From positions 2,514,501 through 2,578,500 of the forward strand of contig NC_017542.1 in the NCBI RefSeq assembly GCF_000237325.1: 64,000 bases of DNA. The letters run 5' to 3'. This stretch comes from Paenibacillus polymyxa M1. GTDB taxonomy: Bacteria; Bacillota; Bacilli; Paenibacillales; Paenibacillaceae. The position numbers and the translations under genes were made by a program. Positions 1 to 64,000 of this stretch are shown here, piece by piece (position 1 is the first letter of the stretch; every line of letters starts with the position of its first letter). The notes under the pieces are model-generated. The model saw only the letters and a list, made by a program, of their open reading frames with translations. It was not told the DNA's origin and did not search any database.

Positions 1-1
1 C

Positions 2-3000
2 GATTATGTGCTGGAGGTCAAGGATAACGCGTTAAAGGCTTTTGAACATCAGGATTATCCTTTCGAAGAGCTGGTAGAAAAGCTGGGCGTGGATCGGGAT
101 TTAAGCCGCAATCCATTATTTGATACCATGTTTGCTTTACAAAACCTGGAGCAAACAGAGCAGCAGCTGGCAGAGCTGCAATTAGCGCCCTATCCGAGTG
201 AACAAACAACGGCCAAATTTGATCTAAGTCTGTTCGCGCAGGAGGATGGGGAACAAATTGCCTGCGGTTTTCAATACGGAACCCGGCTGTACAAACGCGA
301 AACCATCGAACGACTGGCTGTACATTTACAGCAGCTAATCAATGTGGTTATAGAACAGCCGGAGATCGCTCTTGCGGCTATAGAAATGGTTTCGGCCCAA
401 GAAAAAGAGCAGCTGGTGGAGCAATTCAGCACTACAGCAGCAGACTCTCCGTATCCACGGGATCAATTACTGCATGTGCTGTTCGAGGAACAGGTTGCAC
501 AATCGCCAGATCGACTAGCGATCACCTTTGCGGACACACAGCTCACTTATCGCGAGCTGAATGAGCGTTCCGATCGTCTGGCATGTGTCCTTACTTCCCA
601 TGGGATACGGCGTGGGTCCGGGGCTCAGATACAGCGAGTAGGGATAGTAGCTGAGCGTTCCATTGAAATGGTCGTGGGCATGCTGGCTATTATGAAGGCA
701 GGCGGGGCTTACGTTCCTATTGATCCCGAGTATCCGGAAGAGCGTATCCGTTATTTACTGGAGGATTCCGGTGCCGAGCTGTTACTGTCACAGCGACGGG
801 AACAGATTTCTTTTGAACCAGGTATTCCGGTTATCGATTTGAGCGATGCGCAACTATGGAGCAGCGAATTTGAAGGATACACTCATACTCATGAATCAGC
901 TTCCATTACAAATGGGGGGTCTGCCTTAGATCTTTCGCATGTCATATACACCTCTGGTACGACAGGCAAGCCGAAAGGCGTTATGGTCAATCACCGTAAT
1001 GTCGCACGGTTGGTGAAAGGCAATAGCTACGCCACGCTTGACGAAAATACGCGTATGCTGCAAATGGGCGCAGTTGTATTCGATGCCTCCACGTTTGAAA
1101 TCTGGGGAACGCTGCTGAACGGTGGTCAATTATATGTAGTAAATCATGACACTATTTTGGATGCTGCCAAGTTCAAACAAGTGATGAACAAGTATCGTAT
1201 TAACACCATGTTCATGACCACGGCTTTATTCAATCAGCATTCACAGCAAGACATTGAAGTGTTTGCATCCCTAAAGGAATTGCTAGTGGGTGGGGATGTG
1301 ATGTCCGTACCACATGTTAACCGCGTGCTGAAGGAGTACCCGCAGCTTCGGTTGAGTAATGTTTATGGGCCGACAGAGAACACGACCTTTTCCACCACCT
1401 ATGAAATTACAGAACCGCAAACTCAAGGTGTTCCCATTGGACGTCCGATTGATCATTCCACCATTTATGTGGTCAATCGTTCGTTAAAATTGCAGCCTGT
1501 CGGGGCGTGGGGCGAGCTCCTTCTCGGTGGCGATGGCGTGGCACTCGGGTATCTGAACCGGCCTGAGCTTACGGCAGAAAAGTTTATTGAAAGTCCATTC
1601 CGGCCTGAAGAATATTGCTATCGTACAGGGGATTTGGTGCGTTGGCGTGCTGATGGCGTACTGGAGTACAAGGGAAGAATGGATGAGCAGGTCAAAATTC
1701 GCGGCTACCGCATCGAACTGGGTGAAGTTGAAACCCGTTTGTCCACGATTGCAGGTGTGAAGGAATCTGTTGTTACTGTGCGGCAGGACGATAGCGGGCA
1801 AAAACAGCTGTGTGCATATTTTGTAACAGACAGCGAATTGAGCGCTAGCGACTTACGTAGTGTGTTATCACAGGATCTGCCGAGCTATATGGTGCCTTCC
1901 TACTTTGTGCAGCTGTCGAAACTGCCTTTGACACTGAATGGCAAAGTAGACCGTAGGGCACTGTCTGCACCTGAGCCTAATGTCGATACAGGTATGGATT
2001 ATGTGGCACCTGAGACAGATGTCCAACTGGCCTTGGCTGCGGCTTGGGGAGCCATTCTGGGTATACAGAAGGTAGGCACACAAGATAACTTTTTCCATTT
2101 GGGTGGTGACTCCATCAAGGCTATCCAAGTATCGTCCCGCTTGTTTCAGGCTGGATACAAGCTGGAAATGAAGGATTTGTTCAAATATCCAACGATTGCA
2201 GGATTGAGCACATATATTCAGCCAGTTAAACGAGTAGCCGAGCAGGGTGAGGTTACGGGACATGTTGTGCTTACACCGATTCAGCGCTGGTTCTTTGAAC
2301 AGTCAACGGATGAACCACATTATTTCAACCAATCTGTCATGCTCTATCGGCAGGAAGGCTATAACGAACGGGCACTTCGGCTGGCACTCCATCAGATTAC
2401 AGCGCACCATGACGCCTTGCGAATGACTTTTCGTTCGTCGGAGAACGGATATACGGCATGGAACCGAGGTGTAGGGGAAGGCGAACCGTACCATTTGGAG
2501 TGCTTTGACTATAGGGATAGCGAAGTAATTGAAGAGAATTTGGAGAAAATGATTGAGGCTAAATGCAATGAAATTCAATCCAGTATTTCCTTGAGCGAAG
2601 GGCCATTGATGAGGCTCGGCCTATTCCGTTGCCCGGATGGAGATCATCTGTTGGTCGTGATTCACCATTTGACAGTGGATGGGGTATCCTGGCGCATCCT
2701 ATTCGAGGATTTGGCGACAGCATATGAGCAAGCCGCCAAGGGCGAACAGGTGATTCAGTTACCGCACAAGACGGATTCGTTTCAAACATGGGCCGAGAAG
2801 CTGCACGCCTATGCCAACAGCCCAGCGATGGAACGTGAGCGGGCGTATTGGGAGGGGATTGCACAAGCGAAACCGGCACCTCTGCCGCAAGATTATGGAC
2901 ATAACGAGCACGACAAGCCATTGATTGGCGATAGTGAGTCGGTTACTGCTTTGTGGACACACGAAGAGACAGAGCAATTGCTCAAGCAGGCCAATCGTGC

Positions 3001-6000
3001 CTACCGTACAGAAATTAATGACCTGTTGCTGACGGCAGTAGGAATGGCATTGCAAGCATGGAGTGGTCATGATCGTTTCCTAATTAATCTAGAGGGACAT
3101 GGTCGTGAAGCCATTTTACCAGAGGTGGACATTACCCGGACGATTGGGTGGTTTACAAGCCAATATCCTGTTTTACTCGATATGCCAAAAGAAACGGCTC
3201 TTTCGCAGCGAATCAAGCATGCGAAAGAAGGATTGCGTAGTATTCCGCAAAAAGGAATAGGTTACGGGATACTGAAATATTTAGCCGAAGTATCTCCAGC
3301 CCTATGTGAGGTAGATCCTGAGATCAGCTTTAACTATTTAGGACAATTTGATCAGGATATGAAGGGAAATGACCTGCAGTCGTCTCCTTATAGTGGAGGT
3401 ATGCCACTTAGCCCGACTATGGCTCGGACGTATACGCTGGATTTTGGCGGCATCATTTCAGGAGGCCAACTGGGGCTGACAATTAGCTATAGTCGTACCA
3501 GCTATCGACCAGAGACGATCGAGCGATTGGCCAGTTTATTGGAATCGAGCCTGCGTGAAATTTTGAAGCATTGCATTCATAAAGAACATCCAGAGCTAAC
3601 CCCAAGCGATATTTCCTATAAAGGAATGCGTGTTGAGGAGTTGGACAGCTTGTTGTCTGAGATGGGTGCTACGGGTGAAATCGACAATGTCTATACCCTG
3701 ACCCCAATGCAAAAAGGGATGCTGTTTCACAGCCAACTCGATAGTCAAGCAGCTGCCAATGACGCGTATTTTGAGCAGGTTTCTTATGATATGCAAGGTC
3801 AGCTGGACATTCATGCTTTTGCAGAAAGCCTGAATACTCTAGTTCGACGACATGAGGCGCTGCGTACACACTTTTATTTTGGACGGGATACGGAGCCTTT
3901 GCAGGTAGTGTATCGAAACCAAGATTGTGGCTTCTATTACGAAGATTTACGAGAGCTGGATAGCGATACAAGGGATACGCAGCTGACCAATTTCAAGTTG
4001 CAAGATAAAGCACGAGGCTTTGATCTGCGTCGGGATGTCCTACTGCGTGTAGCGATTTTGCGCACTGGGGAAGATCGTTATCATTTTGTGTGGAGCTTCC
4101 ATCATATTGTGATGGACGGTTGGTGTCTGTCCCTTGTAAACAAAGAAGTGTTTGAGAGCTATGCAGCACTTCGGGAGCGCAGAGTACCGGAGTTGGCGCC
4201 GGCAGTGCCTTACAGTCGCTTTATTGAATGGCTGGAAGCACAGGATCGCACCGCAGCAACCGACTACTGGAGAAGCTATTTGTCCGGGTATGAGCAGCAA
4301 ACAGAACTGCCAGCTGTAAAATCCGGCCGCAAGGGTGAAGGCTATATGGCCAGTGACTGGATGACGGATTGGGAGCATGAGCTGGCTCTCCGGGTGGAAG
4401 AGACGGCCAAGCGGTATCAGGTGACCATGAATACATTATTGCAAACCACATGGGGGATTCTGCTACAAAAGTACAACAACCATAGTGATGTTGTATTTGG
4501 CAGTGTCGTCTCAGGTCGTCCATCGGATATTATCGGGGTCGAGGATATTATTGGCTTGTTCATTAATACCATTCCTGTTCGCATCCGTAGTGAAGCAGGG
4601 GAAACTTTTGCGGAAGTTATGAAGAAAATGCAGGAGCAAGCGGTGGCTTCTCATGCGTATGATACGTATCCGTTGTTTGAAATTCAGGCACTGACCGACC
4701 AGAAACAGAATTTAATTAACCATATTATGGTGTTTGAAAATTATCCGGTGGATGAGCAGATTGAAGAAATGGGTAGTGACGGGCAGGAGTTATTATCGGT
4801 TTCCAACGTGACGGCTACAGAACAGACTAACTATGATTTGAGCATCGTCGTTATGCCGGGAGAAGGCATAAAAATTCGTTTTATGTATAACGAACTCTGC
4901 TTTGATCAAGCAGATATTGAACGTCTACACGGACATTTTGTGCATCTGCTAGAGCAAATTTTGCTTAACCCGAATGTTTGCGTTGAAGAGCTGGAATTGG
5001 TTACAGCCTCAGAAAAACAACAGATTATAGGAGAATTTAATGACACGGCCTTAGCATATTCCTACAATCAGACGATCCAAAAACGGTTTGAGGAGCAGGT
5101 GGAACGTACGCCGGATCATATCGCCGTCGTTTGGGGCCAACAATCTTTAACTTACCGTGAACTGAACGAGCGAGCCAACCGCCTTGCACGGACTTTGCGC
5201 GCGAAGGGGGTTAAACCAGATCAGTCGGTAGGTATTATGGTATATCGCTCGCTAGAGATGATCGTAGGCATCTATGCGATCCTCAAGGCCGGCGGAGCCT
5301 ATGTGCCAATTGATCCGGAATTTCCAGCCGACCGCATCTGCTTTATGCTGGAGGACTCCGGAGCGAAGCTGGTGCTGACGCAATCGCATTTAGCGGAGCA
5401 AGCATCGCTGAGCTTCGATGGCCAGGTGCTTGTGCTGGATCACGAGGACATCTATCACGAAGATGGCTCGAATCTGGAGCCACTGGCCGGACCGCACCAT
5501 GTCGCCTATGTGATCTATACCTCCGGTTCCACCGGAAAACCGAAGGGCGTAATGGTGGAGCACCATTCCGTGCTGAACCGGATTTTGTGGATGCATGATC
5601 GTTACGGCTTAAGTGCGGAAGATACGATCCTGCAAAAGACCGCCTTCACCTTTGACGTGTCGGTGTGGGAGCTGTTCTGGTGGTCGATGGTCGGCTCGAA
5701 GGTGAGTCTGCTGTCGGTCGGCGGGGAAAAGAACCCGGAAGAGATTGTGGACACGATTGCTCGTGATGGCGTGAGCACGATGCACTTTGTACCGGCCATG
5801 CTGCATGCGTTCCTGGAGTATGTGGAGCAGCAACCACGAGAAGCGATGCAAGCGAAGCTAGGCACGCTGCGCCATGTTTTTGCCAGTGGTGAAGCCTTAC
5901 CGCCACAGCATGTGGCCCGGTTCCAGCGGCTCGTGTCGAGCTTTGCCGGAGCGAAGCTGATCAACCTGTATGGTCCAACCGAAGCGACGGTGGACGTATC

Positions 6001-7612
6001 GTACTTCGATTGCGAGCCGGATGAGGAATATGCGGTTATTCCGATCGGGAAACCGATTCAGAATATCCGTCTGTACATCGTGAAGGAAGGTACAGGGCAA
6101 TTGCAGCCGATCGGGGTCGCGGGTGAGCTGTGCATCGGCGGTGTAGGTGTAGCCCGAGGCTATCTGAACCGTCCGGAGCTGACGGCCGAGAAGTTTGTGA
6201 AAGATCCGTTTGCTGGAGGCAAAGCAGGCTATGAGCGGATGTACCGTACAGGCGATTTGGCAAGATGGATGCCGGACGGCAACATTGAATATCTGGGCCG
6301 GATTGACCATCAGGTGAAAATTCGCGGTTATCGAATTGAACTGGGCGAAGTGGAGGCACGATTGGCAAGTGTGCCGCTCGTGCGGGACAGCGTTGTTATT
6401 GCTTTGCAGGATGGAATAGGTCAGCAGCAATTATGTGCTTACTTTACGGCTGATGAGCAGCTGACTGTCCGTGAGATTCGAGCTGTACTATTGGGCAGTC
6501 TACCAAGCTATATGATTCCATCCGTATTCGTACAGATGGAGCGTATTCCGCTGACGGCCAACGGCAAAATCGACCGAAAAGCGTTACCTACGCCGGACAC
6601 AGCGCTGCGCACGGGTATAGAATATGTTGCACCGCGAACCGACGTGGAGCAGTTACTGGCAGCCATTTGGCAGGAAATACTTGATATTCCACAAGTGGGT
6701 ATCCACGATGACTTTTTCACGTTGGGTGGACATTCCTTGAAAGTACTGGAGCTTATACGCAAAGTTCACCTTGCCACAAACATTGAGCTTCCTATACGTA
6801 GTGTGCTGGAGTTCCCGACCATAGAAGAGCAGGCGCTCACATTATTGAAAGCTGATCTGGAATACAAGGCTGATAGTCCAATCATTCGGTTGAATGAACA
6901 CGGTCCGGTCTCCATCTTCTGCTTTCCGCCGATGCTTGGATACGGGCTGTCGTTTGCAGAGCTTGCGAAACAACTGGATCAAGACGCAGTCGTGTACGGG
7001 TTAGAGTTCGTAGATGATGCTGCGGATGAGCAGGCAATGTTGGCACGTTATGTTGATCTTATCGTCAGCACGCAAGCGCAAGGTCCGTATGTACTGCTTG
7101 GTTATTCCATAGGTGGGAATCTAGCGCATAAGGTTGCCTCTACACTGGAGCGTCAAGGTCATGCTGTATCCGACATTTTTATGCTTGATTCAGTCAAAAG
7201 AACGGAAGCCCTACCTTTCACAGACGAAGAAACAGAGCAGGAAATTCATGCGATGCTGGAACAGGTTCCTGAATCTTACCGCGAGCTGCTGAATGAAACG
7301 TACCAGCGTAAAATGATCGCTTATGCGGTGTATGGCAATCAGCTTGTGAATACTGAAAAGGTTCAGGCGAATATTCATGGTTTTGACGCCGTTGGATCGG
7401 AAACGGTGAAGGGCACAGGAGATAATCGACTTTTATGGAAAGACGCTACACAAGGAAGTTATGAAGAGCATAGCTTGATTGGGAATCATTATGAACTGCT
7501 GGAACCCGGATTTATCGAAGAAAATGTAAAAGGTATCCGTGCCGCGATACAAAAGATTACCCGGAACATGGACAAAGGCATGGCACAAGGTTTAGCACAT
7601 CATAATTCTTGA
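2..7612 (+). CDS. Nonribosomal peptide synthetase, last two modules plus thioesterase (5' end outside window)
   Basis: The reading frame is open from base 2, so the true start lies upstream. Domain order: tail of a condensation domain (motif RNPLFDTMF), A1 (YTSGTTGKPKG near nt 950), PCP1 (LGGDSIK, nt ~2100), epimerase (HHLTVDG, nt ~2660), condensation domain (HHIVMDG, nt ~4100), A2 (nt ~5520), PCP2 (LGGHSLK, nt ~6725) and thioesterase (GYSIGG, nt ~7100). Reading the A pockets by eye gives DAFFLGVTFK for A1 (Val/Ile-like) and DVWHFSLVDK for A2 (Ser-type). The product would therefore end in D-Val or D-allo-Ile followed by Ser or another small residue. Tridecaptins end in D-allo-Ile-Ala, so this is probably TriE-like; that name is inference, while the domain calls are secure. 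Confidence 0.95.
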   Translation, partial: DYVLEVKDNALKAFEHQDYPFEELVEKLGVDRDLSRNPLFDTMFALQNLEQTEQQLAELQLAPYPSEQTTAKFDLSLFAQEDGEQIACGFQYGTRLYKRETIERLAVHLQQLINVVIEQPEIALAAIEMVSAQEKEQLVEQFSTTAADSPYPRDQLLHVLFEEQVAQSPDRLAITFADTQLTYRELNERSDRLACVLTSHGIRRGSGAQIQRVGIVAERSIEMVVGMLAIMKAGGAYVPIDPEYPEERIRYLLEDSGAELLLSQRREQISFEPGIPVIDLSDAQLWSSEFEGYTHTHESASITNGGSALDLSHVIYTSGTTGKPKGVMVNHRNVARLVKGNSYATLDENTRMLQMGAVVFDASTFEIWGTLLNGGQLYVVNHDTILDAAKFKQVMNKYRINTMFMTTALFNQHSQQDIEVFASLKELLVGGDVMSVPHVNRVLKEYPQLRLSNVYGPTENTTFSTTYEITEPQTQGVPIGRPIDHSTIYVVNRSLKLQPVGAWGELLLGGDGVALGYLNRPELTAEKFIESPFRPEEYCYRTGDLVRWRADGVLEYKGRMDEQVKIRGYRIELGEVETRLSTIAGVKESVVTVRQDDSGQKQLCAYFVTDSELSASDLRSVLSQDLPSYMVPSYFVQLSKLPLTLNGKVDRRALSAPEPNVDTGMDYVAPETDVQLALAAAWGAILGIQKVGTQDNFFHLGGDSIKAIQVSSRLFQAGYKLEMKDLFKYPTIAGLSTYIQPVKRVAEQGEVTGHVVLTPIQRWFFEQSTDEPHYFNQSVMLYRQEGYNERALRLALHQITAHHDALRMTFRSSENGYTAWNRGVGEGEPYHLECFDYRDSEVIEENLEKMIEAKCNEIQSSISLSEGPLMRLGLFRCPDGDHLLVVIHHLTVDGVSWRILFEDLATAYEQAAKGEQVIQLPHKTDSFQTWAEKLHAYANSPAMERERAYWEGIAQAKPAPLPQDYGHNEHDKPLIGDSESVTALWTHEETEQLLKQANRAYRTEINDLLLTAVGMALQAWSGHDRFLINLEGHGREAILPEVDITRTIGWFTSQYPVLLDMPKETALSQRIKHAKEGLRSIPQKGIGYGILKYLAEVSPALCEVDPEISFNYLGQFDQDMKGNDLQSSPYSGGMPLSPTMARTYTLDFGGIISGGQLGLTISYSRTSYRPETIERLASLLESSLREILKHCIHKEHPELTPSDISYKGMRVEELDSLLSEMGATGEIDNVYTLTPMQKGMLFHSQLDSQAAANDAYFEQVSYDMQGQLDIHAFAESLNTLVRRHEALRTHFYFGRDTEPLQVVYRNQDCGFYYEDLRELDSDTRDTQLTNFKLQDKARGFDLRRDVLLRVAILRTGEDRYHFVWSFHHIVMDGWCLSLVNKEVFESYAALRERRVPELAPAVPYSRFIEWLEAQDRTAATDYWRSYLSGYEQQTELPAVKSGRKGEGYMASDWMTDWEHELALRVEETAKRYQVTMNTLLQTTWGILLQKYNNHSDVVFGSVVSGRPSDIIGVEDIIGLFINTIPVRIRSEAGETFAEVMKKMQEQAVASHAYDTYPLFEIQALTDQKQNLINHIMVFENYPVDEQIEEMGSDGQELLSVSNVTATEQTNYDLSIVVMPGEGIKIRFMYNELCFDQADIERLHGHFVHLLEQILLNPNVCVEELELVTASEKQQIIGEFNDTALAYSYNQTIQKRFEEQVERTPDHIAVVWGQQSLTYRELNERANRLARTLRAKGVKPDQSVGIMVYRSLEMIVGIYAILKAGGAYVPIDPEFPADRICFMLEDSGAKLVLTQSHLAEQASLSFDGQVLVLDHEDIYHEDGSNLEPLAGPHHVAYVIYTSGSTGKPKGVMVEHHSVLNRILWMHDRYGLSAEDTILQKTAFTFDVSVWELFWWSMVGSKVSLLSVGGEKNPEEIVDTIARDGVSTMHFVPAMLHAFLEYVEQQPREAMQAKLGTLRHVFASGEALPPQHVARFQRLVSSFAGAKLINLYGPTEATVDVSYFDCEPDEEYAVIPIGKPIQNIRLYIVKEGTGQLQPIGVAGELCIGGVGVARGYLNRPELTAEKFVKDPFAGGKAGYERMYRTGDLARWMPDGNIEYLGRIDHQVKIRGYRIELGEVEARLASVPLVRDSVVIALQDGIGQQQLCAYFTADEQLTVREIRAVLLGSLPSYMIPSVFVQMERIPLTANGKIDRKALPTPDTALRTGIEYVAPRTDVEQLLAAIWQEILDIPQVGIHDDFFTLGGHSLKVLELIRKVHLATNIELPIRSVLEFPTIEEQALTLLKADLEYKADSPIIRLNEHGPVSIFCFPPMLGYGLSFAELAKQLDQDAVVYGLEFVDDAADEQAMLARYVDLIVSTQAQGPYVLLGYSIGGNLAHKVASTLERQGHAVSDIFMLDSVKRTEALPFTDEETEQEIHAMLEQVPESYRELLNETYQRKMIAYAVYGNQLVNTEKVQANIHGFDAVGSETVKGTGDNRLLWKDATQGSYEEHSLIGNHYELLEPGFIEENVKGIRAAIQKITRNMDKGMAQGLAHHNS

Positions 7613-7668
7613 AAATCTACGCTTGGCGAATAATTGGATGTTAACACCAATTTAATCTGTAACCCATG

Positions 7669-7721
7669 AATCCTGATCGAACAAGTAAGAAGCCTTCCAC
7701 TTACGCGATTCGATCAGGATT
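7669..7721 (+). terminator. Inverted repeat behind the NRPS gene, possible terminator
   Basis: Perfect 13-base arms AATCCTGATCGAA (7669-7681) and TTCGATCAGGATT (7709-7721) enclose a second short pair (GTAAG/CTTAC). No good U-run follows, so intrinsic termination is uncertain. It lies 57 bases past the synthetase stop. Confidence 0.5.
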
Positions 7722-7752
7722 CGCTTTATCATGTGCACTCCCACGATGGGAA

Positions 7753-7829
7753 GTGCGATGATTTCATAGCGCCATGCTGATGGCTTCCATGCGGAGTATA
7801 AAGATCTGCTCGCTATGCAATCACCGCAC
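7753..7829 (+). other. Structured leader candidate upstream of the serine hydrolase
   Basis: Bases 7753-7771 and 7811-7829 form an inverted repeat matching at 17 of 19 positions. The loop contains a perfect small hairpin, GCCAT-GCTG-ATGGC. It sits 41 bases before the hydrolase start and has no U-run behind it. I do not recognise a riboswitch class. Confidence 0.4.
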
Positions 7830-7870
7830 GGTTCAAATTATTAAATCAAACTCATACGTAAGGAGAGTAC

Positions 7871-9778
7871 TTGAATATGAAGAATAGAGGCTTTTACTAC
7901 CTATCCGCATTTTTAGCAGCGTTGTATCTCTGGAATCTACTCATTGCTTCGGTATGGGCAGCAGATAGTAAAACACCTAATTCAGTGAGAAAAGCAGTGG
8001 ACGACATCATGAGTACACAATTGGAAAAATTGCATACTCCGGGCGCTGCGGTCGTTGTGACCCAGGAAGACCACATTCTTTTTAGTAAAGGTTATGGATA
8101 TGCAAACCTGGAGCGGAAAGTGGCATTCGACCCAGCGAAGACTATTGTTCGTGTCGGCTCTCTAACCAAATCATTTAGCGCAAGCGCCGCAATGCAACTG
8201 GTCGAGCAAAACAAACTTGATTTGAATGAAGACGTAAACCGCTATCTCCACAGCTATAAAGCTTCGCAATACCAAAATCATCCTTTTAATCTACATCAGC
8301 TTCTGACACATACTGCGGGATTAGATGAAGCGATATACGACATCAACAGCTTGACTCGGGCAGGTGTTTTACCTACAGAGCAGTATCTCAGCACGTATTT
8401 TCAAAAGCAACCTCCTATCCGCAAACCTGGAATTCGGTATGAATACAGTAATGTTGCCTTTGGTCTGATTGGTAATATCGTGGAGCAAGTAAGCGGTCAG
8501 GGACTGAATGATTACCTTAGCACACATCTGTTCCAGCCGATGAATATGCCGAGTGCGACATTGGAATTGCCACTAAATAATCCGGCACTAGCGCAATCCT
8601 ATCAGTGGAAGCGTGAAGCGTATCTAAAACAGCCTTTTTCGTATATCAATCTGCCGGGAGCAGGAGCGTTGAACGTCACACCCAATGAATTTTCCCATTA
8701 TCTGATCACTCATTTGAATCAAGGCAAGTATAAGGGCAAAGCGGTGCTCCATCCACAAACGGTAAAAGCGATGCATGCACAGCAATTTGCAGCTGATGCT
8801 CGTCTTGATGGCATAGGTTACGGATTTTTCCGCGGTCAACTGGAGACGGGAGTGCACATGCTGTGGGCTACCGGGAAAATTGATGGTTTTATTTCCGAAA
8901 TGGTACTAGTTCCCTCCCAAAAGATCGGTATTTTTGTAATCAGCAACTCAGCGGATACGGACACCCTGCTTCATGGAAAAGTCATCAATGCGATCGCCCA
9001 AATACTGCCCGCCGAGCCGCAGGCCGCTTCTCAGTCACCGGTTCGTTCTGTCAAGGAAATAAAGCTTTTACCAGAAATCGAGGGTGTATATCAGCTGAAT
9101 TTGAATCCTATTCATGGGTGGGGAAAATGGCTTCGGATGCTGGGAAGTGTTAAATACACCGTTCGAATTCAAGATGATCATACGTTAATTGTTAAAGGGA
9201 AATTTCCGGATCAAAATGAAGCATCAGACAAAGTTTTTCAAGCAGCAGGTGATGGACTGTTTGTGGAGAAGGGAGGACAGCTTAAAATATTGCTGTATCA
9301 GGAAAACAGTACATGGATGATGATTGCCCCGGATAGTGAGACCATGAAGCAGACGACATTTATGCATCGTACCTGGACGCTGCTTGTCAGCTACGCCGCA
9401 TCCTCTTTATTTTTCATCACAACCCTGCTGATATGGATGATAAGGTATGTGCTTAGAGCTATCCGTAAAACGAATAATCACATTTCATCCAACCTGGCAT
9501 ACATTGCGTTACTAAATACGATTTTTCTCGGGGTACAGGTCGTTTATGCTAACAATCAGATGGTCTATGGCTATTCCGCCTGGTATATCTGGGGAATTTG
9601 CACGCTGCCGCTTCTTTCAGCACTTCTTGCCGTGTGGGTATTGATTGTGAATGGCGCAAAGCTGATTACAGGGGAAAAAAGAACTCGGGCTGCCGGGAAA
9701 ATTGTATTTGCGGTACTCACATTGCTGCATACAGCCTATCTTTATTATTGGAATTTCCTTCCCTTTCATTATTCCTAA
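7871..9778 (+). CDS. Exported serine hydrolase (beta-lactamase/S12 fold) with membrane tail, D-stereospecific peptidase type
   Basis: The 635-residue protein has an N-terminal signal sequence (residues 8-30, VWAADS cleavage region), an S12 beta-lactamase-fold catalytic domain with SLTK (S97-K100) and YSN (Y192-N194), a third motif region near WATGKIDGF (332-340), and about four membrane helices between residues 503 and 629. This matches the known layout of D-stereospecific resistance peptidases such as BogQ and TriF, which cleave D-residue-containing peptide antibiotics outside the cell. Lying directly behind an NRPS with an epimerase supports self-resistance. A site AAGGAG lies 5 bases before TTG 7871 and 11 before ATG 7877, so either start is possible. 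Resistance function is inferred. Confidence 0.85.
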   Translation: MNMKNRGFYYLSAFLAALYLWNLLIASVWAADSKTPNSVRKAVDDIMSTQLEKLHTPGAAVVVTQEDHILFSKGYGYANLERKVAFDPAKTIVRVGSLTKSFSASAAMQLVEQNKLDLNEDVNRYLHSYKASQYQNHPFNLHQLLTHTAGLDEAIYDINSLTRAGVLPTEQYLSTYFQKQPPIRKPGIRYEYSNVAFGLIGNIVEQVSGQGLNDYLSTHLFQPMNMPSATLELPLNNPALAQSYQWKREAYLKQPFSYINLPGAGALNVTPNEFSHYLITHLNQGKYKGKAVLHPQTVKAMHAQQFAADARLDGIGYGFFRGQLETGVHMLWATGKIDGFISEMVLVPSQKIGIFVISNSADTDTLLHGKVINAIAQILPAEPQAASQSPVRSVKEIKLLPEIEGVYQLNLNPIHGWGKWLRMLGSVKYTVRIQDDHTLIVKGKFPDQNEASDKVFQAAGDGLFVEKGGQLKILLYQENSTWMMIAPDSETMKQTTFMHRTWTLLVSYAASSLFFITTLLIWMIRYVLRAIRKTNNHISSNLAYIALLNTIFLGVQVVYANNQMVYGYSAWYIWGICTLPLLSALLAVWVLIVNGAKLITGEKRTRAAGKIVFAVLTLLHTAYLYYWNFLPFHYS

Positions 9779-9836
9779 AGATTTACAAAATAACGCATGT
9801 CCGCACATAAATGAATGCTAACATTTATATTTAGTG

Positions 9837-9852
9837 CCCCTCTGAGAGGGGC
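9837..9852 (+). repeat. Short GC-rich hairpin between hydrolase and secreted protein genes
   Basis: GCCCCTC-TGA-GAGGGGC forms a compact 6-7 bp stem. There is no U-run; a ribosome site (AGGAGG) follows 17 bases later. It could stabilise the 5' end of the downstream mRNA or be a processing site. Confidence 0.4.
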
Positions 9853-9879
9853 CTTAAACCAATTAACAGGAGGAATAGA

Positions 9880-12800
9880 ATGGGAATTTTTCGTCGTTTT
9901 ACATCCCGTAGCTTCAAATACGCAACAGCTATGGTTTTCACTTTATCGTTGTACGCTGGTGTTGTAGGCGGCATACAACCGGCACGTGCAGAAGGTCCGG
10001 CAGACCCTGCCCCTTTCATTGCAGCCAAAGTGGTCAATGAAAACGCTGGTAAAAAAGTATTGTTCGATAATACACATGGACAGACAGCCGGCGCAGCAGA
10101 TTGGGTGATTGATGGTGGATTCTCAGATTTCGGACAAGCCCTTGCAAACAATGGCTACGATGTTCATGAACTTCGCCAATCTACACCTATTACTTATAAT
10201 GATTTAAAGAATTATGATGTATTTGTGACAGCAGAGCCCAATATCCCTTTTAAACAAAGCGAACAGGCCGCAATGGAACAGTATGTTAAAGCAGGCAATA
10301 GCATTTTTTTCATTGGAGATCATTATAACGCCGACCGCAACAAGAATCGCTGGGACGGGTCGGAAAGTATCAATGGGTACCGTCGAGGTGCATGGGAAGA
10401 CCCTGCGAAGGGAATGAGTGAGGAAGAAAAAAGCTCGACAGCGATGCAGGGCGTGGTTAACTCAGATTGGCTCGGCAGCCAGTTTGGTATACGCTTTCGC
10501 TACAATGCATTAGGCGATATCACGGCTAATCAGATTGTTGAGCCTGCCCAGGCGTTTGGCATTACAGCAGGAGTGAGTAATGTGGCGATGCACGCAGGAT
10601 CTACATTGGCGATTATTGACCCGACCAAAGCCAAGGGGATCGTATATCTCCCTAAAACCAATCAGGCTTGGGGGAATGCAGTAGATCAGGGCGTTTATAA
10701 CGGTGGCGGTATAGCGGAAGGACCTTATGCTGCTGTAGCAAAAGTAGGTCTAGGCAAAGCTGCCTTCATTGGGGATTCATCTCCTGTTGAAGATGCAACG
10801 CCAAAATATTTGCGTGAAGAGACAGGAACCAAGAAGACAACGTATGACGGATTTAAGGAGCAGGATGACGCCGTGCTACTGGTCAATATGGTAGACTGGT
10901 TGTCCAAGAAGGAGGAGTATACCAGCCTGTCGGATGTAAAGAACTTACATCTTGATCAGCCGACGGCATTGCTGTCTTTTGAAGATCCTCAGGCTTCCAC
11001 GGAACCGCAAGCAGAGCCTTGGTCCGCTCCTGCAGCCGGCTACAAATGGTGGGATCAACGAACGTTCAAGGCCGGCTCCTATGGCGGATCTACAGCCAGC
11101 GCGCAGCCTGTGTACAGCATCGTTCGTCAGGAGCAGCTGCCGAATGCACAGCCTTTTCAAATTCGCATTGTTGCCGACCAACTGGCTCCCAATAGCACGA
11201 TTAGCGGATTCAGCGCAGGTATTTATGTAGCGGGCGGCAACCAAGTAGCCCAGATTCAGAATCCGGATGGAAGCTGGCCGACCTCTTACGGTTATAGTGG
11301 AACATTTAGTCTGGAATCCGACAGCAAGGGGCATGCCTATAGAGACCTGACGGTGCGGATCAAGCCGGGTACCAGTGGTTCAGCCAATCTTAGGCTGAGA
11401 CAAAACGGCAGCAACCTGCTGACCCAATCCGTCGTGTTGGCTGATGTCCCGGCTCAGCCTTTGCCTGAGGATGGCAACACGATTCCAGCTCGTATCAGTG
11501 TCGCAGAAGCACGGACTCTTTCGGCTGGCAAAGTTGTGACCTTGGAGGGTGTTGTGACGACAGAACCAGGGGCTTTTGGCGGTCAAGCCTTTTACATGCA
11601 GGATGAAAGTGGCGGCATTTATGTATATCAAAACCAAAGCGGATTTCACCCAGGTGATCGAGTAAAGATTACAGCAAGTTTGGCACTGTACAATAGTGAA
11701 GTGGAGTTGACCGATCCAGTGGCTATTGAAAAAACGGGAGAAGGACAACTTCCGCAAGCTGTGCAGGTCACCGAACTCAACGATGCAAACCAAGGACAGC
11801 TGGTTGAGCTTCCTACTGCCATTATTCGTAATGTGATAGATGCAACTCCTGTAGGTTCGTTTGAATTTGATGCAGTCGCGGGTGAGGTTAGCCATCATGT
11901 GCGAATTGATGCACGTACAGGCTTAACACGGACATCTTTTCCGTATCAAGAAGGACAGCAAGTGAAGCTGAAGGGAATTTCGGCGGTTTTTAAAGGGAAT
12001 TATCAGTTAAAGCCGCGCGGGCTAGATGACTTTTCAGCTCAGACAGACGCAACTTTGCAGGAAGTGGAGCTTTCACTGGATCAAACAACATTTAACGTTG
12101 GCGATACAACAGTCACACATCTCAAGGGTATGCTGACAGATGGCAGCCAAGCTGATTTAAGTAATGCCTCTGTTCAGTATAGCAGCAGTCATGAATCCGT
12201 TGCACTGGATACGTATGGAGAACTTCGGGCCCTAAAAGAGGGGAGCGCCGAGATTACAGCCAGCGTCACCTTGGACGGTAAAACGGTCGTATCCAATCCT
12301 GTAACCGTTAGAGTCGAGAAAACCGCTGCAGGTGAGGTGCCGGGTAAACCGGTGCTGTCTCATGATAACGGTCAGGACACCGGACTGAAGGATGGAGACT
12401 ACAACATCACCATGAATCTGTGGTGGGGCACGAATGGTGATGAACTCAAGTGGTATGAAAATGATAAGCTGATCGAAACCCAATCATTGCATGCAGCTTC
12501 CCCTGGGGCACAGCATGCAGTCATTTCCGTTACAGGCAAGAGCAATGGAACCTACACGTATACTGCCGAACTGATTAACGCTTCCGGTAAAACGGTCAGC
12601 GACCCGTTAACTGTCGAAGTGACCGATGCTTCTCCTGGCATTCCGGTGTTGTCTCATAATAATTGGGATGGTAACGGCGACTATACCCTGACAATGAACA
12701 TGTGGTGGGGCACGAACGCTACCCAATACAACCTGTATGAAAATGGAAAGCTGATCGACACGCAGGATCTGTCGAGCCAAAGCCCGCAGGCTCAAAGTGC

Positions 12801-12915
12801 TGCGACCAATATCCAAAATCAAAAGCCGGGTACATATGAGTATCGGGCCGAGTTAGTCAATGCTGCCGGAGAGGTTTCCAGTCAAACCATAAGTGTAGAA
12901 GTAAAGGAACGTTAA
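9880..12915 (+). CDS. Secreted multidomain protein: GATase-like domain, OB-fold, Big_2 and two tandem Ig-like domains
   Basis: The 1011-residue product starts with a signal peptide (residues 1-38, ending ARAEGP). Residues ~55-340 resemble the DUF4350/GATase-like exported family (VLFDNTHGQ, FFIGDHYN). Residues ~535-725 look like an OB-fold of the kind found in secreted nucleases, ~728-815 like a bacterial Ig (Big_2) domain. Two tandem copies (about 825-909 and 918-1009) share the pattern PVLSH-N-...-MWWGTN-...-YEN-KLI-TQ, seen as accessory domains in secreted chitinases of Bacillales. No nuclease or hydrolase catalytic motif was recognised, so its substrate is unknown. A strong site AGGAGGAATAGA precedes the ATG. 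It probably binds a surface or extracellular polymer. Confidence 0.75.
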   Translation: MGIFRRFTSRSFKYATAMVFTLSLYAGVVGGIQPARAEGPADPAPFIAAKVVNENAGKKVLFDNTHGQTAGAADWVIDGGFSDFGQALANNGYDVHELRQSTPITYNDLKNYDVFVTAEPNIPFKQSEQAAMEQYVKAGNSIFFIGDHYNADRNKNRWDGSESINGYRRGAWEDPAKGMSEEEKSSTAMQGVVNSDWLGSQFGIRFRYNALGDITANQIVEPAQAFGITAGVSNVAMHAGSTLAIIDPTKAKGIVYLPKTNQAWGNAVDQGVYNGGGIAEGPYAAVAKVGLGKAAFIGDSSPVEDATPKYLREETGTKKTTYDGFKEQDDAVLLVNMVDWLSKKEEYTSLSDVKNLHLDQPTALLSFEDPQASTEPQAEPWSAPAAGYKWWDQRTFKAGSYGGSTASAQPVYSIVRQEQLPNAQPFQIRIVADQLAPNSTISGFSAGIYVAGGNQVAQIQNPDGSWPTSYGYSGTFSLESDSKGHAYRDLTVRIKPGTSGSANLRLRQNGSNLLTQSVVLADVPAQPLPEDGNTIPARISVAEARTLSAGKVVTLEGVVTTEPGAFGGQAFYMQDESGGIYVYQNQSGFHPGDRVKITASLALYNSEVELTDPVAIEKTGEGQLPQAVQVTELNDANQGQLVELPTAIIRNVIDATPVGSFEFDAVAGEVSHHVRIDARTGLTRTSFPYQEGQQVKLKGISAVFKGNYQLKPRGLDDFSAQTDATLQEVELSLDQTTFNVGDTTVTHLKGMLTDGSQADLSNASVQYSSSHESVALDTYGELRALKEGSAEITASVTLDGKTVVSNPVTVRVEKTAAGEVPGKPVLSHDNGQDTGLKDGDYNITMNLWWGTNGDELKWYENDKLIETQSLHAASPGAQHAVISVTGKSNGTYTYTAELINASGKTVSDPLTVEVTDASPGIPVLSHNNWDGNGDYTLTMNMWWGTNATQYNLYENGKLIDTQDLSSQSPQAQSAATNIQNQKPGTYEYRAELVNAAGEVSSQTISVEVKER

Positions 12916-12945
12916 ATCGAAATGATGGGCTGTTAAAAAGAAGAG

Positions 12946-12985
12946 CATCTATTGACCTCGCGAGAGTCTGTAGATGTTTTTTTTT
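12946..12985. terminator. Bidirectional terminator
   Basis: CATCTA pairs with TAGATG around a partly paired interior, followed by a ten-T run on the plus strand. On the minus strand the same stem is followed by CTCTTCTTTTT. It separates the secreted-protein gene from the convergent small genes. Confidence 0.75.
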
Positions 12986-13000
12986 GCGGGAATTATCATT

Positions 13001-13120
13001 TTAGGATTGGGTTGGCGAAGCGGAAAGTCCCTCTATATCTGAGGAGCCATAGAAGATCATGGCAACTAGAATCACAATGATGATAACCTCTGCAAAATAT
13101 TCTCCATCAAACTCACTCAC
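13001..13120 (-). CDS. Small single-span membrane peptide (39 aa), unrecognised
   Basis: A GTG at 13120 opens a 39-codon frame ending TAA at 13001. It is preceded by an excellent ribosome site (AAAGGAGAT, 9 bases from GGAG to GTG). The peptide begins MSEFDGEYFAEV, then has a hydrophobic stretch VIIIVILVAMIFYG (residues ~12-25) and a short polar tail. It lies 37 bases behind the 115-residue gene and just before a terminator, so it is probably the last gene of a small operon. Tiny membrane peptides of this form are common among sporulation-expressed proteins in Bacillales, but the role here is unknown. It is too short for usual gene-calling cut-offs. Confidence 0.55.
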   Translation of the reverse strand: MSEFDGEYFAEVIIIVILVAMIFYGSSDIEGLSASPTQS

Positions 13121-13157
13121 TACAAATATCTCCTTTCGCCACCTCTTAAGTATTTAT

Positions 13158-13505
13158 TTATTTATTTATTTTCTGTGAAAAGGCTTGTATTACCTGATCC
13201 AACGTCATATTACCGTTATCATTTAAAAATTTCACCATATTATCGACATTAGTAGGGGCAGATGCTAATGTTTTGTATTTTCCTGTGAGTCCTAAAAATA
13301 AAGTTGCTTGTCTGTATAAAGTCACGGAATCGACGTTTAGTTTTCCTGTTAGTAGGAGGGCTGCGACTAGGACCTCCACATTTTTTCCTTGAAGTGCTGA
13401 AAAGATAGCCGAATTACTGTTTAATCCATTTTTCTTTTGACCGTTAGGGGGGGATTTGGATTTGCGATTCCCGTTCCCGTTGCCATTCTTTCCTAAGGAA
13501 GCCAT
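13158..13505 (-). CDS. Hypothetical protein (115 aa) with Gly/Asn/Lys-rich N-terminus
   Basis: I do not recognise this family. Residues 1-35 are low-complexity (KNGNGNGNRKSK, NGQKKNG). Residues ~35-113 look globular and helical, with an alternating hydrophobic pattern (FSALQGKNVEVLVAALLL). GGAGGAAGATTCA directly before the ATG at 13505 is a strong ribosome site. The stop lies in a tandem ATTT repeat (about 13153-13172). Co-directional small genes lie on both sides. Disordered basic tails with a small helical body are frequent in spore-coat or core proteins, but nothing here proves that. Confidence 0.65.
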   Translation of the reverse strand: MASLGKNGNGNGNRKSKSPPNGQKKNGLNSNSAIFSALQGKNVEVLVAALLLTGKLNVDSVTLYRQATLFLGLTGKYKTLASAPTNVDNMVKFLNDNGNMTLDQVIQAFSQKINK

Positions 13506-13696
13506 TGAATCTTCCTCCCGCCATACACTGCTCCTGCCTGGTTTTCATGAAATTTGGGACAAGGGCAGTGGCACTGCACGTGCTCATTAAAATACGTTAT
13601 GATCATACGATATGCGAGCAAGAAAGCTTTGGTTACCATATGAATCACTGTGGCCGAAGGTAGCTGACTGCTAAATTCCTGAATTTCTTTTCGCAT
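13493..13696 (-). CDS. Possible small protein (67 aa), weakly supported
   Basis: The frame starts with ATG at 13696 and overlaps the next gene by 13 bases. It encodes a hydrophobic middle (VIHMVTKAFLLAYRMIITYF), then a Cys-rich patch (CHCPCP). There is no clear ribosome site (only AATTGGACC upstream). The overlap with a well-supported start and the same direction make translational coupling conceivable, but chance is equally possible. Confidence 0.3.
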   Translation of the reverse strand: MRKEIQEFSSQLPSATVIHMVTKAFLLAYRMIITYFNEHVQCHCPCPKFHENQAGAVYGGRKIQWLP

Positions 13697-13875
13697 GTTG
13701 GTCCAATTTAGAGTAAACTACAATAAAGAAAGCTAAATGAGCATTTTGCATCAATTCCAGGAGCTTTATCCAATCAGCAATAGATGGACTCTAACGGTTT
13801 AGCTCGTATATATTGTACTTTCGAGTATTGAACTTGAATTATGCAAAGTGCTGAAATAGGAGTTGAAATAAGACC

Positions 13876-14355
13876 ATGTCGAACGAAGAAGTATTGTTAA
13901 CTAAAGAGGGATTAGCCAAGCTGGAGGAAGAGCTTAAGGAACTGAAGACGGTAAAACGCAAGGAGCTAGCCGAACGCCTCAAGTTGGCCATCAGCTATGG
14001 AGATCTGAAGGAAAATAGTGAATATCACTCAGCCAAGGACGATCAGGCGTTTATGGAAACACGGATCATGGTCTTAGAAAAAATGTTGACCAAAGCTCGG
14101 ATAGTGGATGAAAGTAATCTTGACCTTAAAACGGTCAGTATCGGATCTACTGTTATTCTGAATGACATCGAATTTTCGGAGAAGGTGGAATACAAAGTTG
14201 TAAGTCCTGCTGAGGCAGATGTTCTGGACAACAAAATTTCCTATGAGAGCCCTTTAGGTAAGGCACTTTTGGGGAAAGAAGTGGGCAGTATCATTCATGT
14301 CGATGCACCCATGGCTGTAATCAAATATGAGCTGCTAGAAATTAAGCTCACTTAG
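13876..14355 (+). CDS. greA: Transcription elongation factor GreA/GreB family
   Basis: At 159 residues this has the usual GreA length. GreA enters the secondary channel of RNA polymerase and stimulates cleavage of backtracked RNA. Residues ~1-77 form the acidic coiled coil (EELKELKTVKRKELAERL), with the tip motif GDLKENSEYHSAKDDQ where classical GreA has GDLSENAEY. Residues ~80-158 form the FKBP-like C-terminal domain (ending ESPLGKALLGKEVGS). The tip keeps the acidic residues needed for activity. The divergence from the standard tip suggests a second, paralogous greA, but only one copy is in view. A weak AGGAG lies 14 bases before the ATG. Confidence 0.9.
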   Translation: MSNEEVLLTKEGLAKLEEELKELKTVKRKELAERLKLAISYGDLKENSEYHSAKDDQAFMETRIMVLEKMLTKARIVDESNLDLKTVSIGSTVILNDIEFSEKVEYKVVSPAEADVLDNKISYESPLGKALLGKEVGSIIHVDAPMAVIKYELLEIKLT

Positions 14356-14360
14356 TCCAT

Positions 14361-14394
14361 TCCCGATTCCCTTTATAAGGGGGCCGGGATTTTT
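14361..14394 (+). terminator. Terminator of greA
   Basis: TCCCG-ATT-CCCTTTATAAGGG-GGC-CGGGA stem followed by five T, immediately after the greA stop. Confidence 0.8.
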
Positions 14395-14483
14395 CATTCT
14401 TGCTATTTACATACCATCCCTGCGGAGTGCATTTGCACTCCACAAACTGGACAGGATTTTCATTACTTTGTATCGTATTAAGA

Positions 14484-15023
14484 TTAATCTGTCATCAGGA
14501 AGCCGGCTTGCTCCAGTGCAGCACAGGCATCATTAATTTTATTTTCATCCGAGGCATGCAAGGTATGCAGGTGAATGCCTCCGGTCAGCTGGGACAAATA
14601 AGTGGCTTGGGTGGAGCTGATCTTACGTATAAAATCGTCCACTTCTTTGCGAGTTCCGACCCGTATTGGAGCAGTCAGGTCTCCATATACTGGATGTTCA
14701 ACTATAACATCCTGCACACTGACACCGTAGTCCACAATCAGTTTTAATTCTTCTTCTGTTTGTTCAGGGCGGTGATTACACACAATAATACGAGAGGCTA
14801 AGGGAGCGACTTGAGCCGTAGGCTCCATATAAATGTATCCTTGACTCGTTGCAAGGATAGGCTCTTGGCTTGCTTTTAACAGGGAAATATCCTGTACAAT
14901 TACTTGTCTGGAAACGGAGGACCTGCGTGCCAGTTCGCTCCCGGTCAGCGGTGATTCGCTTTTGAGCCACAATAGCAGCTGTTCGCGGCGATCCGTACCC
15001 GACCGTTTTGAAGATTCAGTCAA
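14484..15023 (-). CDS. niaR: NAD biosynthesis repressor NiaR (HTH_11 plus 3H domain)
   Basis: The 179-residue protein has an N-terminal winged helix (residues ~12-65, LARRSSVSRQVIVQDISLL) and a C-terminal 3H domain (~80-178) with conserved His residues in EHPVYG and GIHLHTLHA, which in this family bind metal and nicotinic acid. NiaR represses NAD synthesis genes when nicotinate is plentiful. It starts at TTG 15023, overlapping the nadS stop (TTGA), with AGGAG nine bases upstream, so the two are translationally coupled. Its likely operator lies in the nadS-nadA intergenic region, which implies autoregulation. Confidence 0.92.
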   Translation of the reverse strand: MTESSKRSGTDRREQLLLWLKSESPLTGSELARRSSVSRQVIVQDISLLKASQEPILATSQGYIYMEPTAQVAPLASRIIVCNHRPEQTEEELKLIVDYGVSVQDVIVEHPVYGDLTAPIRVGTRKEVDDFIRKISSTQATYLSQLTGGIHLHTLHASDENKINDACAALEQAGFLMTD

Positions 15024-16174
15024 CGGGATAAGCTCCTTTCTTGTCGATGCGTCAGGTCTGTCAAAATATCTACCAGTACATTCAATTCCTCGATGGTGGT
15101 TGTCCTGCCGAAAGAAATACGGATAAATTGTAAGGCTTCACGGCCGGATGCTCCAAGGGCTTGTATGGCAGGGGAAGGATCGTGATGTCCGGCGGCACAT
15201 GCGCTTCCGGTAGATATACAGACACCGCTGCGATTACACTCCAGCATAACATATTGTCCCTCGTAACCGTGAAAAAAACATCCTACAATATGATGCAGCA
15301 CCGCTTTTTTTTCGCTTTCCTCTACGACCCAACGTAATGGAATCGATCTTTCCTGAATTTTCGTAATAAAGTATTTTCGCAGGGTAGCATACCGCTCCTG
15401 ATGCATCTCCATCTGTTCGGTCATCATTTCTGCCGCTGCGACAAAGGCTGCAATCCCTGGAACATTAATCGTTCCGGGACGAAATCCGTTTTCATGCAGT
15501 GTATCAGGATATACCGGACGCCATGGGGTTCCGGGTTTGAGATATGCAGCACCGACACCTTTGGGGCCATACACTTTATGGCTTGATATAGAGAGTGCAT
15601 CCACTCCCATGGCTTCTACATCTATGTGAACATTCCCAAATGTTTGTACCGCATCACTATGCAGCATAATACCGCGTTCGTGGAGCAGGGGAGACAAGGC
15701 AGCAAGATCCTGAATCAGCCCTGTTTCCGAATTGGCGTGTTGTACCGATACAAGCCCGGTATTGTCTCTAAGATGGGGTACAAGAACTTCACGGGTTATT
15801 CGTCCTTCCCGATCCGGTTGTACAATGGTCAGCTCATAGCCTTGATGTTCTAGAAAAGTAGCAAGATTGTACATCGAGTGATGTTCCAAAGCGCTCATAA
15901 TCCAATGCTTTTTGTGGGGCGGTAACCCGTTCAGGATCGATTGCACGACCAACATATTGGATTCTGTGCCCCCTGTTGTAAAATAGATGCCTTCCTTATG
16001 CCCGCCAATCATATTTGCCATTCGTTGCCTGCTGTAATCTAGTGTGTAGGCTGCTTGACCGCCTGCATCATGGAGACTGCTAGCATTTCCGAACATTTCC
16101 TTATTCATTACGCTATATATATGCAAAGCTTCGTCACACATGGGTGTGGAAGCGGCATAGTCCAGGTAAATCAC
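15020..16174 (-). CDS. nadS: Cysteine desulfurase of the NAD locus (NifS/NadS type)
   Basis: This fold-type I PLP enzyme of 384 residues releases sulfur from cysteine, here presumably to build the iron-sulfur cluster of quinolinate synthase. Visible motifs are YLDYAAST at the N-terminus, SSHKVYGPKG with the PLP lysine, and CISTGSACAAGH with the catalytic Cys. I chose GTG 16174 because GGAGGA lies six bases upstream and the conserved N-terminus begins right there; the longer frame to 16282 runs through the operator region. It is divergent from nadA and overlaps niaR, the arrangement known for Bacillus nifS. Confidence 0.92.
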   Translation of the reverse strand: MIYLDYAASTPMCDEALHIYSVMNKEMFGNASSLHDAGGQAAYTLDYSRQRMANMIGGHKEGIYFTTGGTESNMLVVQSILNGLPPHKKHWIMSALEHHSMYNLATFLEHQGYELTIVQPDREGRITREVLVPHLRDNTGLVSVQHANSETGLIQDLAALSPLLHERGIMLHSDAVQTFGNVHIDVEAMGVDALSISSHKVYGPKGVGAAYLKPGTPWRPVYPDTLHENGFRPGTINVPGIAAFVAAAEMMTEQMEMHQERYATLRKYFITKIQERSIPLRWVVEESEKKAVLHHIVGCFFHGYEGQYVMLECNRSGVCISTGSACAAGHHDPSPAIQALGASGREALQFIRISFGRTTTIEELNVLVDILTDLTHRQERSLSR

Positions 16175-16248
16175 AGCAAATCCTCCCCACTTAAAAATAA
16201 TTCCATTCCAAAAACCCTTGAGATTATTGTAGGCATGTGTAAATATAA

Positions 16249-16286
16249 GTGTCAAGACACATGTAAATATGTTTGTACACATAGCG
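16249..16286. promoter_or_regulatory. Probable NiaR operator between nadS and nadA
   Basis: GTGTC-AA-GACAC (16249-16260) is an inverted repeat followed by ACATGT (near 16261) and GTACACAT (16275-16282). The location between the two divergent NAD genes and the presence of NiaR next door support the assignment; the exact site is inferred. Confidence 0.6.
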
Positions 16287-16340
16287 GTTATCTATTCGTG
16301 AGCGAGGGACAGTCAGCCGCAACGATATGGAGGGAATCTA

Positions 16341-17447
16341 ATGTCTATGCTAGACGTTTTACAAGGAAATCGTGGACTTATGCCAGAGCATTATAAAACA
16401 CAGACGGTTGCTGACATGGAGCAACGTGTAGCTGAGCTGAAACAAAAATGGGGCTCAAAGCTGCTCATTCCGGGCCATCACTATCAGAAAGACGAGGTTA
16501 TCCAATTTGCTGATATCACAGGAGATTCGCTACAGCTCGCTCAAATGGCGGCACAAAATCAGGAAGCGGAGTTTATTGTGTTTTGTGGGGTTCATTTTAT
16601 GGCGGAGACAGCGGATATGCTGACTACCGACCAGCAAACCGTCGTTCTGCCGGATATGCGCGCAGGCTGCTCGATGGCAGATATGGCGAACATGGAGCAG
16701 ACGGAACGAGCGTGGAAGCATTTGCAGGAGTTGGTAGGTGATACGATCATTCCGTTAACGTATGTAAATTCCACAGCAGAGATCAAAGCCTTTGTAGGGC
16801 GGCATGGCGGGGCTACCGTGACTTCTTCGAATGCCAAGCAGGTGCTGGCCTGGGCGCTGAAACAAAAGGAACGTATTTTATTTTTGCCTGATCAGCATTT
16901 GGGACGTAATACAGCCCATGATCTTGGAATTCCGCTGGATGAAATGGCTGTATGGAATCCTATGACCGATCAGTTGGAGACTGAACGAAACCCGGAAACT
17001 GTGAAAATCATTTTATGGAAAGGGCACTGTTCAGTTCATGAAAAATTTACGGTAGATCACATTCGCAACGTCCGTGAACGTGATAAGAATATCCGGGTCA
17101 TCGTTCATCCCGAATGCTCTCACGAGGTTGTACAGCTCGCAGATTGTGCTGGCTCCACCAAATTCATCATCGATACGATCCGTGCGGCAGAGCCAGGGAC
17201 CCAATGGGCCGTTGGCACAGAGATGAATCTCGTGCAACGGATTAGACAGCAGTACCCTGAACAGCAGATTGAATCGCTCAATCCCGATATGTGTCCTTGT
17301 CTGACCATGAACCGGATCGATCTTCCGCATTTGCTGTGGGCAATGGAACAGATTGATCGGGGAGAGCCTGTGGGGGTCATTCGTGTGGATGCTCAGATCA
17401 GACAGGACGCTGTACAGGCACTGAATCGTATGCTTGCTATACGTTAA
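16341..17447 (+). CDS. nadA: Quinolinate synthase
   Basis: NadA condenses iminoaspartate with dihydroxyacetone phosphate to quinolinate, using a [4Fe-4S] cluster. At 368 residues it is the long Bacillus-type form. Key regions are [10 protein letters not shown] (~45), a first Cys in [14 protein letters not shown] (~91), HPECSHEV (~255) and DMCPCLTMN (~325), which supply cluster ligands and substrate contacts. GGAGGGAATCTA precedes the ATG. In Bacillus the divergent operon is nadBCA; here nadA stands alone, and the next gene is convergent and unrelated, so nadB and nadC must be elsewhere. Confidence 0.96.
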
Positions 17448-17490
17448 GTTTTTACCGTTACGTAGATCGTACTTTCTTGACTTTTAATAT

Positions 17491-18846
17491 TTATTTTAAA
17501 GAAGCAGGGAGCTTGACGCCAAGGAGACGGTTTCCGCTTTGAATAAATATCATCCCGCCAGATTTGAGCGTTGGACCGAAGGAGCGTGAGCCTGTGTTGA
17601 CAGTAAACACGGGCTTTAAGCTCGTCAAATCATAGCCATGAAATACGCCATCTGATTGTCCAACATAGACTCCTTTACCGAATACGTCAACTTGAACGGT
17701 CGGATTATCGCCGTCATAATGAATAAATTGACCTGAGGCCAGCTTCATGGCAGTCAGTCTGGATGTACTAAAATCTTGGTAGAACATGCGACCTTCATGA
17801 ATAGACAATAAAGGAATGAGTTGATCATAGCCATTTTGCGCCCACTTACGAGCAGGTTTGCTGTCTGGCTTGTAGTTCCAGAAATCATAGGAGGCTAGTG
17901 TCTCTCCCTGAAAGACATAAAGATCCTTGCCGTACAAAAAAGCAGAACCATATACACCTCCAGATCGGTAGACACCGTCTTTATTTTCAGGCTCGGTCCA
18001 GCGATACTGACGATCTCCTTTGGATTTACCTGTCTTGAGGTCGTACTGTGCGATCGTAACTTTATGGTTTACCGGGTCATCATCAATCATAAACGTGTTG
18101 GCTACAGAGTATACGATTCCGTCTTTAACCGCCAGTGGAAAGGAAGTTCTGAAGCTGTCCCAAAGCTTTTTGCCGGTTTTAGCATCATATGCATTGATCT
18201 GTTCAAGGGTCAGGCTGCCCTGTACATCATAGTTGCGGATGAGGACGCCATCGGTTTCCATTAGTTTGTTCAGACCATGGTACAAGTCCTTTTCCTCACT
18301 AATTTTCCATTTGAGCTTGCCGCTAGCAGCGTCAACAGCAGCAGTTTGCTCTGACTGTGTGATGTATACTGTAGAGCCTATTCGATGAATATGATCTGCC
18401 TTTGTAAATCCTAATGAAGTGGTCCATACCTTCTTGCCTGATGCTGTAACCGCATAGATAGAGCCGCTTTGTGTCATTCCGTAGATGAGGCCGTTGCTAT
18501 GAATCAAAATAGGGGTAAGTTGATCACCATATTGCCACAATTTCCGTCCTGAGCTGGCATCAAGGGCAACCAGTCTGTAGTTAGGATCAACTGCGAACAC
18601 CTTACCTTTTACTGCTACTGCCACCGCTTGCTCCGAATACTGGTCTCTATTGATGGGGATAACGGGAAGAGACCAGGTAGGCTTGATCACAGGTGCTTGG
18701 ATTACTGTGCTATACGCTCCGTTGCTCATAGACACAGCAGAATGCTCTGCACTTGCTTTTTCTGCGAATCCACCGCAGATCAGGGGCAGGCCTATACTGA
18801 CTATTGCTAATCGTGTAAACAATGCATTATGTATCGTTTTTCTCAT
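17491..18846 (-). CDS. Exported PQQ-like beta-propeller repeat protein
   Basis: The protein has 451 residues with a signal peptide (1-33, ending KASAEHS). The rest is built of repeated blades of the PQQ type, visible as LDASSGRKLWQYG, VDAASGKLKWKI, YDAKTGKKLWDS and YDLKTGKSKG. No PQQ-dehydrogenase catalytic residues were found, so it is more likely a binding or scaffold protein at the cell surface than an enzyme. GGAGCC lies about eight bases before the ATG. It is convergent with nadA and shows no functional tie to it. Confidence 0.8.
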   Translation of the reverse strand: MRKTIHNALFTRLAIVSIGLPLICGGFAEKASAEHSAVSMSNGAYSTVIQAPVIKPTWSLPVIPINRDQYSEQAVAVAVKGKVFAVDPNYRLVALDASSGRKLWQYGDQLTPILIHSNGLIYGMTQSGSIYAVTASGKKVWTTSLGFTKADHIHRIGSTVYITQSEQTAAVDAASGKLKWKISEEKDLYHGLNKLMETDGVLIRNYDVQGSLTLEQINAYDAKTGKKLWDSFRTSFPLAVKDGIVYSVANTFMIDDDPVNHKVTIAQYDLKTGKSKGDRQYRWTEPENKDGVYRSGGVYGSAFLYGKDLYVFQGETLASYDFWNYKPDSKPARKWAQNGYDQLIPLLSIHEGRMFYQDFSTSRLTAMKLASGQFIHYDGDNPTVQVDVFGKGVYVGQSDGVFHGYDLTSLKPVFTVNTGSRSFGPTLKSGGMIFIQSGNRLLGVKLPASLK

Positions 18847-18993
18847 ACGCGCTGGCTCCTTTATATAGTTAATAGGGGAGTAAGCCTTACAGAATATTAC
18901 CTTTGATTAGACTGTAAATAAAGCCAAAAGTTTTTTGTTTGTGATCCGACTTCTATCTCTAATTAAAGATTAGTCGATTGTTCGGTTTCGTGC

Positions 18994-18999
18994 TATAAT
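18994..18999 (+). promoter_or_regulatory. Extended -10 promoter for the leader ORF and yidC
   Basis: TGC-TATAAT is an extended -10 box. Transcription would start near 19006, giving a 5' leader of about 24 bases before the TTG at 19030. Confidence 0.6.
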
Positions 19000-19029
19000 T
19001 GTAGCAACATACCGAAGGAGGTGAATCCC

Positions 19030-19350
19030 TTGTTTGAGCTTCAGGACCTACTCCCTTATTTGCTTACGATCGGCTTGCTGTGCACTGTGACTTATACGTA
19101 TCTTGCTCATTTGCATGGCAGTGTAGCTGAATGCTGGGTCGAAGGCGGGCCCGTTCGCTCGCATGCTTCTCCGCTGATGCCGATATCTGCCCGCGGACAG
19201 GACATGCCTGTACGGCTAGCACGTCACATTCGGCGGAAAGAAGCGCCAGATGAAGATGCATCCGATTGCTCCCCCTTGTTGAGTGATGGCACAGTCAATC
19301 AACGAGGAGGAACATATGAAACAATTCAAGGGATTCACTTTCTGGGGTAA
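19030..19350 (+). CDS. Small membrane leader ORF overlapping yidC, MifM-like arrest-peptide candidate
   Basis: A near-perfect ribosome site (AAGGAGGTGA) ends five bases before TTG 19030, opening 106 codons that end inside yidC. The product has one hydrophobic segment (residues ~6-25, LLPYLLTIGLLCTVTYTYL), a basic stretch (RLARHIRRK, ~62-70) and an acidic patch PDEDASD (73-79). A hairpin (19274-19307) then buries the yidC ribosome site. In Bacillus subtilis, MifM (95 residues, N-terminal helix, acidic stall motif) stalls and opens such a hairpin to switch on yidC2. The architecture matches, but no sequence identity is claimed and stalling is inferred. Confidence 0.55.
   Translation: MFELQDLLPYLLTIGLLCTVTYTYLAHLHGSVAECWVEGGPVRSHASPLMPISARGQDMPVRLARHIRRKEAPDEDASDCSPLLSDGTVNQRGGTYETIQGIHFLG
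19274..19307 (+). promoter_or_regulatory. Hairpin sequestering the yidC ribosome binding site
   Basis: CCTTGTTGAGTGA (19274-19286) pairs with TCAATCAACGAGG (19295-19307) with one mismatch and one T-G wobble around an 8-base loop. The 3' arm includes the first half of the yidC ribosome site GAGGAGG (19304-19310). Confidence 0.65.
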
Positions 19351-20149
19351 ACAAGAACGGATATTGGGTTTAATCGTAGCGTTGGCGGTGGTCATGCTGC
19401 TGTCTGGTTGTGGTGCGAATGCTGCGGAGATTAATGCACAGACACCTGGTTTTTTTAATCATTACGTGGTATTCCCACTTTCTTGGCTCATTCAGCATTT
19501 GGCGCAATGGTTTGGTGGAAGCTTTGGGCTGGCGATCATGACTTTGACATTCATTGTCCGTCTGGCCTTACTGCCGCTAATGATGCGTCAAACGCGTGCC
19601 CAGCAGGGGATGAAGCGCAAGATGAGCGCTATGCAGCCCGACTTGGACCGAATTAAGAAGAAGTATGAGAATAAGAAAGACGCCAACAGTCAGCAAAGTA
19701 TGCAGCAGGAAATGATGTCACTATACAAAGAGCATCAATTCAATCCACTCAATATCGGTTGTCTGCCTATTCTCATTCAGCTACCGATTTTAAGCGGGAT
19801 GTATACTGCCATCCGACTCACGCCGGAGCTGGCGTCTCACTCCTTCTTATGGTTCCGGCTCGGACAGCCGGACTGGATTCTGGCAATTGTCGTTGCAGTT
19901 GTATACTTGGCACAGGCCAAGCTTTCTCAGCTACAGATGACGGCTGACCAGCACAAGCAATTTGCTATCATGGGTTATCTTTCACCGATTATGATGGCGG
20001 TCTTCTCCTTCAACGCTCCTGCGGCTATGCCTTTATATTGGACCGTAAGCGGCACCTTTTTGTTGCTTCAATCGTTGTGGTTCCGCAAACGCTATCCAAT
20101 TGAGGAAGCAGAGAACAAGATTAAGCTTGGTGAAGTCACGCCAACCTAA
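19316..20149 (+). CDS. yidC: Membrane protein insertase YidC/Oxa1 family (lipoprotein form)
   Basis: YidC inserts and folds membrane proteins. The 277-residue product has a lipoprotein signal with lipobox LLSGC (Cys ~26) and about five membrane helices. The conserved core is visible (GGSFGLAIMTLTFIVRLALLPL, split by the positively charged Arg of the hydrophilic groove; CLPILIQLPILSGMYTAI; APAAMPLYWTVSG). I chose ATG 19316 because GAGGAGG lies five bases upstream; a start at 19283 has no such site. It is probably the second YidC paralogue, since the first usually follows rnpA. Expression seems controlled by the upstream ORF and hairpin. Confidence 0.93.
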   Translation: MKQFKGFTFWGKQERILGLIVALAVVMLLSGCGANAAEINAQTPGFFNHYVVFPLSWLIQHLAQWFGGSFGLAIMTLTFIVRLALLPLMMRQTRAQQGMKRKMSAMQPDLDRIKKKYENKKDANSQQSMQQEMMSLYKEHQFNPLNIGCLPILIQLPILSGMYTAIRLTPELASHSFLWFRLGQPDWILAIVVAVVYLAQAKLSQLQMTADQHKQFAIMGYLSPIMMAVFSFNAPAAMPLYWTVSGTFLLLQSLWFRKRYPIEEAENKIKLGEVTPT

Positions 20150-20209
20150 TAAGAAGATGCTATTTGTTTGACATAGAATTGCGTTTGCAGTGTCTCAGGT
20201 GTAATGACA

Positions 20210-20253
20210 GGATACTATTCGAGCCTATAAGGCTTAAATAGTGTCCTTTTTTT
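20210..20253 (+). terminator. Terminator of yidC
   Basis: GGATACTATT pairs with AATAGTGTCC, with an inner GAGCC/GGCTT stem, followed by seven T. Confidence 0.85.
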
Positions 20254-20344
20254 GTAGTTTTTTTCACTATTATTTCGCTTGCGGTTTTGTAATCATTATG
20301 AAATCCTTATATTATAAATATTCTTAAAAGTTAGGAGAGACTAT

Positions 20345-21121
20345 ATGGAAAATTCAACAACAACCACTGAATGGTATGAAAATAAAATAAGAGAAGACGG
20401 CTGTTTTTGCATGAGAAGCATGCAAAAAACACCGGGATATGTACAAAAGCTGAATTGGACAGAAAAAGAATTCACTCAAGGTTTGACTTACATACAATTA
20501 AGAAAAGACAATAAACCAGTAGGATTCATTGAGTATGCATTGGGTGAACAAGCATGGAGAGCTGTTCATGCGGATGGATATCTAGTAATTCATTGCATCT
20601 GGATCGCTGTAACTGGTTTGGGGCTAGGTTCACAGCTTATTCAACGCTGCATTCAAGATGCTATTACGTTGGGGAAGAAGGGAGTGGCAGTTGTTACCAA
20701 CATAGATACCTCCTGGGCACCAGGTCCCGAGATTTTTCTGAAAAACGGATTTCGGCATGTGGAGGATGCTCCATATTCTTTTCAGTTGTATGTTTACAAG
20801 CTTAATCAAGAGCATTCAGACCCTTATTTTCCTGATAATTGGGTTTTACGTCTGGATCGTTTTAGTGAGGGCTTAACCATTTTACGAACTCATCAATGCC
20901 CTTATCTGGAAATAGCCACGCACAATGTGATTGAAGCAGCTGAGACTGTGGGGATACAACCTGAAATCATTGATATACGAGATCGTTCACAATTGATGGA
21001 ACTGTCCCCGACACCGTATGGCGTATTTCATGTGATCTGTAATGGAGAATTGATTTCATATCACAGGATGACTCCTCGTTCTTTTGCCAAAAAGCTAACC
21101 ATGCTTTATTCTAAAAGCTAA
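20345..21121 (+). CDS. yoaP: GNAT acetyltransferase with YoaP-type C-terminal domain
   Basis: The 258-residue protein starts with a GNAT acetyltransferase domain (residues ~15-150): the acetyl-CoA loop appears in the segment around GLGLGSQLIQRCIQD (~97-111), and the fold ends with FLKNGFRHVED. Residues ~165-257 match the domain at the end of B. subtilis YoaP, with a possible redox or metal Cys in RTHQCPYLE. The acyl acceptor is unknown. AGGAGAGACTAT precedes the ATG, and a terminator separates it from yidC, so it is a single-gene unit. Confidence 0.75.
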   Translation: MENSTTTTEWYENKIREDGCFCMRSMQKTPGYVQKLNWTEKEFTQGLTYIQLRKDNKPVGFIEYALGEQAWRAVHADGYLVIHCIWIAVTGLGLGSQLIQRCIQDAITLGKKGVAVVTNIDTSWAPGPEIFLKNGFRHVEDAPYSFQLYVYKLNQEHSDPYFPDNWVLRLDRFSEGLTILRTHQCPYLEIATHNVIEAAETVGIQPEIIDIRDRSQLMELSPTPYGVFHVICNGELISYHRMTPRSFAKKLTMLYSKS

Positions 21122-21229
21122 TCTTTTCATGAAATGATACAAGAAAAGTGGGTAAAGTAAATACATAGACAATACGAATGCTACATTTTGCTTGATCAGG
21201 GGATGAAGATTATGGAGGACCTTTAAAAA

Positions 21230-21901
21230 ATGAAGCAACTACCTACAAAGCTGCCAATTTCCGTGGCTCTGCTCACATGTATAGTATGTGCCCTCGGTTT
21301 TGGCTTAATTGCACTATGGGTCAGCGACCATCAAGTACGGCATTTTGACCACAAGATCATTACAGCTATTGGGCAACTGGAGTCGCCTGCCATGACACGT
21401 CTTATGAAATGTTTCACTATGATCGGCAGCGGGATTCCAGTAGTGATTATCATTTTAATTGCCATGTTCGTGCTATATAGCGTATTAGGACACCGACGAG
21501 AATTGTTTTTTTTAGCGGTTGCTGTGCTGGGATCGGTGCTGCTGAATATGGTGTTAAAAATGCTATTTCAGCGTTCGAGACCTGAAATTAACCGTATTAT
21601 TGAAGCGAATGGATACAGCTTTCCCAGCGGACATTCTATGACTGCCTTTAGTATGTATGCGGCGCTAACGTTTTTATTGTGGAAGCACGTTCCTTCCAGA
21701 AGAGGTCGTATCCTTCTTGTTGTGCTCAGTAGCCTGCTAATCCTAGCAATCGGGACAAGCCGTATTTATTTGGGCGTACATTATCCGAGTGATGTTGTGG
21801 GTGGCTATTTCATGAGTGGCTGCTGGATGGCGGCTTGCATTTGGTTCTACCAACGTTATGAAGAACGAATACTATCCCTTCGTACCAAATCGACTGCATA
21901 A
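21230..21901 (+). CDS. PAP2-family membrane phosphatase
   Basis: The 223-residue protein has about six membrane helices and the three PAP2 motifs: KMLFQRSRPE (~118), FPSGHS (~140) and SRIYLGVHYPSD (~182). These enzymes dephosphorylate undecaprenyl diphosphate, phosphatidylglycerol phosphate or similar lipids on the outer face of the membrane. The substrate cannot be told from sequence. TGGAGGACC lies upstream of the ATG. It converges on a second PAP2 gene, with which it shares a terminator, but the two are too different to be a recent duplication. Confidence 0.88.
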   Translation: MKQLPTKLPISVALLTCIVCALGFGLIALWVSDHQVRHFDHKIITAIGQLESPAMTRLMKCFTMIGSGIPVVIIILIAMFVLYSVLGHRRELFFLAVAVLGSVLLNMVLKMLFQRSRPEINRIIEANGYSFPSGHSMTAFSMYAALTFLLWKHVPSRRGRILLVVLSSLLILAIGTSRIYLGVHYPSDVVGGYFMSGCWMAACIWFYQRYEERILSLRTKSTA

Positions 21902-21926
21902 TGAGTGGCATAGATGAAGAGGTTAA

Positions 21927-21954
21927 AAAAGCAGACGCATTAGCGTCTGCTTTT
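21927..21954. terminator. Bidirectional terminator between two PAP2 genes
   Basis: AAAAGCAGACGC-ATTA-GCGTCTGCTTTT works on both strands. The stop codon of the minus-strand gene lies in its loop, so the last codons of that gene form one arm of the stem. Confidence 0.9.
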
Positions 21955-22590
21955 GATTTGGACAGAGGAAGTGGATTCGGTCATCTTAGTTCTCGTTTGT
22001 GATCTAGGCTTAAGTCCCAGCTTCTGCTCCCATTTTTCATACAAAATAATAGCCGCCTGCATAAAGATGCCTGGAAACTTCCGACTGCGAATGAATTTAT
22101 GAACACCAACTGCGCAACCTGCCCCAATAAGTGCGCCTGCCAAAATATCTGAAGGATAATGCACCCCGGTCCATACGCGGGATATTGCAATAAGCACAGC
22201 CAAGATAACCCACAGAACACGATATTTTTGATGATGAAGCCATAGAATTGCAGCCAGAGCAAAAGCTCCAAGTGCATGATTACTCGGAAATGAAGCATTT
22301 GGATCATGGTGAATAAGCTGAATGACAGAATGTCCAACAAAAGGCCGGTCTCTGTAAAACAAATGTCCAAGCCCCCAACTGATTATAAAACCGATACAAA
22401 CCGTTATAACGGCTTCCAAAACCATCATCCGATGCGGCATTTTAAAGGTGAACCAGTACATCAGTAAGGCCACTCCGAATAAATACGGTGCATATTGCGC
22501 CAAGAAGCGCATGGTTCCATTCAAAAAGGCGAGGTGATCAGCCAGTTCATTGATCCAGTGAAACAAAGCAAAGTCTACATTAATTAACAT
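21940..22590 (-). CDS. bcrC: Undecaprenyl-diphosphatase, BcrC-like PAP2
   Basis: The 216-residue membrane protein carries PAP2 motifs in BcrC form: LFYRDRPF (~83), FPSNHALGAFALA (~103) and SRVWTGVHYPSD (~140). BcrC recycles the cell-wall lipid carrier and gives some bacitracin resistance. I chose ATG 22590 (MLINVDFALFHWINEL) because GGAG lies ten bases upstream and the conserved N-terminus begins here; the longer frame to 22614 includes that site. The C-terminus is a basic tail (KPRSQTRTK). The last codons form part of the shared terminator. Confidence 0.85.
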   Translation of the reverse strand: MLINVDFALFHWINELADHLAFLNGTMRFLAQYAPYLFGVALLMYWFTFKMPHRMMVLEAVITVCIGFIISWGLGHLFYRDRPFVGHSVIQLIHHDPNASFPSNHALGAFALAAILWLHHQKYRVLWVILAVLIAISRVWTGVHYPSDILAGALIGAGCAVGVHKFIRSRKFPGIFMQAAIILYEKWEQKLGLKPRSQTRTKMTESTSSVQIKSRR

Positions 22591-22737
22591 GAATAAATTA
22601 CTCCTTAACCTCAAAAAATTGAATTACAAAATTATATTATAGAGCGACTATACGGATAAAAGCTTAAAATCAAATAAAAAATGAATGTTATGTGCATTGC
22701 TTATTAGTTTTTTCTATAGAAAATAGGTGGTTTTGCG

Positions 22738-23451
22738 ATGGATAAGTCGGTGCTGGTCATTGATGATGAAGAGAAGATATCCAGATTGCTTCAGTTGGAG
22801 TTATCCCATGAAGGATATGTGGTTGAAATCGCACAAACGGGAAGAGAAGGGTTGGAAAAAGCATTAGCCCATACATGGGATATTATTATCCTGGATGTGA
22901 TGCTGCCGGAGATAAACGGAGTTGAGGTGCTGAAGCAGATTCGAAAAGTGGACAATCATACCCCGATAATTATGGTCACTGCACGTAACACGACTCCTGA
23001 CAAGGTCTCAGGTCTGGATGAAGGAGCTAATGATTACATTACAAAGCCTTTTGAAATTGAGGAGTTATTAGCGCGGATGCGGGCTAGTATGAGGAATCAA
23101 TTGGAGCCGGCAGCTACCGCTTCACCAAAAGAGGACAAGCAGCAATCCAAACTTCAGGTCGATAGCCTGGTGTTGGAACCCAAGACGCGATCTGTGGTGA
23201 GGGAAGGAAAACGTATCGAACTTACGCCCAAAGAATTTGATCTGCTTCTTTATCTGATGGAGCACAAAAATCAGGTATTGCATCGGGACCAAATGATTCA
23301 GGACGTGTGGGGGTTTGATTTTGTTGGTGATACGAATGTAGTAGATGTTTATATCCGATATGTTCGCAAAAAAATTGATCATGGATACAAAAAGAAACTG
23401 ATTAAAACCGTGCGCGGCGTTGGGTACTGTATCCGGGAGGAAGACCATTGA
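22738..23451 (+). CDS. Response regulator, OmpR/PhoB family
   Basis: The 237-residue protein has a receiver domain (residues 1-115) with the acidic pair D9-D10, phospho-acceptor D53 (ILDVM), T81 and K103 (ITKPFE). A winged-helix DNA-binding domain follows (~140-235; LTPKEFDLLLYLMEHK, VDVYIRYVRKKID, VRGVGY). A spacer rich in Lys and Gln joins them. It is translationally coupled to the kinase that follows (TTGA overlap). An ArlR-like cell-envelope role is possible, but the stimulus cannot be read from the sequence. Confidence 0.93.
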   Translation: MDKSVLVIDDEEKISRLLQLELSHEGYVVEIAQTGREGLEKALAHTWDIIILDVMLPEINGVEVLKQIRKVDNHTPIIMVTARNTTPDKVSGLDEGANDYITKPFEIEELLARMRASMRNQLEPAATASPKEDKQQSKLQVDSLVLEPKTRSVVREGKRIELTPKEFDLLLYLMEHKNQVLHRDQMIQDVWGFDFVGDTNVVDVYIRYVRKKIDHGYKKKLIKTVRGVGYCIREEDH

Positions 23452-24824
23452 AGCTGCGGACCAAAATTACCCTGCTTAGTTCTATTTTAGTGATGACGAT
23501 TCTCCTGTTTGTGGATGTCACGGTTCATCTATTATTTGTCAAAATCGCTACTCGCAATGAAAGAGAAGTGTTACAAAATAAGTGGACTGAAATTATTTCC
23601 GAAACAGGACCTACGATGATTCTGAAAAATGCATGGGGGCCCAAGCTGAAAGATGAACTTTCGGGGGATACCATTCTAAGGGTATTTGATCAGCAATCTC
23701 GCCTTCTGTATGAAGTAAGCCGTCAGTCGCGCTTTAAGCTAGATGATATACGTTTTAACCTTTCTCAGAGCTCTCAACTGACGGATCTACAGAATCATAA
23801 AATTCTGATCATTCACCTTCCGGTGCTTTCCCCAGAAGGTAGTCAAAAGGGGACACTGGAGATCGTAGAAAAATGGGATGCGCTCGAAAACAATCTCGAT
23901 ATCTTAAATACAATTCTTATCACGTCGACTGTAGGAGCTATGTTGCTCAGTCTGGTGGGTAGCACGATTTTGGCGAATGCGATATTGCTGCCAATTGCCA
24001 GTAGTATTCAGACGATGCAGGAAATCGAAAGAAGCTTGAAATTCAAAAAAATTCCTGTCGGCAGCCACAATCAAGATGAATTGTCCCAAATGACCGCAAC
24101 TTTTAACCGAATGGTGGAGAGATTGGAAGAAAGCTTTCAGAGCCAGCAGCAGTTTGTTTCCGATGCCTCACATGAGCTGAATACGACATTGATGATTATT
24201 GAGGGCTATGCCAACATGTTGCGGCGGTGGGGTACGCGTGACGAGGACATACGTAAGGAATCGATTGAATCGATCTATGAAGAAACTCAGCGAATGCGTA
24301 CGATGACGCAGCAATTACTGACATTGGCCTCCTCACAGCAGCAAGCCCCCGAACCGTATGAGCCGGTAGAGCTGGTTGGTTGTTGTCAACAGGTAGTAGC
24401 ACATCTCAAGCCTGTACATGAACGTCAAATTTCTATTTTTACAGAAGAAAAGGAAATTTGGCTGGATGCTAATCTTGCAAAAATCAAGCAGTTACTAGTC
24501 ATCCTGCTGGATAATGCCTTAAAGTATAGCTCGGATGAAATCGAAATATGGATATCTACAGATGAAAAAGATGTCCACCTTCGGGTTAAGGATTACGGAA
24601 TTGGCATTCCTGAGGGCGAGATCAAGCGTGTCTTTGAACGATTTTATCGGGTAGACAGCTCCAGACATCGTAAAACCGGAGGAACCGGACTGGGGTTGCC
24701 GATTGCCAAGACAATAACAGATGCTCACCAGGGTACGATACGCATGGAAAGCGTAGAAGGAGAAGGGACGGAGGTCATCGTTTCGCTGCCTCAAAAACAA
24801 CAGAAAAGGCTGTCCCTCCAGTAG
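23448..24824 (+). CDS. Sensor histidine kinase with unusual H-box
   Basis: The 458-residue protein has two membrane helices (~8-31, ~155-180) around an extracellular sensor region, a HAMP-like linker (~180-230), a dimerisation/phospho-acceptor domain with H242, and an HATPase domain (LLDNALKYS, GIGIPEGEIKRVFERFYR, GGTGLGLPIAK). The H-box reads ASHELNTTLMIIEGY where the family nearly always has HELRTPL: Arg is Asn and the conserved Pro is Thr. The autokinase domain looks intact. It starts at TTG 23448, overlapping the regulator stop, with GGGAGGAAG just upstream. Confidence 0.93.
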   Translation: MKLRTKITLLSSILVMTILLFVDVTVHLLFVKIATRNEREVLQNKWTEIISETGPTMILKNAWGPKLKDELSGDTILRVFDQQSRLLYEVSRQSRFKLDDIRFNLSQSSQLTDLQNHKILIIHLPVLSPEGSQKGTLEIVEKWDALENNLDILNTILITSTVGAMLLSLVGSTILANAILLPIASSIQTMQEIERSLKFKKIPVGSHNQDELSQMTATFNRMVERLEESFQSQQQFVSDASHELNTTLMIIEGYANMLRRWGTRDEDIRKESIESIYEETQRMRTMTQQLLTLASSQQQAPEPYEPVELVGCCQQVVAHLKPVHERQISIFTEEKEIWLDANLAKIKQLLVILLDNALKYSSDEIEIWISTDEKDVHLRVKDYGIGIPEGEIKRVFERFYRVDSSRHRKTGGTGLGLPIAKTITDAHQGTIRMESVEGEGTEVIVSLPQKQQKRLSLQ

Positions 24825-24853
24825 ACATCTCTACTCAGAGGAACAGCCTTTTT
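24804..24853. terminator. Terminator behind the two-component operon
   Basis: AAAGGCTGTCCCTC pairs imperfectly with GAGGAACAGCCTTTTT. The left arm lies inside the last kinase codons. It probably also serves the convergent NlpC/P60 gene. Confidence 0.75.
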
Positions 24854-24906
24854 AATGTTAATTGTAAGTTAAGCAATTCGGTGGATGGGAATCATCCAAA
24901 ATGATC

Positions 24907-25380
24907 CTAAAGGACACGACGTGCTGTTGTGTAATGGGAGTTCCACCATCCCGAATTCAGTTTTGTAACCGTTACGCCACCTTTACCATACGTGTGCAGT
25001 ATTTTCCCGTCTCCCATGTAAATGGCTACATGATGAATTGGGGCATAGAAAAAGACCAAATCGCCTTTTTTAAGCTGACTACGCGGTACATAAGTGCCTA
25101 CAGTTGACTGCTGTTTGGACGAACGTGGAAGCTTGATTCCATTTTGTGCAAAAACATACTGAGTGAACGAAGAGCAATCAAAAGAGCTTGTACTGCCTGC
25201 TGGAGCTCCATATTCATAACGGACGCCCATATACTGGGAGCCTTTTGAAATAATCCGATCAGCTTTACTTGTCGAAGCGGCATGAGTGGTGTCTGGTCCA
25301 ACGACGAAGCTCCCAGCGCTCAGTGCCAAAGTCATCGTAAAGCAAATACCCATCCACAATTTTTTAGAAGTACGTTTCAT
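24907..25380 (-). CDS. Secreted NlpC/P60 cysteine endopeptidase
   Basis: The 157-residue protein has a signal peptide (1-35, ending THAAST) and a single NlpC/P60 domain that cleaves peptidoglycan stem peptides. The catalytic Cys is C69 in SFDCSSFTQ, with His at 117 (APIHHVAIYMG) and a third polar residue near H130 (ILHTYGKGG). There is no SH3 or LysM wall-binding domain, so it is a minimal form. GGAGG lies about eight bases before the ATG. It may be involved in wall turnover or spore cortex remodelling. Confidence 0.9.
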   Translation of the reverse strand: MKRTSKKLWMGICFTMTLALSAGSFVVGPDTTHAASTSKADRIISKGSQYMGVRYEYGAPAGSTSSFDCSSFTQYVFAQNGIKLPRSSKQQSTVGTYVPRSQLKKGDLVFFYAPIHHVAIYMGDGKILHTYGKGGVTVTKLNSGWWNSHYTTARRVL

Positions 25381-25732
25381 ATATAATTTCCTCCGTTATT
25401 CGTATTGTGTTGATGTCCTGAAATGACAATAACACAAATAAAATATCCGGAATTTACCACTCGTGGTTACAATCCTGTTACCCCAACGTTTTGCCCTGCT
25501 TTATTAGAAAACGATGAGAATTTTCTCCTTAACTTTGACTTGACAAATTAAATAAGCCCCCCTTATGTCTAGGCTCGTATGACAAAAAGCGACTTGCAGA
25601 CAATTGGCACAAGCAATCATGCAAAACATACATACCTATATACTACAATTTATAACCTGTACGGGAGTATGCTCAGATTCCCGTTGACATCGTAAAGATT
25701 ACACCGTATCCCGGTCAGGAAGGGGAATTCAT
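25381..25732. other. 352-base intergenic region, divergent promoters
   Basis: No gene is visible on either strand. A plus-strand promoter candidate is TTGACA (25540-25545), 17 bases, then TTATGT (25563-25568); GAGAA-TTTTCTC forms a small palindrome near 25516. It separates the NlpC/P60 gene from the glycosyltransferase. I recognise no riboswitch. Confidence 0.4.
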
Positions 25733-26767
25733 ATGGCTTCAAGGCAGAGTAAAGAACTCAAAAACCGACCTTTAACCATTGTGCAGGTCATATCCAACTA
25801 TCCCGATGCACAGCCTGTACCCTCCATCAAGGGCGGAACGGAAAAGGTTGTGCATGAATTAACAGAGGAATTAGTGAGACGAGGGCATCATGTATCTCTT
25901 TTTGCCGCCCGTGGGAGCAGGAGCAGCGCGCGATTGATTACTTATCCCAAGGGTTTGAAACATAGTCAGATCCCCCAATATGTACTTCGGCATATGCCTT
26001 CCGGTACACATATCATTCATGACCATACCTTTCGTTCTGCGGTGGCGCGTAGGAAGCTGCCTTGCTCATCATTGTGTACCGTTCATCTTCCAGTGAAGAG
26101 GCACGGTAAAAACCCCGTATATGTCAGTAAAAGAGCACGCCAACTGATGGGCGGGGGCAAAGGATTTTATATTTATAACGGCATCAACACCCATGAATAC
26201 GAGTTCAGCAGTGAGAAGCGCGGCTACTTGCTGTTTATGGGCAGAATCATACCGGATAAAGGTGTACTGCAGGCCATTCAGGTTGCAGAGCGAACAGGAA
26301 AAAGACTGCTTATTGCGGGTCCTATCAAAGCCCCTGTATTTTTTCGCCGAGAGATTCAAAAGCGAATTCAGCGCAATCCGAATATACGCTATGTGGGACC
26401 AGTTGGGGGTGATCGGAAACAGAAGCTACTGAAACATGCAGAGTGTCTGTTGTTTCCATCACTGTGGGAAGAGCCGTTCGGACTCGTAATGGTAGAAGCC
26501 ATGGCTTGTGGAACACCGGTGCTGGCACTAAAAAATGGCTCCGTTCCCGAGGTGCTATCAGGCTTTCCACAGTTGATTTGCAAATCAGTTGGCCAAATGG
26601 CACGTAAGGCACAGCAAAAAAATTACCCGTCACCCGCGCAGCTTCGATTGTATGTAAACCAAAGATTTACCAACAAACAGATGACCAGCAACTATTTGAG
26701 ACTATACCGTGAAATCATCCGTCGGCGAGAACAGAAGAGAGGACACCGAAAGCCTATACGGAGGTGA
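25733..26767 (+). CDS. Glycosyltransferase family 4
   Basis: The 344-residue protein has the GT4 (GT-B) fold. Its N-terminal domain starts IVQVISNYPDAQPVPSIKGGTE, the acceptor side; the C-terminal nucleotide-sugar domain contains GRIIPDKGVLQAIQVAE (~163-180) and the E-x7-E motif in FPSLWEEPFGLVMVEAMACG (~242-260). The donor sugar is unknown. It overlaps or abuts the following AstE-like gene, and mannose and spore-coat genes lie nearby, so it may act in surface or spore-coat polysaccharide assembly. GGAAGGGG precedes the ATG. The tail is strongly basic (RRREQKRGHRKPIRR). Confidence 0.9.
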   Translation: MASRQSKELKNRPLTIVQVISNYPDAQPVPSIKGGTEKVVHELTEELVRRGHHVSLFAARGSRSSARLITYPKGLKHSQIPQYVLRHMPSGTHIIHDHTFRSAVARRKLPCSSLCTVHLPVKRHGKNPVYVSKRARQLMGGGKGFYIYNGINTHEYEFSSEKRGYLLFMGRIIPDKGVLQAIQVAERTGKRLLIAGPIKAPVFFRREIQKRIQRNPNIRYVGPVGGDRKQKLLKHAECLLFPSLWEEPFGLVMVEAMACGTPVLALKNGSVPEVLSGFPQLICKSVGQMARKAQQKNYPSPAQLRLYVNQRFTNKQMTSNYLRLYREIIRRREQKRGHRKPIRR

Positions 26768-26772
26768 AGAGG

Positions 26773-27498
26773 ATGCAGGTCAAACGATATATGCTTGGGA
26801 AGGGCTCTTCTTGGGCGACTCCTTATTATGTAGCCATAGAGGGACAGAAAGGCCCGTGTGCGATGGTGGTTGCAGGCATACATGGTAATGAAATAGCAAG
26901 TATACGTGCGGCTGAGAAACTGGTAAAGCTTTTGAATGAGCAAAAACTGAGATTCAGCCATGGCAAACTTATAATTGTGCCAATTGTGAATCAAGAGGCT
27001 TACCGCAAGCGGATCAGAGGAAAACCTGATCTGAATCGAACCTTTCCGCGTCAGAAAAAGCAGGCGGCAACACAACCGCTTTCCGCTGCTCTATTTAAAC
27101 TAACACAAAAGTATCACCCTGAATGGTATCTCGACTTGCATGAGGCGAATGGATTATCACAAAAGGATGCCAAGGTGCTTGGTCAAACGCTGATCTCCAA
27201 TAAGGGCAACCCGGTAATTCCCACGACGCGCCGGATTATTAAGCGAATGAATCGCTCGATCAAGGTGAAAGACCGCCATTTCAACATGCGGCTGCATGAG
27301 CTCCCAGGTTCCTCTCGTACCGCGGCAGCCCGTATTTTAGGGGCACGTGCAGTAACCGTGGAAACGGGGTGGAGCCTGTCCCAGAAAGTACGCATACACT
27401 ATCAGATGAAGATTATGCAGCACTTTTTAAGGGAGGCCGGGGTAGTTAAGGCCAACAAGATTTATTTATCTGGCAAGGTTAAAACGGTTACTTTATGA
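26773..27498 (+). CDS. Succinylglutamate desuccinylase/aspartoacylase family (M14-like) hydrolase
   Basis: The 241-residue zinc hydrolase shows AGIHGNEIAS (His and Glu zinc ligands, ~34-43), a substrate Arg/Asn stretch (KPDLNRTFPR), LDLHEA (third zinc ligand, ~119) and VTVETGWS (~196), which holds the catalytic Glu. The family removes acyl groups from amino acids; some members trim surface polymers. I chose ATG 26773 rather than GTG 26764, because GTG lies within the ribosome site GGAGGTGA. Its start is 6 bases past the glycosyltransferase stop, so the two are an operon and probably act on one product. Confidence 0.85.
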   Translation: MQVKRYMLGKGSSWATPYYVAIEGQKGPCAMVVAGIHGNEIASIRAAEKLVKLLNEQKLRFSHGKLIIVPIVNQEAYRKRIRGKPDLNRTFPRQKKQAATQPLSAALFKLTQKYHPEWYLDLHEANGLSQKDAKVLGQTLISNKGNPVIPTTRRIIKRMNRSIKVKDRHFNMRLHELPGSSRTAAARILGARAVTVETGWSLSQKVRIHYQMKIMQHFLREAGVVKANKIYLSGKVKTVTL

Positions 27499-27515
27499 AA
27501 TGTAATGTTACAAAA

Positions 27516-27569
27516 AAGTCGCTTCATGAGCAAGGGATCTTACTCACCTTGCTCAAGAGCGATTTTTTT
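27516..27569. terminator. Strong terminator between hydrolase and mannose-1-phosphate genes
   Basis: TCGCT-TCA-TGAGCAAGG pairs with CCTTGCTCA-AG-AGCGA, followed by seven T; on the other strand the stem is followed by ACTTTTTT. Confidence 0.9.
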
Positions 27570-27625
27570 GATGTGTGATCTTCATGCAGAAATCCTATCT
27601 GTTTAGATGCTATAACTCTGTGTTG

Positions 27626-28969
27626 TCAGGAATCGGATTTATAGAAGGCGCTCACCAAACTGTGACCCAGGCGCACCTCGATCAGTTCCAGTGCGGTATC
27701 CAGATCTGCGCGGATCGTGTGATACGTATCCACTGGAATGCTAAATACAGAGCCGCTTGCCGCAGCAAAGCGTTCTCCGTTCAGCATAACCTCTCCCCGG
27801 CCGGACACGATCGTCCATACTTTAAGTCCGCTGCCGTGAATACGTCCGTTCAAGCGATGATCTGGCAACACCGTCAGTCGTATGGCTAAGATGTCGTTCG
27901 GACTTCGGTGATCAAACTCGTCCAGCACCCGGTAACTGCCCCAAGAGGTTTCACCATGCATGGGGTGAAGTTGGAGGTTGCCTAGCTGCTCCTTGATCGC
28001 GTGAGCATGGCTTTTGGACGCAATGAGAATACCGTCAGGGCTTGCAGCAGCAATAATATCCTCCACGCCAATGACATGAAGTGGATAGGGCAGCTCATTC
28101 ACGATGTGTGTGCCGTGAGTCTGGCCACTGATTTGTCCACGTCCGATCACTCGGCTTCCTAGCTGCTCTGTTAAGGCCTGCCAGTTGCCGATGTCGTGCC
28201 ATTCGCCCTCGTAAGGCAGGACAACGGCCCGTTCAGTACGCTCCGCAATCTCCTCATCGAAACTGCGAACCGGGAGGCTATCATATATTGTGTACAGTTC
28301 TTCATCGTTCAGCGGCAATTGAATTTGCTCCATGCAGGACAGCATATACCGTAACGTAAAAGCGTAAATACCGCAGTTCCACAGCGCGCCTTGGTTAATA
28401 AGCTGCTTCGCCCAAGAGAGATCCGGCTTTTCAGTGAAGCGAGCAACTTGTGCATAAGCCGATTTCCCTTCCTGCCTCATTTGCAGATCTGGAACAATAT
28501 ATCCATATTGGTCGGAGGCATGGGTAGGCCTTGTCCCAAGCATAGCCAGATCGGCTCCGCTCTCGAGCAATAGACCGGAGAGCGCTGCTATGCTGTGGAA
28601 GAAGTCGTCGCCTGCGAACATATCTGCTGGAGCAATACAGAGAACTTCATCCAGCCCCATGCCTCTGGTGTGGAAATAAGCAGCAGCGAGTGCGGCAGCT
28701 GTGAAGGTTCCCCGTTTGGCAGGCTCGCCAAGAACGGGCAGACGACCTTCAGTATGGCGAAATGCTAGATTTACCTGACTCCGATGAGCCAGAAGCAGGG
28801 CAGAGGAATCTAGCCCGGCTAAGGTAAGCTGACGATACACCCGGCCAAGCATAGATTCCTGCTGCCCATCAGGAGCGGGTAACAACCGGAGAAACAGCTT
28901 TGATCGAATATCGTTGGACAATGGCCACAGCCGTTTTCCGGCACCACCGCATAACAATACGATGCGCAC
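27626..28969 (-). CDS. Mannose-1-phosphate guanylyltransferase / mannose-6-phosphate isomerase
   Basis: The 447-residue protein joins an N-terminal nucleotidyltransferase (signature CGGAGKRLWPLS, residues ~7-18; FVTEKPD-like RFTEKPDLSW ~180) with a C-terminal cupin isomerase (~335-440; LTVLPDHRLNGRIHG, SGRGEVMLNGE, IPVDTYHTI). It makes GDP-mannose for glycan synthesis. GTG 28969 is supported by GGAGGA eight bases upstream. It is about 10% shorter than typical ManC proteins, mostly in the N-terminal domain. Its position in a glycosyltransferase island suggests it supplies that pathway. Confidence 0.88.
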   Translation of the reverse strand: MRIVLLCGGAGKRLWPLSNDIRSKLFLRLLPAPDGQQESMLGRVYRQLTLAGLDSSALLLAHRSQVNLAFRHTEGRLPVLGEPAKRGTFTAAALAAAYFHTRGMGLDEVLCIAPADMFAGDDFFHSIAALSGLLLESGADLAMLGTRPTHASDQYGYIVPDLQMRQEGKSAYAQVARFTEKPDLSWAKQLINQGALWNCGIYAFTLRYMLSCMEQIQLPLNDEELYTIYDSLPVRSFDEEIAERTERAVVLPYEGEWHDIGNWQALTEQLGSRVIGRGQISGQTHGTHIVNELPYPLHVIGVEDIIAAASPDGILIASKSHAHAIKEQLGNLQLHPMHGETSWGSYRVLDEFDHRSPNDILAIRLTVLPDHRLNGRIHGSGLKVWTIVSGRGEVMLNGERFAAASGSVFSIPVDTYHTIRADLDTALELIEVRLGHSLVSAFYKSDS

Positions 28970-29039
28970 GGACGTTTCCTCCTTTAATGCAGATCCATTT
29001 GGATCGCATCAACAATTGCGGGATTTTCTATTTTAGGAA

Positions 29040-29876
29040 CTATTTCAATGCAGATTGAATCTTTGTTTTTGGAGCTAGCTGGTATACTTTGCGTTGATGA
29101 AAAGATAAGGAGCGGTAGCTTTGGGCGTAGAGATCCAATTGTTTTGGTGACAGCGAAGAAGCACGACTATGAAGCGCTTTATTCAATGACTTGCGCAAAA
29201 TCATCCGAGAGGGCTGATTGCTGTATAGATAGTTGGCATACGTTTCATATTCGGAAAATCCAAACTGTTTTGTCCGGTCTATACTTTGAATAATGGCGTT
29301 GTACCAAGGTTCCCCATGTCTGGTCTCAATAACTTGCTTGAGCTGGGCGAGCCGTGTTTTTTCAAAAAGCATATAGTGAGTGACAAAGGACTTTGGTGAG
29401 GGAGCTTTAGCACCCATCAGCTTACGGTAAGTGCGAAAGTACTCAGGTTGACTCCAGCTGCGATAGTAAAAAATTGTTTTCCCGTCTTTACGGAACGTAT
29501 GTGGACGAATCAAAATGGTGTCCGCGTCTATGACGAGAAAAAAAGACGATTTACTGATTTTGTCGCCATTCATTTTGAGCAATTGCTGATACAGCCAGCC
29601 TGATCGATCCCAGCGCGTTGTTCCGTAACGAATATGCTTTTTAGTGATGGGCAACACCGTTTTTTCGTCTATAAATGTACACTTCTTGTTGGCACATAGA
29701 CGGCGAAGTTTGGTGCTTTGCGGTGAAACGATATAAATGGTTGCAATTCGGTGCTGCACGTGACGGCGCAGACTGTCAATTACTAGTGGTAGTGTCGCCA
29801 GATCTTTTTCAATTGCGGGGATCAGAACATCGATTGAGAGGGAACCCTTTTGTGGCTCATCGGATTGCGCAGACAT
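29040..29876 (-). CDS. DUF6492-type putative glycosyltransferase
   Basis: The 278-residue protein begins like a GT-A glycosyltransferase (SIDVLIPAIEKDLATLPLVI) and contains a DxD-like motif FLVIDADTILIRP (~114-126), which in such folds binds a nucleotide-sugar and metal ion. This pattern matches DUF6492, whose chemistry is not well established. I chose ATG 29876 because AGGGAGTG lies eight bases upstream; the GTG at 29885 is inside that site. It is in the same direction as the mannose gene, 71 bases upstream of it, so the pair is probably co-transcribed. Confidence 0.75.
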   Translation of the reverse strand: MSAQSDEPQKGSLSIDVLIPAIEKDLATLPLVIDSLRRHVQHRIATIYIVSPQSTKLRRLCANKKCTFIDEKTVLPITKKHIRYGTTRWDRSGWLYQQLLKMNGDKISKSSFFLVIDADTILIRPHTFRKDGKTIFYYRSWSQPEYFRTYRKLMGAKAPSPKSFVTHYMLFEKTRLAQLKQVIETRHGEPWYNAIIQSIDRTKQFGFSEYETYANYLYSNQPSRMILRKSLNKALHSRASSLSPKQLDLYAQSYRSLSFHQRKVYQLAPKTKIQSALK

Positions 29877-30085
29877 GTTATTCACTCCCTATACGTGTAA
29901 ATATACGCTACCGGTACCTTATATTATTGTATGCCTGGACAGGCGCTTTCGACCGGGCAAGGCCAACTGTCTAATTCTATGTAGAAGAGGGCGAATGGAG
30001 CTTCGAATGGGGATTTGGCGCATACGATAGATTGATCTTTTTTAACAGGAGCGTTCTACCCTGAGAGTAGAGAGGAGAGGGGCAA

Positions 30086-30949
30086 GTGAATTCTTCACAA
30101 GCGCAGGCGTTGCGCAGCAAATGGCATAAAACCCAATTGTTGCTCCAGCATGGCAGTATCAAGCCTTTTGTACCTGAAACTCGTAAATACAGCAAAGCAA
30201 ATGTAAAATCAATGCTCGAAAAATATGGTATGGTCTATGTAAAGCCTGAGCGAGGTACCTTTGGCAAAGGTGTGATGAAAGTCGAACAAGAGGCAGGTCA
30301 GCGTTTTGCCTACCAATATGAGGAAAAGCGTCTGGAATTCAAACATTTGGATGCACTAATCACCAGCTTATCGAAACACACGGGGAAAAAAAGTTATCTC
30401 ATTCAAAAGGGAATCCATTTACTGCGCCATCAAAATCGTTATTTTGATATCCGGATCATGGTGCAGCGTAATGCAAAAGGGTCATGGGAATCTACCGGAA
30501 TTATTGGACGCTTGGGTCATCCCCGTAAAATCGTGACCAATTATCATAGTGGTGGTAAGCCGATGGCCTTAGAACAATTACTGCAATCCCATTTATCGCA
30601 AAGTAAGCAGGCTGAGCTGGTCAACAAGCTCAATGAACTAGGGATTACCATCGCCACACAACTACAAAAAACATATCCGAAATTCCGGCAAATTGGTGTG
30701 GACATTGGATTGGATCATCGCTTTATCCCGTGGATCATTGAGGTGAACACGAAGCCAGACCCATATATATTTAACCAATTGACAGATAAGTCTATGTACC
30801 GAAAAGTAATAAGCTATTGGCGACTGGCTAATGAAAAAAAGAAAGTTACAGTCCCAAGCAAGGATAAAAAGAATAACAACAAAAATAAAGATAAAGTTGC
30901 AAATAAAGTTGATCATACAAATAAAGAACCTAAATCAAAAAAAGGATGA
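30086..30949 (+). CDS. YheC/YheD-family ATP-grasp protein (spore-coat associated)
   Basis: The 287-residue protein begins with the YheC/D signature (ALRSKWHKTQLLLQ), followed by an ATP-grasp core: VYVKPERGTFGKGVMKV (~50-66), YLIQKGIHLL (~107), DIRIMVQRN and the metal-binding end VDIGLDHRFIPWIIEVNTKPDP (~203, split here by the substrate loop). These proteins are known as endospore-coat components of unknown chemistry; ATP-grasp enzymes ligate amino acids or peptides. The tail (~250-287) is a Lys/Asn-rich disordered extension. GTG 30086 follows GAGGAGAGGGGCAA. It is divergent from the DUF6492 gene. Confidence 0.85.
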   Translation: MNSSQAQALRSKWHKTQLLLQHGSIKPFVPETRKYSKANVKSMLEKYGMVYVKPERGTFGKGVMKVEQEAGQRFAYQYEEKRLEFKHLDALITSLSKHTGKKSYLIQKGIHLLRHQNRYFDIRIMVQRNAKGSWESTGIIGRLGHPRKIVTNYHSGGKPMALEQLLQSHLSQSKQAELVNKLNELGITIATQLQKTYPKFRQIGVDIGLDHRFIPWIIEVNTKPDPYIFNQLTDKSMYRKVISYWRLANEKKKVTVPSKDKKNNNKNKDKVANKVDHTNKEPKSKKG

Positions 30950-30974
30950 ATTGTTTATGATTCATCCTTTTTTT
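30937..30974 (+). terminator. Terminator overlapping the YheC/D stop codon
   Basis: AAAAAAAGGATGAAT pairs with ATTCATCCTTTTTTT; the TGA stop (30947-30949) is within the left arm, so the last Lys codons double as terminator. Confidence 0.85.
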
Positions 30975-31005
30975 CTTGCCTGTTTATCCTAATCCTAACC
31001 GCGAG

Positions 31006-31538
31006 GTGGCGACTCGGACATTCACGGTACTTCCTATGTCGATATTTTTAACCCCGGTGATGTATGGTATTTCCCCCGTGGTTATCGGACTTGCAGCCGA
31101 CGAGCTGGCTCTTTTGCCAAAGAAGGAAGCTTATTTTGCAAAAAGACCTGTCCCATCTATCGCATCTCATGATGCATATCCGCGCGCTTCTTCCGATCTA
31201 ATTACTAAACACCGCTATCCTTTAATGGCCAAACAGCCCAGATTGGCACCGGGTGGAGGGACTCAGCGGACCGTTACAGTAGAAGATTTCCCTATTTCTT
31301 CGACGATGGCAGGATCTGTGATTGAATTAGAGCCAGGCGGATTGCGAGAAATGCACTGGCATCCCAATGCGGATGAATGGCAATATTATTTGGACGGAGT
31401 GGTCATTACGAGGCCATTGATTTGAGTGAGTGGATGGCTGGCAACCCTGTTGATGTATTGGCAACAAATCTGAGCCTGCCTCGGGAAATAGCGCATAAAC
31501 TGCCTCATAAATCAGTCTTCATCGCCCAAAAATCTTAA
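31006..31538 (+). pseudogene. Decayed oxalate decarboxylase (bicupin) remnant
   Basis: Three pieces of a bicupin are visible in different frames. First, bases ~31006-31080 read GDSDIHGTSYVDIFNPGDVWYFPRGY, the N-cupin end. After a deletion, a second frame gives EDFPISSTMAGSVIELEPG and [18 protein letters not shown] (HxHxxxxE metal motif). After another deletion, a third piece reads DLSEWMAGNPVDVLATNLSL and ends TAA at 31538. The intact copy at 44245-45438 carries the corresponding regions ([44 protein letters not shown]). The missing middle parts are the rest of the N-cupin and about 60 residues of the C-cupin. Confidence 0.85.
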
Positions 31539-31782
31539 ATCTTAAATCATAAAGCAACTAAAATGCCCGCTTATGCTACCTTATTCCAGTTAGCCTAAGC
31601 GGGCTATTGAACTTGATTCTGTTTATATTACTTTTGTAGAAAGTAATATAGTGAATTTAAAATTGAACAACCCGCAACCCTGTGCTATTCTTATACGAAA
31701 GTGAAGATTAATGTAGTAAAAGTTATATTTTTTTATACTTATAAACATCTGATGATACGATGAATAGAAGGGATGTGCAGCC

Positions 31783-32562
31783 ATGAATTCTGTCATTGAA
31801 CTTAACAATGTAAGCTGGAAGAGAGATAACCGTACCATACTGGATCAAATCAATTGGCAGGTAGCTGAGGGAGAGCACTGGGCTGTACTCGGCTTGAATG
31901 GATCAGGCAAAACAACGATGCTCAATATGATTAATGGTTACATATGGCCAACCACAGGTAGTGTCGGTGTATTGGGTCATACTTTTGGGGATGTAGATTT
32001 GAGGGAATTACGCAAATCTATTGGTTGGGTCAGTTCCTCTTTACAGGAAAGAATTAATGGAAGCCAGCGCACGCAGGATGTTGTCATCAGCGGCAAATTT
32101 GCTTCCATTGGACTGTATGATCAGACGACGGATACAGATGATAAACAGGCTGTTCAGCTTATGACCCAACTGGGCTGTGCTCATCTCGTAGATCGGTTGT
32201 ATCAGGGATGCTCACAGGGAGAAAAGCAAAAAGTGCTTATTGCTCGCGCGTTAATGGCCTCGCCCAAGCTGCTGATTTTGGACGAGGCGTGTAATGGGTT
32301 GGATTTTTTTTCTAGAGAAGCATTACTAGATAGTGTTCGTCAGCTGTCCGAGGCGCCGGGTGCTCCAAATTTATTGTATGTTACACACCATATCGAAGAA
32401 ATTCTACCCATGTACACACATACGATTCTGATTCGCCGGGGTACGGTGTTTGCCAAAGGTAAAACGACAGATATCCTGAGCAGTGAAACGCTCAGTGCTT
32501 TTTTTGAAACACCTGTGCAAGTAGACTGGAGACAGGATCGTGCATGGCTCTCTATGGTATAG
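31783..32562 (+). CDS. ylmA: ABC transporter ATP-binding protein, YlmA-like
   Basis: The 259-residue ATPase has Walker A GLNGSGKTT (~39-47), Walker B LLILDEACNGLD (~163-174), and a signature motif reading CSQGEKQ in place of the usual LSGGQ. A His switch follows (VTHHIEEI). The sequence matches the B. subtilis YlmA group, which has no adjacent membrane partner. No permease is next to this gene either, so the transport role and direction are unknown; such orphan ATPases often act in ribosome- or resistance-related tasks or pair with distant permeases. Confidence 0.85.
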   Translation: MNSVIELNNVSWKRDNRTILDQINWQVAEGEHWAVLGLNGSGKTTMLNMINGYIWPTTGSVGVLGHTFGDVDLRELRKSIGWVSSSLQERINGSQRTQDVVISGKFASIGLYDQTTDTDDKQAVQLMTQLGCAHLVDRLYQGCSQGEKQKVLIARALMASPKLLILDEACNGLDFFSREALLDSVRQLSEAPGAPNLLYVTHHIEEILPMYTHTILIRRGTVFAKGKTTDILSSETLSAFFETPVQVDWRQDRAWLSMV

Positions 32563-32578
32563 AGAGCCTTTTGTCTGT

Positions 32579-33514
32579 CTAACTTGCTACCAGCATAATC
32601 AGAATGGGCAAAATCAGGAATGAGGCAAGCGTGCTCCACAAGATGCAGGTAGAAACCAGTTTTGGGGATGCATTAAATTTTTCGGCTAAAATGACTGCAT
32701 TCACAGCCACTGGCATCGAGGCCAGAATGAAGAGAACGGAGAACAAAAGTCCTGAAATTCCCAGTATCAGCATGGCAAGACAAGCCGCAAGCGGGGAGAG
32801 CAGAAGTCGAATTATCAGTCCTGCGTAGCTGGCTTTTTTAATAGATGGCTCGAGCCTGAATATTTTTACATAAGCCATCTGGGTACCGAGAATCGCCAGC
32901 ACGACCGGAGAATAGGCGGCTGCAATCATCGAGACACCTGATTGAATGCCAGAGGGTAGATGCCAATCCAATGCTCGAAGTCCCAGTGCGAGAAGAGCCG
33001 CATAGATCGCAGGGAGAGAAAATACTGACTTCACGGCACTTTGAACAGAAAATTCAGAGCGGGCTGCAAAGTATACACCAATGGTATTGACCATAATCAT
33101 CTGGATGACGACATATACGGAGGCTTTATCCAGGCCAAGCTGTCCAAAAGCAAGTAAAATAAGCGGCAACCCATAATTTGCACTATTAGTCAGTGTGGAG
33201 ATTAAGGTGAGTCCCGCCGTTTCCGGGGGGCTCAGCCTGAAGATTTTCCCCGCTAATTGTGCAATTCCCCATAAAAGCAGCAGGTTCAGTAATGAAAAAG
33301 CGGCTGTCAGTGCCACATCATGCCAGGAAAGCTGTGCCTTGAGCAGTGTGTCCAGAATCATGGCGGGACTTAAAAAATATAAGTACAGAGTCGAGAGTGG
33401 TTTTGTTTCCAGCTTCATGAATTTGCCGAGTAAAAATCCGACAATCACCGGAATGGACAGCGGAACGATAACGGATAAAAGAGTTGAAAGTACGATTTGA
33501 ACCATGAATTCCAC
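32579..33514 (-). CDS. AEC-family transporter (auxin efflux carrier type)
   Basis: The 311-residue membrane protein has about ten helices in two inverted halves with family features, including GFLLGKFMKLETKPLSTLYLYFLSPAMI near the N-terminus (quoted in parts: LYLYFLSPAMI), and TLTNSANYGLPLILLAFG (~108-125), the conserved crossing region. Bacterial AEC proteins carry malate, malonate or other organic acids. The substrate here is unknown. Start is uncertain between GTG 33514 and ATG 33505, both within 12 bases of AAAGGATGA. It converges on the ABC gene. Confidence 0.85.
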   Translation of the reverse strand: MEFMVQIVLSTLLSVIVPLSIPVIVGFLLGKFMKLETKPLSTLYLYFLSPAMILDTLLKAQLSWHDVALTAAFSLLNLLLLWGIAQLAGKIFRLSPPETAGLTLISTLTNSANYGLPLILLAFGQLGLDKASVYVVIQMIMVNTIGVYFAARSEFSVQSAVKSVFSLPAIYAALLALGLRALDWHLPSGIQSGVSMIAAAYSPVVLAILGTQMAYVKIFRLEPSIKKASYAGLIIRLLLSPLAACLAMLILGISGLLFSVLFILASMPVAVNAVILAEKFNASPKLVSTCILWSTLASFLILPILIMLVAS

Positions 33515-33637
33515 TCATCCTTTCTGTAATGACATTTTCCATTATAAGGCGCTACTTTCGAACCCGTCCAAGATGGATAAACAATTAAGGTTATAGGTAT
33601 ATGCTATGAAGCTTAGATCACTTATTCTGAAAATAAC

Positions 33638-33688
33638 AAAAGGGATGTCCACAGCCATGTTAAACGGCTAATAGGAACATCCCTTTTA
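33638..33688 (-). terminator. Terminator of trhO
   Basis: AAAAGGGATGT and ACATCCCTTTT form the outer stem with a GCC/GGC-rich interior; it is suitable on the minus strand, directly behind the trhO stop. Confidence 0.8.
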
Positions 33689-33712
33689 TATGAAACCGAG
33701 TATTCTGAAGGT

Positions 33713-34606
33713 TTATGCAGAAGCCATAGTTTCCGCTTTAGTTCGGCAATCGTCAGAGCAATAGTGTTGATGCTGTTCTTCGCAATCTGGACACACGATA
33801 TGTTGGAGATTGCACACGGGGCAGTTAATATAATGATCGTTTGTTGTTTCACAGTGGTAGCAATTACCAACAACAACGTCTTCATCTGTATGGTTGATCC
33901 GAACCGAAATTCGTTCGTCAAATACATAGCACTTACCGTCAAACAAACGTCCTTGTACTTCTGGGTCCTTGCTGTAAGTCACAATGCCGCCATCCAACTG
34001 AGCTACATCGTTAAAGCCTTCTTTAATCAGCAGACCAGACAGCTTTTCACAACGAATACCCCCGGTACAGTATGTCAGGATTTTTTTATCCTTGAACCCA
34101 GTCATATTATCGCGTATCCATTGTGGAAATTCACGGAACGATTCAACTTCGGGGCGAATAGCTCCGCGGAAATGACCGATGTCATATTCGTAGTCGTTAC
34201 GTCCGTCCAGAACCACGACATCTTCATCTTGGAGCTGTTCATAAAACTCCTTTGGTGATAGACGCTTGCCGCTAATAACATTAGGGTCCAGCTCGTCCTC
34301 ATGACGTAGCGTAACCAGCTCCTGACGATGGCGTACAAATATTTTCTTGAACGCATGACCGTCAGATTCATCTATTTTAATAACGATATCGTGGAATTTC
34401 GGATTGGCGCGCAAATCACGGATATACTGCTCCGTTTGCTCTACTGTACCGGACAGTGTTCCGTTGATTCCTTCCTCAGCAATCAAGATTCTTCCCTTGA
34501 CGCCCAGCTCTTTGCAGTAAGCCAGATGCTCTGCCGTAAAGGTGGCAGGATCTTCAATATTGACATATTTGTAAAACAACAAAATTCGATAAGCATGTTC
34601 ACACAT
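33713..34606 (-). CDS. trhO: tRNA uridine(34) hydroxylase TrhO (rhodanese family)
   Basis: The 297-residue protein has an N-terminal acylphosphatase-like domain, a rhodanese domain (~120-225) with catalytic Cys in [14 protein letters not shown], and a Cys-rich C-terminus ([23 protein letters not shown]) that probably binds zinc. TrhO makes 5-hydroxyuridine at the wobble position of tRNAs in an oxygen-dependent reaction. ATG 34606 follows GGGTGAT. It is a single gene with its own terminator. Confidence 0.92.
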
Positions 34607-34816
34607 GTAAAATCACCCTCTGATTCAAGTCAAAGTTTTTTAACAAGCAAGTTTAAATGTACCACATTCTTTAAGTTAGTCAACACAAATGTATAAAAAG
34701 TGGAAACGGAAAAGATGACGAGCGACAAAAGTAAGGGGTTACATTATAATGGTATTGTGGGGTTGATGAGATTTGCAGTAACAGGTTGAGGTCTAGCAGA
34801 TGAAAGGATGAATTCA

Positions 34817-36106
34817 ATGAAACATCATTTGACAGCGCATACACCACCTATGGGGTGGAATAGCTGGGATTGCTACGGTGCAGCAGTACGGGAAGAGGAA
34901 GTGCGAGGAAATGCTCAATATATGGCGGAGCACCTGAAGGAATATGGTTGGGAATATGTTGTGGTGGATATTCAGTGGTATGAGTCAGGAGCAGTATCTT
35001 CACAGTATCGCCCGTTTGTCCCATTGGAAATGGATTCATATTCACGTCTGATTCCAGCGGTGAATCGTTTTCCTTCGGCAGCAGATGGACGCGGCTTCCA
35101 AGCTCTTGCGGAATATGTACACGGTCTGGGATTAAAATTTGGGATACATATTATGAGAGGCATCTCCCGCCAGGCGGTTCATCAGGATACTCCGATTTTA
35201 GGAACTACAGCTACAGCCAGACAAATTGCACATCCTAACTCTATTTGTCCTTGGAACACAGATATGTATGGGGTAGATGCTTCCAAGGAAGGCGCACAGG
35301 AGTATTATAATTCGTTATTTGACCTGTATGCGGAATGGGGTGTGGATTTTGTCAAAGTAGATGACATTGCTGCATCACGTCTCTATGGTATTCATTTGGC
35401 GGAAATTGAATTGATTAAGCGGGCTATCGCCCAATGCGGACGTCCGATGGTGTTGAGTCTATCGCCTGGTCCTGCACCGCTGGAGCATGCATCTGATTTA
35501 ATCGCAAACGCGAATATGTGGCGTATGACTGATGACTTCTGGGATGTATGGCCTTTACTGTATGGTATGTTTGAGCGCTGCGAGAAATGGGCGGAACATG
35601 TAGGTCCAGGTCACTGGCCGGATTGCGACATGTTGCCACTGGGCCATCTGGGTATTCGTTCGGTAGATTCAGTAGATTCCGGCAGTCATGATCGATGGAC
35701 ACGCTTTACGAAGGATGAGCAGCTGACAATGATGACCTTATGGAGCATTTTCCGGTCTCCACTGATGTTTGGGGGAGAACTGCGTGATAATGACGAATGG
35801 ACACTTTCATTGCTGACGAACAAAGAAGTGCTTGATGTTCATCACAACGGTGTGAATGCGCGACAGATCTACAGAAAGGATGAACATATCGTTTGGACTT
35901 CTCACAACGAGGAAGGTCACGTATATGCGGCTTTATTTAATGCTGGAGATGAAGCTTCCACAGTCCGTGTGTCCTTACAGGAGCTTGGAATTGAAGGGCA
36001 GGCAAGTGCCAGAGACTTATGGAACCATGTGGATTTAGGTGATATAGTGCAGGAACTGTCTGCAGATTTACCCCCTCATGGAGCTGCACTATTCATTATA
36101 AAATAA
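34817..36106 (+). CDS. Alpha-galactosidase-like glycoside hydrolase, GH27
   Basis: The 429-residue protein shows the GH27 start PPMGWNSWDCYG, a catalytic nucleophile region DFVKVDDIAAS (~177-187) and the acid/base region RMTDDFWDVWP (~235-245). It has no signal peptide, so it acts in the cytoplasm on transported galactosides. I chose ATG 34817 because GAAAGGA lies eight bases upstream, while ATG 34808 abuts that site. The C-terminal beta-sandwich (~340-429) is intact. No sugar transporter is adjacent. Confidence 0.85.
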   Translation: MKHHLTAHTPPMGWNSWDCYGAAVREEEVRGNAQYMAEHLKEYGWEYVVVDIQWYESGAVSSQYRPFVPLEMDSYSRLIPAVNRFPSAADGRGFQALAEYVHGLGLKFGIHIMRGISRQAVHQDTPILGTTATARQIAHPNSICPWNTDMYGVDASKEGAQEYYNSLFDLYAEWGVDFVKVDDIAASRLYGIHLAEIELIKRAIAQCGRPMVLSLSPGPAPLEHASDLIANANMWRMTDDFWDVWPLLYGMFERCEKWAEHVGPGHWPDCDMLPLGHLGIRSVDSVDSGSHDRWTRFTKDEQLTMMTLWSIFRSPLMFGGELRDNDEWTLSLLTNKEVLDVHHNGVNARQIYRKDEHIVWTSHNEEGHVYAALFNAGDEASTVRVSLQELGIEGQASARDLWNHVDLGDIVQELSADLPPHGAALFIIK

Positions 36107-36148
36107 CAGGATGTTAGGAAGGATCTAAGCTGCACGTTCAGCTCTAGT

Positions 36149-36196
36149 CACCTTATTGTAAAGTGGAGGATGTTTTTACGATAAGGTGATTTTTTT
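36149..36196 (+). terminator. Terminator of the alpha-galactosidase gene
   Basis: CACCTTAT pairs with ATAAGGTG across a 24-base loop, followed by eight T. Confidence 0.75.
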
Positions 36197-36337
36197 GTAT
36201 GTGTAACTTTATGATATTTTTAACGGACTCGACATGATTCTTGGGAATTTGACATTTGGAACATGTTAGGTTTATAGAGTACCTATTTCTGCACAAATTT
36301 AAATCATTCTAGCGAATAGAGTCGAGAAAGGAGTCAA

Positions 36338-37384
36338 ATGATGAAATTAAAAAAAATTCACAAAAATGAGCAGGACGAGCCTTGGCCCTCTAGTGAACAA
36401 ATTCTGTGTATCGGAGGGGCCAATCTGGATCGTAAAATCATGATTAAAGGTACATTTCAGCTTCACACCTCCAACCCGAGCAGCACTAGTCTGCAATCTT
36501 GCGGTGGGGTAGCACGGAATGTGGCTGAAAATTTAGGGAGGTTGAGTCGACGGGTCAGCCTGCTGACCGCAGTTGGGGACGATGCTGAAGGTGAATTTAT
36601 CATCGAACAGTCCAGCCGTTACATGAACGTGATTCCTCTTCAAGTCAAAGGTGAATCGTCAACCGGTGTCTATACTGCCTTGCTGAACGAGCATGGTGAA
36701 ATGATTGTAGCGACAGCAGAAATGGAGATTTATGATCAGATTCGTCCTTCCATAATTTTTGAAAATATTCCTTTAATCGCCTCGTCCCGACTCGTTCTGC
36801 TGGACACTAATTTTTCTATGAACGTAATAGCGGCCACCATACATGTCTGTCTGGAACATCAGGTTCCGCTTGTCGTTTCTTCGGTGTCAGCTTCCAAGAT
36901 GAGAAAGCTTCCACGAAATTTGCATGGGGTGGAATGGCTGGTATGCCAACCGGAAGAGGCTGAAGCTTATTTGGGACTTGAACTTAAAGATGATCAGCAG
37001 ATATTGGACGCAGCCCGAGTTTTTCACAAACTTGGGGTTCAAAATGTCATTATTATCTGCGGTGCTGAGCGTGTGTTGTTTGCTTCTCAAGATGGTACTT
37101 ATGGACAAATCCCTATACACCCATTTCAACAGGTCATTGATGTCACAGGCGCAGACGACGCTTTTATTGCCGGGATGATTTATGGAATTACCCAAGGTTA
37201 TCCTATGGAACAAGTGTGCCAGTTTGGAATCAGTTGTGTCGATTTAACCATACAAACGGATCGGACAGTCTCAGACACCATTTCTATGAATAAACTTCAT
37301 TCTAGATTCCAGGAGCTGTATGGCACACATTCGCAAAATTTTGTTTTTTTTAAGGGTGTGTATTTTAAAAAGAAAAATACATAA
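36338..37384 (+). CDS. PfkB-family carbohydrate kinase (pseudouridine-kinase-like)
   Basis: The 348-residue protein matches the PfkB fold: a substrate-side start QILCIGGANLDRKIMIKG, CGGVARNVAENLGRLS (~51-66), and the catalytic end VTGADDAFIAGMIYG (~268). The canonical motif is GAGDAF; here the third residue of the anion-hole loop is Asp. The general shape resembles PsuK, but no pseudouridine glycosidase gene is adjacent, so the substrate is open. AAAGGAGTCAA precedes tandem ATGs (36338 and 36341), and the second has better spacing. Confidence 0.8.
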   Translation: MMKLKKIHKNEQDEPWPSSEQILCIGGANLDRKIMIKGTFQLHTSNPSSTSLQSCGGVARNVAENLGRLSRRVSLLTAVGDDAEGEFIIEQSSRYMNVIPLQVKGESSTGVYTALLNEHGEMIVATAEMEIYDQIRPSIIFENIPLIASSRLVLLDTNFSMNVIAATIHVCLEHQVPLVVSSVSASKMRKLPRNLHGVEWLVCQPEEAEAYLGLELKDDQQILDAARVFHKLGVQNVIIICGAERVLFASQDGTYGQIPIHPFQQVIDVTGADDAFIAGMIYGITQGYPMEQVCQFGISCVDLTIQTDRTVSDTISMNKLHSRFQELYGTHSQNFVFFKGVYFKKKNT

Positions 37385-37481
37385 GTAAAGAAGAGAACAC
37401 TAACCTACAGCAGCGTGTATTTAGAGCTTCACGGACGTAATGGTCTCAATTATTGAATTTATAAAAGGAGCAGGTTGTCTG

Positions 37482-38177
37482 ATGGACAGTGTGAAATACG
37501 CTATTGTTTTTCTACCGCTGTTCCTACTTTATTTGCTTTTAAAGGGAGGGGCTTTGGCAGTAGGTTTACTATATCGACTGATCTATTCCATTTCGACCTT
37601 ACGTGCAGGACAAAGTGACGATCTTCTCGCTGTGCAGCATGCTAAGCGTATTATCGTAATCGGCTCACCGGGGAGCGGTAAGACTTTTTTGGCCAAACGT
37701 CTATCGATGTGGATTCATTTGCCGTATACCTCGTTGGATGATTTGTATTGGGGGCCAGAGTGGAAGCGGAGTACGGACAAGCAATTTCACAAACAGCTGG
37801 GAGAAGTCCTGCAAAGGGAAGAATGGATTATCGAAGGGAATTATCATGAGTGTTATTTTACCGAGCGACTCCAGCGTTCCGATACAATCATCGTGATGGA
37901 TGTCAGCACGATTGAGGCAATATCAGGTGTTATCACACGTTCGCTTAACCGTTTTTTATTTTCCAAGGAGTTACCCACAGGAATAGAGCGGGAAGCTGTT
38001 CGTATTTGGGATATTTCACCTCGGTTTGTCCGCTTTGTTCTGGGTTTTCGCAGGCGTATCCGTCCTAAAATCTGGCCGCTCATTTTGCAATATGGTAATG
38101 AACGGAATTTGATTATCCTAAAATCTAAATATTGTTCATGTCCCTGGATGAGCCCAGATAGACAATTATCTCCTTGA
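37482..38177 (+). CDS. P-loop kinase-like protein with N-terminal membrane segment
   Basis: The 231-residue product begins with a hydrophobic segment (YAIVFLPLFLLYLLLKGG, residues ~6-23), then a P-loop GSPGSGKTFLAKRLS (~64-78) in the style of adenylate-kinase-like or FlaR topology-modulation proteins (LPYTSLDDLYWGPEW, EGNYHECYFTERL). The phosphate acceptor is unknown. I chose ATG 37482 because AAAGGAG lies 11 bases upstream; the in-frame ATG at 37440 has none. The helix anchoring a small kinase to the membrane is unusual for this group. Confidence 0.6.
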   Translation: MDSVKYAIVFLPLFLLYLLLKGGALAVGLLYRLIYSISTLRAGQSDDLLAVQHAKRIIVIGSPGSGKTFLAKRLSMWIHLPYTSLDDLYWGPEWKRSTDKQFHKQLGEVLQREEWIIEGNYHECYFTERLQRSDTIIVMDVSTIEAISGVITRSLNRFLFSKELPTGIEREAVRIWDISPRFVRFVLGFRRRIRPKIWPLILQYGNERNLIILKSKYCSCPWMSPDRQLSP

Positions 38178-38202
38178 CTCAAACCTGCGTTTCGTGTAAA
38201 GT
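38174..38202 (+). promoter_or_regulatory. Candidate promoter of the proS T-box leader
   Basis: TTGACT (38174-38179), 17 bases, TAAAGT (38197-38202). It overlaps the end of the P-loop gene by a few bases, which sets the leader RNA start near 38208. Confidence 0.5.
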
Positions 38203-38224
38203 GGTGAAAATTGTAATATATAGG

Positions 38225-38462
38225 AATAGTGTAGACCAAGGATCAAAGGTTCAATTACCCGCTGTACAGAGAAGAAACCCATGGGCTGAAAGGTTTCTCG
38301 CCGCGAATGAACGTTTCCCTGCCTTGCGAGCTGTAGCGGTGCGTAAGATAAACCGTTACCGGCCAGATGCCGTTATCTGAAGAAGGACCGTCCCGTATAT
38401 GGTTACGGTCAAATGAAGGGTGGTACCACGACACATTCGTCCCTGACGGATGTGTCTTTTTT
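38225..38462 (+). ncRNA. T-box leader of proS
   Basis: The T-box core AGGGTGGTACCACG is at 38416-38429. A terminator follows: ACACATTCGTCCC and ACGGATGTGT with a run of six T (38430-38462). Upstream is a long structured region with several stems (such as GAAACCC/GGGTTTC-type pairing near 38275-38298). Uncharged tRNA-Pro should stabilise the antiterminator and turn on proS. I could not fix the specifier codon by eye. Confidence 0.85.
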
Positions 38463-38499
38463 GCGTACATTTTACGTTCTTACAAGGAGGAAGCCACAC

Positions 38500-40245
38500 A
38501 TGCGCCAAAGCCAATTATTATTGACAACCTTACGTGAAGCACCTGCAGAGGCCGAAGTGATCAGCCATCAGCTGATGCTGCGGGCAGGATTTATCCGCCA
38601 ATTGGCGGCTGGAATGTATACCTATATGCCACTGGGCAGACGGGTGCTCAGAAAAGTGGAACAAATTGTACGAGATGAGATGGATCGTGCAGGGGCTGGA
38701 GAGTTGTTAATGCCTGTATTACAGCCAACGGAGCTGTGGCAAGAATCGGGGAGATACGATGTGTACGGTCCTGAGCTGATGCGTCTGCAAGATCGGCATG
38801 ATCGGGAGTTCGCATTAGGTCCTACACATGAAGAGGTCATTACGTCTTTAATACGAAATGAGGTGAATTCCTATCGGAAATTGCCAGTAACACTGTACCA
38901 AATTCAAACCAAGTTTCGGGATGAACGACGTCCTCGGTTTGGTCTGCTTCGCAGCAGAGAATTTTTGATGAAGGATGCCTATTCGTTTGATGCCAATTGG
39001 GCAGGACTAGATCACACTTATTGGACGATGTTCCAGGCCTACCAACGTATTTTCACCCGCTGCAGTCTGAATTTTCGCGCAGTCGAAGCAGATGCAGGCG
39101 CTATTGGTGGTGAGGGTGAAACTCATGAATTTATGGCACTGGCTGAGATTGGAGAGGATACCATTGTGGCATGTACCTGCTGTGATTATGCTGCCAATCT
39201 TGAAAAGGCGGAGCCACGGACGACGGGGAGCGTAGGAATATCTTCTGTCTCCAATGAAGATGAACATGACAGCCATCCTTCAATTGATACAGATAAAATG
39301 GAAAAACTGTACACTCCAGGTTTGCGAACCATAAATCAACTCGTTGAAACGCTTCACATAGAGCCGAAGGAAATCATCAAAACACTGATTTATATGGCTG
39401 ACGATCAGCCAATTGCGGTAGTTGTCAGAGGAGATCATGAGATCAACGAAGTAAAAGTTAAACAAATTTTAGGTAATGAAAAATTCGAAATAGCAAATGC
39501 AGATGCCGTCACAAAGGCGACTGGAACCCCACCCGGGTTCATAGGTCCATGCGGCTTAACAATCCCTGTGTGGGTCGATTACGCCGTTGTCCAAATGTCC
39601 AGCGGTTTTGCAGGCGCGAACGAGCAGGACTACCATTATCGGCATGTGAATCCAAGACGCGATCTAGATCTTCGCCATGTGGCTGACTTGCGCAATGTTA
39701 TAGAAGGGGATAGATGTTCTCGGTGTGACGAAGGGAAATTGGAACTTCATCGAGGAATTGAGATTGGACACGTATTCAAACTGGGCACCAAGTACAGTGA
39801 AAAGCTGGGGGCGACTTTTCTGGATGCGTCCGGAACTGATCAAGTGATGATTATGGGCTGTTATGGTATTGGTGTTTCCCGAATCCTGTCCGCCATTGTA
39901 GAGCAAAATCATGATCAGAACGGAATGATATGGCCGCATGCGCTCGCTCCGTTTCAGGTTCATATCATTCCGATTTCTGTGAAAGACAGGCTTCAGATGC
40001 AAATAGCTGAGGACTTATACAGCCAACTGCAGGATCGCGGTGTGGAGGTGTTGCTAGATGATCGTGAGGAACGCCCAGGGGTTAAATTTAAAGATTCGGA
40101 TTTAGTAGGTATTCCCGCGCGTATCGTCGTTGGTAAAGATGCTGAACACGGAAAAGTAGAGTTCGTAGAGCGAAGAAGCAGCCACAAAGAGTCGATTCAT
40201 ATCCATGATGTAGAGAGACGGATACTGAACCTCATTCAACACTAA
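38500..40245 (+). CDS. proS: Prolyl-tRNA synthetase
   Basis: The 581-residue class II enzyme charges tRNA-Pro. Motif 1 begins GRRVLRKVEQIVRDEMDRAG (within residues ~46-65), motif 2 is in KFRDERRPRFGLLRSREFLMKD (split around ~137-158), motif 3 is GCYGIGVSRILSAIVEQ (~450). Between motifs 2 and 3 lies the YbaK-like editing domain (~225-390; ETLHIEPKEIIKTLIYM, GPCGLTIPVW) that removes mischarged alanine. ATG 38500 follows AAGGAGGAAGCC; the longer frame from 38413 runs through the T-box. A separate ybaK gene (45515-45994) may back up editing. Confidence 0.96.
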   Translation: MRQSQLLLTTLREAPAEAEVISHQLMLRAGFIRQLAAGMYTYMPLGRRVLRKVEQIVRDEMDRAGAGELLMPVLQPTELWQESGRYDVYGPELMRLQDRHDREFALGPTHEEVITSLIRNEVNSYRKLPVTLYQIQTKFRDERRPRFGLLRSREFLMKDAYSFDANWAGLDHTYWTMFQAYQRIFTRCSLNFRAVEADAGAIGGEGETHEFMALAEIGEDTIVACTCCDYAANLEKAEPRTTGSVGISSVSNEDEHDSHPSIDTDKMEKLYTPGLRTINQLVETLHIEPKEIIKTLIYMADDQPIAVVVRGDHEINEVKVKQILGNEKFEIANADAVTKATGTPPGFIGPCGLTIPVWVDYAVVQMSSGFAGANEQDYHYRHVNPRRDLDLRHVADLRNVIEGDRCSRCDEGKLELHRGIEIGHVFKLGTKYSEKLGATFLDASGTDQVMIMGCYGIGVSRILSAIVEQNHDQNGMIWPHALAPFQVHIIPISVKDRLQMQIAEDLYSQLQDRGVEVLLDDREERPGVKFKDSDLVGIPARIVVGKDAEHGKVEFVERRSSHKESIHIHDVERRILNLIQH

Positions 40246-41006
40246 GCATCTGTATCCCGTAGAATATGGCCTTCTCCAAGTGCAATCTCATGAAAGTCAG
40301 CCATCTGACGTGCTTGAAACCGAATGGGCTTGTCTCGACCTATCATAATGATATTTTGGATGTCAGCAATGCCTTCCGAGGGTAGGGAGAACGTGGTAAC
40401 ATAGGCGAATTCTTCACGCAGCGTTGTGTGAATGGCATGGATCAGATGATCGTGTTCGCTTTTGCCTATCAAATTCATAATTAGCGAGCCTTCTGCATCC
40501 AGCTTTTCTTTGGCCATTTTGAAAAATTCCCAAGATATTAAATGCAAAGGCGTACCCTGCTCCGTGAAGGCGTCCAAAATAATATAGTCATAAGCATCCG
40601 GGCTCTCCTTCTCCAGAATGCGGCGTCCATCACCAATAACTACATTGTCCTGGTCGTATCCAAAGAATGTTCGGCTGAATTCTACCACTTGTGCGTCCAG
40701 CTCGGCAATCTTAAAGCGTTTGTCTGCAAAATGACCCGCAATCGTGCCTACACCATGTCCGATAACAAACACGTCTTCAAATGACGGGTCGTTCAGCTCC
40801 ATGAGATGAATGATTGCTCTGGGATATTCGAACAGAATACGTTGCGGATGATTCAAATCCATCGCACCTTGGATGGCTGCATTGGAGAATTGCATCACGC
40901 GAAATAATCCCTTTTCACCATACAGCTCCGTGGTTTCATATACCGTGATTTCATGGTTATTGCTCAACTTTTTATGTAAGACATCCAAGTGAATAATCTC
41001 CTTCAA
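40242..41006 (-). CDS. Spermidine-synthase-like SAM-binding protein
   Basis: The 254-residue protein has a Rossmann fold like polyamine aminopropyltransferases: VFVIGHGVGTIAGHFAD (glycine loop), the acidic AELDAQVVEFSR, and DAYDYIILDAFTEQG. The aminopropyl-acceptor tyrosine/aspartate signature of true SpeE (GGGDG, YDVI-D-DPxGP) is altered, so function may be a related methyl- or aminopropyl-transfer. I chose TTG 41006 since AGGAGG lies nine bases upstream; ATG 41033 has no site. Its stop overlaps the convergent proS stop by 4 bases, with no terminator between. Confidence 0.7.
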   Translation of the reverse strand: MKEIIHLDVLHKKLSNNHEITVYETTELYGEKGLFRVMQFSNAAIQGAMDLNHPQRILFEYPRAIIHLMELNDPSFEDVFVIGHGVGTIAGHFADKRFKIAELDAQVVEFSRTFFGYDQDNVVIGDGRRILEKESPDAYDYIILDAFTEQGTPLHLISWEFFKMAKEKLDAEGSLIMNLIGKSEHDHLIHAIHTTLREEFAYVTTFSLPSEGIADIQNIIMIGRDKPIRFQARQMADFHEIALGEGHILRDTDA

Positions 41007-41224
41007 GTCAGACTTCCTCCTCATCTTAGACATTCATAGGATTATTGTCCATAGATGAGGGGATTGAAAGTTCACATTCTTGAAGCATCCCTAATTAGGT
41101 AGAATTGTTTATTTTTCCATAACGGAGTTGTTTGAACTTGTTCGTATGTCCTTTAGGAGATATAATATACAAGGATATAATGAAGTTCGTTGTGTATATT
41201 CATACAGGAAGAGAGCGGGATATT

Positions 41225-41944
41225 ATGGGACGTAAGTGGAATAACATTAAAGAAAAGAAGGCATCCAAGGATGCTAATACGAGTCGTATATATGCTAAAT
41301 TTGGCGTGGAAATTTATGTGGCAGCCAAACAGGGCGAGCCTGATCCTGAATCCAATCGGGTACTAAGAGTCGTGTTAGAACGTGCAAAAACGTACAATGT
41401 ACCGAAAGCGATCATTGACCGTGCTATTGAAAAAGCAAAAGGTGCTGGCGATGAAAACTACGTAGAGCTTCGTTATGAAGGTTTCGGACCGAACGGCTCC
41501 ATGGTCATTGTAGATGCACTGACTAATAACGTAAACCGTACAGCATCGGATGTGCGTTCTGCATTTACTAAAAATGGCGGTAGCTTGGGCGTGAGCGGAT
41601 CTGTAGCCTACATGTTTGATTCCACGGCAGTTATTGGTCTGGTGGGTAAAACCGCAGATGAAGTGCTGGAGCTGCTGATGGAGGCAGATGTCGAGGTTCG
41701 TGACATCATTGAAGAAGATGAAGCCGTCATCGTATATGCAGAGCCTGATCAATTCCATGCTGTTCAGGAAGCTTTCAAGCAGGCAGGAGTAACTGAGTTT
41801 ACTGTGGCTGAGCTCACCATGCTTGCCCAAAATGATATTACTCTTCCGGAAGATGCACAGGTTCAATTTGATAAATTGATTGATGCATTAGAGGACTTGG
41901 AAGATGTTCAGCAGGTGTACCACAACGTAGACTCTGAGGAATAA
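41225..41944 (+). CDS. YebC/PmpR-family transcription or translation regulator
   Basis: The 239-residue protein has the family start [18 protein letters not shown], the conserved core [21 protein letters not shown] (split ~68-88) and [16 protein letters not shown]. Recent work ties this family to rescue of ribosomes at proline-rich stretches in addition to DNA binding. The sequence resembles the YeeN group of Bacillus rather than YrbC. I chose ATG 41225 as family members begin there, preceded by GAAGAGAGCGGGA. A strong terminator follows. Confidence 0.9.
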
Positions 41945-41994
41945 TCGGATTGCATCATTTACATCTGAGCGTTTGGATAAAATAAACATCCCTA

Positions 41995-42026
41995 AACCAT
42001 CGTATTTCGGTACGATGGTTTTTTTT
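41995..42026 (+). terminator. Terminator behind the YebC-family gene
   Basis: AACCATCGTA-TTTCGG-TACGATGGTT with eight T following. Confidence 0.95.
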
Positions 42027-42060
42027 GTGAATAAAATGATATAAAATCAATTTCATTTTC

Positions 42061-42089
42061 TTGACTGATCAGTCTGTAAAAATTATAAT
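42061..42089 (+). promoter_or_regulatory. Promoter and operator of the TetR gene
   Basis: TTGACT (42061-42066), 17 bases, TATAAT (42084-42089). The perfect 12-base palindrome GACTGATCAGTC (42063-42074) overlaps the -35 box, so repressor binding would block polymerase. Confidence 0.8.
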
Positions 42090-42115
42090 CATAGTCAAGG
42101 AGGCGAACATGAGGT

Positions 42116-42700
42116 TTGGGAAGAGCTAAAGAATTTGATACTGAAAGTGTTCTGCGAAAAGCTATGGCTGTATTTGGAGAGCATGGCTATGAGGGAACTT
42201 CTTTGACAATTTTACTGGATCAGCTGGGTATAGCGCGGCAGAGTCTTTATGATACCTACGGAACGAAATATGATTTATTTTTTTCGGCTATTCAGCTTTA
42301 TATACGTGACAAAACTGAAGCCGTAGTTCATCTGCTCAGTCAACCTGGGAGCATTAAGGATGCAATAGCGACGATTTTTAATGAATCTGTTAGAGTGTTG
42401 ACGGATAAGAGACTGTCCAAGGAATGCTTTATTATGAACAGTGCTATTGAACAGGCTCCGCATCATCATGAGATCAAAGCTTTTATTTCTGAAAATACTG
42501 AAAAGCTTGAACTTGCTTTTTACAACGCCCTAGTCCGCGCCCAAAAAGAGGGGGAGATTCATGCTACAGAATCTGAGCTATTGTCAATCGCCAGATTTCT
42601 AAATCATGCCCGACTATCATTGACATTTACCGCCAAGACAGGCGCAAGCACTGAGGTGCTTAGAGATATTGTACGTACAACACTGTCGGTTTTGGATTGA
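42116..42700 (+). CDS. TetR-family transcriptional regulator
   Basis: The 194-residue protein begins with a TetR DNA-binding domain (residues ~8-58; TSLTILLDQLGIARQSLYDTYGTK) and has a helical ligand domain. It most likely senses an oxidant or quinone-like compound, because its operators lie before an NmrA-type dehydrogenase gene. TTG 42116 is the only start giving the full domain. Oddly, the strong site AAGGAGG feeds ATG 42109, which reads only six codons (MRFGKS) before stopping across the TTG. Matching operators lie upstream of the gene and of the next operon. Confidence 0.85.
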   Translation: MGRAKEFDTESVLRKAMAVFGEHGYEGTSLTILLDQLGIARQSLYDTYGTKYDLFFSAIQLYIRDKTEAVVHLLSQPGSIKDAIATIFNESVRVLTDKRLSKECFIMNSAIEQAPHHHEIKAFISENTEKLELAFYNALVRAQKEGEIHATESELLSIARFLNHARLSLTFTAKTGASTEVLRDIVRTTLSVLD

Positions 42701-42742
42701 TCTTTATGAACGCTTAATAGCGTTTATTTTTTGAACATTCCA

Positions 42743-42795
42743 GACCGATTAGTCAAATATTTTTTTTGAGTATTATAGACTATTCAGTCTAGAAT
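42743..42795 (+). promoter_or_regulatory. Promoter with two TetR operators before the SnoaL/NmrA pair
   Basis: GACCGATTAGTC (42743-42754) and TAGACT-ATTC-AGTCTA (42776-42791) resemble the operator at 42063. TTGAGT (42766-42771), 18 bases, TAGAAT (42790-42795) form a promoter whose spacer holds the second operator. Confidence 0.75.
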
Positions 42796-42867
42796 GATTA
42801 TGTTTATTTTCGCGTCTTAAATTCACTTTTTAAACAGAAATTAAAATAAATATGCGAGGTGTCTACC

Positions 42868-43296
42868 ATGAATATCAATCCGAATACTGACGATGCAAAA
42901 CAGCAAGCACAAGCAGTCATGCATAAATTTACGAGCAACCTGTTAGAAGAAAATATGGAGCAATGGATTTCATTATTTGATGATAACGCTGTTTTCGAGT
43001 TCCCTTATGCACCTAAACATTTTGTACAAGTGCTTCAGGGTAAAGCAGCAATTTACGAGTATATTAAGGAGTTTCCTAGTATACTTCGGATTCAGCATTT
43101 CTCTTCACCAACTATCCATACGACAACGGACCCGAGTTTATTCGTGGCCGAATTCGCCTCTGAGGCGCAGGCTGTGAGCACAGGTAAACCGTATAATCAA
43201 ACCTACATTTCTGTTATTAAGCTGAAGAACGGAAAAATTAGTCACTACAAAGATTATTGGAACCCTTTGGTAGCTCTAGAAGCTCTAGAATCGTGA
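42868..43296 (+). CDS. SnoaL-like/NTF2-like protein
   Basis: The 142-residue protein has the cone-shaped NTF2 fold seen in SnoaL-like proteins: WISLFDDNAVFEFPYAP (~31-47) and ISHYKDYWNPL at the end. Many members are small isomerases, but no catalytic residues can be assigned here. I chose ATG 42868 because GAGGTG lies six bases upstream, while the GTG 42859 is in that site. It is under a promoter holding two TetR operators and lies 74 bases before the NmrA gene, so the two are probably co-induced. Confidence 0.8.
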   Translation: MNINPNTDDAKQQAQAVMHKFTSNLLEENMEQWISLFDDNAVFEFPYAPKHFVQVLQGKAAIYEYIKEFPSILRIQHFSSPTIHTTTDPSLFVAEFASEAQAVSTGKPYNQTYISVIKLKNGKISHYKDYWNPLVALEALES

Positions 43297-43370
43297 ATGA
43301 AAAAGTCAATTCTCATAGGGATATAGAGATCTAGGCGAAAATAAAAAATTAAAAATAGGAGTTGAATTTC

Positions 43371-44231
43371 ATGAAAGACAGAAATATAGCGTTGATTACA
43401 GGAGCAAACGGCAAAACAGGCAGCCGTGTAGCTGCCAGACTTATGCAACTTCAGTATCCGGTACGTTTGGCAGGGCGTACTAAACCTGGCAATTCGGAAG
43501 GGGCGGATTATGTATTTTTTGATTGGTATGATGAATCAACACATGCACAGGCGCTGATGAATGTAGGTAAAATTTATTTGGTAGTACCTGTGCTGGACGT
43601 CAATCCCGCCAAAGTGATGATTCCTTTTATTGAAAAAGCCTTGAGTGCCGGAGTGCAAAGATTTGTGCTGTTAGGGAGCGCATCTGTGCCTGAGGACGGA
43701 CCAGTATTTGGACCTGTGCATCAAGCACTTCGTAGATTAGCTCCAGAGTGGGCTGTACTGCAGCCATCCTACTTTATGGAGAATTTCACAGAAGGCCAGC
43801 ATGTGGGCACGATCAAAAACAACAAGGCCATTTATAGTGCAACCCGAAACGGGAGAATAGGCTTCGTAAGTGCAGATGACATTGCAGAAGTGGGAGTGAG
43901 GGCTCTTATTGACGATAAACCACACAACACGGCTCATGTCATCACTGGACCTCAATCACTAACATATGACGAAGTGGCTGAACTGATCGGGAAATCAACA
44001 GTCCAACCGATCCAGCATATCTCGTTGTCTGATGAAGAGTTGAAAGCGGGCATGGTTCACGCTGGAATGCCTGAGGAATATGCAGATATGCTGGCAGGAT
44101 TAGATAGAAGGATACGTGAAAATGGAAGTGAAGACCAAGTGACCGATACCGTTAAGCTTGTCACTGGGCGCTGTCCGGTCTCATTTGAGCAGTTTGTTCT
44201 GAGCCACGGAAACAGCTGGAAGACATCATGA
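43371..44231 (+). CDS. NmrA-type NAD(P)-binding oxidoreductase
   Basis: The 286-residue protein starts with a Rossmann nucleotide site ALITGANGKTGSRVAARL (~7-24) and follows the NmrA/quinone oxidoreductase (QorB/Ycf39-like) pattern (FVLLGSASVPEDG, VLQPSYFMENF, IGFVSADDIAEVGVRAL). It probably reduces a quinone or senses the redox state. ATG 43371 is nine bases past AGGAG. Control by the adjacent TetR protein, through matching operators, suggests it detoxifies the compound that protein senses. The real substrate is not evident. Confidence 0.85.
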   Translation: MKDRNIALITGANGKTGSRVAARLMQLQYPVRLAGRTKPGNSEGADYVFFDWYDESTHAQALMNVGKIYLVVPVLDVNPAKVMIPFIEKALSAGVQRFVLLGSASVPEDGPVFGPVHQALRRLAPEWAVLQPSYFMENFTEGQHVGTIKNNKAIYSATRNGRIGFVSADDIAEVGVRALIDDKPHNTAHVITGPQSLTYDEVAELIGKSTVQPIQHISLSDEELKAGMVHAGMPEEYADMLAGLDRRIRENGSEDQVTDTVKLVTGRCPVSFEQFVLSHGNSWKTS

Positions 44232-44244
44232 CAAAGTGTTTCCT

Positions 44245-45438
44245 TTATTTCTTTTTAGGGTCATAAGAGTAACCAGGATACTTGACGACGGGCCATTTGA
44301 CCTTTCGTAAATTAGAGATCACATCAGCGCCAACGTGTAAATTACTTTGAATCAGTTCTTTAGGCGTAAGAGCCATCCATTGATTTAAGGACACATCTGC
44401 AAAACGGTCACTTTTAAACATCTCAAGAAACCATAGTGTGCTAGAACCTGTATTTTGAATGTAATGACCGTAAGCAAAGGGCACATATCCAACATCCCCG
44501 GCTCTGAAATCAAATGTACGAGCTGCACCATTACCGCCAAAGACAGTCATCCGTCCTTGCCCGGCAAGATAGTATTGCCATTCGTCATTATTGGGGTGCC
44601 AATGCATTTCTCGCATGGCTCCAGGCTCAATCTCAACAAGGGCAGCTGCAATGGTTTTGGAAATCGGAAAATTGGAGGAGTCAACGATCCGTACGCTTCC
44701 GCCTGGTGTTTTGATCGGGGGCTGAGCTAGTAACTCATGCTTAAAGGATTGGGGCAACGTCCCGTAGGGAGAAGGAACCGCTTGACTTTGAATTGAACCG
44801 GGAACGGAGTCCTGATAGATGTAGACTTGGTCTTGAGGAATCTCTGCAAAATCGGCTTCTGGAATCCCGAAATTTGCAGAGAGCACCTCTTTAGGTGTGT
44901 GTGCGAACCAATCCGAGATGGATAAGGTGTTCAGATCGGAGAAACTGCCATCGTCGAAAACCAGCAAAAATTCACAGCCTTCTTCAAGGCCCTGTATAGA
45001 ATGCGGGATGCCAGGTGGAAAGTACCAGAGATCGCCAGGGCCTACATCAGCAATAAAATTACGTCCATCTTGGTCAACTGCCGTAATGCGAGCACTACCT
45101 AACAGCATATAAGACCATTCTGCCTGCTGATGCCAGTGAAGTTCGCGGACACCGCCCGGTGTCAAACTCATATTCACGCCGGCAAGAGTTGTGGCAATGG
45201 GTAATTCCCTTACTGTAACTTCTCTTGACCATCCACCCTGATTAAGCTGCATATGGGCGTCTGAAAAAGAAAACCTCATATTCGGTATGAGACCATTGTC
45301 CGTTACGGGAGGAACCAGCATATCTGGATTTTGTAAATCCCTCATCACATCACGTGGACCCTTGTCAATCCCCCCTGCGCCATCATTTCTTATGGGCTGG
45401 GGGATTCTGACTTTTTTCGAGCAATCATTATGCATCAT
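44245..45438 (-). CDS. Oxalate decarboxylase-type bicupin with altered lid
   Basis: The 397-residue cytoplasmic bicupin has two Mn sites: [11 protein letters not shown] in the N-cupin and [12 protein letters not shown] in the C-cupin, each followed by a later His ([20 protein letters not shown]). It should turn oxalate into formate and carbon dioxide. The lid that shapes activity reads [14 protein letters not shown], where B. subtilis OxdC has SFSENSTFQLTDW: the catalytic Glu is Asp and the following residues differ. ATG 45438 follows GAGAGGAAGATCAA. A decayed relative is at 31006-31538. Confidence 0.9.
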
Positions 45439-45514
45439 TTGATCTTCCTCTCCAAGTTGAAGCATAGGATTAAGAGAAAATACGCATAAAGATTTTATGA
45501 GGACGTGATGAGTT

Positions 45515-45994
45515 TTATGCCGTGTGCGTTAGATCTGTAAACTGTGCTTGGATGATTTGGGCTAAATCATGCGGACTCAGCTCCACTTGGGTTCCAATTT
45601 TCCCAGCGCTCACGACGATCGTTTCCAGCTCAAATGCAGGCTGGTCGATATAAGTGGGATAGATCTTTTTCATCCCTATGGGAGAGCAGCCGCCGCGAAT
45701 ATATCCCGTATGCTTTTGCAGATCCTTAACTGGAAGCATTTCAATTTTCTTCTCTCCCGCAGATTTGGCAGCCTTTTTGAGATCGAGCTCTTTATGTACA
45801 GGAATGACAAAAACAAACAGACTTTGTTTGCTATGTGCAACCAAAGTTTTAAAAACAGATTCCGGTGCTCTTTGAATCTTTTCGGCTACGTTCATACCGT
45901 CTATTTTTCCGTCTTGGTGGTCATAACTCAAAATATTGTAGTGGATGTGTTGCCCGTCCAATATACGCATAGCGTTTGTTTTACTCACACTCAT
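45515..45994 (-). CDS. ybaK: Cys-tRNA(Pro)/Cys-tRNA(Cys) deacylase YbaK
   Basis: The 159-residue protein has the YbaK/EbsC fold: [10 protein letters not shown] holding the key Lys (~49), [12 protein letters not shown] and the loop [19 protein letters not shown]. YbaK hydrolyses Cys wrongly attached to tRNA-Pro, which fits the proS gene about 5 kb away. AAAGGAAG precedes the ATG. The next upstream gene (46011-46346) runs the same way 16 bases further, so both may be one transcript. I see no reason to doubt the assignment. Confidence 0.95.
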
Positions 45995-46010
45995 TTTAAT
46001 TCTTCCTTTC

Positions 46011-46346
46011 TTAGCGTTTTTCCAAGTAATCTACATAATCTTTTGCATCCTTAAGTGAAAGATTCTTAGCGGTTCTTAACTCTTTTATGGCTTTAATCTT
46101 ATTTCCTTCCCTGATCAGTAGAAGCAGCCTTTCATTGATTTCTTCAGAAGCATCTGCATGTTGGATATGTGGAGCAGGAGGAGCGATTGTATTTGACATC
46201 GAGGTTCCCGTTAGTCCTGAACGATTCTCAAGACGCTCCACATCGGATTTCAAGTCATTAAGCCGAGATTGAAGGTGATAGACCTTGAACAAAAGTATGA
46301 CGGAGAGGATCAATGCAATGATTGCTACATATTCGCTAGTTGCCAA
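46011..46346 (-). CDS. Small membrane protein with coiled coil and L7/L12-like C-terminus
   Basis: The 111-residue protein has one membrane helix (YVAIIALILSVILLFKVY, ~6-22), a coiled coil (LQSRLNDLKSDVERLENR) and a C-terminal segment (~80-110, IREGNKIKAIKELRTAKN, LSLKDAKDYVDYLEKR) that resembles the C-terminal domain of ribosomal protein L7/L12, which binds translation GTPases. That would anchor such a domain at the membrane. I chose TTG 46346 because GGGAG lies six bases upstream; ATG 46400 has no site and adds a basic tail. Function unknown. Confidence 0.65.
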   Translation of the reverse strand: MATSEYVAIIALILSVILLFKVYHLQSRLNDLKSDVERLENRSGLTGTSMSNTIAPPAPHIQHADASEEINERLLLLIREGNKIKAIKELRTAKNLSLKDAKDYVDYLEKR

Positions 46347-46464
46347 TAGAATCTCCCTTTTCTTGTTAGTTTTATCATTAAATTTTTGTCCCTTAAACAT
46401 AGTATATCATGATGGTTGACTAATCGAATTGAGAATCATATTCTTTGCGTACGGGTAGTGCAAA

Positions 46465-46511
46465 TTGACTTATTGCAGACCGAGCGTTATATTACAGCTT
46501 ATTATTAAGCT
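46465..46511 (+). promoter_or_regulatory. Promoter and possible operator of the ROK regulator gene
   Basis: TTGACT (46465-46470), 17 bases, TATATT (46488-46493). The perfect inverted repeat AGCTTA-TTAT-TAAGCT (46496-46511) lies at the expected start point. Confidence 0.65.
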
Positions 46512-46543
46512 TTTTATAATCACTTCAAAAGGAGTGTATTCAA

Positions 46544-47575
46544 ATACAACCAGTTTCCAATAATACCATTCGGGTCAAACACATTAATGTAGAGCTAGTT
46601 AAAAACACACTGAAATCCAAGGAATATGCAACCAAGTCATCTATAGCCAGTATTACAGGACTTAGTGTGGCAACCTGCGGAAATATTCTAAATGAGCTTC
46701 TTCAAACCGGAGAAGTATTAGAGATGGAATTGGAAGAATCGAACGGTGGGCGTCCGGCTAGACGTTACAAATATAACGCTGATTATTCCTATATTATTTG
46801 TTTAACTGTGAAAACGGAAGGCGGAGTAGATTCTCTTACTTATGCTGTTGCCAATATGCTTGGCGATATTATTGCAGAGAACACATCCGTTGTGCCTCAT
46901 ATTGATTATGAAGTAATAGATCACCAAATTGAAGAGCTGATTAACAACTACGAAAACGTTAAAGCGATTGGTATTGGCATCCCGGGGGTTGTTCATCAAG
47001 GGGTTATTGATGTCTGCGATCTTGATCTGCTGATAGGAGTCCCTGTAGGACCACGCCTTCAAGATAAATACGGGGTAGAAGTCACCATTGAAAATGATAT
47101 GCATCTGACCGTCTATGGATTTTATAACATGCAAAATTATGATGAGGACAAAACCTTCGCTATTGTTACGTTTCCCAAGGATAATTTTCCGGGAGCGGGT
47201 TTTATTGTCGATGGACATTTGTTAAAAGGAAATACCAAATTTGCCGGGGAAGTTTCCTTTTTACCCTTTGGCATAACGAGAGAGGAACAGCTTAAACAGT
47301 TAAATAGCACACAGGAATTTGTTTTTTTGGCGATCAAAACGATAACATCCATTATTGCGATTATAGACCCTGTATCGATCGCTTTGACAGGAGAGTTATC
47401 TAAGCCAGCACTGCTGGATGATATTTATAACGGCTGTCTAAAGGATGTACCCAAAGAACATATGCCTGAGATTTTTGTGAAAAACGATACGCACGATGAA
47501 TACATGTATGGGTTGATTTCAGTTACCCTTGAAAGCCTGACCTACAATTTGCAATTGGTGGAAAAAAGAAAATAG
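46544..47575 (+). CDS. ROK-family transcriptional regulator, apparent ATA start
   Basis: The 343-residue regulator has a winged helix (residues ~15-70; VKNTLKSKEYATKSSIASIT, GLSVATCGNILNELLQTGEV) and a ROK sugar-sensing domain (VKAIGIGIPGVVH, VTIENDMHLTVYGF). No ATG, GTG or TTG exists at the right place. AAAAGGAG lies nine bases before ATA 46544, exactly where the start is expected, and the frame from there is open and yields the missing helix. The first in-frame GTG (46667) would cut the helix and has no ribosome site. It probably controls the beta-glucosidase gene. Confidence 0.75.
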   Translation: MQPVSNNTIRVKHINVELVKNTLKSKEYATKSSIASITGLSVATCGNILNELLQTGEVLEMELEESNGGRPARRYKYNADYSYIICLTVKTEGGVDSLTYAVANMLGDIIAENTSVVPHIDYEVIDHQIEELINNYENVKAIGIGIPGVVHQGVIDVCDLDLLIGVPVGPRLQDKYGVEVTIENDMHLTVYGFYNMQNYDEDKTFAIVTFPKDNFPGAGFIVDGHLLKGNTKFAGEVSFLPFGITREEQLKQLNSTQEFVFLAIKTITSIIAIIDPVSIALTGELSKPALLDDIYNGCLKDVPKEHMPEIFVKNDTHDEYMYGLISVTLESLTYNLQLVEKRK

Positions 47576-47604
47576 AGACCATTTTATAGAAGAAGGGCTC
47601 ACCC

Positions 47605-47706
47605 AAGTTACAATTGGTAATTAACGGATGGATGGGTGGGGACGTTGTTATAAATAGGGAAGTATGTATTGGAGATAATACGATTATAGACTCTGCAAGT
47701 TTTTAA
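47605..47706 (+). pseudogene. Maltose-type O-acetyltransferase remnant (internal hexapeptide part)
   Basis: The frame reads LVINGWMGGDVVINREV then CIGDNTIIDSASF and stops. This matches the left-handed hexapeptide helix of maltose/galactoside O-acetyltransferases (WIGGNVTI-P-VTIGDN). Upstream there is no N-terminal half. The stop falls just where the family continues into the piece found at 49403-49531. Confidence 0.75.
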
Positions 47707-47714
47707 AATAATAC

Positions 47715-47745
47715 TTGACATGAAACGCGTTACAAACCTTAAGAT
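47715..47745 (+). promoter_or_regulatory. Promoter and palindromic operator of the beta-glucosidase gene
   Basis: TTGACA (47715-47720) is followed by the near-palindrome TGAAACGCGTTACA (47721-47734, AACGCGTT core) and TAAGAT (47740-47745). It does not fit the CcpA consensus because the central bases are CGCG, so a LacI or ROK-type repressor site is more likely. Confidence 0.6.
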
Positions 47746-47807
47746 TCAATTAGAAGTACTTTATAAACATTAGCGTAGAGGTAACGTGTTTATGTCCTAG
47801 TTAATGA

Positions 47808-49250
<1,443 letters not shown>

Positions 49251-49298
49251 TTTATAATATAATTAAATTAAGTTGTAAAATATAATGATGGTTTTACG

Positions 49299-49347
49299 TG
49301 GCGACCGCTTCTGCTTTATTACGGAGGAAGCGGTCGCCAAATTTTTT
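49299..49347 (+). terminator. Terminator of the beta-glucosidase gene
   Basis: TGGCGACCGCTTC pairs with GAAGCGGTCGCCA (13 bp), followed by AATTTTTT. Confidence 0.95.
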
Positions 49348-49402
49348 CATGAGCGTCATTTACGACAAGTATCCAGCTACATAAACGGAGTGTAGACAAG
49401 CT

Positions 49403-49531
49403 ATGACAGAAAAAGAAAAATCACAATTAGGGCTCAAAGACATTCCTTCTGGCGTGATTGCCGCAGGAAACCCTTGCAAGGTCATCCGTAAAATCACCGA
49501 AGATGATAAGCACAAGTATAAAAGGAATTAA
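49403..49531 (+). pseudogene. Maltose-type O-acetyltransferase remnant (N- and C-terminal ends fused)
   Basis: A 42-codon frame reads MTEKEKSQLGLKDIPSG then VIAAGNPCKVIRKITEDDKH. MTEKEK is the family's N-terminal start, and KDIPSGVIAAGNPCKVIRKI is its C-terminal end; the roughly 130 residues between are gone. GGAG lies 12 bases before the ATG, so it may still be translated. The C-terminal part continues almost exactly from the remnant at 47605-47706. Confidence 0.8.
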
Positions 49532-49686
49532 CCATAAAACTACAGCTTATCTGGAGCTGTAGTTTTGCGTCATACCAAACGTAAAGAAACATTTTTGCAC
49601 AGATTTGTTTAGGGAATAGTGTAATAATGAACGTAAGAGGAACATTTTTAAATTACAATGGTCTATTCAGAAAGGAAGGGAAAAAT

Positions 49687-50238
49687 ATGAAATTAATGTT
49701 TATATCAGATATTCACGGTTCGCTGTACTGGTTGCAATTAGCACTGGAAAAATTCAAGGAGGAGAAAGCTGACCGTATTGTCTTGCTTGGAGATTATATG
49801 TACCATGGACCGCGTAATCCGTTACCGGAAGGATATAACCCGGCGGAAGTGGCTGCTATGCTGAACCAATACAAATCCCACATTGCAGTGTCGGTGCGCG
49901 GGAATTGCGATGCAGAAGTGGATCAGATGTTGCTAGAGTTTCCAATGATGGGTGATTATGCTTTGCTGTATCATGAAGGACGGCGAATCTATGTCACGCA
50001 CGGACATGGTTTTAGTATCGGAAATTTGCCGCCACTGGAAGCAGGGGATGTGTTCATTCAGGGACACACTCATATTCCGGTAGCAGATGTGGAAAATGGG
50101 GTCTTTGTACTGAACCCTGGTTCGATCGCATTGCCAAAAGAAAACTACCCATCCTCTTATGGTGTGCTGGAGGGAGCACAATTTACTGTGAAGGATTTTG
50201 ATGGCAGTACAGTAAAAACAATCACCTTTTTAAAGTGA
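49687..50238 (+). CDS. Phosphodiesterase of the YfcE/MJ0936 family
   Basis: The 183-residue metallophosphoesterase has the two-metal site: ISDIHGS (~6-12), LLGDYMYHG (~38), RGNCDAEVD (~73) and THGHGFSIG plus QGHTHIP (~105-130). YfcE hydrolyses phosphodiesters with little specificity, so its in-cell substrate is unknown. I chose ATG 49687 because AGGAAGGG lies five to six bases upstream and the conserved start MKLMFISDIHGS follows; the longer frame to 49627 lacks support. It is a single-gene unit. Confidence 0.9.
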   Translation: MKLMFISDIHGSLYWLQLALEKFKEEKADRIVLLGDYMYHGPRNPLPEGYNPAEVAAMLNQYKSHIAVSVRGNCDAEVDQMLLEFPMMGDYALLYHEGRRIYVTHGHGFSIGNLPPLEAGDVFIQGHTHIPVADVENGVFVLNPGSIALPKENYPSSYGVLEGAQFTVKDFDGSTVKTITFLK

Positions 50239-50356
50239 TTTTCTTTAAATTACAATGTGAATTATTAAAACTTTTCCGCTTCGATTGAGACAAAGATCAT
50301 ATTGTTGTATGATAGGAGCGGAGTCTACATTTTGAAAAGAAAGAGAGCTTCAATAC

Positions 50357-51388
50357 ATGCAAATTAAGGATTCACATTATAAGATGCCGCCTGAATGGGC
50401 GCCACATGAACGTACGTATATTTCCTGGCCTGTACAATCTTCAATGGTTTACCCGGAGATGCATGCCGAGGTAAGTAAGGGTTATGCCGAAATTATAAGT
50501 GCCATGGCGGAATTTGAACCAGTTACCGTAGTCGTAAATCCAGATGATCTGGAGAGCGTTAAAGCGCTTGAACTTGGGGAACGGGTAGAACTGCTGCCGA
50601 TAGAGCATAGCGATGCGTGGTTGCGTGACAACGGTCCAACTTTTCTGACAGACGAACATGGTCAGTTGGCAGGTGTAAACTGGATGTTTAATGCCTGGGG
50701 CGGCAAATATGCTCCATGGGATCTGGATGACCAGGTTGCGCCGCAAATTCTGGACAAACTTGGAGTTCCACGGTTAGATGCACCACTAGTAATGGAAGGC
50801 GGTTCACTGCACGTAGACGGCGAAGGCACCCTGATTACAACCGAAGAGTGCTTGCTTAATCCCAATCGCAATCCGGAACTAAGCAGAGAAGAAATAGAAC
50901 GGTACGTATGCGAATATACAGGTGCCGAGAAAATTATATGGCTAAAACGTGGACTCAGTGGCGACGAAACGGATGGTCATGTGGACAATATTGCTTGCTT
51001 TGCTGCTCCTGGCAAGGTCATTATGCAAGTATGTGATGATCCTGAGGATGAAAATTACGAAATCACGCAGGAAAATCTGCGCATCTTAGAGCAAGCAACG
51101 GATGCCAAAGGTCGTAAGCTGGAAGTGATTCAGATCGGCCAACCTCCGCGTGTGGATTATGAAGACAGCCGGCTGACACTGAGCTATATTAACTTCTACT
51201 TTGTGAATGGTGGCATTATTTTGCCAGTGTTTGGCGGAACTGCCGCTGAGAGCGATCTTGCAGCCCAGCAAGTACTAGCAAAAGTATTTCCGAATCGCAA
51301 GATCCGCACTGTAGATGGTATGGCAGTTATCCGTGAAGGCGGTAACGTACACTGTACAACCCAGCAGATGCCTGCTGTAAAGCGTTAA
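50357..51388 (+). CDS. aguA: Agmatine deiminase
   Basis: The 343-residue enzyme converts agmatine to N-carbamoylputrescine. It shows DAWLRDNGPTFL (~76), GGSLHVDGEGTL (~147), GDETDGHVDNIACF (~199) with catalytic acid/His, and the catalytic Cys near the end in GGNVHCTTQQMP (~334). It is followed after 29 bases by aguB, so together they make putrescine from agmatine. The ATG has only a weak ribosome site (GAGAGC). No arginine decarboxylase gene is in view. Confidence 0.95.
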   Translation: MQIKDSHYKMPPEWAPHERTYISWPVQSSMVYPEMHAEVSKGYAEIISAMAEFEPVTVVVNPDDLESVKALELGERVELLPIEHSDAWLRDNGPTFLTDEHGQLAGVNWMFNAWGGKYAPWDLDDQVAPQILDKLGVPRLDAPLVMEGGSLHVDGEGTLITTEECLLNPNRNPELSREEIERYVCEYTGAEKIIWLKRGLSGDETDGHVDNIACFAAPGKVIMQVCDDPEDENYEITQENLRILEQATDAKGRKLEVIQIGQPPRVDYEDSRLTLSYINFYFVNGGIILPVFGGTAAESDLAAQQVLAKVFPNRKIRTVDGMAVIREGGNVHCTTQQMPAVKR

Positions 51389-51417
51389 ACGATACAACAT
51401 TCATAAGGAGGACTAAG

Positions 51418-52293
51418 GTGAGAAAAGTAAAAGTGGCAGCAACTCAAATGAGCTGTTCTACCAATATTGAAGAAAATATCAGCAAAGCAGAGAAGCTGGT
51501 ACGTGAAGCGGCAGCCCAAGGCGCGCAAATTATTTTGCTGCAGGAATTGTTCGAAACTCCGTACTTCTGCCAGAAGGAAAAGTCTGATTATTATGTATAT
51601 GCAACTGAGCTGGAGCACAACAAAGCGGTTAATCATTTCAAGAAGATTGCCAAAGAATTGCAGGTTGTGCTGCCAATCAGCTTTTACGAAAAGAAAAACT
51701 ATGCTCGTTACAACAGTCTTGCTGTCATTGATGCAGACGGCGAAGTGTTGGGTAAATACCGTAAAAGCCACATTCCGGACGGTCCTGGGTATGAGGAAAA
51801 GTTTTATTTTAATCCGGGCGATACTGGGTTTAAAGTGTGGAATACACGTTATGCCAAAATTGGGGTAGGCGTATGCTGGGATCAATGGTATCCCGAGGCG
51901 GCCCGCTGTATGGCGCTTATGGGCGCAGAGATTTTGTTCTATCCGACAGCGATTGGTTCTGAGCCACAGGATTCTTCCATTGACTCCAAGGACCACTGGC
52001 AGACCTGCATGCTAGGTCATGCAGCTTCCAATCTGATTCCAGTCATTGCTTCCAACCGCATCGGAATGGAAACAGATGAAGAATCCAGTATCAATTTCTA
52101 CGGCTCATCATTTATCGCCGGACCTCAGGGGAACAAAATCACAGAAGCGAGTCGTACTGATGAAGAAGTGCTTACTGCTGAATTTGATCTGGACGAGCTC
52201 GAAGTAGGGCGGATCGAATGGGGCATTTTCCGTGACCGTCGTCCCGAACTATACAAAATGATTGCTACCTATGATGGTGATCTAAAAGTATAA
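51418..52293 (+). CDS. aguB: N-carbamoylputrescine amidase
   Basis: The 291-residue nitrilase-family amidohydrolase turns N-carbamoylputrescine into putrescine, carbon dioxide and ammonia. The Glu-Lys-Cys triad is visible in LLQELFETPYFC (Glu ~42), GKYRKSHIPDG (Lys ~121) and GVGVCWDQWYPEA (Cys ~157). GGAGGACTAAG precedes the GTG at 51418, a strong site that fixes this start. Immediately behind aguA, it forms a two-gene operon closed by the strong terminator at 52316-52381. Confidence 0.95.
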   Translation: MRKVKVAATQMSCSTNIEENISKAEKLVREAAAQGAQIILLQELFETPYFCQKEKSDYYVYATELEHNKAVNHFKKIAKELQVVLPISFYEKKNYARYNSLAVIDADGEVLGKYRKSHIPDGPGYEEKFYFNPGDTGFKVWNTRYAKIGVGVCWDQWYPEAARCMALMGAEILFYPTAIGSEPQDSSIDSKDHWQTCMLGHAASNLIPVIASNRIGMETDEESSINFYGSSFIAGPQGNKITEASRTDEEVLTAEFDLDELEVGRIEWGIFRDRRPELYKMIATYDGDLKV

Positions 52294-52315
52294 TCTGTAT
52301 ACAGATAGGTATATT

Positions 52316-52381
52316 TCCCTTGCTGTCAAGCCGTGATGTTTCTTTTCTGAACTCACACGGCTTTTCGAGCAAGGGATTTTT
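52316..52381 (+). terminator. Terminator of the aguAB operon
   Basis: TCCCTTGCT and AGCAAGGGA enclose a second stem AAGCCGTG/CACGGCTT, followed by five T. Confidence 0.9.
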
Positions 52382-52432
52382 GGTTTCTAAATGGAATACA
52401 TCTTGTGATAGATCGGAGGAAGAAGAATAGCA

Positions 52433-52963
52433 ATGAGGCATAAGGGGATAGACCAAACGTTCACACACTTACAAACTTCGGCCGAAGAAGATCAAGAGTG
52501 GGAATACTCGCGTGCAAGAGATATGGCTATTTTGGGCTTGTGGGACGAATATACGCTATCTGCGCAGCGTTTATGTGAACGAATGGCTACCGTAACCCGT
52601 CAAATCAGACCTTCGGAGTACGAGACGTTCCCAACTCAGTTTGAATGGCTGGAACAAAAAGAAACAGACTTGATTATTGATGGAATATGGTCAGCTGATT
52701 TACATGGTGATCATTGTCTGTTTGTGAATATTGGGGAGCATCACCCAGAATGGCATACATCGATTGAAGCTTATATTTATGATACGCAGGTGATAGACGA
52801 AGGATTTTTCCTTCAATATTTGAACACTTCTCCTAAAGCCACTGCCTACGCAACTTCATTCAGAAACAATGGATATGCTACAATGTGTGAACTACTGGAC
52901 AGATATGTCAGGGAAGGGAAATTGGAGCGTAGACCCTTCGGCTTCAAAAGAACGAATGCGTAG
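52433..52963 (+). CDS. Hypothetical protein (176 aa), unrecognised
   Basis: I do not recognise the family. The sequence is acidic, with Trp and His clusters (DGIWSADLHGDHCLFVNIGEHHPEW, read in parts: GIWSADLHGDHC, GEHHPEW). There is no signal peptide or membrane helix, so it is probably cytoplasmic. Compositional regularity and a strong ribosome site (GGAGGAAGAAG, ten bases before ATG) make it a real gene. It stands alone between two terminators. Confidence 0.7.
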   Translation: MRHKGIDQTFTHLQTSAEEDQEWEYSRARDMAILGLWDEYTLSAQRLCERMATVTRQIRPSEYETFPTQFEWLEQKETDLIIDGIWSADLHGDHCLFVNIGEHHPEWHTSIEAYIYDTQVIDEGFFLQYLNTSPKATAYATSFRNNGYATMCELLDRYVREGKLERRPFGFKRTNA

Positions 52964-53000
52964 GTGAATAATGAATAAAAGTATGATTTTGGTTTGAGTC

Positions 53001-53037
53001 AAAAGGAACATTTCTCAAAGGATTGTTCCTTTTTTTA
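53001..53037 (+). terminator. Terminator behind the 176-residue gene
   Basis: AAAAGGAACA pairs with TGTTCCTTTT, followed by a run of T. Confidence 0.85.
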
Positions 53038-53248
53038 TGTAGGACTATATTTCATCTATAGACTGAAACTATGATTCAGTACATAAAATAGCATTAGAAT
53101 TTATATATTTAATGATATAAAATCAATTCATAAGGAATGATCGTAATCAATAAAACTTCGATATCCTTTAAAGTGAAAAAAATCACATATAAAAGTTATT
53201 TAATGAAACTTGAAAATGAAATTTGCAAACCTGCAAGGAGGAAGAACA

Positions 53249-55270
53249 ATGAACTACTATCCTGCGATATTTGAACCTCTGACCATACGGCGCATGACCT
53301 TGAAGAATCGGATTGTAATGCCCCCAATGGGAACCAACTTTGCTGCCATGGATGGAAGCTTTGTTCAGGATCATATTGACTATTACGTGCAACGGGCTAA
53401 AGGGGGGACTGGCCTGATCACAGTAGAAAATGTTTGTCTGGATTTCCCCATGGGTACGAACGGCACAACTCAGCTACGGATGGATAATGATCAGTTTATT
53501 CCTGGACTGTTTAGATTAACAGAAGCCCTGCACTCTTATGGGGCATGTGTTTCTGTACAAATTAACCATGCGGGTGCTTCGGCTTATGCAGGACGACTGA
53601 ACGGAGTTCAGCCCGTATCTTCTTCGAATATTCCTTCTAAAAAGGGTGGAGCGATCCCAAGACCTCTACAAAAAGAAGAAATTTATGCCATTGTTCGTAA
53701 ATACGGAGAAGCAGCGGGAAGAGCGCAACGCGCAGGATTTGATTGTGTTGAAATTCACGCAGGACATTCCTACTTGCTGAGCCAGTTTCTTTCGCCGGTG
53801 TATAATAAACGTACGGATGAATTTGGCGGCAATGCAGAAAACCGTACCCGTTTTGCCAGATTAGTCATTGATGAAATTCGTTCAGTGGTGGGCCCATTTT
53901 TCCCCATTTGCTTACGTTTTAGTGCGGAGGAGTTCACAGAAGGTGGGAACACCTTGGAAGATACACTGGAGTTACTGGAGTATCTCAATGATGAGATAGA
54001 TATTTTGAACGTTTCCGCAGCTCTAAATGATTCCATCCAGTTCCAGATTGACGGGATGAACCTGCCTGATGGTTGGCGCTCATATATGGCCAAAGCGGTA
54101 AAAGAAAAATTCGGAAAGGTCACGATGACCTCGGGTAATATACGGAGCCCACAGGCTGCTCAGGATATTTTGGCAAGAGGTGACGCTGATCTTCTGGCAA
54201 TGGGCAGAGGTTTGATCGCAGAACCGAACTGGGTGCTTAAAGTGCAAAACGGCTACGAGCATTTGCTTAGAAAATGCATCTCCTGCAACATTGGTTGTGC
54301 CGATCACCGTATCTCCAAAAGTAAACCAATTTGCTGTACGGTTAATCCGGATCTGTTCAAGGAATCTGAATACAGGAAACAACGAGTTAGAAACAGTGTT
54401 CAAGTCGTTGTGATCGGTGGGGGCACAGCGGGGATGGAAGCGGCCTGTACAGCGGCTGAGGTAGGCTGCAAAGTAACTCTCTTCGAAGAAAAGCCAGAAC
54501 TGGGTGGCCTCGCGCGTGATATTGCTCGCTTACCAGACAAAACGCGCATCAATGATTTCCCAGATTATCTGATTCAGCGCACCAAGCAGTTAACCAATCT
54601 GAACATTGTCACGGGTACAAGAGCAGATATGTCGATGATTAGTCCTCTGAATCCTGATATTATTGTCAATGCAACTGGGGCCAAGCCACTGCTTCCACCC
54701 ATTGCAGGTCTGCACGATCAACTAGGCAAACCGGGTACAAAAGTATTTTCCATCTTTGACCTGTTGAACAACATGGAGAACTTTCAAGAGTTTGAAGGCA
54801 AACGTATTGCTGTAGTGGGTGGCGGAGCCGTGGGACTGGATGTTGTAGAATATTATGCGGAACGCGGGGCTCAAAAAGTTTCTATCATTGAGATGATGCC
54901 TTTATTGGGCAAGGATCTGGATATGATTACCCGCATTTCAATGATGAAAATGGTGGAGGAAAGGGGAGTAAATGTCCATACAGAGACGGCTTTGATAGAA
55001 GTGTGCAGCGACCGCTTCAAAGTAAAGCATGGAGAACAGGAGTTTGAGATTCCTTTTGATCTAGGGTTCGTATGTTTGGGTATGCGTTCATACACTCCAC
55101 TGATGGATAGCTTGCTTCAATATGGAAAAGAGCATCAGGTGGAAGTTGTAAATATCGGAGACAGCAAACAAGCGCGTCGTATTATTGATGGCACCCGTGA
55201 AGGTCGGAATATTCTGAAAACCATTCAACGGGTAGACGAATTTAAAAATGAGTTCTCCTATTCTTACTAA
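53249..55270 (+). CDS. NADH:flavin oxidoreductase with Fe-S cluster and FAD/NAD domain (BaiC/2,4-dienoyl-CoA-reductase type)
   Basis: The 673-residue protein joins an Old-Yellow-Enzyme barrel (FMN, residues ~1-330; NRIVMPPMGTNFA, SVQINHAG, EIHAGHSYLLSQFLSP) to a [4Fe-4S] site CISCNIGC (~346-353, fourth Cys later) and a two-dinucleotide C-terminal part (VVIGGGTAGMEAACTAAEVG, ~395; VVGGGAVGLDVVEYYAE, ~537). Such enzymes reduce activated double bonds with NADH or NADPH. ATG 53249 follows AAGGAGGAAGAACA. No beta-oxidation or bile-acid genes adjoin, so its substrate is unknown. Confidence 0.9.
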   Translation: MNYYPAIFEPLTIRRMTLKNRIVMPPMGTNFAAMDGSFVQDHIDYYVQRAKGGTGLITVENVCLDFPMGTNGTTQLRMDNDQFIPGLFRLTEALHSYGACVSVQINHAGASAYAGRLNGVQPVSSSNIPSKKGGAIPRPLQKEEIYAIVRKYGEAAGRAQRAGFDCVEIHAGHSYLLSQFLSPVYNKRTDEFGGNAENRTRFARLVIDEIRSVVGPFFPICLRFSAEEFTEGGNTLEDTLELLEYLNDEIDILNVSAALNDSIQFQIDGMNLPDGWRSYMAKAVKEKFGKVTMTSGNIRSPQAAQDILARGDADLLAMGRGLIAEPNWVLKVQNGYEHLLRKCISCNIGCADHRISKSKPICCTVNPDLFKESEYRKQRVRNSVQVVVIGGGTAGMEAACTAAEVGCKVTLFEEKPELGGLARDIARLPDKTRINDFPDYLIQRTKQLTNLNIVTGTRADMSMISPLNPDIIVNATGAKPLLPPIAGLHDQLGKPGTKVFSIFDLLNNMENFQEFEGKRIAVVGGGAVGLDVVEYYAERGAQKVSIIEMMPLLGKDLDMITRISMMKMVEERGVNVHTETALIEVCSDRFKVKHGEQEFEIPFDLGFVCLGMRSYTPLMDSLLQYGKEHQVEVVNIGDSKQARRIIDGTREGRNILKTIQRVDEFKNEFSYSY

Positions 55271-55322
55271 ATTGAGGGTATAGGTGATAGGTATTTATGA
55301 CCAACAACTCACTTTATATTCA

Positions 55323-55355
55323 GGTTGAAGAGACGTCTGTCTTTTCAGCCTTTTT
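55323..55355 (+). terminator. Terminator of the oxidoreductase gene
   Basis: GGTTGAAGAGAC pairs with GTCTTTTCAGCC, followed by five T. Confidence 0.8.
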
Positions 55356-55411
55356 AATTTGGATTTATGCTGGCAAGAAGATTGATTCCTTTGTCATTTT
55401 AAAGGTAAACT

Positions 55412-56371
55412 ATGGAAGGTATAAAAAGGCTATTAGCGTGGGGGGATGCGAGCGTGAATCATTTTTTGAGTGAAATTCCAGGTGCCAGCGCATGGAGGAA
55501 CGTGCAAGAAATTCATAAAGGCTGGTCCAGTGACAGCAAATATTTTATTCAAACCACTGACGGTAGAGATTTGCTGCTGAGAATTTCGAATATCACCCAA
55601 TATGACAAGAAACAGCGAGAATTTGAATCCGTAAAAAAGCTGGATCATATAGATAATGTTCTAATGTCCCGTCCGCTTGGTTTTGGATTGTGCAACAACG
55701 GACAGTCGGTATACTCTTTATTTACCTGGGTCAACGGGGAGGATGCTGAAGGAATTATACCCACATTAAATGCAGAACAGCAGTATCAGCTTGGAGTTCA
55801 TGCTGGAAAGGTATTGGCTAAGTTGCATGAGATTTACGCGGAGCAAGATCGCGTCCAATGGGCTGAACATTATAATGCCAAAATCAACAGATATATCAGA
55901 AACTATAAGTCATGCGGTATTGCTTTAAAAGGAGCAGATCAAACGATAAGTTTTATTGAGCAAAACCGTCATCTATTAGAAAATCGCCCCCAGACATTTC
56001 AGCATGGGGATTATCATGTGGGCAATATGGTGATTACCTCATCTGGTGAACTGGGTATCATTGATTTTAATAGACTGGATTATGGCGATCCCTGGGAGGA
56101 ATTCAATCGTATCACCTGGTGTGCGGGATTAAGCCCATTATTTGCTTCTGGTCGTATTCATGGTTATTTCAATAACGATGTGCCGGATTTATTTTTTAGG
56201 TTAATGGCACTGTATATTGCAAGCAATCAGATTTCATCGATTCACTGGGCCATTCCATTTGGCAAAGAAGAGGTAGACGATATGGTGCAACGAGCTGAAG
56301 AGGTTTTGGAGGGGTATGATTACTTTCAAACGGTTATACCAAAATGGTATCTACCTCGTTCACCTGAGTAG
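55412..56371 (+). CDS. Aminoglycoside-phosphotransferase-like small-molecule kinase
   Basis: The 319-residue protein has the APH fold: HKGWSSDSKYFIQT (nucleotide loop), the catalytic loop FQHGDYHVGNMV (~195-206) and the metal motif GIIDFNRLDYGDPWEE (~213-228). Related enzymes phosphorylate antibiotics, choline, homoserine or sugars, and the sequence alone does not decide. There is no resistance context around it. AAAGGTAA lies before the ATG. It is a single gene between two terminators. Confidence 0.85.
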   Translation: MEGIKRLLAWGDASVNHFLSEIPGASAWRNVQEIHKGWSSDSKYFIQTTDGRDLLLRISNITQYDKKQREFESVKKLDHIDNVLMSRPLGFGLCNNGQSVYSLFTWVNGEDAEGIIPTLNAEQQYQLGVHAGKVLAKLHEIYAEQDRVQWAEHYNAKINRYIRNYKSCGIALKGADQTISFIEQNRHLLENRPQTFQHGDYHVGNMVITSSGELGIIDFNRLDYGDPWEEFNRITWCAGLSPLFASGRIHGYFNNDVPDLFFRLMALYIASNQISSIHWAIPFGKEEVDDMVQRAEEVLEGYDYFQTVIPKWYLPRSPE

Positions 56372-56381
56372 TAAAATGTGA

Positions 56382-56414
56382 AGACCGCCGCTCCTGAGAG
56401 TGACGGTCTATTTA
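56382..56414 (+). terminator. Terminator of the kinase-like gene
   Basis: AGACCG-CCG-CTC pairs with GAG-TGA-CGGTCT; a modest T-rich tail (ATTTAT) follows. Confidence 0.65.
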
Positions 56415-56626
56415 TAGTGTTTTATGATTGTTTCTTAATCTTATAGGTGAATTCCCAAACGGCCAGTTTGAAATATTGAGGAGAATCTCCTCTATTCTAT
56501 TTATCGATTGCAGCCAAAAGAATTGTTAATGGTTGGTAAAAAAATAGTTTAGTATTTTATTGCATCACTTATGACCTAATATGATTATGACCTGAATTTT
56601 AGTAGAGAAAAGGATGGGGAAATCTG

Positions 56627-57076
56627 ATGAAAAAAATATACAGAGAACAAGAAATCATAGATATGACCATTAAGTTGCTCGAACAAACTTCGATGTACGA
56701 AGAACAATATGAGCAATATGTAAGACGACCTTTTCGTACGGATTTTTATGATGATCTGAGTCCGTATGTGAAAGTTGGCAAACAGGGGTATACGCTACAG
56801 ATGTATGAAAGAGGCGTACAGATGCTGAATAAGCTTACTCAAGATGTAGAGGATGTGATGTATTGGATCATCGAAGATACAATTCACATCATTGCTCATC
56901 TAAATCTGCTTCGCAAATATAAAGTAGATAACCAAAATACTCATCTAAAATATACCAAGGAGATCATGAAGGAGCTGACAACAGCAATGAATAACGCATT
57001 TTATGAAATTGGAGGAATCTATCAGGAATGGCATGAAGCGAATAGAAGGGCAACGTTGGAAAACCCATTAAAGTAA
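56627..57076 (+). CDS. Hypothetical helical protein (149 aa), unrecognised
   Basis: I do not recognise this family. The sequence is rich in Glu, Tyr and Lys and reads as nearly all helical (IIDMTIKLLEQTSMYEEQYEQ, read in parts; VEDVMYWIIEDTIHIIAHL). It has no signal peptide. AAAGGATGGGG lies before the ATG. It stands alone between the APH-like gene and the Fur-controlled operon; there is no adjacent toxin, though the acidic helical make-up also fits small immunity proteins. Confidence 0.65.
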   Translation: MKKIYREQEIIDMTIKLLEQTSMYEEQYEQYVRRPFRTDFYDDLSPYVKVGKQGYTLQMYERGVQMLNKLTQDVEDVMYWIIEDTIHIIAHLNLLRKYKVDNQNTHLKYTKEIMKELTTAMNNAFYEIGGIYQEWHEANRRATLENPLK

Positions 57077-57130
57077 ATAAAACTTAAAGAAACAGTTGAC
57101 AATCATGAAGCAGAAATTTACAATTTTATA

Positions 57131-57159
57131 TTAGTGATAATGATTATCAATATCACTAA
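57131..57159 (+). promoter_or_regulatory. Fur box of the siderophore uptake operon
   Basis: GATAATGATTATCAATATC (57136-57154) matches 16 of the 19 positions of the classical Fur box. A wider perfect repeat, TTAGTGATA-N11-TATCACTAA (57131-57159), encloses it. Confidence 0.9.
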
Positions 57160-57207
57160 TTTTAAGTATGCTCTGCAATTACTATATTTCAAAGGAGAAT
57201 TTATAAC

Positions 57208-58191
57208 ATGCATCATATGATGAGCAAGAAATCTTACATGATTTTATGTGCATTATTCGTAATGATCTTCGTTATTTCAGGATGTGGAAATGCTGGCAGT
57301 TCCTCAGATTCATCTGCTCAACCTGCCTCTTCCACGAAAGAAGAGGCAGGCGGTGAGTCTGCTACACGTACAGTCTCTACGATAAAAGGAGATGTAAAGG
57401 TGCCCGCTAATCCCCAACGAGTAGTGGTCAACTGGTATATTGGCGATGTATTCACGCTGGGAATCAAGCCGGCAGCGGTATTTGGTTGGAAACAAGAAAC
57501 TATGCCTTTTTACGATAAGTTTAATGGGATTCCTGTTATTGAAAAGTGGGAGACCGAGGAAATTATGAAATACGATCCTGATCTCATCATTACATATGAC
57601 ACAAAGGATTATGATAAGTTGTCCAAAATTGCGCCTGTTCTTGTAATACCTGAGGGTAAAATGACATCTGTGGAACGGTTGAAATTCCTTGGTCAGGCCA
57701 CAGGACATGAAGCAGAAGCGGATAAAGTGATTTCACAGTTTGAAAGCAAGCTGAGTGAGGCCAAAGAAAAACTTAATTCCGATATATTCAAGGACAAAAC
57801 ATTTAGCATTTTCGAGGACTGGGGCAGTGGATCCTACGGAATATATTATGAAACAGGCTCACGGGGAGGAACGTTGCTTTACGATTTTCTAGGACTTCAC
57901 AAACCGGAAAAGCTCAATACATTGATTAAAAATTCCGGAGAGAGACGAGGTTCTTTATCCTATGAGGTAGCTGCTGAATACTTTGGGGATTATGTCCTGT
58001 GGTTTAAGCAGGAAGGCAAAGAATCCGAATATGCGAAGACCAAAATCTGGAGCAGTATTCCAGCCGTCAAAAATGGGCACATTATCGAAATTCCAGCGAA
58101 ATATGCAGGACTTTTCTATTATTCAGACGTTGCTAGTATGACAGGACAGCTAGATTATATTATTGGAAAATTACTGGAACAGACGAAGTAA
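57208..58191 (+). CDS. Siderophore-binding lipoprotein of an iron ABC transporter (FeuA-like)
   Basis: The 327-residue lipoprotein has a signal peptide with lipobox VISGCGNAG (Cys ~31), a Ser-rich linker and a periplasmic-binding (BtuF-like, class III) fold, seen in VPANPQRVVVNWYIGDVFTLG (read in parts) and KYDPDLIITYD. It should capture a ferric siderophore outside the cell. It lies 59 bases behind a Fur box, so iron represses it. The siderophore cannot be identified here. AAAGGAGAATTTATAAC precedes ATG 57208; nearby in-frame ATGs (57217 and 57220) are possible. Confidence 0.92.
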   Translation: MHHMMSKKSYMILCALFVMIFVISGCGNAGSSSDSSAQPASSTKEEAGGESATRTVSTIKGDVKVPANPQRVVVNWYIGDVFTLGIKPAAVFGWKQETMPFYDKFNGIPVIEKWETEEIMKYDPDLIITYDTKDYDKLSKIAPVLVIPEGKMTSVERLKFLGQATGHEAEADKVISQFESKLSEAKEKLNSDIFKDKTFSIFEDWGSGSYGIYYETGSRGGTLLYDFLGLHKPEKLNTLIKNSGERRGSLSYEVAAEYFGDYVLWFKQEGKESEYAKTKIWSSIPAVKNGHIIEIPAKYAGLFYYSDVASMTGQLDYIIGKLLEQTK

Positions 58192-58224
58192 CGATGCATA
58201 ATTGACCAACTAAGGGTGTAATCG

Positions 58225-59250
58225 ATGTCTACTCACAAAGAACGAAATAAAAAAGGAATATTTCATTTTGTAAGCTACATGATCGTGGGCGTGTTCCTGC
58301 TCTTGGTAGTTTCCGCAGCATCCATCACCTTTGGTGCTGCGGAGATGAGCTTGAAGCTGGCGTGGGGGGCTGTATTTCAATTTGATCCCAATATTACGGA
58401 ACACCAAATCATTCATACTTTGCGTTTTCCACGCACTGTGGCAGACATCATTGTAGGGTGTAGCTTGGCTGTGTGCGGGGCTATTATGCAGGGAACCACT
58501 CGCAATCCATTGGCCGACTCGGGACTCATCGGTATAAGCTCAGGCTCGACATTTGCTATTGCGCTATGTATGGCCTTTTTACCAGGTCGCACCTACGGAG
58601 AGACCATGCTGTATTCTTGTTTAGGTGCAGCCATCACGACAGGAATTACGTACTACATCGCATCTATAGGCAAGCGGGGAATGACGCCTCAGCGCTTAGT
58701 GCTAGCAGGAATGTCCATTTCCATGCTCTTTGGTGCGTTTAGCACTTTTCTTGCTATTAAGTATGAGATTGGTCAAGCACTTGATTATTGGTCTGCTGGT
58801 GGTACTGCTAGTGCCAAGTGGAGTGAACTGGCTTTCATTTCACCACTATTTGTAGTGGGCTTGGTCTGTGCTATCGCCCTTTCTCCCTCCATTACGATCT
58901 TGAGCTTTGGAGAGGAGGTGGCGTCAGGCTTGGGAATTCGTGCGAATAGAATTAAGCTATTTTCAACCCTAATCGTATTAATTCTAACGGGGCTATCGGT
59001 TATTGTTGTCGGTCCTGTTGGCTTTGTAGGTTTGATCGTGCCACATATTATGCGATATCTGGTCGGTACAGATTATCGATATATTATTCCCGCCTCAGCG
59101 CTGTATGGCGCAGTCTTTCTACTGGCAGCAGATTTGCTGGGTCGAATGATTAATCGCCCTCACGAAACGCCGCTGGGCATTATTTTTGCTTTGGTCGGAG
59201 TACCCTATTTTCTCTACCTTGTGCGCAAGCAAAGGAGGGAGTTTAGTTGA
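58225..59250 (+). CDS. Iron-siderophore ABC transporter permease (FeuB/FecCD type)
   Basis: The 341-residue membrane protein has about nine or ten helices and the FecCD signature: RFPRTVADIIVGCSLAVCGA (~73-92), NPLADSGLIGISSGS, GPVGFVGLIVPHIMRYLVGTD (~265-285, cytoplasmic loop that contacts the ATPase). It carries ferric siderophores with the preceding lipoprotein. The start ATG 58225 follows AAGGGTG. Its stop overlaps the next permease start (TTGA), so they are coupled. Confidence 0.92.
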   Translation: MSTHKERNKKGIFHFVSYMIVGVFLLLVVSAASITFGAAEMSLKLAWGAVFQFDPNITEHQIIHTLRFPRTVADIIVGCSLAVCGAIMQGTTRNPLADSGLIGISSGSTFAIALCMAFLPGRTYGETMLYSCLGAAITTGITYYIASIGKRGMTPQRLVLAGMSISMLFGAFSTFLAIKYEIGQALDYWSAGGTASAKWSELAFISPLFVVGLVCAIALSPSITILSFGEEVASGLGIRANRIKLFSTLIVLILTGLSVIVVGPVGFVGLIVPHIMRYLVGTDYRYIIPASALYGAVFLLAADLLGRMINRPHETPLGIIFALVGVPYFLYLVRKQRREFS

Positions 59251-60254
59251 AACTGTCCCGCAATAGCAGGGGGATAAGCATTATTTTACTGTTAACCATG
59301 TTGACACTACTGGTTGCTATACTTAGCATGAATGTCGGGAAAATGAATCTGTCCCCACTCGAAGTTTTCAAGGTCATCATCGGCGAAGGAACGAATAAGC
59401 AGAACCTGATCGTATTTGAATTTCGACTGCCACGTATTGTGCTTTCCGTATTAGTGGGTATTGGCATGGGGATATCGGGTTGTATTATGCAAAGCCTGCT
59501 CAAAAACGACATGGCCAGTCCGGGGACACTAGGCATCAGTTCGGGCTCAGGGTTATTTGTGCTTTTGTATATTACGCTGTTCGCTAGTGAGGGATTACTA
59601 TCGCCTATTATTCTTCCAGGGCTGGCTTTTGCAGGCGGACTAACGGCAGCTTTCTTGATTTTTATGTTTGCTTTCAGGCGGGGAAGAGACATTTCGCCTA
59701 CAGGCCTAATTTTAACGGGTGTTGCTATGGGGAGTGGATACAGCGCATTGTCGCTGATACTGACGCTCCGATTAGACAAGCAACAGTATGATTTTGCTCT
59801 GCGTTGGCAGGCTGGAGACCTGTGGGGGGACGACTGGAGCTATATAATGGTGTTGCTCCCCTGGGTGCTGATTATCTGCCTTTACGTTTTTTACAGGTCT
59901 AACACACTCAATACGCTGAATTTGGGAAATCAGACAGCATCGGGGCTCGGCGTAGCCATTAAAAGGGAATTTATCGGCTTGACGATCGCAGCAGTGGCTC
60001 TGGCTTCTGGTAGCGTGGCACTTGGTGGGAATTTCTTTTTTGTGGGGATGGTTAGTCCCCATCTGGCTCGCAGGCTGGTAGGTCCCAATCATAAGCTACT
60101 ATTACCTACCACTGCATTGGTTGGTGCACTGGTCATATTAATTGCTGACACACTTACACGGACAATCAGTTTTGGTGCTGATATTCCAACCGGAATCATA
60201 ATTACTATCCTGGTTACCCCTTATTTCCTCTATTTGTTGTCAAAGGCCAATTAA
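59247..60254 (+). CDS. Iron-siderophore ABC transporter permease, second subunit (FeuC/FecCD type)
   Basis: The 335-residue partner has the same architecture: FRLPRIVLSVLVGIGMGISG (~49-68), SPGTLGISSGSGLF, and FVGMVSPHLARRLVGPNH (~262-279) as the coupling loop. TTG 59247 overlaps the preceding stop and follows AAAGGAGGGAGTTTAG. The operon ends here with the terminator at 60271; no ATPase gene of the FecE type follows, so an ATPase must come from elsewhere, as happens for FeuABC with YusV in B. subtilis. Confidence 0.92.
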   Translation: MKLSRNSRGISIILLLTMLTLLVAILSMNVGKMNLSPLEVFKVIIGEGTNKQNLIVFEFRLPRIVLSVLVGIGMGISGCIMQSLLKNDMASPGTLGISSGSGLFVLLYITLFASEGLLSPIILPGLAFAGGLTAAFLIFMFAFRRGRDISPTGLILTGVAMGSGYSALSLILTLRLDKQQYDFALRWQAGDLWGDDWSYIMVLLPWVLIICLYVFYRSNTLNTLNLGNQTASGLGVAIKREFIGLTIAAVALASGSVALGGNFFFVGMVSPHLARRLVGPNHKLLLPTTALVGALVILIADTLTRTISFGADIPTGIIITILVTPYFLYLLSKAN

Positions 60255-60270
60255 ATGTAGATCAATGAAA

Positions 60271-60317
60271 GACGCTAACCCATGTCCATGGAAAATATGG
60301 CTGGGTTAGCGTCTTGT
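60271..60317. terminator. Bidirectional terminator
   Basis: AGACGCTAACCCA pairs with TGGGTTAGCGTCT, followed by a T-poor tail on the plus strand and by CTTTCA on the minus strand. Confidence 0.75.
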
Positions 60318-60325
60318 AATTAAAC

Positions 60326-60901
60326 CTAATCTTTGGCATAATTTAAACCCAAGCGATAAGCTTGGTCCAGCAGTATTTCATAATGATCGGAATTTGAACC
60401 CAGTGTCTCATCTAAGAATTCAACCTTGGAATTGGAAACACCGCAATAATCTGCAATACCCACATTCAGCAAATGAGTAATCATTTCATCATAGTTGCGC
60501 TTTTTCAGCTGTTCTTTCGAAACGCCGGCCAAGCCAATCCATAAGATATGCTGATGATGAAGGTTATTCGAACCGTACGCAAACCCATTGTTCCATACAC
60601 GATCAATATAACCCTTCAGCATAGCTGGCAAATGCCACCACCAAAGTGGAAAAATAAATGCCAACGCGTCATGCTCCTTCATCCGCTTTATTTCCATTTC
60701 TACTTCAGGGGAAAAGGACTGCTTCGCAACGGACCAATCCGGTTCATCTACTCCTTTTAAAACAGGATCAAAACCAATCCCATGCAAATCCAATATCTCA
60801 TAATCGTGGCCTGCATCGGCAAGACCTTGTACGAAACGACCAGCAACCTTAAAGGTTAAAGAATCTTTTCTCGGATGTGAAACAACGCTTAATACTTTCA
60901 T
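60326..60901 (-). CDS. NAD(P)H-dependent quinone or nitro reductase (flavodoxin-like, MdaB/KefF type)
   Basis: The 191-residue protein has the flavodoxin-like NAD(P)H dehydrogenase (quinone) pattern: MKVLSVVSHPRKDSLTFKVA, then FIFPLWWWHLPAMLKGYIDRV (~87-107, read in parts), which holds the flavin-binding loop. It probably reduces quinones or related toxic compounds. Its promoter region faces that of an HxlR regulator gene, and such pairs often respond to reactive electrophiles. AAGGTAGTGA lies upstream of the ATG. Confidence 0.9.
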   Translation of the reverse strand: MKVLSVVSHPRKDSLTFKVAGRFVQGLADAGHDYEILDLHGIGFDPVLKGVDEPDWSVAKQSFSPEVEMEIKRMKEHDALAFIFPLWWWHLPAMLKGYIDRVWNNGFAYGSNNLHHQHILWIGLAGVSKEQLKKRNYDEMITHLLNVGIADYCGVSNSKVEFLDETLGSNSDHYEILLDQAYRLGLNYAKD

Positions 60902-61046
60902 ATTTATTCACTACCTTTCTTAATAGGCTAACTTCTAGGCATGCTCAATGCTTGCTGCTATTATAAACAGTAGGAAAATAATCTGGAAGTACGCACTTTT
61001 ACGTTCTATAGGATGATACAGGTGCCATAGGAACATGGAAGTGCCC

Positions 61047-61061
61047 TAGGTAGATTACCTA
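61047..61061. promoter_or_regulatory. Candidate HxlR operator
   Basis: TAGGTA-GAT-TACCTA is a perfect inverted repeat between the divergent oxidoreductase and HxlR genes. The regulator-operator link is inferred from position only. Confidence 0.5.
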
Positions 61062-61134
61062 AACTGACCTGGGTCACGAATTGAAGTGATGGGTTGTTCT
61101 GAGCAAACGTAGCCTTCTAAAGGAGGATTAAGGA

Positions 61135-61518
61135 ATGAATGAACCGACCAAAAATAGGGTTCAAAAGAAGTATCAAGTTGGAGTGGAAGCAGCTTTAGAG
61201 GTAATGGGAGGAAAATGGAAGCCTTTAATTATCTACCATCTGATGACAGGACGAAAACGATCGTCTGAGTTTCGTAGGTTAATGCCGGGTATTACTCAAA
61301 AAATGCTGACCACTCAGCTCAGAAGTCTGGAAAAGGATGGGATTGTTACACGAAAGGTTTTTAATGAAATTCCACCTAAAGTAGAGTATGAGTTAACGCA
61401 CTACGGCTGGGGATTAAAACCCGCGCTAGATCATTTATGCTATTGGGGAGAGGATCACCTGGATAAGATCCATGGAGACAAATTCAAGGTTTTAGAAGAA
61501 TTCCAAGGCTGCGACTGA
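61135..61518 (+). CDS. HxlR-family transcriptional regulator
   Basis: The 127-residue winged-helix regulator shows the family core: GGKWKPLIIYHLMTGRKRSSEFRRLM (read in parts), TQKMLTTQLRSLEKDGIVTR and VEYELTHYGWGLKPAL. The family includes sensors of formaldehyde, diamide and quinones; the Cys residue used by those is not at the usual N-terminal place here, but Cys are present near the C-terminus (LDHLCYWGED, FQGCD). AAAGGAGGATTAAGG precedes the ATG. It probably controls the divergent reductase. Confidence 0.9.
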   Translation: MNEPTKNRVQKKYQVGVEAALEVMGGKWKPLIIYHLMTGRKRSSEFRRLMPGITQKMLTTQLRSLEKDGIVTRKVFNEIPPKVEYELTHYGWGLKPALDHLCYWGEDHLDKIHGDKFKVLEEFQGCD

Positions 61519-61520
61519 TA

Positions 61521-61566
61521 TTAAGCCCTCACAAAGCATTCAATCAGATAGCTTGTGAGGGCTTAA
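61521..61566. terminator. Bidirectional terminator
   Basis: TTAAGCCCTCACAA pairs perfectly with TTGTGAGGGCTTAA (14 bp). No strong T-run follows on either strand. Confidence 0.8.
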
Positions 61567-61590
61567 CTGTCCGTAAGACAATATAAAAGG

Positions 61591-62019
61591 CTAACTGTCG
61601 GTCATTCCGTTGTCATAACTTAATTGCCATTCAATTCCGAACCTATCCTTGAGGCTGCCGTAACATTTGCTCCAGAATGTTTCTTGAAGTTCCATGTTTA
61701 CGGTCCCGCCTTCTTTTAACTTATGAAAGTACGATCGAATTTTCTCTTCGTCCTTATTGACGATGGCGAGGCTGATGTTGTTTCCCGCAACAAAAGGCAT
61801 ACCAGGAAAAACGTCTGAAAACATCACATTACTACCATCAATTTGAAGCCGCGTATGCATGACCAAATTTTTGGCTTCTTCTGGTAGAGGATAATCGGGG
61901 TTGGGCGGTGCTTCACCGAACGTCATGATCTTTGGTTTCTCAGTCCCAAATGCCTCTGCGTAAAATTCTGCTGCCTCGCGACAGTTTCCATTAAAGTTAA
62001 GATAAACATCAACTGACAT
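61591..62019 (-). CDS. VOC-family protein, PhnB-like
   Basis: The 142-residue protein has the PhnB-type vicinal-oxygen-chelate fold: MSVDVYLNFNGNCREAAEFYAEAFG, then MHTRLQIDGSNVMFSDVFPG and the end FWSKCYGSLKDRFGIEWQLSY (each read in parts). PhnB-like members have no settled function; some bind metals or act on unusual substrates. I chose ATG 62019 since AAAGGAG lies nine bases upstream and the usual start follows; the ATG at 62043 includes that site. It is a single gene with a shared terminator. Confidence 0.85.
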   Translation of the reverse strand: MSVDVYLNFNGNCREAAEFYAEAFGTEKPKIMTFGEAPPNPDYPLPEEAKNLVMHTRLQIDGSNVMFSDVFPGMPFVAGNNISLAIVNKDEEKIRSYFHKLKEGGTVNMELQETFWSKCYGSLKDRFGIEWQLSYDNGMTDS

Positions 62020-62229
62020 GTGTTTCACTCCTTTAAGGATCATTATTTTCCCATACTATACGATCTCATTTCATTATTTACCTGCAAACAAACAAAAATA
62101 CAATAAGATCCATTTTACAAAAGTATTTGCGGCTTAACATGTTCAATTTTTAAAACAAATGGGCATTATGATTAAAGTAATGGTATGATAGCTTAGTTAA
62201 ATCTGAACGACTAGTCATGGAGTGATTAT

Positions 62230-62421
62230 ATGGGTGGAAAAAGTAAGGGTGGCGGAACCGGCAGAGGTACGGGAAGTAAAGGCTGGACACGCTGGAACAA
62301 AACGGCGAAGCCTGTAAGGAGAAAAAGCGCTGCTACCGGTGCACCAGGAAATACAGCGGCAGGAGCTGCAAAAGGCGGCGCTGCCAAACCAATTGGTAAC
62401 AGAGGCGGCAGAAGTAAGTAG
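62230..62421 (+). CDS. Small Gly/Lys/Ala-rich basic protein (63 aa)
   Basis: The protein is all low-complexity: GGKSKGGGTGRGTGSKGW, then an Ala/Gly-rich tail with KGGAAKPIGNRGGRSK. It has about 15 Lys/Arg and no Asp or Glu, so it would bind nucleic acid or acidic polymers. TGGAGTGATTAT before the ATG is a usable ribosome site and the terminator at 62455 closes a one-gene unit, which argues for a real gene. I recognise no named family. Roles in spores or as an RNA-binding peptide are possible. Confidence 0.6.
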   Translation: MGGKSKGGGTGRGTGSKGWTRWNKTAKPVRRKSAATGAPGNTAAGAAKGGAAKPIGNRGGRSK

Positions 62422-62454
62422 GCCGAGCATGTATAGGGTTGTTTTTAAAAGGCT

Positions 62455-62491
62455 AACATCTGATTACGTACGCATAATCAGATGTTTTTTT
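62455..62491 (+). terminator. Terminator of the small basic protein gene
   Basis: AACATCTGATTA-CGTACGCA-TAATCAGATG followed by seven T. Confidence 0.95.
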
Positions 62492-62559
62492 AGTGGATTA
62501 AAGACGTACCGCCTGTATTGATCCATATTTCTCATACTACAACGTAAAATAGGTGAATC

Positions 62560-63252
62560 ATGCGAATTAACAAGTACATTAGTGAGACAGGATTCTGCTC
62601 ACGTCGGGAAACGAACAGGCTGATTGCAGCAGGGCGAATTACAATTAATGGCAGCGTATGTGAAGCGGGCGCGGAAGTAGAGCCACTGGATATCGTGTTG
62701 ATTGATGGGAAGCCTATTCCGATTAATCATAGTGAACCCGTATATTTGGCATTAAATAAGCCTATCGGCATTGTATGTACGGCAGCGGAGCAAGTGGAGG
62801 GCAATATTATTCGTTATGTCAATTATCCTTCACGTATTTTTGCCATTGGCAGGCTGGATAAGGCGTCAGAAGGGCTCATTTTATTAACGAACGATGGAAG
62901 CATTGTCAATCAAATGATGCGTTCCGAGCATGGTCATGAGAAGGAATATGTGGTGACTGTAGACAAACCTGTTACAGATGAATTTACACAGACCATGTCT
63001 CGTGGCGTTGAAATATTGAACGTCATTACCAAACCGTGCAAGGTTGATCGTATAAGCGAATACGAGTTCCGTATTATTTTGACACAGGGTCTAAACCTGC
63101 AAATTCGTAGAATGTGCAAGGCTTTGGGCTACAGGGTGCTCAAGTTGGAGCGTGTTCGAATTATGAATATTACATTGGATCATCTGGAGCGTGGACAATG
63201 GAGACATCTTGAGAAGGAGGAACTGGAGCTACTTCTCGCTAAATTGCAATAA
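62560..63252 (+). CDS. rluF: 23S rRNA pseudouridine synthase RluF
   Basis: The 230-residue protein has an S4 RNA-binding domain (1-48, MRINKYISETGFCSRRETNR) and an RsuA/RluF pseudouridine synthase domain with catalytic Asp in AIGRLDKASEGLILLTNDG (~95-113). The C-terminal part (NLQIRRMCKALGYRVLKL) holds the uracil contact. RluF modifies U2604 in 23S rRNA and also acts on tRNA-Tyr U35. AGGTGAATC precedes the ATG. It is about 60 residues shorter than the E. coli protein, which has a long tail. Confidence 0.92.
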   Translation: MRINKYISETGFCSRRETNRLIAAGRITINGSVCEAGAEVEPLDIVLIDGKPIPINHSEPVYLALNKPIGIVCTAAEQVEGNIIRYVNYPSRIFAIGRLDKASEGLILLTNDGSIVNQMMRSEHGHEKEYVVTVDKPVTDEFTQTMSRGVEILNVITKPCKVDRISEYEFRIILTQGLNLQIRRMCKALGYRVLKLERVRIMNITLDHLERGQWRHLEKEELELLLAKLQ

Positions 63253-63305
63253 TGAGTACAACAAAAGTTTATTTGAAGGCAATATGTTCATACGGCCAAC
63301 GCAAC

Positions 63306-64000
63306 TTAGTGATACTTTTTACGTAATTTCAACGAGCCGCCTAACTTACCCACCAGCCATAGCACAATAGGAAACACAATACCGAAAATCATGGCGTAAA
63401 AAGGCCATACTGAAAAAAACTTGTTTATAAATTGCATGTTTGGCCAAATAGAATGAACCATTGCTATTGCGATTAGGATCAAAGGAACTAAGAGAGCGTT
63501 AGCGTTTCGAAGGCGAAAAGCATCTGCAAGCCCTTGTGCTGAAACATATAAAAGCAGTGCGAGTCGGAAAAAAATAGTGACAAACCAGAACACTGCAACG
63601 AAAATTTCAAACCGTTGAAGAAACTCTCCGCTACTGATTGTTCGGTTAATAAAAAAAGTAGGAAATGTCAAATTAGATACAACACCTTCACTCATCACGG
63701 CGATTATTTGTAGAACCATGAGAAAATACATGCCGCCGCTAATCAGAGCAGATGTTATCACTGTCTTTCTCCACTTTTTTGGATCAGGGATGTACTGTGC
63801 AAAAAAAAGATACAGAAATGCCTCAAGATAGGGAAAGGCAAACAAATTGAACGAAGCGAGAACGATAGGGTTCAAACCATACTCAAAAATAGGGAGCACA
63901 TTATCTATTTTGCTCTCAGGAAGAAGGGTAATCCTGACTAAAAGATACAGAACAAGAAGGAAAAAAAACAGGATTTCCGCACAACGGCCAATTACAGCTG
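63306..64000 (-). CDS. Spore germination permease, GerAB type (partial, 5' end outside window)
   Basis: The frame is open to the window edge with no start, so only the C-terminal part (about 231 residues) is here. It contains alternating hydrophobic helices typical of the APC-superfamily GerAB subunit of germinant receptors: LLVLYLLVRITLLPESKID, NLFAFPYLEAFLYLFFAQYI, RFEIFVAVFWFVTIFFRLALL and a basic end GSLKLRKKYH. GerAB forms the channel-like part of the receptor that senses nutrients in the spore inner membrane. The other receptor subunits (GerAA, GerAC) are not in view; its stop is at 63306. Confidence 0.85.
   Translation of the reverse strand, partial: AVIGRCAEILFFFLLVLYLLVRITLLPESKIDNVLPIFEYGLNPIVLASFNLFAFPYLEAFLYLFFAQYIPDPKKWRKTVITSALISGGMYFLMVLQIIAVMSEGVVSNLTFPTFFINRTISSGEFLQRFEIFVAVFWFVTIFFRLALLLYVSAQGLADAFRLRNANALLVPLILIAIAMVHSIWPNMQFINKFFSVWPFYAMIFGIVFPIVLWLVGKLGGSLKLRKKYH

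Follow-up and report, generated by a model that had tools for sequence, protein, structure and literature searches.

Arrest peptides are usually hard to trace through evolution because their sequences drift. The Bacillus peptide MifM is a sensor that stalls its own ribosome, switching a second yidC on when membrane insertion fails. In B. subtilis, MifM (YqzJ, encoded upstream of yidC2/yqjG) stalls at D89-S92, and the residues R69, I70, W73, I74, M80 and N81 and the acidic run DEED are reported to be important (PMC4423224). The published MifM set (PMC10987492) contains 572 sequences from 592 Firmicutes genomes, its criteria including an N-terminal localization signal, a soluble part no shorter than 30 residues and a local charge below -0.3 (5-residue window, residues 70-100); in the available text, the arrest-critical residues are not among the family criteria. 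Further features compared here are a same-strand position directly upstream of yidC or overlapping it, homology to B. subtilis MifM and a stem-loop over the yidC2 ribosome site.

Several other systems resemble MifM in part. CliM (uC_KYxIW) of Clostridia is a YidC-monitoring upstream open reading frame (uORF) with a transmembrane helix and a stem masking yidC2 (PMC13183943); a helix and such a stem are also predicted at the locus described here. Its K-Y-x-I-W motif (PMC10987492) is missing from the translation of our uORF, and CliM membership was rejected for this reason. The ApcA and RAPP-like (RQH) arrest peptides are likewise encoded by uORFs of protein-localization genes (PMC10987492); membership in this group was also rejected, as the translation contains no motif like R-A-P-P or R-A-P-G. 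Destabilizing uORFs of the MgtQ type share acidic residues and a hidden ribosome site with our locus but differ from it in gene and signal (PMC8092293).

No literature treating MifM together with Paenibacillus was found, and the matches listed for Paenibacillus yidC2 or insertase held nothing on such a uORF. The word 'Paenibacillus' is absent from the available text of PMC7897499, PMC10987492, PMC10951233 and PMC13183943, the supplements of PMC10987492 aside. Those supplements may well contain Paenibacillus uORFs, and we therefore make no claim of first discovery. Here we describe a uORF from a 64,000-nucleotide stretch of the Paenibacillus polymyxa M1 genome (the window) that is most likely a new branch of the known MifM device rather than a new invention.

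The uORF and the selection on its peptide

The uORF and the signals around it are as follows.

18994..18999, forward strand: TATAAT, candidate -10 element of the two-gene unit, with TG at 18991-18992 as in an extended -10 (by eye)
19015..19024, forward strand: uORF ribosome-binding site AAGGAGGTGA, near-perfect, read from the sequence
19030..19350, forward strand: uORF, divergent MifM homologue by profile and gene neighbour, 106 aa, TTG start, stop codon 19348-19350
19048..19104, forward strand: N-terminal hydrophobic, predicted transmembrane helix, codons 7-25 (best 19-residue window, hydropathy only)
19210..19269, forward strand: conserved arrest core VRLARHIRRKEAPDEDASDC, codons 61-80 (family alignment and pN/pS)
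19264..19269, forward strand: Asp79-Cys80 codons, candidate P site (or P and A site) of a stalled ribosome

An earlier note on this DNA had claimed a 106-codon ORF with a near-perfect ribosome site, a single membrane helix, a basic-then-acidic stretch and an overlap with yidC. All of these were recovered, the basic-then-acidic stretch being refined to one conserved core at about residues 61-80 that closes at Cys80. Ribosome sites like AAGGAGGTGA precede most listed relatives of the uORF (by eye). The TATAAT is likely the promoter of the uORF-yidC2 unit, and a consensus promoter scan did not have it among its entries. The uORF has no match in Pfam or NCBIfam, nor, as a single query, in PDB; eight database proteins match it at 82-95% identity, except one at 50%, and the five of them that carry names are all 'hypothetical' or 'uncharacterized' proteins of Paenibacillus.

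Compared with the MifM family, the peptide has the localization signal (helix 7-25, by hydropathy) and 55 residues from there to Cys80, and its acidic run DEDASD (residues 74-79, codons 19249-19266) includes the segment DEDAS (74-78) with a charge of -3 over five residues, or -0.6 by hand count. The same-strand overlap with yidC and the stem-loop over the ribosome site are also present, as is homology, through intermediates only. The distance from helix end to core end, 55 residues in the window, has a median of 55 and a range of 48-60 among 143 distinct uORFs; the published MifM median for the helix-to-arrest distance is 54, and this distance is described as crucial for release with an N-out/C-in helix, often seen in YidC substrates (PMC10987492). 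Residues 2-9 of the window's uORF carry a charge of -2, as in 131 of the 143, and an N-out/C-in helix is therefore expected for its peptide.

MifM and the window's uORF both precede a second yidC of the same subtype, encode one N-terminal helix and place Arg, Arg and (S/A)P ahead of an acidic run. The arrest-critical residues R69, I70, W73, I74, M80, N81 and DEED were, as a set, not found in the window's peptide: R69, I70, W73, M80 and N81 align without counterpart to D58, M59, R62, K70 and E71, Leu stands at the place of I74, and the acidic run is kept. The Trp is retained in other genera of the window's family, for example HWLVRKVKRKESPDDD. Conversely, a near-invariant Cys closes the core in the window's family but is absent from B. 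subtilis MifM. The acidic run begins directly after Pro in the window and two residues later in MifM, and the window's ORF enters yidC2 by 35 nt, whereas five Bacillus loci stop 6-7 codons past the last acidic residue.

Conservation of the ORF across relatives, proposed earlier as a check, was found together with low pN/pS over codons 1-80 (0.12 and 0.15 in two clades of 15 and 40 sequences, respectively); the two other frames of the same DNA gave 1.5-3.0. Specifically, in the window's clade (15 distinct sequences) pN/pS is 0.06 for codons 1-30, 0.27 for codons 31-60 and 0.03 for codons 61-80, followed by 0.69 for codons 81-95 and 1.06 for codons 96-106, and the successive segments of the second clade (40 sequences) give 0.06, 0.25 and 0.14 (core), then 1.0 and 3.2, the first tail segment ending at codon 95 in the former clade and 97 in the latter. 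From core to tail, pN rises from 0.012 to 0.076 in the window's clade and from 0.067 to 0.178 in the second, while pS drops from 0.32 to 0.11 and from 0.52 to 0.18, so that part of the rise in pN/pS after Cys80 is due to falling pS, as RNA constraint and the overlapping gene would cause. The uORF peptide is thus under amino-acid selection up to Cys80 and hardly beyond.

A core like KRKE(A/S)PD(D/E)DxxDC occurs in 143 distinct uORFs from 12 genera, a set collected by similarity to the window's uORF and yidC2 that may favour Cys forms. Its last residue is Cys in 139 and Tyr in four of the 143 (the window's included), the pattern that located the core end having required Cys or Tyr; among distinct uORFs it missed a single one (L101). 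Counted by 80%-identity clusters, Cys closes the core in 63 of 65, and the majority residue at the following position reaches merely 17%; the Ser, Ser and Leu moderately conserved at the three positions after that are explained by the left arm of the stem, which would force them. The Cys codon is TGT or TGC (19267-19269 in the window), and in the alignment of these uORFs Arg is conserved at positions -15 and -11 relative to the end of the core. Since the ribosome can read a nascent chain no further than its P site, the end of the constraint at Cys80 suggests that a stalled ribosome would most likely hold Asp79 or Cys80 there (19264-19269).

The hairpin over the yidC2 ribosome site

Downstream of the core, the following features were identified.

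19274..19282, forward strand: left arm of the hairpin (predicted fold, covariation)
19299..19307, forward strand: right arm of the hairpin, overlapping the yidC2 Shine-Dalgarno sequence (predicted fold, covariation)
19306..19310, forward strand: yidC2 Shine-Dalgarno sequence GGAGG, 5 nt from the ATG
19316..20149, forward strand: yidC2, second YidC insertase, 277 aa, PF02096, with a lipobox-like LSGC (by eye)
20209..20254, forward strand: stem-loop and T run 3' of yidC2 (predicted fold)

The predicted hairpin 19274-19282/19299-19307 takes in most of the GGAGG. The segment 19264-19330 has a minimum free energy of -22.2 kcal/mol (z -3.9; none of 200 shuffles equals it), and a fold of 326 nt retains the hairpin, the whole of that stretch not being unusually stable (z -1.5; equalled by 11 of 100 shuffles). 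No known RNA family matched positions 18700-20400 at E 1 or better.

Relatives carry the same structure. All 143 distinct uORFs are followed by a perfect stem of 6-14 bp that starts 1-7 nt past the core codon, and its right arm overlaps the yidC2 GGAGG in 142, ending 2 nt short in the remaining one. The mean stem measures 10.2 bp, compared with 8.0 bp (sd 0.1) when arms are swapped between sequences (200 trials), the stems of 6-7 bp (7/143) being no longer than swapped arms yield. In the 98 distinct arm pairs, pairing cells make up 83%, as against 73% after shuffling (0/500 shuffles reach 83%), and 131 cells show a double change as against 37 (sd 6; 0/500 as many); the register had been fitted to the best stem, and the shuffle ignores the relatedness of the sequences. 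Double changes fall in eight columns, a count that 70 of 500 shuffles also reach and that is not decisive; most pairs within the ribosome site cannot vary on their right-hand side. Compensated arm pairs include CCTCGTTG/CAACGAGG, CCCTGTTG/CAACAGGG, CCTTGATTGG/CCAATCAAGG and TCCTCGTATGA/TCATACGAGGA. The hairpin is therefore conserved with compensatory changes, more than expected by chance, which bears out the earlier claim of a hairpin burying the yidC ribosome site.

The register between core and stem is nearly fixed, the partner of the first G of GGAGG being the sixth nucleotide after the core codon in 136/143. A stem over GGAGG starting a few nucleotides after the last acidic codon is also present in all five Bacillus mifM loci that were folded (of 21 fetched). 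Going by its general footprint, a ribosome holding Asp79 or Cys80 in the P site would extend to about 19276-19283 and thus cover much of the left arm. The proposal that a paused ribosome would lie over the left arm at 19274 finds good support in the comparative evidence. Spacing between GGAGG and the yidC2 start is 5 nt in 19 and 6 nt in 102 of 142 relatives.

Linkage to yidC2 and homology to MifM

The yidC2 product matches PF02096 at 2.9e-44, and its ATG at 19316 lies within the uORF in another frame, giving an overlap of 35 nt when the uORF stop codon is counted. The genome has two YidC genes, yidC2 and one at C1:5861894, whose products are 35% identical. The stem-loop at 20209-20254 is likely the terminator of the uORF-yidC2 unit; it was not among the entries of a terminator scan.

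In the genus sample, 73 of 75 genomes contain a yidC2-type match (E < 1e-110), the match being weaker and YidC1-like in the other two, and 72 of these 73 yidC2 genes have a uORF with the core upstream. The remaining uORF (L101, left out of the 143) breaks off: it ends at 51 aa, before the core, with yidC2 open downstream, in a draft of about 160 contigs where an assembly error is possible. Across the family sample, where searches scored a limited number of candidates per genome so that misses are possible, 111 of 245 genomes match the single uORF sequence (E 1e-3) and 145 match profile A2 (E 0.01). PF02096 matches number two or more in 152 of these genomes, one in 92 and none in one (tables read by hand). 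Strong uORF matches (36.9 bits or more, which excludes four weaker ones in G076, G079, G088 and G280) are found in 141/152 genomes with at least two YidC genes and in 0/93 with fewer. Among the eleven exceptions, G076 has a divergent uORF immediately 5' of a yidC2-type gene (282 bits with the window's YidC2), and the other ten contain no YidC above 164 bits with the window's YidC2, so that none looks like the yidC2 type. The uORF goes with yidC2, and every locus with a uORF match also has a yidC match (176/176; one locus with neither, L177 of G276, was dropped, and L002, a duplicate of L003, was skipped). This co-occurrence reflects linkage more than function, because the usual overlap makes joint loss expected.

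Eight genomes (G081, G098, G111, G147, G156, G192, G206 and G226) have a second YidC of a distant type, 26-31% identical to YidC2, and profile A2 finds no MifM-like uORF in them.

A profile built from the window's family only (A1) matched 70 of 198 genomes of the window's order and, among 398 genomes of the class, gave 12 matches beyond that family. A yidC lies downstream of the eight with E 2.7e-10 to 0.003 per genome (8/8, one in a piece); the remaining four, at E 0.0057-0.0091, are short or interrupted by stop codons and resemble chance matches. The one in a piece is L203 (G378), where a MifM-like uORF is followed by merely a 53-residue match to yidC2. In the order of one genome with such a match, G364 (presumably Bacillales), 45 of 249 genomes match A2 (E 0.01). 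The best 30 loci from that order have yidC directly downstream in 30/30, and a second set of 30 uORF loci also has yidC matches throughout (30/30, two only by a piece), the two sets sharing six genomes. Intermediate uORFs from this order, which is not the window's, read IxxWIxxxxRRKExPDDD.

A profile of 26 such intermediates (A3), compared with 177,635 PDB sequences, has B. subtilis MifM (3j9w) as its top match, at E 0.005 and over MifM residues 3-89. A1 and A3 align with an hhalign probability of 99.3%, a comparison that on its own is partly circular, A3 members having been collected with a profile containing A1 sequences. Directly against PDB, A1 finds no match, A2 nothing relevant, and a mixed profile (A4) reaches MifM only at E 0.22; the homology thus rests on intermediates. 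For each of the 35 YidCs tested from downstream of intermediates and mifM (five came from named Bacillus mifM loci, out of 21 fetched), the score with the window's YidC2 exceeds that with its YidC1. By profile and gene neighbour, the window's uORF is thus assigned, through intermediates, as a divergent homologue of MifM. The earlier note had read it as a MifM-like sensor with a different sequence and possibly of independent origin; the comparative evidence supports the MifM-like reading well, and independent origin is not supported, given the intermediate uORFs that link it to B. subtilis MifM.

The 143 uORFs and the intermediates connect MifM to a form that differs at residues needed in B. 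subtilis but has kept the RNA switch, the helix-to-core distance and the downstream gene; which parts of an arrest sequence are replaceable can now be asked directly. By sequence comparison, the sensing of YidC capacity would extend to Paenibacillus and its relatives.

One genome (G744) has two uORFs of different type, L230 and L231. The yidC2 after the L230 copy matches in a short piece only, and this copy may stem from contamination, which is listed at 5% for this genome, or be a paralogue in decay.

Proposed sensing mechanism and rival readings

We propose, with a probability of roughly 0.86, that the uORF does in Paenibacillus what mifM does in Bacillus, its nascent chain sensing YidC capacity and controlling yidC2. 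The selected peptide, the drop in selection after Cys80, the covarying hairpin, the fixed register, the link with yidC2 and the homology to MifM provide the computed support. From these we infer the stall and the codon at which it would occur, its release through YidC and the consequence for yidC2, as follows. The N-terminal helix would be inserted into the membrane by YidC, expected to be mainly YidC1. Working insertion would pull on the chain, so that the ribosome keeps going to the end of the ORF, after which the hairpin folds again and yidC2 remains off. Slow insertion would let core residues 61-80 arrest translation when Asp79 or Cys80 occupies the P site; standing over the left arm, the arrested ribosome would free the yidC2 ribosome site, and YidC2 would be made.

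Plain translational coupling, in which the hairpin is opened by every ribosome that passes along the uORF, without programmed stalling or sensing, would fit the strong uORF ribosome site and translation through the hairpin, 133 of 142 uORFs extending past the yidC start. Yet coupling needs no particular peptide, while codons 1-80 are strongly selected with a fall after Cys80, and the core-to-stem register is identical in 136/143; we regard this reading as improbable. Still less probable is abortive translation, whereby the APDEDxxD run would make ribosomes leave (intrinsic ribosome destabilization) and so change access to the yidC2 site, possibly under the influence of Mg2+. Such destabilization by acidic runs has been reported, as in the Salmonella uORF mgtQ (PMC9718836, PMC8092293), but a departing ribosome would not keep the stem open, and the conserved helix, its narrow distance to the core, the basic half of the core (Arg -15 and -11) and the homology to MifM would be left unexplained. 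The least probable of the alternatives considered is that the uORF product is a small membrane protein serving a function of its own alongside YidC2, overlap and hairpin being incidental. Operons commonly contain conserved small membrane proteins, and the named relatives (5/8) are annotated only as 'hypothetical' or 'uncharacterized'; against this stand the widely varying ORF ends, the hardly selected sequence after Cys80, the covarying stem and the 0/93 strong uORF matches in genomes with fewer than two YidC genes (of 245).

Within the sensor reading, the chemistry of the stall at the catalytic centre may have changed in the window's family. A near-invariant acidic-x-x-(Asp)-Cys end could replace W73, M80 and DEED, resulting in a single-site stall that requires Cys in the P or A site, as opposed to the multi-site stall of B. 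subtilis MifM, and, with the ORF extending past the yidC2 start, ribosomes escaping the stall could sweep over that start and block it as a second layer of control. We put this forward tentatively, and on balance think it rather unlikely.

The ends of the ORF vary among relatives. The 133 uORFs that pass the yidC2 start do so by 31-200 nt, and nine of the 142 with a located start (L123 has none) end 21-36 nt short of it. In another fourteen loci, mostly of genus g13 (L200, L201, L204, L206, L207, L225, L227-L230, L232-L234 and L236), the uORF has 82-90 aa, stopping a few codons behind the acidic run, and lacks the Cys. What matters is thus the core and the stem, not the ORF end. By eye, the short g13-type uORFs often end in SPH, with the stop codon near the hairpin, as in Bacillus mifM. 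CTG was taken as the start in 14 of the 143 rows, mostly with an in-frame TTG or ATG just upstream (by eye); in L134, L147 and L156 it stands immediately after the ribosome site and may be the real start.
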